Translations under genes and position numbers: made by a program
Source: Gemmatimonadota bacterium
GTDB lineage: Bacteria; Gemmatimonadota; Gemmatimonadetes; Longimicrobiales; Gaopeijiaceae
Direction: 5' to 3'
Length of the DNA stretch: 34,601 nt
Assembly (NCBI GenBank): GCA_022563405.1
Contig: JADFNK010000023.1
Span: 1 to 34,601, forward strand
The notes under the pieces: generated by a model
Database searches by the model: none
Told to the model about the DNA's origin: nothing
Seen by the model: only the letters and a program-made list of their open reading frames with translations
Shown: piece by piece, positions 1 through 34,601 of the stretch
How the letters are laid out: each line of letters opens with the position of its first letter
Numbering within the stretch: the first letter of the stretch is position 1

Positions 1-2
1 CT

Positions 3-1214
3 ACGGTCGAGTCGGATGCCCCACCCGGCTCCCACCTCGAGGTCTCGCTGATGACGATCGGCCCCGGGGACGCCGTCTGGGAACGCTTCAGCCACAATGC
101 TCTCGTCATTCGAGATAATCGGGCTCAAACGGAGCTCGCGTACAACTGGGGGATCTTCGACGACCACGACGAGGACTTCATGCTCCGTTTGGCACGAGGC
201 CAAATGCTGTACTCGATGCAGGGCTACGAGGCCTCGCGCTGGCTCGCCGGGTACAGCCGGGGCAACCGCGATGTGTGGCTTCAACGGGTGAATCTCACGC
301 CCGGACAGCGCCTCGAGCTTCAAGCGCTGTTGACCGAGATGAACACGGAGGCCAACCGCTACTATCGCTACGACTACTTTCGGGACAACTGCTCCACTCG
401 CCTGCGTGACGCACTGGATCGGGTCCTCGGCGGACCGATCCGCGCCGCCACGGAAGGCACCGACACCGGGACCACGTATCGCTGGCACACCGCCCGATTG
501 CTCCAGTCTGTGCCGGCTGCCTACGCCGGAATCCAGTTCGTGGTCGGGAACCGCGGTGACGAAACGATCTCCGCCTGGGACGAAATGTTTCTCCCGTTGC
601 GTCTCAAGGAACATCTGGAGGGTGTCCGGATCGTGGATGCGGAGGGAGAGCCAGGTCCTCTCCTCGGCGAGGCGGTGCAGGTGCTGGAAGCCGTACGTGA
701 CCCCGTGCCGCTGGCTGCGCCCGACTTCCTATTCCCCTTGCTCTTGTTGGGTACGGCGCTCGGCGCGTTTTTCGCCGGCTTGGGTTGGGTGGCTGGTGAT
801 GGAAAACGCTGGGGTCGCTGGGCCCTCGCCCTGTCGGGAGCCGCTTGGAGTACCGGAGTGGGCCTGTTGGGCACGGCGTTGCTGCTGTCGTGGTTCTTCA
901 CCGACCACGTCTTCTGGACGTTGAACGAGAACGCGTTTCAGGCGAACCCGGTCTCGCTTCTGCTGGCGCTCGTGCTGATGGTCCTGCTCGTTCGCGACGT
1001 GCTGAACCCAAGCGATGGCCGGTCCGAAATCTGGGCCGGTAAGCGGGTCGGCGCTGTGGCCAAGGTGGTGGGCGGCTTGGCGATCGCTGGACTCTTCGTT
1101 CAGGTGTTCCCGGGCTTCGATCAGGTCAATGGTGAGGTCATGGCGGTGCTGCTTCCCGCTCACGTGGGGCTCGCGTGGGGCGTGCTTCGAGCGTGGCCGC
1201 CCTCCATGGTATGA
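3..1214 (+). CDS. Lnb-like (DUF4105) periplasmic domain plus membrane domain, 5' partial
   Basis: The reading frame is open to the left edge, so the true start lies outside the window; the ATG at 51 falls inside a conserved stretch and is unlikely to be the start. The N-terminal half carries the DUF4105/Lnb_N signature: WERFSHNAL with its His at 93-95, and later YFRDNCSTRLRD with a Cys at 390-392, a likely His/Cys catalytic pair. From about nt 720 on there are about five hydrophobic segments, matching the five-helix membrane domain of Lnb-type proteins. As I recall, Bacteroides Lnb is a lipoprotein N-acyltransferase. The stop overlaps the lnt start (ATGA), so translation is probably coupled. 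Family assignment is good; the exact reaction is inferred. Other DUF4105 proteins have unknown roles. Confidence 0.75.
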   Translation, partial: TVESDAPPGSHLEVSLMTIGPGDAVWERFSHNALVIRDNRAQTELAYNWGIFDDHDEDFMLRLARGQMLYSMQGYEASRWLAGYSRGNRDVWLQRVNLTPGQRLELQALLTEMNTEANRYYRYDYFRDNCSTRLRDALDRVLGGPIRAATEGTDTGTTYRWHTARLLQSVPAAYAGIQFVVGNRGDETISAWDEMFLPLRLKEHLEGVRIVDAEGEPGPLLGEAVQVLEAVRDPVPLAAPDFLFPLLLLGTALGAFFAGLGWVAGDGKRWGRWALALSGAAWSTGVGLLGTALLLSWFFTDHVFWTLNENAFQANPVSLLLALVLMVLLVRDVLNPSDGRSEIWAGKRVGAVAKVVGGLAIAGLFVQVFPGFDQVNGEVMAVLLPAHVGLAWGVLRAWPPSMV

Positions 1215-2803
1215 TTCCGGAGCGAGGCCAACGGCTACTCCCGGCGATATCGGCCTTGTTGGGGGTCAGCGCCTTTCCTCCCTTCCATTTTCTGATCCCG
1301 TCGTTCATTGCGCTCGTCCCGCTAGCGGTCTGGGTGGCAAACCAGAATGACGTCGAGGATGTCTCCGTCTCCAGAAGGGTTTTCCGGGGCGGTGTGTGGT
1401 TTGGTGTGCTCTACTTCGGGCTGCTCCTGTACTGGATGCCTCTCGCGTTGGCGGCCTTCACTTGGTGGGCCTTGCCGGCCTACTTGACCGCGGTCCTGGT
1501 GTTGGCGCTTGGTGCCGGGTGCTTCACCTGGGCGCTCCATCGTTTGACCCATGTTGGCGGAATCCCTCTTTGGTTGGCACTGCCGTTGACGTGGACGGCG
1601 CTCGAGTGGGCGCGAGCCCACCTGCCGGGAGGCCTGGCCTTTCCGTGGTTGGGGCTGGGAACGTCCCTTACCGGCTATCCGGAGCTCGTGGGTTCGGCCG
1701 AGCTGGTTGGTGCGCGCGGGATCACGTTGTGGCTCGCCCTGCTCAACGGGTTGATCGCTGAGGCCGTACTGGCCGCCAAGGCACGGGCCCGGCCTCGAAC
1801 CTTGGTGCGTTGGGCGACGGCGTTCGCTCTCGTGTTGACCGTGCCCGCGGCCTGGGGCTATTGGCGAGCCCGCACCCTTCCCATCCGGGCTGTCGGACGA
1901 ATCACCGTGGTGCAACCCAACGTGGCGGCGCAGTTCAGGTTGGACGGTGTCACGAGCAATGACAGCACAGAGGCCTCTTTGATGCGCCTCTTTCCCGAGG
2001 AAGTGGTCTCCTCGGGTCTCCCCGAGCAGGACGGCTTCTCCCCGGACCTCGTAGTCTGGCCCGAGGTGACGTTCTTTGGACCGATCGAATCCGATGGTCC
2101 GTTGCGGGAACGGGTCCTGGCGGTGGCGGAGAGGTGGTCTGCCCCTGTTGTGTTCGGCGGGATCGGCGAGACCGTGACGGAAGAGGGTAGGGCGATCCCG
2201 ATGAATTCGGCGTTCCTGACGGGGCGGGATGGCCGGCTCACGGATTTCCGATACCACAAACACCGGCTCGTCCCTCTGGTCGAGGGCGTTCCGTTCAGCC
2301 GGGGTGCCTGGCTGGAGGGGGGCATCGAGGTCGATTCCTATGGGACAGGATCGGATTGGCCTCTCGGAACCACGGGGGCGGGCGCCCGTTTCGGCATTCT
2401 CATCTGTAACGAATCCATCTACGCGAGCCACGCACGCACGTTTCGATTGCTGGGGGCCGACTTCCTCTTGAACCTCACCAACGACGGGTGGTTTGGTAGG
2501 GAGGCGTGGTATACCAGAACGTCTGCCCTTTGGCAGCACCCCGCGCATCTGGTCATGAGGGCGATCGAGCAACGGGTCGGTATCGCGAGGGCCGCCAACA
2601 CGGGCTTCTCGCTCTTTGTGGATCCGATCGGACGTGTCTACGGCCGGACCGAGCTGTTTCAGGAGGTCGTCCGTAGCGAGACGGTCTACACGAGTGACGT
2701 TCTGACCGTGTATACGCGTACCGGAGACGTGGCCGGTTCGACGGCTCTGCTCCTGACGCTCGGGCTCCTGGTAATCCCGCTGCCTTGGCGTCGCGCCGCT
2801 TGA
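1211..2803 (+). CDS. lnt: Apolipoprotein N-acyltransferase
   Basis: Lnt transfers an acyl chain from a phospholipid to the N-terminal Cys of diacylated lipoproteins at the periplasmic face of the inner membrane. The 530-residue product has a multi-helix N-terminal half (about residues 5-225) followed by a carbon-nitrogen hydrolase domain. The expected triad is visible: Glu285 in VVWPE, Lys350 in YHKHRLVP and Cys399 in ILICNES, with spacing close to E. coli Lnt. PLVEGVPF and LNLTNDGWFG are also typical. I chose ATG 1211 because it overlaps the upstream stop by 4 nt; an in-frame ATG at 1175 would overlap by 40 nt. The usual Tyr or Phe after the catalytic Cys is Asn here (ICNE), a mild departure. 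Confidence 0.93.
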   Translation: MIPERGQRLLPAISALLGVSAFPPFHFLIPSFIALVPLAVWVANQNDVEDVSVSRRVFRGGVWFGVLYFGLLLYWMPLALAAFTWWALPAYLTAVLVLALGAGCFTWALHRLTHVGGIPLWLALPLTWTALEWARAHLPGGLAFPWLGLGTSLTGYPELVGSAELVGARGITLWLALLNGLIAEAVLAAKARARPRTLVRWATAFALVLTVPAAWGYWRARTLPIRAVGRITVVQPNVAAQFRLDGVTSNDSTEASLMRLFPEEVVSSGLPEQDGFSPDLVVWPEVTFFGPIESDGPLRERVLAVAERWSAPVVFGGIGETVTEEGRAIPMNSAFLTGRDGRLTDFRYHKHRLVPLVEGVPFSRGAWLEGGIEVDSYGTGSDWPLGTTGAGARFGILICNESIYASHARTFRLLGADFLLNLTNDGWFGREAWYTRTSALWQHPAHLVMRAIEQRVGIARAANTGFSLFVDPIGRVYGRTELFQEVVRSETVYTSDVLTVYTRTGDVAGSTALLLTLGLLVIPLPWRRAA

Positions 2804-2828
2804 ACTCGACTCCGGCAATTTTTATATT
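2800..2828 (+). promoter_or_regulatory. Predicted sigma-70-type promoter for rpmE-prfA-prmC
   Basis: TTGAAC at 2800-2805 and TATATT at 2823-2828 are separated by exactly 17 nt. The -35 box overlaps the lnt stop codon. The following leader (about 2835-2904) contains a small possible hairpin, CCTCGG pairing with CTGAGG, before the L31 ribosome binding site. The call rests on sequence match only. Confidence 0.6.
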
Positions 2829-2904
2829 CCTCGGCTGAAGACTGAGGCGCAGGAGTGCTGTGTCGAAGTCGCAGCCCAATGTTGGTCGATTCCGGAGATG
2901 GATC

Positions 2905-3111
2905 ATGAAAAAGGGTATCCACCCCGACTATATGTCGGCTACCGTCACCTGCGCTTGCGGGCATAGGTTTGAGACGATGGCCACACAGCCCGAGGTTCAC
3001 ACGGACATCTGCTCTGTGTGCCATCCGTTCTATACCGGTAAGCAGCGCCTGGTGGACACCGCCGGGCGGGTTGAGCGCTTCAAGAAGCGGTACGACAAAG
3101 TCAGTTCTTAG
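2905..3111 (+). CDS. rpmE: 50S ribosomal protein L31, zinc-binding form
   Basis: This 68-residue protein begins MKKGIHPDY, the standard L31 start; the frame extends upstream to an ATG at 2860 but that part does not resemble L31. GGAG lies just before ATG 2905. Cys16, Cys18, Cys36 and Cys39 (TCACGH and [12 protein letters not shown]) mark the C+ form that binds zinc, as opposed to the zinc-free YkgM-type paralogue. L31 bridges the ribosomal subunits. It stands 24 nt before prfA and is probably co-transcribed with prfA and prmC from the promoter at 2800-2828. Confidence 0.96.
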
Positions 3112-3135
3112 GCCGGGTGGAGGCCCCGTTCGCCC

Positions 3136-4236
3136 ATGAAAGACCTCGGAGGGGCCGATCCGCGGCTCCTCGAACGCCTCCGCGACGTGCAGCAGCGTTT
3201 CCAGAGCGTGAACGAGGAACTGGCCAGCCCGGACGTCATCCAGAACGTCGATCGACTCAGAGTTCTCGGGCAAGAGCGCGCGGAACTCGAGCCTGTGGTC
3301 CGTGCTGCCGAGGAGCTCCTCCGTCTCGTGGAAGAACACGAGGGTGCGTCGGAGTTGCTCAAAGAGGCCTCGGACCAGGAATTCCGCGATATGGCCGGGG
3401 AGGAGGTCGCGTCTCTGGAATCTCGCATCGAGTTGGTGGGGGCCGAAGCTCGCCTCCTCCTCATCCCCAAGGACCCGCTGGACGATCGCGCCGCTGTCGT
3501 GGAAATCCGGGCGGGAACCGGTGGAGACGAGGCGGGGCTGTTCGCGAGCGACCTTTTCCGCATGTACAAGCGAGTTGCCGAGCGAGAGGGCTGGACCATC
3601 GAGTTGATGAACCTCTCCGAGGGGATCCCCGGGTCCCTCAAGGAGGTCATCTTCACGGTGCGAGGCAAAGGTGTGTACGGACGCCTCCGTTACGAGTCGG
3701 GAGTCCACCGGGTCCAGCGTGTGCCGGAGACCGAGAGCCAGGGCAGGATCCATACGTCCGCAGCGACCGTGGCGGTCTTGCCCGAAGCCGAGGAGGTGGA
3801 TCTGGCGATCGATGCCAAGGACCTACGTTATGATGTGTTCCGCTCCTCCGGTCCGGGCGGTCAGTCCGTGAACACCACCGATTCAGCCGTACGCATCACC
3901 CATATTCCGACCGGGCTCGTGGTGTCCTGCCAGGATGAGAAGTCTCAACTCAAGAACAAGGCCAAGGCCCTCAAGGTGCTACGCAGCCGCCTGCTGGATC
4001 AGAGGATCGCGAAGCAGGAGGCGGAGCGCTCGCGTCAACGGAAGGCGCAAGTCGGAACGGGTGACCGCTCCGCCAAGATCCGGACGTACAACTTCCCTCA
4101 GAGCCGGGTCACCGACCACCGGATCAAACTTACGGTCCACACGCTGGACCAGGTGTTGGATGGAGACCTGAACGACCTGATCGAGGCCCTGCGGCTGGCG
4201 GATCAGGAGGAACGGCTCCAGGGCGAGGCGGAGTGA
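3136..4236 (+). CDS. prfA: Peptide chain release factor 1
   Basis: RF1 ends translation at UAA and UAG. The 366-residue length is normal. The catalytic GGQ is at residues 241-243 within SGPGGQSVN. The stop-codon reading motif is Pro197-Glu198-Thr199, in [14 protein letters not shown]; this corresponds to the P-x-T of RF1 and excludes RF2, which has SPF. The N-terminal coiled-coil domain (about residues 1-100) is intact. The stop codon overlaps the prmC start, fitting the functional link, since PrmC methylates the Gln of this GGQ. Start ATG 3136 gives the expected N-terminus; its ribosome binding site is weak. Confidence 0.97.
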
Positions 4237-5192
4237 GCGGCGTCGGACGGACGGCCGAGTCGGAGAGAGATTCCGGGGGCGGCGTGTCGAACACGGGGGA
4301 GCCGTGGACGATCCTCCGCATGATCCTTTGGAGCGCGGAATACCTCAAGAACAAAGGCGTGGAGACCGGGCGCCTGGACGCCGAGTGGCTCCTCGCGACG
4401 GCGTTGGATGTCGAGCGACTTCAGCTCTACCTGCAGTATGATCGCCCCTTGAGCTCCGAGGAGCGGGAGGCCTTCAAGCCGCTGCTCCGTCGCCGCGCCG
4501 GCCGGGAGCCGCTACAGTACATCATCGGTAGGACCGGATTCCGGCAACTCGAGTTGAAGACGGATCCCCGGGTACTGATCCCCCGGCCCGAGACGGAAGT
4601 ACTCGTCCAGGAGGTATTGGATTGGGCGTCGGCCGGGGCAGGAAGTGTTGGACGGGTATCTGATGGGGGTGGCGGACGGGTGTGGGACATGGGGACCGGG
4701 ACCGGCGCCGTGGCACTTTCGCTCGCCGCTGAAGGGACATGGACGAGAGTAGTCGCGACCGACGTCTCGGCCGAAGCCCTCTCCGTGGCGGCGGACAATG
4801 CGGAACGCCACGACTTGAGTGGACTCGTCGAGTTCCGTGAGGGTTCGTTGTTCGAGCCGTTGGAGGAGGGGGAACAATTCGACGTCATCGTGTCGAATCC
4901 GCCGTACATAGCCGACGGCGAGAAGGGGGAGCTCCAACCCGAGGTTCGAGATTGGGAGCCCGCGGAGGCCTTGTTCGCGGGGGAGGACGGATTGGACGTG
5001 ATTCGGCCGCTGGTCGCCGGAGCACCGGAGCGCTTGTTGTCCGGTGGCCTGCTGGCGCTCGAATGTGGCCTCGGCCAAGCCGAACGTGTTGCCGCCGATG
5101 TGAACGCGACCGGCGCGTTCGCCACCGCCCGGATCCGCCCGGACTTGGCTGGGCGCCCACGGGTCGTGATGGCTGAGCGGGTGAGTGGCTGA
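4233..5192 (+). CDS. prmC: Release factor glutamine methyltransferase
   Basis: PrmC (HemK) transfers a methyl group from S-adenosylmethionine to the Gln of the release-factor GGQ. The SAM-binding motif [13 protein letters not shown] follows IPRPETE, and the catalytic NPPY is at residues 222-225. The helical N-terminal substrate domain spans about residues 25-100. The GTG start at 4233 overlaps the prfA stop (GTGA); a second GTG at 4284 would trim a poorly conserved leader of 17 residues. The 3' end is odd: the stop codon (5190-5192) lies within a 16-bp tandem repeat, so the last residues may have been set by repeat slippage. Confidence 0.95.
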
Positions 5193-5210
5193 GCGGGTGA
5201 ATGGCTGAAT
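5171..5210 (+). repeat. 16-bp tandem repeat across the prmC stop codon
   Basis: GGCTGAGCGGGTGAGT (5171-5186) is followed directly by GGCTGAGCGGGTGAAT (5187-5202), one mismatch in 16, and then by a partial third copy GGCTGAAT (5203-5210). The prmC TGA at 5190-5192 sits in copy two. Confidence 0.85.
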
Positions 5211-5257
5211 AGATCTCTGAGAATAATTCAAAGAAACATGCTGCTATAGGGAGGCCC

Positions 5258-5614
5258 ATGTCGCGCGTGATGGAGATGGCGAAGGATCTGGGGAAGGCTC
5301 TTGCCCAGACGGAGGAGTACCAGACGCTCAAGCGGACGGTTTCGGGTACGGCCGATGATCCGGAGTTGGCTGAACGGCGGACGGAGTTGGAGGGTCTCGA
5401 AGGCCAGATAGAGGCCGCGCTCCGTGCGGGTAATGAGCCCACCGAGGAGTTGAAGACCGGCTACGAAGCAGCCGTCGGACGCCTTCAGACCAGCGCCACG
5501 TACCAGCGCCTCGTTTCGGCACAGACGAACTTCGACAAGGTTCTGCTCAAGGTGAACAACACGATCCAGGAGGGGATTACCGAGGGCGCCGAGAGCCGGA
5601 TCATCATACCGTAG
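5258..5614 (+). CDS. YlbF/YmcA family protein
   Basis: This 118-residue helical protein resembles the YlbF/YmcA (DUF964) family: an N-terminal MAKDLGKALAQTEEYQTLK segment, a charged middle helix and the C-terminal YQRLVSAQTNFDKVLLKVNNTI segment. In Bacillus, YlbF, YmcA and YaaT form an Fe-S complex linked to RNase Y and RNA processing; whether that role holds here is unknown. No Cys is present, so this protein by itself has no cluster ligand. A strong AGGGAGG lies 7 nt before the ATG. It stands alone between repeat-bearing gaps on both sides, with the phospholipid genes downstream. Confidence 0.75.
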   Translation: MSRVMEMAKDLGKALAQTEEYQTLKRTVSGTADDPELAERRTELEGLEGQIEAALRAGNEPTEELKTGYEAAVGRLQTSATYQRLVSAQTNFDKVLLKVNNTIQEGITEGAESRIIIP

Positions 5615-5618
5615 CATG

Positions 5619-5743
5619 CCGGCAGGGGCGCGTACCGGCAGGGGCACGTAGAGCAAGGGACAATAGGGCAAGGGCAACACGGAGCAAGGGCACACAGAGG
5701 GGTGACAGGAGAGTGACTGAGGCACACAGAGGAGTGACAAGGG
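5619..5743 (+). repeat. Nested short direct repeats between the YlbF and phosphatidyltransferase genes
   Basis: Several degenerate tandem duplications fill this purine-rich gap. CCGGCAGGGGCGCGTA (5619-5634) is repeated as CCGGCAGGGGCACGTA (5635-5650). GAGCAAGGG recurs at 5651 and 5682. GGCACACAGAGG followed by GTGACA recurs at about 5689 and 5721 with a period of 32 nt. The last copy runs into the ribosome binding region (AAGGG at 5739-5743) of the next gene. Confidence 0.8.
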
Positions 5744-5752
5744 CGTAAGGGT

Positions 5753-6385
5753 ATGGGCGGGAATCTGAAGGATCTTCGACATCGGGTATATCCGATCATC
5801 GACCCGATCACCCGTTGGCTGGTGCGGCGTGGGGTACATCCGAATCTCATCACCACGAGTGGATTTGCCGTCACCGTCCTGGCCGGTTTGATGTATGGCA
5901 TCGACCACGTCCGCACGGCCGGGTTCTTCGTTCTCTTGGGTGGAGCCCACGATATCTTCGACGGTCGAGTGGCCCGCCTCAGCGGTCTTCAGTCCAAGTT
6001 CGGCGCCTTCTATGATTCCGTGCTCGACAGGATCAGCGAAGTCGCCATCTACATCGGGCTCATCTCACTCTACAACCAGTACGAGATGTCGCTTCTGAAC
6101 ATCGGAATGATCTACATGATCGTCCTGGCCATGGCGGGCTCGCTCATCATCAGCTACTCCCGTGCAAGAGCGGAGACCCTCGGACTGGACTGCTCGGTCG
6201 GCCTCATGCAAAGAGCCGAGCGGATTATCCTTCTCGGGGTGGGATCCTTGATCTTCGGCCTGAGCTGGGATGGCCTTGTGCTCAGCGGCATCATTGTGAT
6301 TTTTGCTATCCTTACGAACACCACTGCGATTCACCGAATCGTTTGGGTCCACCGGCAAGCGGCGGGTGTACCTCTCGACGAGTGA
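5753..6385 (+). CDS. CDP-alcohol phosphatidyltransferase, candidate phosphatidylinositol-phosphate synthase
   Basis: This 210-residue membrane enzyme joins a CDP-activated lipid to an alcohol. The full family motif D-x2-D-G-x2-A-R-x8-G-x3-D-x3-D is present as Asp67, Asp70, Gly71, Ala74, Arg75, Gly84, Asp88 and Asp92. About five to six hydrophobic helices follow or flank it. The alcohol cannot be read from this motif. Because the next gene makes inositol-3-phosphate, inositol-phosphate is the most attractive acceptor, giving phosphatidylinositol-phosphate. PgsA (glycerol-3-phosphate acceptor) is the main alternative. The ATG at 5753 has AAGGG 9 nt upstream, inside a repeat. Confidence 0.85.
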   Translation: MGGNLKDLRHRVYPIIDPITRWLVRRGVHPNLITTSGFAVTVLAGLMYGIDHVRTAGFFVLLGGAHDIFDGRVARLSGLQSKFGAFYDSVLDRISEVAIYIGLISLYNQYEMSLLNIGMIYMIVLAMAGSLIISYSRARAETLGLDCSVGLMQRAERIILLGVGSLIFGLSWDGLVLSGIIVIFAILTNTTAIHRIVWVHRQAAGVPLDE

Positions 6386-6467
6386 AACCCGCGGGTGCGG
6401 CCTATTGTGGCATCCGCAACGTGGCCCACTGTACTTCAACAGCCTTTACAGACGATGACCTCGTGAC

Positions 6468-6513
6468 TCGAGCATCGATTTATCGAGCATCCATTTAATC
6501 GAGCATCCATTTA
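6468..6513 (+). repeat. Three iteron-like 15-bp repeats upstream of ino1
   Basis: TCGAGCATCGATTTA (6468-6482), TCGAGCATCCATTTA (6483-6497) and TCGAGCATCCATTTA (6499-6513) are three near-identical direct repeats with start-to-start spacing of 15 and 16 nt. The last runs into a perfect palindrome CATTTAAATG (6508-6517). They end about 12 nt before the ino1 ribosome binding site and are much more AT-rich than their surroundings, so they could be a regulator binding array or part of the promoter. No clear -35/-10 pair was found. Confidence 0.8.
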
Positions 6514-6537
6514 AATGATTGACCAAGGAGATACAAC

Positions 6538-7851
6538 GTGAAAGAACGTCCTGAGATTCGACCGGCGGGGGGACGCCTCGGTATCCTGCTTCCGGGCATG
6601 GGCGCCGTCGCCACCACCACCATCGCGGGTGTCCTGCTCACGCGGCAGGGGTTGGCGAAGCCCATCGGGAGTCTCACTCAGATGAACACGATTCGTCTGG
6701 GTCAGCGCACCGAGAACCGTACCCCTCTCATCAAGGACTTCATCGCGTTGGCGGCGTTGGACGACATCGTATTCGGTGGCTGGGATCCGATCCCGGACAA
6801 TGCGTACGAGAGCGCCGTCAACGCGGGCGTGCTGCGGGCCGAACACCTCGATCCTATCAAAGACGAGCTGTCGGCCATCACCCCTATGTCGGCTGCGTTC
6901 GACACGGAGTACGTGACCCGGCTCGACGGTCCGAACAAGAAGACCGGGGCCAACAAGCGGGAGATCGCGGAGGCGCTCCGCGAGGACATCCGAAACTTCA
7001 AGACGGAGAACGGTTGCGACCGCCTGGTCATGGTCTGGTGCGGCTCGACGGAGATCTTCCTCCGCGCGGGACCGACGCACGAGACCATGGAGTCCTTCGA
7101 GAAGGCGATGGAGCAGAACGATCCATCGATTGCACCGAGCATGCTGTACGCCTACGCCGCATTGATGGAGGGCGTCCCTTACGCCAACGGAGCCCCCAAT
7201 CTCTCGGCTGACTTTCCCGCGTTCGAGGACTACGCCAAGGAGAACGGCCTTCCCATCATCGGGAAGGACTTCAAGACTGGCCAGACGCTCATGAAGACCA
7301 TCCTGGCCCCTGGATTCAAGGCCCGCATGTTGGGCGTTCACGGTTGGTTCAGCACGAACATCCTCGGCAACCGTGACGGAGCCGTTCTGGATGATCCGGC
7401 CAGCTTCAAGACCAAGGAGGAGTCGAAGCTGGGGGCGCTCGATCACATACTTCAGCCGGAGCTCTATCCAGACCTGTACGGGGACCTCTATCACAAAGTC
7501 CGGATCAACTACTACCCGCCACGCGGAGACGACAAGGAGGGTTGGGACAACATCGACATCTTCGGGTGGCTGGGATACAAGATGCAGATCAAGGTCAATT
7601 TCTTATGCAAGGACTCGATCCTGGCCGCACCGCTCGTGCTCGATCTGGCCCTGTTCATGGACCTTGCGGGACGCGCCGGGTTGGGCGGAATCCAGGAGTG
7701 GCTTTCGTTCTACTTCAAGAGTCCACAGTGCGCGCCGGGTCTCTATCCAGAGCATGATCTCTTTATCCAGAACTGGAAGCTCAAGAACACACTTCGGTGG
7801 CTCGCCGGAGAGGAGCAGATCACGCACTTGGGCCGCGAGTATTACGAGTAG
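6538..7851 (+). CDS. ino1: Inositol-3-phosphate synthase (myo-inositol-1-phosphate synthase)
   Basis: The enzyme converts glucose-6-phosphate to 1D-myo-inositol 3-phosphate using bound NAD, the first committed step to inositol. The 437-residue product shows the NAD-binding LPGMGAVATTTIAG near residues 18-31, NKKTGANKREI, VWCGSTEIF, KDFKTGQT, STNILGNRDGAVLDDP and the C-terminal KDSILAAPLVLDLALF, all typical of the family. The GTG start at 6538 is preceded by AAGGAG with 7-nt spacing. Placement after a CDP-alcohol phosphatidyltransferase suggests that the product feeds phosphatidylinositol synthesis. No inositol monophosphatase lies in the window. Three direct repeats upstream may control it. 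Confidence 0.95.
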   Translation: MKERPEIRPAGGRLGILLPGMGAVATTTIAGVLLTRQGLAKPIGSLTQMNTIRLGQRTENRTPLIKDFIALAALDDIVFGGWDPIPDNAYESAVNAGVLRAEHLDPIKDELSAITPMSAAFDTEYVTRLDGPNKKTGANKREIAEALREDIRNFKTENGCDRLVMVWCGSTEIFLRAGPTHETMESFEKAMEQNDPSIAPSMLYAYAALMEGVPYANGAPNLSADFPAFEDYAKENGLPIIGKDFKTGQTLMKTILAPGFKARMLGVHGWFSTNILGNRDGAVLDDPASFKTKEESKLGALDHILQPELYPDLYGDLYHKVRINYYPPRGDDKEGWDNIDIFGWLGYKMQIKVNFLCKDSILAAPLVLDLALFMDLAGRAGLGGIQEWLSFYFKSPQCAPGLYPEHDLFIQNWKLKNTLRWLAGEEQITHLGREYYE

Positions 7852-7908
7852 TGGAACTGCCTCCTCCAACGCCGCCCACTGTTACTCCTCCAACGGCCTT
7901 CTAAGAAG

Positions 7909-8580
7909 GTGACGGAACGACCGGGAGGGGAGTCGAGTCAGGGACGGTTCGTGGTGCTAGAAGGTGTCGAAGGCGCAGGCAAGAGCACCCAGGCCCGGAT
8001 GCTGGGGGATTGGCTGGAAGCTTGCGGAATCCCGTTCACGCTGACTCGGGAGCCTGGCGGCACCGAGGTGGGAGAGGCCATCCGGAACGTGGTACAGGAC
8101 CGGCCAGAACTGACGATTCCGCCCGAGACGGAGCTCCTGCTTTATCTGGCCGCGCGTACGGCGTTCGTGAAGGAGGTCGCCTTGCCGGTCCTCGAACGGG
8201 GCGAGGTCCTGATCGCGGACCGTTTTTCCCTGTCCACCTACGCCTACCAAGGGTACGGGCGGGGACTCGACCTCGACCAGGTTCGCAGGATGGACCGATT
8301 CGCCGCTGGCGGACTGGCGCCCGATATTTACCTGGTGCTCGATCTGCCGGTCGAGGAGGGCAGAGCCCGGCAGAAGGCGGCGGGAAAGCGAGAGGATCGC
8401 CTCGAGAGCTCCGGCGAAGGGTTTCTGGAAGCGGTTGGCAAGGGCTATCGCGAGCTCGCGCGTACGGAGGAGAATATCCGGTTGGTAGACGCGCGTGGAA
8501 CCCCGCTCGAAGTTCATACGAGAGTGCGTGAAGTCTTGCGCCGAGAGCTGCCGGAAACTTTCGTTATCTGTAAGGATTAG
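7909..8580 (+). CDS. tmk: Thymidylate kinase
   Basis: Tmk phosphorylates dTMP to dTDP for DNA synthesis in the cytoplasm. The 223-residue product has the P-loop GVEGAGKST (residues 19-27), TREPGGTEVGEAIR for dTMP contact, the ADRFSLSTYAYQGYGRGL stretch, and the LID region KREDRLES. The GTG start lies behind AAGAAG and adds about 12 residues before the conserved RFVVLEGVEG; no later start fits. An inexact repeat of the short gap before it also occurs upstream of ino1. Confidence 0.95.
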   Translation: MTERPGGESSQGRFVVLEGVEGAGKSTQARMLGDWLEACGIPFTLTREPGGTEVGEAIRNVVQDRPELTIPPETELLLYLAARTAFVKEVALPVLERGEVLIADRFSLSTYAYQGYGRGLDLDQVRRMDRFAAGGLAPDIYLVLDLPVEEGRARQKAAGKREDRLESSGEGFLEAVGKGYRELARTEENIRLVDARGTPLEVHTRVREVLRRELPETFVICKD

Positions 8581-8631
8581 TTCTTTTGATAGGTCGGCCA
8601 ATGGGTCGGCGGAGGATGAACGGATTGAACC

Positions 8632-10377
8632 ATGGCCGAAAACGATAACTTGAGCACCAACGTGAGCCCCCACGTGAGCCCCCGCATGAGCCCCCACATG
8701 GGCTCCCGATCGCTTTGGGGACCGCTGGTCGTGCTCGTGGTCGCCCTCGTCACGGGGGGTTGGTTTCTGCAACGCGGAGTTGCGCAGTCGACCAACGTCT
8801 ATCTCCAGGCCAGGTTATTCCAGGAAGTTCTGGATCACGTCACGGACCAGTACGTCGATCCGGTCGACCGATCCGCGCTCATCGGCTCGGCTATCGCGGG
8901 CATTCTCGATGAGTTGAATGACGCCCATACGTCGTTTATCGAAGCCGAAACCTGGGATAGTTTCCGGTTTCGGAGCGGGGCGGACGCCGACTACGGAGGT
9001 GTCGGTCTCGAGATCCTGAAACGCGACGGATGGGTGACCGTGATCACGCCTCTCCCGGGGGGACCCGCGCTGCGGGCGGGAATACGGGCCGGTGACCGGG
9101 TCATAGAGGTGGAAGGCGTGTCGGCCCGGGATTGGGAGACCGACCAGGCAGCGAATCTGCTGAGGGGGACTCCTGGGACGGACGTGTCTCTGCTCATCGA
9201 GCGTCCGGGGGTGGACGAGTCGATTCCGTTCACACTGACCCGCGCGGTGATCGAACTCCTTTCTGTTCCTTTCGCCACGATGGTGGACGAAGGGGTCGGG
9301 TACATCCCGCTCCAGGTTTTCAGTGAGACCTCGGGGCGTGAGGTGCGCGAGGCGATCGAGCGTCTCCAGGAGGAAGGGCTGACGTCCCTGATTTTGGATT
9401 TACGGGGCAACCCCGGAGGGCTGTTGGAGGAAGGTGTTGGCGTGGCGGACCTTTTCCTCGCTGATGGGTCGCCCATCCTGGAGACGCGTGGGCGAGCCGC
9501 CGGGCAGAACCAGAACTATAATGCGGTGAATCCCGAGATGGTCCCCGGACTTCCGGTGGTCGTGCTCGTGAACGAGAGCAGCGCCAGTGCTTCCGAGATC
9601 GTCGCCGGCGCGCTTCAGGACCACGACCGCGCGCTCGTGATGGGGACCCGGACTTATGGGAAGGGTTCGGTACAGACACTTTTCCGGCTCAGCGGCGGGA
9701 ACATCCTCAGGCTCACGACGGCGCGATGGTTCACTCCAGTGGGACGGTCCATTCAGATGGTGCACGATGAGCCGGCGGAGAACCGTGCTCCCCAGAGCGT
9801 GGCGTTGGGACTCGGCGGGGAGCGGGTCCTCAGGGATGCTCCGGACGAGCTGCCGACCCGGGAGTCACTGGGCGGGCGTACGATATATGGCGGCGGCGGC
9901 ATCACGCCCGATCTCGTCGTCCTGCCCGACACGCTGGCGACGCGTGAACAAGCGGCTGTCCAGCGTCTCTTCCGCTCGGCGGGTGTATTCGCTACCGCTT
10001 CGTTCAGCCACGCCGTCTCTTACGTACAGGATCATCCCGATCTGGAGCTTGGCTTCGCTCTTGGGACCGCGGATCTGGCCCGGTTCTATCGGACTCTGAT
10101 CGATGAGCATGAGGTGGCGCTCGAGGAATCGGACTTCATGACTGCCGTACGCTACGTGACGTACCAGCTCGAGAGCCAGATCGCTCTCCAGGCGTGGGGT
10201 AAAGAGGGCGCGTTCCTCCACGCCCGAGGGAACGACAGGCAGCTCATTGATGCGATCGAGATTCTGGGGCGGGCGGAAACACCCGAAGCCCTTTTCGATT
10301 TGGCCAGCGCCGTGGGATCGATCCAGCCCCCAACCGGTGTGGGTGCGTCCCCTTCCGGTGCCTCGGACATCAACTGA
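8632..10377 (+). CDS. S41 family C-terminal processing peptidase
   Basis: This 581-residue protease has a short cytoplasmic tail, one N-terminal membrane or signal segment (about residues 28-45), a PDZ domain (about 115-200) and the tail-specific protease fold. The Ser/Lys dyad is Ser319 in NESSASASEI and Lys344 in TYGKGSVQ, 25 residues apart as in E. coli Prc. It probably trims exported proteins in the periplasm. About 150 residues after the conserved core (from about 425) are not typical of short CtpA proteins and I do not recognise them. The cytoplasmic tail is built from a 12-nt tandem repeat coding VSPH, VSPR, MSPH. The ATG 8632 start has GGAGG about 15 nt upstream, rather far. Confidence 0.92.
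   Translation: MAENDNLSTNVSPHVSPRMSPHMGSRSLWGPLVVLVVALVTGGWFLQRGVAQSTNVYLQARLFQEVLDHVTDQYVDPVDRSALIGSAIAGILDELNDAHTSFIEAETWDSFRFRSGADADYGGVGLEILKRDGWVTVITPLPGGPALRAGIRAGDRVIEVEGVSARDWETDQAANLLRGTPGTDVSLLIERPGVDESIPFTLTRAVIELLSVPFATMVDEGVGYIPLQVFSETSGREVREAIERLQEEGLTSLILDLRGNPGGLLEEGVGVADLFLADGSPILETRGRAAGQNQNYNAVNPEMVPGLPVVVLVNESSASASEIVAGALQDHDRALVMGTRTYGKGSVQTLFRLSGGNILRLTTARWFTPVGRSIQMVHDEPAENRAPQSVALGLGGERVLRDAPDELPTRESLGGRTIYGGGGITPDLVVLPDTLATREQAAVQRLFRSAGVFATASFSHAVSYVQDHPDLELGFALGTADLARFYRTLIDEHEVALEESDFMTAVRYVTYQLESQIALQAWGKEGAFLHARGNDRQLIDAIEILGRAETPEALFDLASAVGSIQPPTGVGASPSGASDIN
8651..8710 (+). repeat. 12-nt coding tandem repeat at the S41 peptidase N-terminus
   Basis: Units beginning TGAGC or TGGGC start at 8651, 8663, 8675, 8687 and 8699. 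The central three, TGAGCCCCCACG, TGAGCCCCCGCA and TGAGCCCCCACA, are nearly identical. In frame they give four-residue repeats VSPH, VSPR and MSPH just before the membrane segment. Confidence 0.85.
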
Positions 10378-10436
10378 CCCAAAGAAGCCTTCGGGTGCCC
10401 CGGCGCATCCGGTAGTGTAGAGAGGTTCGCCCCGTG

Positions 10437-11477
10437 ATGTTCGTCGATCGTGTTGTTATCAATGTGTACGGAGGCGCGGGGGGAGCCGGCTCCGAAGCGT
10501 ATCGGAGGGAAAAGGGCGTGCCGCACGGCGGCCCTGCCGGGGGCGATGGGGGAAACGGGGGAAGTGTGGTCATGGTCGCCGACGCGCAACTCTCGACCCT
10601 CCTGGACCTCCGCTACCGGCAACATCACCGGGCGCAACGCGGCCTTCATGGCTCGGGGAAGAACAAGACCGGCAGGAGTGGGGACGACCTGATCGTTCCC
10701 GTGCCGCCCGGTACCCTGGTCAAGGACGCCGACACGGAGGTCGTTATCGGAGAATTGCTCGAACCGGGCGACCACGTGGTGGTCGCCAAGGGGGGGCGGG
10801 GCGGAAGAGGCAACGTGCACTTCGTGACATCCACGAATCAGACGCCCATTCGGTGGGAATCCGGGCGACCCGGCGAGGAGCGGCGAGTGGAGGTCGAGCT
10901 CAAGTTGATCGCCGACGTAGGCCTCGTTGGGGAGCCCAACGCGGGCAAGTCGACCTTTCTGGCGGCCGTGTCGAAAGCGCGGCCGAAAGTTGCTGATTAC
11001 CCGTTCACGACGCTGGCTCCAAACCTTGGGATCGTCGAGCTGCCCGATTTCCGCACCTTCGCGGTGGCGGACATCCCGGGTATCGTGGAGGGTGCCCATG
11101 AAGGAAAGGGGCTCGGGCTCCAGTTTCTCAGGCATATCGAGCGGACGCGTACACTGGTCCTGATGGTTCCGGTCGACGTGCCGGACCCGGGGCAGGTCTA
11201 TCGGGAGTTGCGGGAAGAGCTCGCCTCGTACTCGGAGGAACTTGGGGCCAGGCCGCACTGCGTGGTGCTCACCAAAACCGATCTTCTCGGGCCGGAGGAA
11301 GATACTCCGGTGCTGGACGCTCCGGAGGCGTGGGGCGTCTTCCCCGTGTCCTCGGTGGCGCGGACGGGGCTCCCCGCCCTCCTGGAGGCGTTGTGGCTGA
11401 GGATTCGCGAAGTCATCGACGCGGAAGCCGCCGGTGAAGCCGCCGCTACGGGAGATGAGGGTTGGGATACTCCCTGA
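10437..11477 (+). CDS. obg: GTPase Obg
   Basis: Obg is a ribosome-associated GTPase involved in 50S maturation and stress response. The N-terminal glycine-rich Obg fold (about residues 1-158) begins FVDRVVINVYGGAGGAG. The GTPase domain has G1 GEPNAGKST (165-173), switch regions with YPFTTLAPNLG and DIPGIVEGAHEGKGLG, and G4 TKTD at 279-282. The G4 motif is usually NKxD in Obg; TKxD is tolerated in other GTPases such as EngB. ATG 10437 gives the usual Obg start; a GTG directly before it (10434) is possible. No C-terminal OCT domain is visible. The 3' end overlaps dprA by 16 nt. Confidence 0.95.
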   Translation: MFVDRVVINVYGGAGGAGSEAYRREKGVPHGGPAGGDGGNGGSVVMVADAQLSTLLDLRYRQHHRAQRGLHGSGKNKTGRSGDDLIVPVPPGTLVKDADTEVVIGELLEPGDHVVVAKGGRGGRGNVHFVTSTNQTPIRWESGRPGEERRVEVELKLIADVGLVGEPNAGKSTFLAAVSKARPKVADYPFTTLAPNLGIVELPDFRTFAVADIPGIVEGAHEGKGLGLQFLRHIERTRTLVLMVPVDVPDPGQVYRELREELASYSEELGARPHCVVLTKTDLLGPEEDTPVLDAPEAWGVFPVSSVARTGLPALLEALWLRIREVIDAEAAGEAAATGDEGWDTP

Positions 11478-12673
11478 GCGGGAGCTCTCCGGAGCGGGCT
11501 CGTGAGATCCAGTCGGTCCTACGGCTCGGCTGTGTGCCTGGAATTGGCACGCGGGCCCTCTGGCGGATCCTCACCCGATTCGGATCCGGCCGGCGAGCGC
11601 TGGATGCCAGGCCGGGAGAGCTCGATGCGGCGGCGGGAATGGCGTGCGGAGAAGCGCTCGCGTCCCCCGAGCTCGACCGTCGGGTGCGCGACGGCTTGGA
11701 TCGTTGCCGCACACCGGACATCGAGATTCTGCTGTGGTCGGATGAGGAGTACCCGGAGAGGCTGTGCCATCTCGTCGACCCGCCACCCGTGTTGTTCTAC
11801 CGGGGGAGGCTCGAGTTACTCTCGAGACCGGCGGTCACCATCGTCGGGTCTCGCCGTTCCACGGCATACGGACGCCGAAGTGCGGAGGCACTGGCCGCTC
11901 AGATGGCGCTTCGCGGGATCACCGTCGTGAGTGGCTTGGCACTCGGCATCGACGGCGCGTCGCACCGTGGTGCTTTGGAGGCGGGCGGAGACACCATCGC
12001 GGTGCTCGGCTCCGGTGTCGACTTGATTCAGCCGGCCTCCCATCGTCGCCTCGGCGAGCGTGTCGCCCGTGAGGGGCTTCTCCTTTCGGAGTTCCTACCC
12101 GGAGAACCGGCTCGGGCGTATCACTTTCCTCGGAGGAACAGAATTCTGGCCGCGTTGGGTGGGGCGGTCGTGGTGGTCGAAGCCGCCGAGAAGAGTGGCG
12201 CCCTGATCACGGTAGAACATGCCCTCGATCTGGGGCGGGATGTGTACGCGGTCCCGGGGGCCCTCGATGCCCCGCAAAGTCGTGGATGTAACCTGCTGAT
12301 CCGCCAAGGAGCCCAGGTGATTACCTCGCCTGAGGAGTTCGGGCGGGACCTCGGTTTGGTATGCGGCTCGTCGCGGGAGTTCCGGGTCCCCGGGGTGTCG
12401 GCGGGCACCCGGGCTGTCCCGACGGTGTGGAACGAGGTGTCTGCCGGTACCGATGCCGAGGTGCCGGCCGCTCCTGGTGACGAGGCGCCGGCCGGTCTCG
12501 ATGGCGAGGCGCGACGCGTTTGGCTGGCTTTGAGCGAGCGGTTGCTCGGAATCGATGACGTCGCGTCCGGCGCGGATCTTCAGTCGGCCCCAGCTCTCGC
12601 GGCGCTCACGGTCCTTCAGGTCGCGGGACTCGTCGTACAGGAATCGGGCATGCGATTTCGCCGGGCGCTTTGA
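11462..12673 (+). CDS. dprA: DNA-processing protein DprA
   Basis: DprA (Smf) binds incoming single-stranded DNA and loads RecA during natural transformation. The Rossmann-like core includes TIVGSRRSTAYGRRSA, SGLALGIDGASHRGAL, TIAVLGSGVDLIQPASHR, FPRRNRILAALG and VVEAAEKSGALITVEHALDLGRDVYAVPG, all standard. A helix-hairpin-helix-like VPGIGTRALWRIL opens the protein, and a short winged-helix segment (about residues 345-403) closes it after an Ala/Pro-rich linker. The TTG at 11462 is the first start in frame and overlaps the obg end by 16 nt; it is the least certain part of the call. Confidence 0.93.
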   Translation: MGYSLSGSSPERAREIQSVLRLGCVPGIGTRALWRILTRFGSGRRALDARPGELDAAAGMACGEALASPELDRRVRDGLDRCRTPDIEILLWSDEEYPERLCHLVDPPPVLFYRGRLELLSRPAVTIVGSRRSTAYGRRSAEALAAQMALRGITVVSGLALGIDGASHRGALEAGGDTIAVLGSGVDLIQPASHRRLGERVAREGLLLSEFLPGEPARAYHFPRRNRILAALGGAVVVVEAAEKSGALITVEHALDLGRDVYAVPGALDAPQSRGCNLLIRQGAQVITSPEEFGRDLGLVCGSSREFRVPGVSAGTRAVPTVWNEVSAGTDAEVPAAPGDEAPAGLDGEARRVWLALSERLLGIDDVASGADLQSAPALAALTVLQVAGLVVQESGMRFRRAL

Positions 12674-13893
12674 TGAATACGTCCGCGCTCGCTGCGGTAC
12701 GGGTCCTGGATCCCCCTCCGGTGTCGGGCGCCATCCGATCCGTATACGTGCACGCCCCGTTCTGCACCCGCCGGTGCTTCTACTGCGACTTCGCGGTGAA
12801 AGTCGCCTCGGCGGATTGTGGTGCGTGGTTGAGCGCTCTGGGAGCGGAGGTCCGGGCTTTGGAGAGGGAAGGGGCGTTTGTTCTGGACGACACGCTCGAT
12901 ACGCTTTATGTCGGCGGGGGGACACCTTCGCTTCTCGGCCCGCTGGCGATGGAAGGGCTCCTGAACCTGATCGGAGAGGAGCGCCTGCAGAACTCCGATC
13001 TCGAGTGGACCGCCGAGGCGAACCCGGAGAGTTTTACGAAGGACGTGGCTATCGGTTGGCGGTGCGCCGGCGTCAACCGAATCAGCCTTGGGATCCAGAG
13101 CTTTCACGCCCCCTCGCTCCGGTGGATGGGGCGGTTACACGGAGCCGACGGAGCCCGTGATGCGGTCCGGATCGGACGGGCCGCGGGCTTCTCCAATCTC
13201 AGTGTCGATCTGATCTTCGGCCTACCGGACCATCTGGAACGGGACTGGGAACGCGACCTGGACGACACCCTTTCTCTCGATCCCGATCACGTGAGTCTGT
13301 ACGGCCTGACCGCCGAGCCTGCCACGCCCTTGGGTCGTGCGGTGGCGGAAGGTCGTGAGACCCTTTCCTCCGAGGGGCGATACGAGCACGAGTACCTTCT
13401 GGCCGTGGACCGGTTGACGGAAGCCGGATACGAGGCCTATGAAGTGTCCAACTTTGCTCGACCGGGATTCGCGTCGCGGCACAACACGGTCTACTGGTCG
13501 GGAGAACCGTACCTGGGGTTGGGGAACGGAGCGCACAGCTACCGGCATCCGGTCCGAAGATGGAACCTTCGAGACTGGGACGCCTACCGGGCTAGAGCCG
13601 AAGGCTCTGGCCCGCACGCCTACCGGGCTGGAGTCGAAGGCTCCGGCCTGCCGGTGGACGATGAGGAGAAACTCGACGTGGACCAAGTCCGGCTGGAGCG
13701 TATCTGGCTGGGACTGAGAACGAGGCGGGGGATCTCTTTGCAGGACCTGCCCGCTTCAGCCCGGGACCGGGCCCGGTGTTGGGTAGAGAATGCTCTGGCG
13801 GTGGCCGAAGGGAATGTCGTGCGACTGACCCCAAGGGGATGGCTGGTAATGGATCGCCTCACCGTCGAATTGGACGCGAATTTCGAAGAATGA
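12673..13893 (+). CDS. hemW: Radical SAM heme chaperone HemW
   Basis: HemW is a HemN-like radical SAM protein that binds and delivers heme; it is often annotated as oxygen-independent coproporphyrinogen III oxidase. The iron-sulfur ligands are Cys31, Cys35 and Cys38 in APFCTRRCFYCDF, followed by GGGTPSLL, the TAEANPES segment and the C-terminal HemN_C region. HemN proper usually has a fourth nearby Cys, absent here, which favours HemW. ATG 12673 overlaps the dprA stop by 1 nt. An in-frame 36-nt tandem duplication at 13582-13653 adds a 24-residue insert that is not usual for the family. Confidence 0.9.
   Translation: MNTSALAAVRVLDPPPVSGAIRSVYVHAPFCTRRCFYCDFAVKVASADCGAWLSALGAEVRALEREGAFVLDDTLDTLYVGGGTPSLLGPLAMEGLLNLIGEERLQNSDLEWTAEANPESFTKDVAIGWRCAGVNRISLGIQSFHAPSLRWMGRLHGADGARDAVRIGRAAGFSNLSVDLIFGLPDHLERDWERDLDDTLSLDPDHVSLYGLTAEPATPLGRAVAEGRETLSSEGRYEHEYLLAVDRLTEAGYEAYEVSNFARPGFASRHNTVYWSGEPYLGLGNGAHSYRHPVRRWNLRDWDAYRARAEGSGPHAYRAGVEGSGLPVDDEEKLDVDQVRLERIWLGLRTRRGISLQDLPASARDRARCWVENALAVAEGNVVRLTPRGWLVMDRLTVELDANFEE
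13582..13653 (+). repeat. 36-nt in-frame tandem duplication inside hemW
   Basis: The units at 13582-13617 and 13618-13653 encode AYRARAEGSGPH and AYRAGVEGSGLP. About 30 of 36 bases match, and third-position and conservative changes show that both copies have stayed in frame. Confidence 0.9.
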
Positions 13894-13927
13894 TCGCCAC
13901 TGAGGCCGTTTCTCGATATTTTTAACC

Positions 13928-15028
13928 ATGAATCCAGATAATCTCCAGCCGATCGGTGAGGATCTCTCCGAGCGCGAGCGACAGGTGCTCGAGGCCGTGG
14001 TCCGTTCGTACGTCGATTCTGCGGAGCCGGCCGCGAGTCGAACGCTGGCGAAGAGGTTCGATCTCGGCGTTTCGCCGGCCACCGTCCGGAATACGATGAG
14101 CGACCTCGAGGCCAAGGGATATCTCTTCCATCGGCATACCTCCGCCGGACGTATTCCGACGGACCACGCGTATCGGTTCTACGTGGACCGGATCATTCGG
14201 CCGCAGCCACTGACGGAGATCGAGCGTGAACGCCTCGTCCAGGAAATCGAGGTCGGGGGAGGGGGATCTTCGGCGGTCGAGAGGCTCGTACAGCGTGCGA
14301 TCCGGGCGCTCAGCGTGCTTTCAAGAGAGTTGGGCGTGGCCGTCGCTCCGAGTCTCGCGGACGCGATCGTTGAGCGACTCGAGCTGATTCAGGTGTCGAG
14401 TGCGAAGCTTCTGATGGTGATGACCATCAGGAGTGGCGTCGTGCGCACGGTCTACGTCGACCTGCCCGGCGAGGTTCAGGCCGAAGTTCTGACGAGCGTG
14501 ACACAGGTCCTCAATGAGCGGCTCGCGGGTTTGACGCTCCTTGCGATAAGCGAAACCCTGCCCCAGCGACTGAAGGATTCGGGGGTCGGCGACGGCGAAG
14601 GGGCCGACGAGCTCTTGAATATCTTCATTCAGTCCAGCTCCGAGTTATTCGATTGGACGTCACTACAGGGGGGCGAGGTGCATCTGGGGCAAACCAGCGT
14701 CCTGGCGGCGCAGCCGGAATTCAACACCGGTGCGCGCCTCAAAGGGCTCATCGAGCTGACGGAGCAAAAGGCCTTGCTCGCTGATGTGCTGGGGAACAGG
14801 GAGCACAAGGGTGGACTAAAGATCACCATCGGCAGCGAAAACTCCGAGGAGGCTCTGTCCGATTTCACGCTGGTCACAGCGGAATACCGGGTCGGACAAC
14901 TCAAGGGTGTGATCGGCGTGATCGGTCCAACCCGGATGCCGTACGAGAAAGTGATCGCAATCGTCGACTACACGTCAACATTGGTCAACAATGTTCTCGG
15001 GTACGCCGCCGGATCTCCGCAGGGGTAA
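13928..15028 (+). CDS. hrcA: Heat-inducible transcription repressor HrcA
   Basis: HrcA represses chaperone genes by binding CIRCE operators. The 366-residue product has the N-terminal winged helix with [30 protein letters not shown] (family signature, about residues 54-83), a GAF-like inserted domain and the C-terminal [22 protein letters not shown]. Spacing to hemW is 34 nt, and no CIRCE inverted repeat (TTAGCACTC-N9-GAGTGCTAA) is visible there, so autoregulation is not evident. The following gene is dnaJ only; grpE and dnaK are absent from the window. Confidence 0.95.
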
Positions 15029-15029
15029 A

Positions 15030-16184
15030 TTGGCCGATTATTATGAGTTGCTGGGCGTCTCGAGGGGCGCCAGCACGGACGACATCAAGAAGGCGTACCG
15101 CAAGCTCGCCCTGAAGTACCATCCCGACCGGAACCAAGGCTCGAAGGACACCGAGGACCAGTTCAAGGAAGTGACCCAGGCCTACGAGATTCTCCGGGAT
15201 TCGGAGAAACGCTCGATCTACGACCAGTACGGAGAGCAGGGGCTGAATCGGGGTGCTGGTGGGGCGGGCGGATTCGCGGGCTTCGATTTTTCCGACGCGC
15301 TCGAGGTCTTCATGAGGGACTTCGGAGGGTTCGGGGACCTTTTTGGAGGGAGGCAACAGAGAGGCGGATCTCGGGCGGCGCCCAAGGGTGAGGCCATCAA
15401 GGTCAGGGTGCGGGTCTCCCTCGCGGAGGTGGCCACGGGCGTGGTGAAGACGCTGAAGGTGGCGATTCTGGACACCTGCGAACGGTGTTCGGGAACCGGT
15501 AGCGCCGACGGAGCTGCACCCGCTCCTTGCCCGGCCTGCAACGGGTCGGGGGAGGAGCGTCAGGTGCAGCGAACGGTGTTCGGACAGTTCATCAGCGTCG
15601 TCCCGTGCCGCACGTGCCGGGGTGAAGGTCGTGTGATCGGACAGCGGTGCCCTCAGTGTCAGGGTGAAGGCCGGGCCCGCTCTGAGCGGGCCATCAAGGT
15701 CGAGATCCCCCCCGGCGTGACGTCCGAGAATTTTATTACGCTGCGTGGCGAAGGCAACGTAGGATCGAGGGGTGGGCCGCGTGGGGATGTCCTTGTGCTG
15801 ATCGAGGTCATGGAGGACGCTCGGTTTGTCCGCGACGGTGCGAACCTGAGATACGACTTGCCCATCACCTACTCGCAGGCGGTTCTGGGTGATCAAGCCG
15901 AGGTGCCGACCGTGGACGGGACCGTCAGACTGACCATCCCGAAGGGTATCCAGAGCGGGGAGGTTCTACTCCTCAGGGGCCGCGGCCTCCCGGAGCTGCA
16001 CGGGCGGGGCAAGGGGGACCAACTGGTACGAATCGTGGTGTGGACGCCGGAGCATTTGACGTCCGAACAGGAGGAGGCGATTCGTGCGCTACGTGAACTG
16101 GAGGACCCGGCGCCGGAGCAGCTCGACGGAAATTCCGGGAGGAGCATCTGGTCCCGGGTCAAAGAGGCGTTCACACAGGCGTGA
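15030..16184 (+). CDS. dnaJ: Chaperone protein DnaJ
   Basis: DnaJ is the J-domain co-chaperone that stimulates DnaK ATPase. From the TTG at 15030 the product is 384 residues: J domain with His31-Pro32-Asp33, a Gly/Phe region (about 75-115), then four zinc-binding CxxC motifs at 150-153, 167-170, 193-196 and 207-210, and the two substrate domains. I chose TTG 15030 because translation from it begins [10 protein letters not shown] as in the family; it is 1 nt after the hrcA stop with AGGGG just upstream. An ATG at 14991 would add 13 unrelated residues within hrcA. Confidence 0.95.
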
Positions 16185-17122
16185 TAGACGCCTCGGCTTC
16201 CTCCGACGCCTTGGCTCCCTCGGATCCCTCGGACCCTTCCGCGCCCTCGGACGGTACGCCCGACCGCTGGTTGACCCTTTCCGTCGATCGGGTCTCTCCC
16301 ATGGTAGGCGAACTCCTGGTTGAGTCGCTGCTCGCCCTCGGCGCAAGGGGAGTGCAGGAGGTCGAGGGTCGACTGATCACGTATGTGCCTCCCCCCGACG
16401 ACCCGGAGGCCTTCGTGAGGCGGGCACAAGACGTGCTTCGGGAAGCCACGGGACTGGACCATATTACTCTGACTTGGGGATGGCAGGAGCACCGGGATTG
16501 GTCCGTCCTGTGGAGGCAGGGGCTGGGACCGAGAACCATCACCGACCGTTTGGTCGTAACCCCCAGCTGGTGCGAGGCCGAAGCTCCTGAGGGCGCGGTG
16601 GTGGTCACCATCGACCCCGGCATGGCGTTCGGCACGGCCGAACACGAGACGACGCGGGGGGCGCTCAGGCTGTTGGACCGGGCCCTATCCCCCGGTGAGA
16701 AGCTCCTCGATGCTGGTTGCGGTTCGGCCATCCTCGCGATCTCCGCCGCCCGGCTCGGTGCACATCGGGTTCTGGCGGTGGATATGGATCCGTATGCTTG
16801 TGAAGCTGCGCGGAAAAATACGATCGTGAATGGAGTCACCGACTCCGTCCAGGTCGAGGACGCATCGGTGACCCCGGATTGGCTCGCTGGGCGGGGGCCC
16901 TTCGATGGCATTTTGGCCAACATTCAAGCGGGGGTCCTTGTCCCGCTCCTGGAGAGCTTCGCGGCAGCACTGAGGCCCGGGGGATGGTTGATCTTGAGCG
17001 GTATCACAGAAGAAGAATGGCTTTATGTGTCCCGGTCGGCGGCCCTCCCGGGGTTCGTTCTCGAGGAGGTCGACGCTGAGGGGGAGTGGCGCACCGGGTG
17101 GTTCGAGCTGCGCGTCGACTGA
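16181..17122 (+). CDS. prmA: Ribosomal protein L11 methyltransferase
   Basis: PrmA trimethylates L11 using S-adenosylmethionine. The product (313 residues) has the WLTLSVDRV start of the substrate domain, [17 protein letters not shown], the SAM site [16 protein letters not shown], and [16 protein letters not shown] in the catalytic region. GTG 16181 overlaps the dnaJ stop (GTGA). The first 28 or so residues are Ser, Asp, Ala and Pro in a 9-nt repeating pattern (TCCCTCGGA at 16216 and 16225), not part of the conserved protein; hrcA, dnaJ and prmA look like one operon. Confidence 0.93.
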
Positions 17123-17154
17123 CGCACACTTCCCCCCCTTGTCCGATCACCCTC

Positions 17155-17547
17155 CTAGGCACTCCGTTCGACCAGTAGAACCCAATGTGCCACTGCGGTT
17201 GCCGAATTTTCGTCGACCCTGCTGCCCAGATGCCGTAGACTCTCAGCGGTCCGCGCCGATACTGGTGAGCTCTCTCGGGTGCTGGGAGCGAGGCCGAGGA
17301 TCCAGGTGTCGGGGCTCCAGGATGGTGTCTCGCCCGGCTTCGCCGTCGCACGACGCCACGGACCAATGAACGGGTCGAGAACACGAAAAAGGTCGGGACG
17401 CGACCGAATTTCCCTCAGGATGCGCTCGGCGTCGGCGACGAGGCCCGCCGTTTCCTCCGCGATCGCATCGACGAGGCGAGTGAGGGGAAGCGCCGGAGTG
17501 GCAGAACGGCTCATTATTTCCGTTACAAAATCTGGTATGGTCTTCAT
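17155..17547 (-). CDS. Unrecognised protein, possible winged-helix-like N-terminus
   Basis: This is the only supported - strand gene. I do not recognise its family. The 130-residue product starts MKTIPDFVTEIM at 17547, with GAAGGGG 3 nt upstream, and ends at TAG 17155. The first half, LTRLVDAIAEET then DAERILREIRSRPDLFRVLDP, alternates helices in a way that could be a small winged helix. The second half has four Trp residues and ends VAHWVLLVERSA. Codons look normal for a GC-rich coding frame. The frame stays open upstream to 17808, but that part is antisense to the yqeY-like gene. It converges on prmA (32-nt gap) and diverges from the yqeY-like gene (109-nt gap), which may hold both promoters. 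Confidence 0.6.
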   Translation of the reverse strand: MKTIPDFVTEIMSRSATPALPLTRLVDAIAEETAGLVADAERILREIRSRPDLFRVLDPFIGPWRRATAKPGETPSWSPDTWILGLAPSTRESSPVSARTAESLRHLGSRVDENSATAVAHWVLLVERSA

Positions 17548-17656
17548 GATCCCCTTCGGGCCGCGGGAGACAACATCGGCTGTTTGCTCCCAGGATAGGC
17601 GTCGAGTGAGGGCTCCCCCATGGCTGGATGGGACTGCCTTGGATAGCTTCCCACCC

Positions 17657-18094
17657 ATGTCGGAAGATCTGAAATCGAGGCTCCGAAATGACCTCGTCGT
17701 GGTCCGCAAAGCACGAAATCGGTTGGGCACGGTAGTCCTTACGAGCCTCCTTTCGGAGGTGCGTAATCGGGAGATCGAGGTCGGCGAAGAGCTGGACGAC
17801 GGGGGCATTCAGGCCCTCGTCATCAAGGCGATCAAGCAGCGGCGCGACTCGGCGGAGCAAATGCTGGAGGCCGGACGTCCGGAGTTGGCCGAAAAGGAGT
17901 CTGAGGAGGCCTCGATACTCCAGGCGTACCTGCCACCCGCTCTCTCCGAGTCCGAGGTGCAGGCCATCGTTCGCGAAGCGATCGATGCAGGCGCCACTGA
18001 GATGGGCGCCGTGATGGGCCGAATCATGCCGAAGATTCGAGGACGTTTTGACGGAAAGGAAGCGAACCGCATCGTCCGGGAAGAACTCACATGA
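17657..18094 (+). CDS. GatB/YqeY domain-containing protein
   Basis: The 145-residue protein matches YqeY in length and motifs: an N-terminal LKSRLRNDLVVVRKARN, then IQALVIKAIKQRRDSAEQMLEAGRPELAEKE and ILQAYLPPALSESEVQAIV, ending with GRIMPKIRGRFDGKEANRIV. YqeY resembles the tail domain of the tRNA-dependent amidotransferase subunit GatB; as a stand-alone protein its role is not settled. ATG 17657 gives the typical start; upstream codons in the same frame run antisense to the - strand gene and are not conserved-looking. A repeat-bearing gap separates it from mutS2. Confidence 0.92.
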   Translation: MSEDLKSRLRNDLVVVRKARNRLGTVVLTSLLSEVRNREIEVGEELDDGGIQALVIKAIKQRRDSAEQMLEAGRPELAEKESEEASILQAYLPPALSESEVQAIVREAIDAGATEMGAVMGRIMPKIRGRFDGKEANRIVREELT

Positions 18095-18097
18095 CTT

Positions 18098-18131
18098 CAC
18101 GCGTGAGTCCCGCGTGAGTCCCGCGTGAGGG
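18098..18131 (+). repeat. 11-bp tandem repeat between the yqeY-like gene and mutS2
   Basis: GCGTGAGTCCC begins at 18101 and 18112, followed by GCGTGAGGG at 18123, giving about three copies of an 11-bp unit just after the yqeY-like stop codon. Confidence 0.85.
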
Positions 18132-18159
18132 TGGAACGGCTTGCCCGCGCTTCCTCGGG

Positions 18160-20532
18160 ATGAGCGAGCACGCCCTCACCGTCCTGGACTTTTATCGAGC
18201 CCTTGAACAGGTGGCGGATCGTGCCACGTCCGAGGCTGGGCGCGCGGCGGTTCGCTTGTTGCGACCTCAAACGGATCGTGATTGGGTGGAGCGTGAGCTC
18301 ACCCGAGTCTCGGAGACCGGGGCCTTTCTGGAAACACGCTCACCCTGGGCACCCCCCGAGATCCCTGATTGTTTACCGATTTTCGAGCATCTGGCGGTCG
18401 AGGGTAAGGTGTTGGAGGGGGCGGAACTGCACGCTTTAGGTGTTTCGCTCGCGTCCGGAGGGCTCTTGGACGAGGCGCTAGATGTGGCGTCGTCGAAGGG
18501 GGGGTGGTCGGGAGCGGAGGCTCTCGCATTCATTCGGAGTAGGTTACACGCCGACACGAACCTCCAAAATCGTATCACCAGAACCACGGACGCTTCGGGC
18601 GAAATCCTGGACACCGCCAGCCCGGAGCTCCGCCGAATCCGCAAGCGACTTCGCAGCTCGCGCAACAAGATCGTGCGGAAGCTGGAGGCGTTCATCGAGG
18701 ATCTGCCGGAGCGGGTCAGGGTCGCGGACGGATCAGTCGGCGTTCGCGACGGGCGTTATGTCGTGCCGGTACGCCGCGAGGGAAGGAGGGACGTGGGCGG
18801 AATCGTTCACGATGAATCCCATACGGGTGCGACACTTTTTGTCGAGCCGCCCATGGCCATCGAACTTACGAACGAATTGCGGGGACTCGAGCGGGAAGAA
18901 ACGCGGGAGATCCATCAGATCCTCACCGAGATCACACAGGCCCTGCGGCCTCTGCACCCGTCACTGGTCGCCAGCTGGGAAGCGCTTGTCGAGTTCGATT
19001 CCCTCTATGCTCGAGCTCGAGTCGCGAGCGACTGGGGTGCTACTCGCCCCGAGCTCTCGGGCGAATCGGAGGGCTGGACGATCGTTCGGGGCCGCCACCC
19101 GCTGCTGCTGGCGAATTCCGATGATCCCGTGGTGCCGTTCGACCTGAGCTTGGAACCCGGTGAGCGGATCCTGGTGGTCTCGGGGCCCAACACGGGTGGG
19201 AAGAGTGTGTTCTTGAAGGCTGTGGGGCTGATCGCCTCCCTGACCCAGAGTGGAGTCGTCCCGCCGGTCGAGGAGGGGACCCGACTTCCGGTCTTCGATT
19301 CGATCTTCGCCGATATCGGAGACGAGCAATCCATAACAGAAAGTCTTTCGACGTTTTCCGCCCACTTGATGATCTGGAAGGAGGTCGTCGAACACGCTGG
19401 GAGCGGGTCCCTGGTTCTTCTCGATGAGATGGGAACGGGCACGGATCCGGCCGAAGGAGCCGCACTTTCGCGGGCTTTGATCGAGCACCTCTCCGAGAGG
19501 GGTGCCACGGCCGTGGTCACCTCCCACCTCGGAGCCTTGAAGCGCCTCGACACCGAAGGCAGTGGTGTGGTAAACGCGTCACTCCAGTTCGACCCCGAGA
19601 AGATGAAGCCTACGTACGAACTCGTGAAAGGGAGGCCTGGGCGCAGCTATGGTCTGGCCACGGCCCGTCGTCTGGGGCTTCCCGCCCCGATCCTCGAGCG
19701 AGCGGAGGCCCACATGGAGGGTGGTGACGCCTCGATGGAGGACCTTCTCGAGCGGCTCGAGAAAAAGGAGAAGGAGGCTCGCGAGCTGGTCGAAACGCTG
19801 AGTCGTGAGCGGGAGGAGGCCGCCGGACTCCGCGCGGAGATAGAGGTTCGCGAGTCCGATCTCCGCAAGGAAGAGCGTGAAGCCGAGCGGAGGAGCCGGG
19901 AGGAGGCACGGCGGATCCTCATGGAGGCCCGACGGGAGGTCGAGGAGGCCATCCGCGAGGTGCGGGAGGCGTCGTCGGCGCGGGACCTGGAGGGCGCCGC
20001 CCGCAACGCCCGCCGAAGGATCGAAGACGCGGCCCGGCGCCAAAGAGAGCTCCGGCCAGATGCGTCGAGGGAGTCGGGGTCTGTGACGCTCACGCCGGGT
20101 GACCGGGTACGGCTTCTCGACGTAGGCCTGAAGGGCATAGTGGCCGAAGTACGGGACGACCGTGTCGTTATCGACGCGTCCGGGATCCGCATGAAAGTGC
20201 ACCTGGCGGATCTGGAGTTGGTGGACGCGGGTGATGGGGCCCGGGACACGGCGCCTGGGTCGGTGTCGTGGAAACCACCCCAGGGACCGGTCCGCACGGA
20301 GGTCGACCTCCGCGGCCTTCGGGTGGACGAGGTGGACCAGGCGTTGTTGCGTTCCCTCGATGAGGCGATCCTTTCCGATCTCACGGAGCTGAGGATCATC
20401 CATGGAAAAGGGACCGGCGCAGTGCGAGAGCGTGTGACCGCGCTGCTGGAGGACGATGCCCGCGTGTCCGAGTTCCGGGTCGGCGGGCGTGCCGAGGGTG
20501 GCGCCGGCGTAACGGTGGCGACTCTGAGATGA
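18160..20532 (+). CDS. mutS2: MutS2 family ATPase/endonuclease with Smr domain
   Basis: MutS2 acts against recombination intermediates and, in Bacillus, on collided ribosomes; it is not a mismatch-repair MutS. The 790-residue protein has core and lever domains (about 1-300), the ATPase with Walker A GPNTGGKS at 342-349 and Walker B LVLLDEMGTGTDPAEG, a long Glu/Arg-rich coiled coil (about 515-640), a KOW-like segment and a C-terminal Smr nuclease domain with VDLRG and HGKGTG (His748). ATG 18160 has only a weak upstream CGGG. The stop overlaps dnaG. Confidence 0.96.
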   Translation: MSEHALTVLDFYRALEQVADRATSEAGRAAVRLLRPQTDRDWVERELTRVSETGAFLETRSPWAPPEIPDCLPIFEHLAVEGKVLEGAELHALGVSLASGGLLDEALDVASSKGGWSGAEALAFIRSRLHADTNLQNRITRTTDASGEILDTASPELRRIRKRLRSSRNKIVRKLEAFIEDLPERVRVADGSVGVRDGRYVVPVRREGRRDVGGIVHDESHTGATLFVEPPMAIELTNELRGLEREETREIHQILTEITQALRPLHPSLVASWEALVEFDSLYARARVASDWGATRPELSGESEGWTIVRGRHPLLLANSDDPVVPFDLSLEPGERILVVSGPNTGGKSVFLKAVGLIASLTQSGVVPPVEEGTRLPVFDSIFADIGDEQSITESLSTFSAHLMIWKEVVEHAGSGSLVLLDEMGTGTDPAEGAALSRALIEHLSERGATAVVTSHLGALKRLDTEGSGVVNASLQFDPEKMKPTYELVKGRPGRSYGLATARRLGLPAPILERAEAHMEGGDASMEDLLERLEKKEKEARELVETLSREREEAAGLRAEIEVRESDLRKEEREAERRSREEARRILMEARREVEEAIREVREASSARDLEGAARNARRRIEDAARRQRELRPDASRESGSVTLTPGDRVRLLDVGLKGIVAEVRDDRVVIDASGIRMKVHLADLELVDAGDGARDTAPGSVSWKPPQGPVRTEVDLRGLRVDEVDQALLRSLDEAILSDLTELRIIHGKGTGAVRERVTALLEDDARVSEFRVGGRAEGGAGVTVATLR

Positions 20533-22331
20533 TCCCGGACGATCAGGTCGACGAGGTTCGCGCCCGTGCCGACATCGTGCAGGTGATCGGCGACCTCGTA
20601 CCTCTCAAGAAATCCGGCAAGGACTACAAGGCTTGCTGCCCGTTCCACGATGAAAAGACACCCAGTTTTTATGTGGTGCCTGCGAAGGGGTTCTATAAGT
20701 GCTTCGGGTGTGGGGAATCCGGTGACGTTTTTGCGTTCCTCATGAAGCGCCACGGTCTCAGCTTCGTGGATGCGGTCAAGCACGTGGCGGCCAGCAGCGG
20801 AGTAGAGATCAGAGAAGTGAACCGGGGCCAGACCGGGGAAGACCCGTTTCGGTACCTCTACGAGGCCAACGCCTTCGCCCGCATGTTTTTCCAAGACTCG
20901 CTCTGGGACGAGGCGACCGGCGGCCCGGCCACCGCCTACCTGGAGGAGCGGGGTATCGACCGAGACACAGCCGAGCGTTTCGGGCTCGGCTACGCTCCCG
21001 ACGCGTGGCGTGGGCTCCACGAGGCTGCGTCCCACCACGGAATCGGAGAAGAGGTCCTCATCGAGGTGGGCCTCGTTACCCGCAGTGAAAAGCGCAAGGA
21101 TCCGTACGACCGATTCCGCGGTCGGCTCACCTTTCCGATCGAGAATCTCTCCGGCAAAGTTGTGGGTTTCGGTGGCCGGGTGTTGGGTGTTGGAAGGGAG
21201 GGATCGCCCAAGTACGTGAACTCTCCCGAATCTCCCATCTACCACAAGGGGGGCATCCTTTACGGGTTGAGCTGGGCGAAGAACACGATCCGCCGACAAG
21301 GGACGGCTCTCATGGTGGAGGGCTACATGGATGTCGTGTCCCTGGCGGCTGCCGGGTTCGAAAATACGGTCGCTCCGCTCGGAACGGCTGTCACTTCAGA
21401 CCAGGTGGTCCTTCTTCGTCGGTTTGCGTCGAGGGCTCACCTCCTGTTTGACAGCGACGCTGCTGGACTGAAGGCGACCTTCCGGGCTGCGGATTTGCTT
21501 CTCGCCGGAGGCGTGCACCCGTGCGTGGTCACACTCCCAACGGGCGAGGATCCGGACAGCATCGTTCACTCCGAGGGGGCCGAGGCGCTCCAGAGCCATA
21601 TCGACGGAGCCGTCGACGTGCTCGACAGGAAGATCCAGATCCTGGAAGAGCACGATCACTTCAAGAGCATCGAGCACACCCGGACCGCCATCGACCGGCT
21701 GCTTCCGACGCTGCGTGCGGTCCAGGATCCCACCCTTCGGGACATCTACATCAAGAAGGTCTCGGACCGCACCGGGGTGCGTCGAGACACGTTGGAAGCC
21801 GAGTTGGCGCGCGTCGTGGCTCCACCTTTGCAGCCGCAGGTGGTGCGCCGCCGGGATCGCCGCCGCCCGGCTGCCCGCACCACGCCTGAGATGGGCCCCG
21901 AACGTGAGCTGCTCCTTCTCATGACCAAGGACCGCGATTGGATCGAGCGCGTTGGCGAGCGTCTCGGTCCCAAGGACTTTCTGGACGTCAGGTATCGTGC
22001 GGTCTTCGAGTCCCTTTTGGCGGACCATGAACTCACACATCCGCCGGAGGAAATGGTCCCCGAGGCCGCCCGGGTGCTGGAGAAACTGTTGGCTGACCCG
22101 GCGGAACTCGGCCGAGCGCACCGGGTCTTCGAGGAGTCGTCGAGCAAGATCCTCAGTACATTGTTGCAGGAGAGACTCGACGCGGTGGACCATCTCCTAC
22201 AGAATACTTCGGACGAGCAGCAAGAGACCCAACTCCTCCTCGAGAAAGCTCGGCTCAGCAAAGAGCGCCGGGACTTGGGGCAGGACTGGTCGCCGACCGT
22301 ACGCAGAGCAATCAAGGACAATCACCTATAG
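20529..22331 (+). CDS. dnaG: DNA primase
   Basis: DnaG makes RNA primers at the replication fork. The N-terminal zinc finger has Cys37, His40, Cys58 and Cys61. The RNA polymerase domain includes FGLGYAPDAW, GRLTFPI and the TOPRIM residues Glu264 in MVEGYMD and Asp308/Asp310 in LFDSDAAG. The C-terminal helicase-binding domain (about 455-600) is present. The ATG at 20529 overlaps the mutS2 stop (ATGA). In many bacteria rpoD follows dnaG; here a zinc-ribbon coiled-coil gene does. Confidence 0.97.
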   Translation: MIPDDQVDEVRARADIVQVIGDLVPLKKSGKDYKACCPFHDEKTPSFYVVPAKGFYKCFGCGESGDVFAFLMKRHGLSFVDAVKHVAASSGVEIREVNRGQTGEDPFRYLYEANAFARMFFQDSLWDEATGGPATAYLEERGIDRDTAERFGLGYAPDAWRGLHEAASHHGIGEEVLIEVGLVTRSEKRKDPYDRFRGRLTFPIENLSGKVVGFGGRVLGVGREGSPKYVNSPESPIYHKGGILYGLSWAKNTIRRQGTALMVEGYMDVVSLAAAGFENTVAPLGTAVTSDQVVLLRRFASRAHLLFDSDAAGLKATFRAADLLLAGGVHPCVVTLPTGEDPDSIVHSEGAEALQSHIDGAVDVLDRKIQILEEHDHFKSIEHTRTAIDRLLPTLRAVQDPTLRDIYIKKVSDRTGVRRDTLEAELARVVAPPLQPQVVRRRDRRRPAARTTPEMGPERELLLLMTKDRDWIERVGERLGPKDFLDVRYRAVFESLLADHELTHPPEEMVPEAARVLEKLLADPAELGRAHRVFEESSSKILSTLLQERLDAVDHLLQNTSDEQQETQLLLEKARLSKERRDLGQDWSPTVRRAIKDNHL

Positions 22332-22356
22332 GTCTTAAGGACCAGAAGAGCATTTC

Positions 22357-23622
22357 ATGACACCACAGACACGGACATCCCTGAAGGAGTTGCAGAACCT
22401 GGACCAGGAGATCGCGGCCGCTCGGTCGGCGACCCAGAGCTTCGATCCCCTCCTGGAGGAAGTCGACGCGCCGGTGCTCCGGCTGGAGCAGGAGGTTCAG
22501 TCGCTTGAAAAGCGACTCACCGAGCTCAAGCTCGAAGAAAACAGGATCGAGCTGACGATCGAAGAGCGGCGGGTCCGGGCGGCCAAGCTACAAGAACGTA
22601 TGGATGCGGTCCGGAACGTGCGGGAAGAGGCGGCCGTACATGCTGAATTGGAAATGGTCAGGCGGGCCCTCGAGAGCGAGGAACAGGAGGCCCTGAGCCT
22701 CCTGGACCAGATCAGACGTTTGGAGGAGCGGTCCGAGGAGCAGGAAGCGGCATACCAGGAGGCCCTGGCGGAAGCCGGGCCCCGTCGAAAGGAGCTGGTG
22801 AAGGAGCAAGAGGCCACGGAAAGCAAGCTCGAAGCACTCCAGACCGAACGAGACGCTTTCGCGGCAGGAATCGATCCCGGGGAGCGGCGCATCTACGACA
22901 GCATCATGGCCGGAGCCAGAGACGTGGCCGTCTCTGAACTCACTCAGGACGGCGCTTGTGGAAACTGCTTCAACATGGTCCCGCTTCAGATTCAGAATCA
23001 GATACGTCATGGCGACGGGATGTTCCGGTGCGAGGGTTGTGGCGTGATCCTGACGCCGGAATCCCCCGAGGGACTTGCTCGGGCCCAGGAAGAGGGAGAA
23101 AGGATCGAGCGAGCCCTCAAGGCTTCGACCGACCAGCGAGATGAGGAGCGGGCTGCCCTCTCCGAGGCCGTTGCTCGTGAAGAGGCAGAGGAAGCGGCCG
23201 CAGCAGAGAAGGTGGCCGCAGAGGCGGCGGCAGCAGAGGAGGTGGCGGCTGAGGCCTCCGGTCCGGCTCCGGACGACCTGGCCCCCGAAGTGGGGTCGGA
23301 GTCCGTCGACGACGTTGCTACCGTCGAGGGCGCCACAGATGAAGAGGCCACCGAGGGCGCCACTTCCATCTCCGACACGTCCGACACGTCCGACACGTCC
23401 GACACGTCCGACACGTCCGACGACGTTCCTACCGAGGAGCAATCGGTCGAGGACGTCGCCTCTGACGATGTCCCTGCGGATGACCAGGCGGTCAAGGACG
23501 TCGCCTCCGACGATGTCCCTGACGAGGAGCAGGCGATTGAGGGGGCCGAGGACGGAGAGGTGGCTGACATCGAGATCGTGGCCGAGGGAGCCGAGCCGCG
23601 AGTTCCGACTGCCGACGCCTAG
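22357..23622 (+). CDS. C4-type zinc-ribbon coiled-coil protein with a repetitive acidic tail
   Basis: Residues 1-190 are a long antiparallel coiled coil, followed by a zinc ribbon with Cys201, Cys204, Cys225 and Cys228 (CGNC and CEGC). This matches the DUF164/zf-RING_7 family, typically about 240 residues, whose role is poorly defined. Here an extra 180 or so residues follow: an Ala/Glu region, then five exact SDT repeats (23371-23415, 9-nt units) and a 15-residue repeat of the DVASDDVPxDxQAV type. The tail is extremely acidic and surely disordered. It is not normally part of the family and seems to have grown by repeat expansion. The ATG start follows dnaG by 25 nt. Confidence 0.88.
   Translation: MTPQTRTSLKELQNLDQEIAAARSATQSFDPLLEEVDAPVLRLEQEVQSLEKRLTELKLEENRIELTIEERRVRAAKLQERMDAVRNVREEAAVHAELEMVRRALESEEQEALSLLDQIRRLEERSEEQEAAYQEALAEAGPRRKELVKEQEATESKLEALQTERDAFAAGIDPGERRIYDSIMAGARDVAVSELTQDGACGNCFNMVPLQIQNQIRHGDGMFRCEGCGVILTPESPEGLARAQEEGERIERALKASTDQRDEERAALSEAVAREEAEEAAAAEKVAAEAAAAEEVAAEASGPAPDDLAPEVGSESVDDVATVEGATDEEATEGATSISDTSDTSDTSDTSDTSDDVPTEEQSVEDVASDDVPADDQAVKDVASDDVPDEEQAIEGAEDGEVADIEIVAEGAEPRVPTADA
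23371..23541 (+). repeat. Coding repeats: five 9-nt units, then 45-nt units
   Basis: TCCGACACG is repeated five times without change (23371-23415). After a partial copy, 45-nt units at 23452-23496 and 23497-23541 encode DVASDDVPADDQAVK and DVASDDVPDEEQAIE. The stretch just before them (DDVPTEEQSVE) is a partial earlier copy. Confidence 0.92.
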
Positions 23623-23666
23623 AAGGGTGATCGGCGAGGTGGGCGGGGCGCCCCGGAGCCGCTGAC

Positions 23667-25478
23667 GTGGAAGCAGGGGCTCTGACTTCCCCATCGGCGA
23701 TCCCTTCGGTCGAGCCCCTGTGGGAGGAACCCGGCGAGGCACCTCCCGAGGTCGTGCGGTCGCTCCAGGAGGCGCTGTCCCTTCCCGCCGTATTTTGTGC
23801 GCTGTTGGTGCAGCGAGACCTGGCGGATCCGGATCGCGCGAAGGCGTTCCTACGGCCCCTTCTTTCCGAACTCGACTTATCCGATTCGCTCGCGGGGATC
23901 GTTCCGGCCACGGAACGGATCCTCGATGCGGTTCGAAGGGGAGAAACGATTCTTGTTCACGGCGATTACGACGTGGATGGGATCGCGGGTGCCACCCTCC
24001 TCACGAGGTGGATTCGTCGGCTGGGAGGGAACGCGGTCCCCTTCGTGCCCCACCGACTCCGTGACGGTTATGACTTCGGGGCCGCTGGGATCGGCGCGGC
24101 GAAGGAAGCCGGAGCAGGCTTGATCGTCACGGTCGACTCCGGAATTCGAGCCCACGACGCCGTGGCGGAGGCAAACGCCGCCGGCTTCGACGTGATCGTG
24201 ACGGATCACCATACGCCGGCTGAGACGCTTCCTCCGGCGCTCGCGGTCGTCAATCCGAATCGAGTCGACTGCGGATATCCGAACAAGGGTCTCTGCGGCA
24301 CCGGTGTGGCGTATCGGCTGTGCGAAGCCCTCGTAAGAGAAAAAGGGATCGACCTGGAGGAGTTGTATTCGTCGCTTGACCTCGTGGCGCTCGCCACGAT
24401 TGCCGACGTGGTCCCGCTGAATCAAGAAAACCGCACCTTGGTTCGTTACGGGCTCAAAGCGTTGGCTCGAACCAAGCTGCCCGGCCTGAGGGCCCTGATG
24501 GTGCGAGCCGGAGTCGGAGACGGGGCGATCGATGCCGGCCAAGTGGGGTTCCGCATCGCCCCGCGCATCAACGCCGCGGGGAGAATGATAGAGGCGACGA
24601 CCGCGCTCGAGTTGCTGATGTCGGACGACGTGGCGCACACTTCAGCGCTGGCAGACCGTCTCGAGGACGCGAACGACCTGAGGCGTGAGGAAGAAACGCG
24701 GACCTTGGGAGAGGCGCTCGACCGGTTGGAGGGGGTGTTCGACCCCTCCAAGGACTTCGGGGTCGTGCTCGAGGGAGAGGGGTGGCACCCGGGCGTGATC
24801 GGCATCGTCGCCTCGCGGATCGTCGAGCGGATCCATCGCCCCACGGTCTTGATCGCTGTCGCCGACGGGCAGGGCCGTGGCAGCGCACGCTCGATTCCCG
24901 GATTCGATCTCTTGGGCGCGGTCGAGGCTTGCAGGGAGCATCTGGGTCGTTTTGGCGGACACCGCGCGGCGGCCGGTATGGATATCGCGGCGGATCGCAT
25001 CGGGGAATTCCGGGACATGTTCAACGCGGAGGCCCGAGAGCGTCTGCGAGGAGAGCAGCCTCGCCCCGTGATCAGACCGCAACTCGAGATCCCTCTCTCC
25101 GCCATGACGGAGCGATTCGCACACCTGCTCTCCTACCTCGGGCCGTTCGGCGTCGGTAATCCCGCGCCGGTGTTCTTGGCACGCCAGGTCGATCTCACAC
25201 GTCCTGCCCGGGAAGTGGGGAAGGGCCACCTGAAGCTCCAAGTCACTCAGTCCGATCATACGATCGACGCCATCGGCTTCGGGCTCGTCGATCGCGTGAC
25301 TCCCGAGAGCCTCGGAACGGGCCCCGTGGACCTCGTATTCAAGGTGAAGCTGGCCGTTTTCCGAGGACGCCGGCAGGTTGAGGCCCACCTCCTCGACGTG
25401 CGGCGATCGGACCCGAAGGGCTCGGGTGAGAGTCGTCCGCTGCCGCCACAAGAAGAAGGCCGTAGCCTTCCAGAATGA
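23667..25478 (+). CDS. recJ: Single-stranded-DNA-specific exonuclease RecJ
   Basis: RecJ degrades single-stranded DNA 5' to 3' in recombination and repair. The 603-residue product has the DHH-family metal motifs HGDYDVDG (98-105) and the namesake Asp180-His181-His182 in VTDHHTP, then IADVVPL, RINAAGRM, and the DHHA1 region with GRGSARSIPGFDL and FGGHRAAAGM, followed by the OB-fold domain. GTG 23667 is the earliest start in frame and lies 44 nt after the zinc-ribbon gene; the true start could be somewhat later. The stop overlaps rsmD. Confidence 0.96.
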   Translation: MEAGALTSPSAIPSVEPLWEEPGEAPPEVVRSLQEALSLPAVFCALLVQRDLADPDRAKAFLRPLLSELDLSDSLAGIVPATERILDAVRRGETILVHGDYDVDGIAGATLLTRWIRRLGGNAVPFVPHRLRDGYDFGAAGIGAAKEAGAGLIVTVDSGIRAHDAVAEANAAGFDVIVTDHHTPAETLPPALAVVNPNRVDCGYPNKGLCGTGVAYRLCEALVREKGIDLEELYSSLDLVALATIADVVPLNQENRTLVRYGLKALARTKLPGLRALMVRAGVGDGAIDAGQVGFRIAPRINAAGRMIEATTALELLMSDDVAHTSALADRLEDANDLRREEETRTLGEALDRLEGVFDPSKDFGVVLEGEGWHPGVIGIVASRIVERIHRPTVLIAVADGQGRGSARSIPGFDLLGAVEACREHLGRFGGHRAAAGMDIAADRIGEFRDMFNAEARERLRGEQPRPVIRPQLEIPLSAMTERFAHLLSYLGPFGVGNPAPVFLARQVDLTRPAREVGKGHLKLQVTQSDHTIDAIGFGLVDRVTPESLGTGPVDLVFKVKLAVFRGRRQVEAHLLDVRRSDPKGSGESRPLPPQEEGRSLPE

Positions 25479-26002
25479 GAATCATCGCCGGACGGTGGCG
25501 AGGACGTCGACTCAAGACGCTCCGGGGACGGGGCATTCGGCCCACGAGTGATCGTGTCAGGGAATCGTGGATGGCGGCGCTGGGTCCGGACCTGGAAGGG
25601 GCAACGGTGCTCGACCTCTTTGCCGGCTCCGGGGCCCTGGGGTTCGAGGCGTTGAGCCGGGGAGCCGAGAGGATCGTGTTCGTGGAACGGGCGCCGGGGG
25701 CGTTGCGGGCCATACGGGCCAACGCGGAGCTGCTCGATGCCGCGTCGGAGGTGGAAATCTTGAGTGGAGATGCCATGGAGTATGTGAGCCGCTTGGGCGC
25801 TGGATCTTTCGACCTCGCCCTCGCAGACCCGCCGTACGGGAAGGGGCTCGCGGCCAGCTTGATCGAACGCTTCGAGGCGACTGCGTTTGCGTCCCAGCTT
25901 TGGGTTGAGCATCGTACGACCGATCCGACTCCGGACCTTCCCGGGCTCCGTCAGCGGCGGTACGGAGACACACTCATTTCCATCGTTGAGGCGAAATCAT
26001 GA
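25475..26002 (+). CDS. rsmD: 16S rRNA (guanine-N2)-methyltransferase RsmD
   Basis: RsmD methylates G966 (E. coli numbering) of 16S rRNA. The 175-residue product begins MRIIAGRWRGRRL and has RPTSDRVRESW, the SAM-binding DLFAGSGALGFEALSRGA and the catalytic DPPY at 118-121. The ATG overlaps recJ by 4 nt and the stop overlaps coaD by 4 nt. The rsmD-coaD pair is a very common arrangement, which supports both calls. Confidence 0.96.
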   Translation: MRIIAGRWRGRRLKTLRGRGIRPTSDRVRESWMAALGPDLEGATVLDLFAGSGALGFEALSRGAERIVFVERAPGALRAIRANAELLDAASEVEILSGDAMEYVSRLGAGSFDLALADPPYGKGLAASLIERFEATAFASQLWVEHRTTDPTPDLPGLRQRRYGDTLISIVEAKS

Positions 26003-26499
26003 CACGGGTTCATCCGGTCGTGGCCATCTATCCGGGTTCGTTCGATCCGATCACCAAGGGGCATGAGGACGTGGCTCGCCGCTCGTTGGTCATCGCGGAT
26101 CGGGTATTGGTTGCGGTCGCACGCACAGCGTCTCCGGCGAAGAGCGAGCTTTTCGGGGTCGAAGAGCGGCTGGAAATGGTTGAGGAAGTTTTTCGGGACG
26201 ATGACGGGATCGAAGCCTGCCGGTTCGAGGGTCTGCTTGTCGATTTCGCCCGAGAAGTCGGGGCCCAGTTCGTGATACGGGGTCTGCGGGCGGTCTCCGA
26301 TTTCGAATACGAATTTCAGATGGCCCAGATGAACCGGGAGCTGTGGAGTGGGGCCGAAACCGTATTCCTCACGCCAGATCAGAAGTATTCTTTTCTTTCC
26401 GCGTCCCTCGTCCGGGAGGTCTCTCGTCTTGGGGGTGACGTGTCCCGGTTCGTGTCCGAACCCGTTTTGAGACACTTACGAAAAATTTCGGGGGAGTGA
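25999..26499 (+). CDS. coaD: Phosphopantetheine adenylyltransferase
   Basis: CoaD makes dephospho-CoA from 4'-phosphopantetheine and ATP. The 166-residue product has the nucleotidyltransferase motif YPGSFDPITKGH (His22), RGLRAVSDFEYEFQMAQMNR for substrate binding, and KYSFLSASLVREV, all family hallmarks. It ends the recJ-rsmD-coaD overlap chain. The 176-nt gap after it holds no clear gene; a weak hairpin (CGTCC with GGACG near 26545) is the only structure I see. Confidence 0.97.
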   Translation: MTRVHPVVAIYPGSFDPITKGHEDVARRSLVIADRVLVAVARTASPAKSELFGVEERLEMVEEVFRDDDGIEACRFEGLLVDFAREVGAQFVIRGLRAVSDFEYEFQMAQMNRELWSGAETVFLTPDQKYSFLSASLVREVSRLGGDVSRFVSEPVLRHLRKISGE

Positions 26500-26675
26500 G
26501 TTTGACGGGCCCCCGGGGTGTGGAATTCGGCAGCCGACCCCCCGTCCTCTCCAGGGGACGATCCAAAGAAAACAAACCGTGAGTATTGCCCCGATGGGTC
26601 ATTCCCTCTTATCGTTTTTCTTCCGGTTCGGTCGCGCTTATGCGTTTCCGGGCGCCCATCCCAAGCGGAGGAACC

Positions 26676-27008
26676 ATGTCATTCCAGGTGAGCAAGTCGG
26701 GCGACGTGACGGTCATCGATGTTGAAGGACAGCTCATCGTCGGAAATCGCCAGGAGTTGAAGCAGAAAGTTCTCGATGAGCTCGAGAAGGGGGAACGCAG
26801 GTTCGTCGTGAATTTTTCTGAAACAGGATACATCGACTCCTCCGGTTTGGGCGTGCTTGTTTCGCTCTCCAAGAAAATTCGTGAGCAGGACGGTGAGCTG
26901 CGACTGGCCAGCCTCAACGAGGACCTGAGAACCCTGTTCGAGCTCACGAAGCTGGACACACTCTTCACCATCGCCGATTCGCGGGAAGAGGCGCTGGAGG
27001 GATTCTAA
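26676..27008 (+). CDS. STAS-domain anti-sigma factor antagonist
   Basis: This 110-residue protein is a SpoIIAA/RsbV-type antagonist: unphosphorylated it binds the partner kinase and frees the kinase's target. The phosphorylation site motif YIDSSGLGVL puts the acceptor at Ser55 or Ser56. ATG 26676 follows GCGGAGG with good spacing; the frame extends upstream to 26586 without homology. It is followed by a matching kinase and phosphatase, so the three form a complete partner-switching set. No sigma factor gene is adjacent, so the output is unknown. Confidence 0.92.
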   Translation: MSFQVSKSGDVTVIDVEGQLIVGNRQELKQKVLDELEKGERRFVVNFSETGYIDSSGLGVLVSLSKKIREQDGELRLASLNEDLRTLFELTKLDTLFTIADSREEALEGF

Positions 27009-27040
27009 GGAGTCCCGCCGGATCCAGCGGAGGATAGTGC

Positions 27041-27463
27041 GTGGACCAAGAACTCATTCTCGAGTTGCCGAACGACATTCGTTCGATCGAACACGCCGTG
27101 GAGTATGTCACGCGGCACTGTAGCAGTTGCTGTGACTACGCCCGCCGTTTGAATTTGAACTTCCGGGTCGGACTTACCGAGGCCCTTTCCAACGCCATGC
27201 TCTATGGCAATGACAGCGACCCCGAGAAGCGTGTTCGTGTCGAAGTCACGATAAAGCACGAAGAGGTCTCGGTAATAGTCACGGACCAGGGCATGGGCTT
27301 CGATCCCGCGTCGGTGCCCGATCCGACCCTCCCCGGCAACATCTCCAAGACCGGGGGCCGTGGCATTTTCCTGATGAAGGCCCTGATGGATGAAGTGAAG
27401 TTCAATGAGCGGGGGAATTCGGTGACCTTGGTCCTGCGTTTCGAGGGAGAGGCCTCGGCATGA
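27041..27463 (+). CDS. RsbW/SpoIIAB-type ATP-binding serine kinase (anti-sigma factor)
   Basis: The 140-residue GHKL-fold protein has the N box EALSNAMLYGND, G1 box DQGMGFDP and G2 region GGRGIFLMKALMDEV. It should phosphorylate the upstream STAS protein and bind a target, classically a sigma factor. An unusual Cys cluster, HCSSCC, lies in the N-terminal helix region near residue 28 and could respond to redox or bind metal. GTG 27041 has GGAGG about 8 nt upstream. The stop overlaps the phosphatase gene (ATGA). Confidence 0.9.
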   Translation: MDQELILELPNDIRSIEHAVEYVTRHCSSCCDYARRLNLNFRVGLTEALSNAMLYGNDSDPEKRVRVEVTIKHEEVSVIVTDQGMGFDPASVPDPTLPGNISKTGGRGIFLMKALMDEVKFNERGNSVTLVLRFEGEASA

Positions 27464-29037
27464 GCCCGGGAGGCGCCTCGCCCCCTGTCCTTCCGCTTCC
27501 CGTTCGTGAGACCCTGGACGGCTTCAGGTCCCACCTCGATCTGGATCTCCAGGTATGGACCCTCGGGGAGGATGGTAGCAGGACGGCCCAGGTCTATCCG
27601 ATTCCGGATAACGGCGCCCCCGCCGGGATCCGGGAGCCGTTGCCGGACAGTCTCCTCTGCTCTCTGTCCCCGAAAAGTGGTCTGGCCCTGCAGCTCGAAA
27701 TCTCCTCCTCGGACGGATTGGCGGTGGAAGGTGTCGCTTCCTTCGTACAGGCGGGGGTGGAGCGGGTGCTCGACCTCATGCAGGAGGTCGACTTTTTCAC
27801 CCGCGAGCTGTCGGAGCGGTATGAGGAAATCAACCTGCTGTATTCGATCAGCGAGACGCTCGGTTCAATCCTCATTCTCGAGGAAGCCACGGAGGAAATC
27901 CTCAGAGAGGTTTGTGACGTATTAGATGCCGAGAGGGGGTCTCTCTGGGTCTATGATCGCGACAGAGATCTGCTTCGTCTCACAGCGGCCGTGGGCCCGG
28001 GTTCCGGCGAGCCCCTCGATACGCGTACTCCGGACTTGGTCACGTCACGGGTTTTCGAGGAAGGCCGTGCCCAGATCGGCGGCCGCGGGGATTTGGACGA
28101 CCCTCGCTCGGGGGGTGCCACAACGGACATTTCGGTCCCCATCAGCTACAGCCGTCGTTCAGTGGAAAGTAGGATCGTAGGTGTCATCGACCTCTTCAGA
28201 CGCTTACGTGCCGACCCCTTCACGACGAGCGACAAGAAGCTTCTCTCGGCGATCGCGAGTCAGGTGGGTGCGGCGCTCGAGAACAACCGGCTCATTCAGG
28301 AAACCCTCGCGCAGGAGAGGATGACCCACGAGATGGAGCTGGCGCACCATCTCCAAATGAAGCTGCTGACATCGCCAGAGGCGTTCGACCGGGCGGATGT
28401 CGCAGCCCGAGTGGCGTCCGCGGAACGGGTCGGTGGGGACTTCTTCCATCTCTTTAAGCTACCGTCGGGGAAAATCGGCGTGATGATCGGAGACGTATCG
28501 TCTCATGGCTTCCCAGCCGCCCTGATCATGGCGCTGTGTCTGAGTGCTGCAAGCATTTATGCCATGGAATCGCCCGATCCGGCGGAGGTGCTTCGGGCGC
28601 TCGACGATGCGCTGAGTGGCGAGCTCGAGACCACCGAGATGTCCGTCAGCCTCTGTTATGTCGTGATCGATCCAGTGGCCGGGACGGTTCGGTACTCGAA
28701 TGCCGGCCATCCACACGCATGGATCTTCCGATCCAACGGCGATTCCATGCGGCTCGGTGCCACCGACCCGCCTATGGGGTTTGCGGGTCCCGAGTCGTAT
28801 GCCGCGGAAGGGTTGTCTTGGCAGAACGGAGACACCCTCGTCCTCTTCACCGATGGTCTGTCCGACACACTGGCGACGCCTGAGCCGGGGAGCGGGGAGG
28901 CCGCGGTCCTCGATGCGGTGAAGAGAGAGTTGAAGGCGGATCCCGCCCACATCGTCGATGTCCTGTTCGAAATGACCGACGCCGCCAACCCGGTCAATCC
29001 GGTGGACGACCGGACCGCGTTGGTTCTCCGAACCTGA
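27460..29037 (+). CDS. GAF-SpoIIE (RsbU-type) serine phosphatase
   Basis: This 525-residue protein would dephosphorylate the STAS antagonist and so switch the module on. An unrecognised N-terminal region (about 1-115) is followed by a GAF sensor domain (about 135-280), a short coiled-coil linker with MELAHHLQMKLL, and the SpoIIE/PP2C domain (about 315-525). Metal-binding motifs VGGDFFH, IGDVSSHGFPAAL, LFTDGLSD and DDRTALVL are present. The usual GDVSGHG is GDVSSHG, a mild change. No membrane segment is seen, so the signal is probably cytoplasmic and enters through GAF. Confidence 0.92.
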   Translation: MSPGGASPPVLPLPVRETLDGFRSHLDLDLQVWTLGEDGSRTAQVYPIPDNGAPAGIREPLPDSLLCSLSPKSGLALQLEISSSDGLAVEGVASFVQAGVERVLDLMQEVDFFTRELSERYEEINLLYSISETLGSILILEEATEEILREVCDVLDAERGSLWVYDRDRDLLRLTAAVGPGSGEPLDTRTPDLVTSRVFEEGRAQIGGRGDLDDPRSGGATTDISVPISYSRRSVESRIVGVIDLFRRLRADPFTTSDKKLLSAIASQVGAALENNRLIQETLAQERMTHEMELAHHLQMKLLTSPEAFDRADVAARVASAERVGGDFFHLFKLPSGKIGVMIGDVSSHGFPAALIMALCLSAASIYAMESPDPAEVLRALDDALSGELETTEMSVSLCYVVIDPVAGTVRYSNAGHPHAWIFRSNGDSMRLGATDPPMGFAGPESYAAEGLSWQNGDTLVLFTDGLSDTLATPEPGSGEAAVLDAVKRELKADPAHIVDVLFEMTDAANPVNPVDDRTALVLRT

Positions 29038-29060
29038 GTGGAGCACGGCGTCGTTAGCTG

Positions 29061-29861
29061 ATGCGGGCGAAGAAGTCTCTCGGACAGAACTTCCTCGTAG
29101 ACGTTTCGATTCAGCAGAAGATCGTCGAGGCCCTCGGCTGTTCGAGGTCGGACACCGTGTTGGAGATCGGCCCGGGCCGGGGCGCGCTCACACGGCACCT
29201 GGTTGGCCGGGCGGGGCATCTGGTGCTCGTGGAGTTGGACGACGGGTTCGCAGGGACGCTCCAAGACGAGTGGGGCACGCGCCCCGATGTGGACGTCCTC
29301 CATCAGGATTTTCTGAAGTTGGATTGGGCTGCCGTGGTCCCGGATCCGGCGGAGCTACTCGTCGTGGGAAACATCCCGTACAACATCACGGCACCCATCA
29401 TCTTCAAACTGCTCGAACGCCCCCGTCCCCGGGACATCATTCTGATGGTGCAACGCGAGGTGGCCGACCGACTCGTCGCTGAGCCCAGTACGGGCGAGTA
29501 CGGGGCGCTGACCGTCGGCGTCCGGTGCGTCGCATCGGTGGAGAAGGTTGTGCATGTGCCTCGAACTGCGTTCCGACCTGTGCCCGGGGTGGACTCGACC
29601 GTGGTAAGAATCACTCCCTTCGCGCCTCCGCCTCTCTCGGCCGACGAGGAGCGCTCACTCAGAGTGCTCACTCGGGCCGCCTTCACTTGGCGGCGAAAGC
29701 AGATACAGAAAATTCTGCGCGATCACGAGGCGCTGCGACTCTCCCGCGATCGGTTGGACGACCTCACCCGGGAAACCGGGTGGGACCTTACGCGCAGGCC
29801 AGAAACGTTGTCCCCGGACGACTTCGTTCGTCTGTCCGGATTCATCGACAGGATCGCCTAG
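29061..29861 (+). CDS. rsmA: 16S rRNA dimethyladenosine transferase RsmA (KsgA)
   Basis: RsmA dimethylates two adjacent adenosines near the 3' end of 16S rRNA. The 266-residue product starts MRAKKSLGQNFL and has the SAM motif EIGPGRGALT, catalytic NIPY at 104-107, and AFRPVPGVDSTVV. The ATG at 29061 lies 23 nt after the phosphatase gene without a strong ribosome binding site, so coupling to it is possible. The gap after the stop contains a GTGGC/GCCAC inverted repeat without a T tract, then the rex promoter. Confidence 0.96.
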   Translation: MRAKKSLGQNFLVDVSIQQKIVEALGCSRSDTVLEIGPGRGALTRHLVGRAGHLVLVELDDGFAGTLQDEWGTRPDVDVLHQDFLKLDWAAVVPDPAELLVVGNIPYNITAPIIFKLLERPRPRDIILMVQREVADRLVAEPSTGEYGALTVGVRCVASVEKVVHVPRTAFRPVPGVDSTVVRITPFAPPPLSADEERSLRVLTRAAFTWRRKQIQKILRDHEALRLSRDRLDDLTRETGWDLTRRPETLSPDDFVRLSGFIDRIA

Positions 29862-29922
29862 GAGGGTAATCGGAAAGGGGGTGGCAGCATTGCGAACGCC
29901 ACGGCCCAGCCTCACGTGGGCT

Positions 29923-29934
29923 GCCAACGTTGGC
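29923..29934 (+). promoter_or_regulatory. Perfect 12-bp palindrome over the rex -35 region
   Basis: GCCAACGTTGGC is a perfect inverted repeat and overlaps the proposed -35 box TTGGCG (29930-29935). It could be a second regulator site; no known operator was recognised. Confidence 0.5.
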
Positions 29935-29959
29935 GTACACGAGCCAGGCCGATTAATAT
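29930..29959 (+). promoter_or_regulatory. Predicted rex promoter
   Basis: TTGGCG at 29930-29935 and TAATAT at 29954-29959 are 18 nt apart. The -10 box abuts the Rex operator, so bound Rex would block RNA polymerase. Predicted by sequence match only. Confidence 0.5.
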
Positions 29960-29976
29960 TGTGAAGATTTTCACAA
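29959..29976 (+). promoter_or_regulatory. Rex operator
   Basis: TTGTGAAGATTTTCACAA is a perfect match to the Rex site form TTGTGAA-N4-TTCACAA. It lies 31 nt before the rex start and overlaps the predicted -10 box, the expected arrangement for NADH/NAD-responsive autorepression. Confidence 0.92.
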
Positions 29977-30007
29977 GCGTAGTTGTGTTGGGAAAATGGG
30001 GTCATAG

Positions 30008-30649
30008 TTGTCTATTTCTCGTAGAATTTCAGAATCGGCGGTCCGCCGGCTGTCCCTCTACCTTCGGATTCTGGAGGATCTGGAGCGTGAGGGTCGAACT
30101 ACTGTGTCCAGCGAAGAGATGTCGGGTCGGAGCGCGACCACCGCTGCCCAGGTCCGGAAGGATCTCTCACTATTTGGCTCGTTCGGAAAACGTGGGCTCG
30201 GATACGGCGTCGCTGAACTGGCCGTACGGCTCAAGAAGATCTTGGGTCTCGACCGGCGGTGGCGCGTGGCCCTCGTGGGGGCAGGACGCATCGGGTCGGC
30301 CCTGGTGGAGTACGGTGGTTTCGGTGAGCGCGGATATGATGTGGTGGCCATCTTCGACTCCGATGCGTCCAAGGTTGGCGGGGCGTGGGGTGGGCTGCGT
30401 GTGCGCGATATCAGCGAGTTCGAAGCGGTGGCCGACGAAGAGAGTGTCGAAATCGTGATTCTCGCGATTCCGGTGGAGGCCGTCCCCTCGGTCATGGAGC
30501 ACGTCAAGAAGGCGGGTGTAAGGGGTATTCTCAACTTCGCCCCTACCAAGCTGAAGGTCCCCTCGGGTGTTGCCGTGAAGGACGTAAACATGGTCATGGA
30601 GCTCGAAGCCTTGTCCTTTGCCTTGAGCCAGGAAGACGAGGAGGAATGA
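30008..30649 (+). CDS. rex: Redox-sensing transcriptional repressor Rex
   Basis: Rex senses the NADH/NAD ratio: it binds its operator when NADH is low and releases it when NADH rises. The 213-residue product has the N-terminal winged helix with RLSLYLRILEDLE and SATTAAQVRKDLSLFGSFGKRGLGY, then the Rossmann domain with VGAGRIGSAL and NFAPTKLKVP near the end. TTG 30008 is the only start that keeps the whole winged helix. A perfect Rex operator sits directly upstream. The stop overlaps the next gene (ATGA). Confidence 0.96.
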   Translation: MSISRRISESAVRRLSLYLRILEDLEREGRTTVSSEEMSGRSATTAAQVRKDLSLFGSFGKRGLGYGVAELAVRLKKILGLDRRWRVALVGAGRIGSALVEYGGFGERGYDVVAIFDSDASKVGGAWGGLRVRDISEFEAVADEESVEIVILAIPVEAVPSVMEHVKKAGVRGILNFAPTKLKVPSGVAVKDVNMVMELEALSFALSQEDEEE

Positions 30650-31488
30650 GCACGGATCGGACTCTGATCCACTTGGCCGCTTCCGTGCTCGAGAAAGGGC
30701 CCATGCATACCGTGGCTCTCGCGCACGAGGCTTTGGGGCTCACCGGAAATCCCGGGGCCGCATCCGCGGCCGTGTTTACACTCTTGGGGCCTGATTCGAG
30801 GTTCCGGGTCGACGGCGAAGGCGTCTGGTCGATGGCGGGACCTCGCCCCGGGACTCCGCTCTCCGAGTTGTGTTATGCGGTGGTAGACGTCGAGACGACG
30901 GGCGGGAGCTACGCTCACGGTCACCGCATGACTGAAATCGCCATCTACGAAGTGCGGTGCGGTGTGGTGGAAGACGAATACCGGTCGCTGGTCAATCCGG
31001 GAAGGAGCATCCCCCGCCACATCGCAGCGCTGACGGGGATCAACGATCGTATGGTTGCTTCCGCGCCCTTCTTCGACCACATCGCAGCCGATGTGCTGGA
31101 GCGACTCGAGGGCCGGATTTTTGTAGCGCACAATGTGCGATTCGACTGGGGTTGGGTCAGTCGGCAGCTCGCCGAAGCCCTCGGAGAGGTTCCCGACGTC
31201 GAGCGCCTGTGTACGGTCCAGATGGCACGCCGCCTCCTGCCTCGGCTTCGGCGCCGGAATCTCGACGAAGTCGCGCGCCACTATGGAATCGACGTCGCGG
31301 ATCGTCACCGGGCCCACGGAGATGCCTTGGCCACCGCGCGTATTCTGATCCGGCTGCTCGATGAGGCGGGTCGGGAGGGACTCGCCGACCTCGACGCCCT
31401 CAGGGCTTTTCTCCGGAAGCGGGGACGGCGTTCACGACCGCGGCAGGGCCAGCAGCTCTCTCTCGGGTTCCACTCCCGGACCGATTAG
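30646..31488 (+). CDS. DEDDh 3'-5' exonuclease (DnaQ/Pol III epsilon-like) with N-terminal helix-turn-helix-like region
   Basis: The exonuclease domain (about residues 76-250) has all catalytic residues: Asp81 and Glu83 in VVDVETTGG, Asp167 in HNVRFDWGW, and His221 and Asp226 in HRAHGDA. The first 70 or so residues form a separate region, helices followed by SRFRVDGEGVWSMAG, resembling a small winged helix of the HARE-HTH kind; this is inference. There is no polymerase domain. A basic C-terminal tail ends QQLSLGF, which looks like a beta-clamp binding motif (QLSLF-like). The gene overlaps rex by 4 nt, so its expression should follow Rex. Confidence 0.88.
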   Translation: MSTDRTLIHLAASVLEKGPMHTVALAHEALGLTGNPGAASAAVFTLLGPDSRFRVDGEGVWSMAGPRPGTPLSELCYAVVDVETTGGSYAHGHRMTEIAIYEVRCGVVEDEYRSLVNPGRSIPRHIAALTGINDRMVASAPFFDHIAADVLERLEGRIFVAHNVRFDWGWVSRQLAEALGEVPDVERLCTVQMARRLLPRLRRRNLDEVARHYGIDVADRHRAHGDALATARILIRLLDEAGREGLADLDALRAFLRKRGRRSRPRQGQQLSLGFHSRTD

Positions 31489-31515
31489 ATTAGGCGTCTC
31501 CGCCGCGGTGGCGGG

Positions 31516-31551
31516 ATGAAACTCCACGAGCAAACGGGCGGTTATGGGTGA
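31516..31551 (+). other. Possible 11-codon leader ORF overlapping the thiolase start
   Basis: ATG 31516 opens an 11-codon frame ([11 protein letters not shown]) whose TGA at 31549-31551 overlaps the first codons of the thiolase gene (ATGGGTGA). The thiolase ATG lacks a good ribosome binding site, so translation could be coupled through this frame. It may be chance. Confidence 0.25.
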
Positions 31552-32755
31552 GAAGGCGAGAACTCCAGTAATTCTCGGAGGTGGCCGCACTCCGATCGGC
31601 CGCTTTCTCGGCGGTCTATCTTCCCTCGCCGCCCCCGAGCTCGGCGGGGTAGCGATCCGGGCGGCGATAGAACGATCCGGTATCGCCCCGGAGAGTGTCG
31701 ACGAAGTCATCATGGGTAACGTCGTCGTGGCGGGTGAGGGCCAGGCCCCGGCCCGGCAGGCCGCGATTTCGGGTGGGGTTCCCGAAACCGTCCCCTCCTT
31801 CACCGTCAACAAGGTCTGCGGATCGGGCTTGAAGGCCGTGATGCTCGCGGCTCAAGCGATTCGAGCAGGGGACGCCCACGTGGTCGTAGCCGGGGGCATG
31901 GAGTCGATGTCGAACGTGCCTCACTACGTGCGGGGGCTGCGATCCGGTGTGAAGTTCGGCGATCAAACACTCGAGGACGGCTTGGTGTTGGATGGTCTGT
32001 GGTGTGCCTTCGGCAATTGCCATATGGGCGGTCACGCCGAGTATACGGCTGCGAAGGCGGGGATTTCGAGGACCGACGCCGACGAGTTCTCACTTCGCTC
32101 CCACCGTCTGGCGATCGCCGCCATGGACGGTGGTAAATTCGAGCAGGAAATCGTTGCGGTGTCCATCGACACACGTAAGGGCACCACCGTGGTCGATTCC
32201 GACGAGAGCCCACGTCGCGACTCCTCGCTGGAGGCACTCGGGAAGCTGCGGCCCGCTTTTGGGGCCGACGCCCCGGATGACATCGAAGAGCTGGTCGTGA
32301 CCGCGGGAAACGCCCCAGGACTCAATGACGGAGCGGCGGCGGTCGTGGTTGCCTCGCTCGAGTTTGCTCAGGCGCAGGGCATACCGGTCCGCGCCGAGAT
32401 TTCGGCCTATGCCGCCTCCGGAACCCACCCCCGGGATCTGTTTTTCGCCCCTATCGCCGCGGTGAAGAACCTGATGGAAAAAGAGCACACGGGCATCGGG
32501 GACTATGGGCTGGTCGAGTTGAACGAGGCGTTTGCGGTGCAGGCCTTGGCGGACATGAGGGGGCTCGAGGTGGATCCGGAGCGCGTGAACGTCCACGGGG
32601 GTGCAGTGGCCCTCGGACATCCGATCGGCGCCTCAGGTGCACGTATCCTGGTGACCCTCCTCGGGGCGATGGAGGATCGGGATGTGGAGGCTGGTTTGGC
32701 GACACTCTGTCTGGGCGGAGGTAACGCGGTGGCGGTCTCGATCCGCCTGATGTGA
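31544..32755 (+). CDS. Acetyl-CoA acetyltransferase (thiolase)
   Basis: This 403-residue thiolase joins two acetyl-CoA to acetoacetyl-CoA or runs the reverse. Catalytic Cys92 is in [11 protein letters not shown]; the second His is in [14 protein letters not shown] and the second Cys in [21 protein letters not shown] and [12 protein letters not shown] are typical. The biosynthetic class fits best. The ATG at 31544 lies 55 nt after the exonuclease gene with a weak ribosome binding site. The stop overlaps a possible GTG start of the next gene. With the hydroxyacyl-CoA dehydrogenase it makes a two-step C4 module. Confidence 0.94.
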
Positions 32756-32775
32756 ACGCGGATTCCGAGGACATC

Positions 32776-33630
32776 ATGGGCATCCAGATTGTGACGGTGG
32801 TGGGCGGCGGGATCATGGGAAACGGGATCGCGCACGTGTGCGCGCTGAGCGGGCGAGAGGTACGGATCACCGATGTGTCACAAGACGTCTTGGACGGGGC
32901 ACTCGCGACGATCGCCAAAAATCTGGACCGGCAGGTCAACAAAGAGATTATTACCGCAGCCGGGCGGGACGAGGCCCTCGAGCGGATCCGGCCGATGACC
33001 GATCTGGATGCCGCCGCCGCCGGGGCGCAGTTGATCATCGAAGCCGTGCCCGAAAAGGCAGACATCAAGTACGATCTCTTTCGCCGGCTCGATACGATCG
33101 CCTCTGCCGAAGCGATCCTGGCGAGCAACACGTCTTCCATCTCGATCACCGCTATTGGCGCCGAGACGGCACGTCCCGACCGTGTCATCGGAATGCACTT
33201 CATGAATCCGGTTCCGGTGATGACGCTGATCGAAGTGATCCGCGGACTGGCCACGAGTGATGCCACCACCGCCGCCGTAATGGATTTTTCCAGGGACCTG
33301 GGCAAGACCCCCGTGGAGGTCAACGACTTCCCGGGTTTCGTCTCGAATCGAATTCTGGGACCCATGATCAACGAGGCGGTATTCGCATTGATGGAGGGTG
33401 TGGCCGACGTTGAGGCGATCGATTCGGTCATGAGGCTCGGCATGAACCACCCCATGGGACCGCTGGCGTTGGCCGATCTGATTGGGCTGGACACCTGCCT
33501 CAACATCATGGAGGTCTTACATCGGGAGCTGGGAGACGATCGCTATCGGCCTTGTCCGCTCCTTCGCAAGTACGTCGCGGCGGGTTGGCTAGGGCGTAAG
33601 ACAGGCCGCGGTTTCCACAGGTACAGCTAG
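32776..33630 (+). CDS. 3-hydroxybutyryl-CoA dehydrogenase
   Basis: The enzyme interconverts acetoacetyl-CoA and 3-hydroxybutyryl-CoA with NAD(P)H. The 284-residue product shows the dinucleotide site [13 protein letters not shown] at the N-terminus, SNTSSISIT, the catalytic [15 protein letters not shown] with its His, [12 protein letters not shown] and [19 protein letters not shown] chose ATG 32776 for its GAGG at 5-nt spacing and the family's usual length; GTG 32752, overlapping the thiolase stop (GTGA), would add 8 residues. It is one of the genes placed downstream of the Rex-controlled promoter. Confidence 0.94.
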
Positions 33631-33649
33631 GAGAGAAGTCGGGAGGCCG

Positions 33650-34601
33650 GTGGAAATCTTCGAGGTAATGGCGGGCAAGGAACACGACCAGCTCGTGTTC
33701 TGGAGTGATGCGGCCATCGGATATCGCGGGCTCATAGCCATCCACGACACGACGTTGGGTCCTGCGCTCGGCGGTACACGGTTCTGGAACTACGCCTCGG
33801 AGGCCGAGGCGATCACCGATGTGCTGCGCCTCGCGCGGGGTATGACCTACAAGGCTGCCATCGCGGGTCTCGCCCTCGGTGGAGGGAAATCGGTCATCAT
33901 CGGTGACAACCGCACGACGGAGCGCGAGGCGATTTTCCGGGCCCACGGACGAGCCATCGAATCCCTGGGAGGCCGCTACATCACTGCGGCGGACGTCGGG
34001 ACGTCTGTCGACGACATGGAGTACGTCCTCCAGGAGACCCAGTGGGTGACGGGCCTACGCGGACGGTCCGGTGATCCAGCGCCGATTACGGCCTTCGGCG
34101 TGTGTCAGGGCCTCAAGGCGTGCGCTCGCTTCCGCTACGGTGAAGAGTCTCTCGAGGGCCGGCACGTCGTCGTTCAGGGGCTTGGACGTGTGGGATATCA
34201 CCTCTGCAAGTACCTCGCCGAGGAGGGGGCCCGCCTGAGCGTGGCCGATATCGAGGACGATCGGGTCCGGAAGGCAGTAGCTGATTTCGATGCGACGGCA
34301 GTTGCGCCCGACGACGTGTACGGGATCGACGCAGACGTCTTCTCTCCGTGTGCCCTGGGCGCCGTGATCAACGATGACACGCTAGGGGCGCTGAAGGTCG
34401 ACATCGTCGCCGGTTCCGCCAACAACCAGTTGGCCGAAGCGCGGCACGGCCGGGCGCTTCACGAAAAAGGCATCGTGTATGCGCCAGACTACGTGATCAA
34501 CGCGGGAGGCATCTGTAGCGTTTACGGGGAACTAAAGGGCTGGACGGCCGAGACGAGCATGGAGAAAGCCGGGGGCATCTACGAGTGCCTCTTCGAGGTT
34601 T
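33650..34601 (+). CDS. Leucine dehydrogenase (Glu/Leu/Phe/Val family), 3' partial
   Basis: The frame runs off the right edge after 317 codons. Leucine dehydrogenase oxidatively deaminates branched-chain amino acids with NAD. The start VEIFEVM matches Bacillus enzymes (EIFE) and IHDTTLGPALGGTRFW follows. Lys68 in GMTYKAA and Lys80 in LGGGKSVI match the catalytic lysines of the family, even in number. The NAD site is VVQGLGRVGYHL, then SPCALGAVIND and SANNQLAEARHG and YAPDYVINAGG. GTG 33650 has GGAGG only 3 nt upstream; ATG 33668 is an alternative. It follows the dehydrogenase gene by 19 nt and probably shares its transcript. Confidence 0.93.
   Translation, partial: MEIFEVMAGKEHDQLVFWSDAAIGYRGLIAIHDTTLGPALGGTRFWNYASEAEAITDVLRLARGMTYKAAIAGLALGGGKSVIIGDNRTTEREAIFRAHGRAIESLGGRYITAADVGTSVDDMEYVLQETQWVTGLRGRSGDPAPITAFGVCQGLKACARFRYGEESLEGRHVVVQGLGRVGYHLCKYLAEEGARLSVADIEDDRVRKAVADFDATAVAPDDVYGIDADVFSPCALGAVINDDTLGALKVDIVAGSANNQLAEARHGRALHEKGIVYAPDYVINAGGICSVYGELKGWTAETSMEKAGGIYECLFEV

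Follow-up and report, generated by a model that had tools for sequence, protein, structure and literature searches.

Two overlapping genes at the start of a Gemmatimonadota contig encode an Lnb-like protein and the apolipoprotein N-acyltransferase Lnt. Both enzymes probably catalyse one and the same reaction, the final one in lipoprotein maturation, and the pair looks like the replacement of one enzyme by the other, caught midway. The genes are located in the window, i.e., the whole stretch of DNA that was analysed (34,601 nucleotides; contig C143 of genome G000, positions 1–34601), and their features are listed in Table 1. In the proposed explanation, the two proteins would be structurally unrelated N-acyltransferases acting on one substrate, the diacylglyceryl-cysteine lipoprotein delivered by Lgt and LspA, both of which are encoded in the source genome. 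Each would N-acylate the lipoprotein cysteine via a thioester on its own Cys, Lnt by means of a nitrilase-type Glu-Lys-Cys centre. The tandem would be an intermediate in the in situ displacement of one enzyme by a non-homologous one, and one state of a genomic slot in which the enzymes replace each other, with Lnb alone being enough in many relatives and Lnt still being under selection in the source genome. The probability of this account as a whole is estimated at roughly three in four. The first-pass annotation had already pointed to the presence of two N-acyltransferase families side by side as a puzzle, and their co-occurrence is indeed a real one.

Table 1. Positions of the features discussed; unprefixed positions refer to the window.
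Feature	Position	Strand	Basis or remark
Lnb-like (DUF4105) membrane protein	3..1214	+	403 codons within the window; PF13387 and NF051878 matches
Codon of His31, predicted catalytic His of the permuted NlpC/P60 domain	93..95	+	Kept in 109 of 110 homologues
Codon of Cys130, predicted nucleophile	390..392	+	Kept in 110 of 110 homologues; opens helix 130–142 in the model
C-terminal five-helix membrane domain (residues 243–397) with conserved H302/N308/P316 loop	729..1193	+	Model
ATGA overlap of Lnt start and Lnb-like stop	1211..1214	+	Lnt ATG at 1211; Lnb-like stop TGA at 1212–1214
Lnt, apolipoprotein N-acyltransferase, 530 aa, LNT_N membrane and nitrilase-like domains	1211..2803	+	TIGR00546
Codon of Glu285 (E. 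coli E267)	2063..2065	+	Alignment
Codon of Lys350 (E. coli K335)	2258..2260	+	Alignment
Codons of Cys399 (E. coli C387) and Asn400 (E. coli Y388)	2405..2410	+	Alignment
rpmE (2905–3111) and prfA (3136–4236), right-hand border of the slot	2905..4236	+	Slot conserved across Gemmatimonadota
Lysobacter Lnb-like gene at phoH-ybeY-corC-X-corA	L084:5929-7101, L082:5866-7113		Two loci read

The open reading frame of the first gene runs into the start of the contig, which cuts off its 5′ end. The final 183 bases of contig C63 from the same genome match window positions 1–183 at 97.3% identity, a difference that is probably due to strain variation that broke the assembly. C63 supplies the missing N-terminus of the Lnb-like protein, which resembles a signal peptide (...AVYWALVVFLAGAGPGPGPLSAQ...). 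A broken or truncated first gene is ruled out, as the 5′ cut is a contig end and the sequence continues on C63. Upstream of the pair, C63 encodes LolA (PF03548 match) and, judging by sequence, RimO and HemL together with a predicted outer-membrane protein and a Gfo/Idh-type oxidoreductase. Downstream of the pair lie rpmE, prfA and prmC, the first two names being assigned presumptively on the same grounds. The ATGA overlap noticed in the first-pass annotation is present, and a 4-base overlap is possible in several other Lnb–Lnt tandems too.

The identity of both genes is well supported, as both PF13387 and TIGR00546 score above their cut-offs. The first protein matches the Lnb_N domain PF13387 with an E-value of 7.5e-19 (68.4 bits against a gathering cut-off of 22.2) and the NCBIfam Lnb model NF051878 with 148 bits over residues 12–324. 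It is filed, on its sequence, as Lnb-like and not as an Lnb equivalog, because the equivalog cut-off of 550 bits is missed; for comparison, the DUF4105 protein of Bacteroides finegoldii scores 667 bits and that of Parabacteroides only 398. The five-helix membrane domain PF25221 reaches 20.5 bits, against a gathering cut-off of 25.2 that is exceeded in 45 of the 98 surveyed genomes, and the structural model does have five helices. Lnb is described as the N-acyltransferase of Bacteroides in a study on DUF4105 (PMC12994826). The window protein shares with Bacteroides Lnb (DUF4105; PF13387 plus PF25221; NF051878) a full-length alignment, the His and Cys, the DNC-TR motif and the C-terminal five-helix membrane domain with its H...N...P loop. 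It differs in its low identity (23–26% to the Bacteroidota Lnb/DUF4105 proteins compared), in its score of 148 against the 550 bits required, in adjoining lnt and in its host phylum, Gemmatimonadota. The identity and the score, which lies far under the cut-off, are points against the favored account.

The predicted catalytic residues are kept almost throughout an alignment of 110 homologues from Gemmatimonadota, Lysobacteraceae and other Pseudomonadota, Myxococcota and Planctomycetota (Table 1). In an alignment with the DUF4105 proteins of B. finegoldii, Parabacteroides and Hymenobacter, H31, D128, N129, C130, T132 and R133 are invariant, by which the conserved His and Cys read from the letters alone passed a check on active-site residues, and G287, G290, H302, N308 and P316 are kept in the membrane domain. 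An AlphaFold model built from 65 sequences (mean pLDDT 96.1, pTM 0.92) predicts an alpha/beta domain in which Cys130 opens a helix and His31 opens a strand, followed by C-terminal helices at residues 243–265, 269–299, 317–334, 339–366 and 377–397, which correspond to the five hydrophobic segments seen earlier. In a Foldseek search against the PDB, the sole relevant match was TseH (probability 1.00, E 0.028), no match reaching E 0.001. TseH is a permuted NlpC/P60 protein that, according to the same study, belongs to one superfamily with DUF4105 (PMC12994826), and the predicted fold agrees with a permuted NlpC/P60 domain. When the Lnb-like protein was searched by sequence against the PDB, MARCO was the only match and was judged to be due to chance, and a search of viral contigs yielded no relative.

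Some further PF13387 proteins were encountered during the survey. A second class (G071:C30, G073:C253, G084:C128 and others) consists of frames of approximately 290–330 aa that outscore the Lnb-like proteins with this domain model and look too short to hold the membrane domain. Second Lnb-like genes at L168 (G043) and L169 (G022) are near-identical across two genera, and one of these assemblies may be contaminated. In Bacteroides and Parabacteroides (L247:2429-5175 and L250:2417-5187), the Lnb/DUF4105 gene lies upstream of secA and overlaps, by 1–4 bases, a gene annotated as alkaline phosphatase family protein.

Mapping of markers on the loci of relatives revealed a conserved slot, lolA-rimO-hemL-omp-gfo/idh-[X]-rpmE-prfA, in which X is Lnt, Lnb or Lnb–Lnt. 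Its boundaries are gfo/idh (or omp) on one side and rpmE-prfA on the other. The tandem is found in 13 of the 98 surveyed Gemmatimonadota genomes (G000, G001, G003, G006, G008, G016, G021, G030, G031, G037, G041, G043 and G055), which belong to several genera; G002 is compatible with a tandem, its locus being interrupted by a contig end. Adjacency of DUF4105 and lnt thus extends beyond a single genome, and chance adjacency is ruled out by the recurrence of this gene order. The slot holds Lnt alone in, e.g., G026, G036, G044 and G092, and Lnb alone in G005, G033, G048, L035 and L074. Some other genomes have both genes at separate loci.

The direction of the exchange is illustrated by two genomes of the same genus, G016 with the tandem and G048 with Lnb only. 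In G048, the 3′ end of lnt persists in the 411-base stretch that separates Lnb from rpmE. This relic of 254 bp is 72% identical at the DNA level to the lnt gene of G016 (E 1e-34), contains an in-frame stop and lacks the catalytic core. Its protein match scores 45.8 bits, compared to at most 21.9 in 500 shuffles. The slots of G033, G005 and L074 were searched for similar remnants of Lnt, with no convincing match. In the Lnb tree, the window protein falls in a nine-row clade with full support that comprises six tandem and three Lnb-only genomes, and repeated loss of Lnt fits this pattern because the two states are intermixed within the clade. Lnt is the partner that gets lost, as in G048 by way of a relic and in G005 and G033 by its absence, or that is altered near its catalytic Cys.

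The presence of either enzyme was cross-tabulated, by hand from the search outputs, for 68 Gemmatimonadota genomes with a completeness of at least 90% and a contamination of at most 5%. Both genes occur in 24 genomes, Lnb with a divergent Lnt in seven, Lnb only in 24 and Lnt only in 13 (one of them divergent). The class with neither gene is empty against 4.6 genomes expected (Fisher p 0.0026), a value uncorrected for relatedness and optimistic because genomes inside one clade are not independent. Some of the absences may be gaps, since most genomes are metagenome assemblies. The single-contig genome G024 has Lnb and zero Lnt matches at E 0.001. Divergent Lnt-like proteins at L203, L205 and L207 (G073, G090 and G069) carry an I-C-K-D motif and lie outside the slot; their hosts are Lnb-bearing genomes from another family in the same order.

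Of 120 genomes of Lysobacteraceae, the family of Lysobacter tolerans, 115 encode an Lnb-like protein and only 28 an Lnt above the cut-off of the model. In E. coli, lnt has the neighbourhood phoH-ybeY-corC-X-corA. Lysobacter silvestris, with no Lnt over the cut-off, has the order phoH-ybeY-corC-Lnb-corA according to Pfam, and so does L. tolerans according to a reading of its open reading frames. Against the favored account, neither an Lnb-like protein nor Lnt was detected in three Lysobacteraceae genomes (G159, G229 and G233), which may be incomplete. All six Lnts read from the Lysobacteraceae group are long, with open frames of 816–1022 aa, and have C-L/R-D-D replacing C-Y-E. The Lnt homologue at L242:1729-4167 on the minus strand (812 aa) has a C-terminal extension without a Pfam match.

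The Lnb-like protein is predicted to be the more secure N-acyltransferase of the pair, because it fills the slot alone in the absence of Lnt, adjoins an Lnt stub and occupies the lnt position in the two Lysobacteraceae loci read. As the first-pass annotation suggested as one option, this protein may instead catalyse a different acyl or lipoprotein step; this could be phospholipid remodelling, with Lnt as the sole N-acyltransferase. The missed equivalog cut-off would fit this, as would the fold relatives, which in the DUF4105 study include lipases and toxins (TseH, Tox-Act1; PMC12994826). The suggestion is nevertheless not supported, as it leaves unexplained the Lnb-only slots, the relic beside an intact Lnb in G048 and the Lnb at the lnt locus of the two Lysobacteraceae, and it is considered improbable.

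The second gene of the window encodes an Lnt, which matches TIGR00546 with 213 bits (cut-off 132.9), as well as PF20154 and PF00795, and phmmer aligns it to E. coli Lnt structures at 5e-17. The Glu-Lys-Cys triad reported from the letters alone is intact, E285, K350 and C399 aligning with E267, K335 and C387 of E. coli. With the Lnt family (TIGR00546) it shares both domains, the triad, the equivalents of E343 and E389 and a score above the cut-off; the F416 equivalent is kept as well. Unlike the family, it overlaps an Lnb-like gene and has Asn400 in place of Tyr388, so that the tyrosine expected beside the catalytic Cys is not found here. The equivalent of position 388 is Asn in G000, G001 and G002 and Tyr in G003. 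Positions 388, 389 and 416 are required in E. coli Lnt (PMC5500890), and E343 is a required residue too. The Y388A and Y388W variants do not rescue. Acyl-enzyme formation persists in Y388W and E389A, which means that the second reaction step is hit (PMC5500890).

Between G000 and G001, dN/dS is 0.15 for Lnb, 0.23 for Lnt and 0.12 for prfA, and across pairs of the window's genus that of Lnt ranges from 0.13 to 0.24, near the Lnb value. Both genes are thus under purifying selection and are maintained, and a pseudogene status of the window Lnt is ruled out by its triad, TIGR00546 score and dN/dS. That the two enzymes serve different lipoprotein classes or acyl donors, as the first-pass annotation proposed, is possible, because both genes are under purifying selection and Lnt residues tied to the second step have changed. 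In such a division of labour both proteins would N-acylate, Lnb having taken over the bulk lipoproteins and Lnt being reserved for a particular acyl donor or class of acceptors. The joint retention in 13 genomes and the long C-L/R-D-D Lnts of the Lysobacteraceae group point in this direction. So does the distribution of changes, as positions 388, 389 and 416 depart from Y/F, E and Y/F in Lnb-bearing genomes only, with the triad kept; for position 388, the association with Lnb is significant when genomes are counted (p 0.004). Lnb-bearing branches, however, make up 79% of the Lnt tree length and hold all changes, and the clustering is not significant (P 0.2–0.4). As significance is lost once branch length is considered, these departures were dropped as proof of specialisation and kept as a lead. 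The Lnt/prfA distance ratio is likewise higher in Lnb-bearing genomes (3.2 vs. 1.9), although this comparison rests on few Lnt-only genomes. Moreover, the repeated loss of Lnt implies that any special role is dispensable. A division of labour is put forward tentatively, at odds short of even.

Alternatively, Lnt may be a mere leftover of a redundancy in transit, retained since loss is slow. The relic in G048, the independent losses in one clade and the departures at residues required in E. coli are what such a transit would produce, but the Lnt dN/dS near that of Lnb and the recurrence of the tandem in several genera speak against it. The stable keeping of both genes over several genera, contrary to plain redundancy, also weighs against the displacement account itself. 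Plain redundancy is a candidate with odds likewise short of even. Rather unlikely is the idea that Lnt in Lnb lineages has kept its acyl-enzyme chemistry and changed the residues that hand on the acyl group, using an acceptor other than bulk lipoproteins; the repurposed enzymes would then be the tandem Lnts and, in Lysobacteraceae, the long Lnts with C-L-D-D.

In general terms, the displacement of Lnb and Lnt has already been published: the DUF4105 study describes three genomic contexts where DUF4105 and Lnt stand in for one another and reads this as a sign of shared function (PLoS Biol 2026, PMC12994826). Its main text does not name Gemmatimonadota, Xanthomonadales or Lysobacter and, in the passages covered, reports neither a tandem nor a relic. 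There, Lnt is described as displacing DUF4105; in G048, by contrast, the relic shows that Lnt was lost. A literature search, outside of which lay most subscription papers and supplements, found no report of the tandem, an Lnt relic or the Gemmatimonadota/Lysobacteraceae host range; all three are considered new.

The LnsAB system of Staphylococcus aureus, in which LnsA is an NlpC/P60-like protein, offers another comparison. It also is a non-Lnt route to triacylated lipoproteins (PMC12345273), but consists of two proteins. The exchange is significant because bacteria of the E. coli type cannot do without Lnt, which has been proposed as an antibiotic target. Under the present account, many members of the Lysobacteraceae, a gammaproteobacterial family, would be expected to use an Lnb-type enzyme in place of Lnt, and this family contains culturable species. 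The Gemmatimonadota slot, with intermediates that hold both genes and end states that hold either one, in one case with an Lnt stub, represents a natural experiment on the replacement of an essential envelope enzyme.
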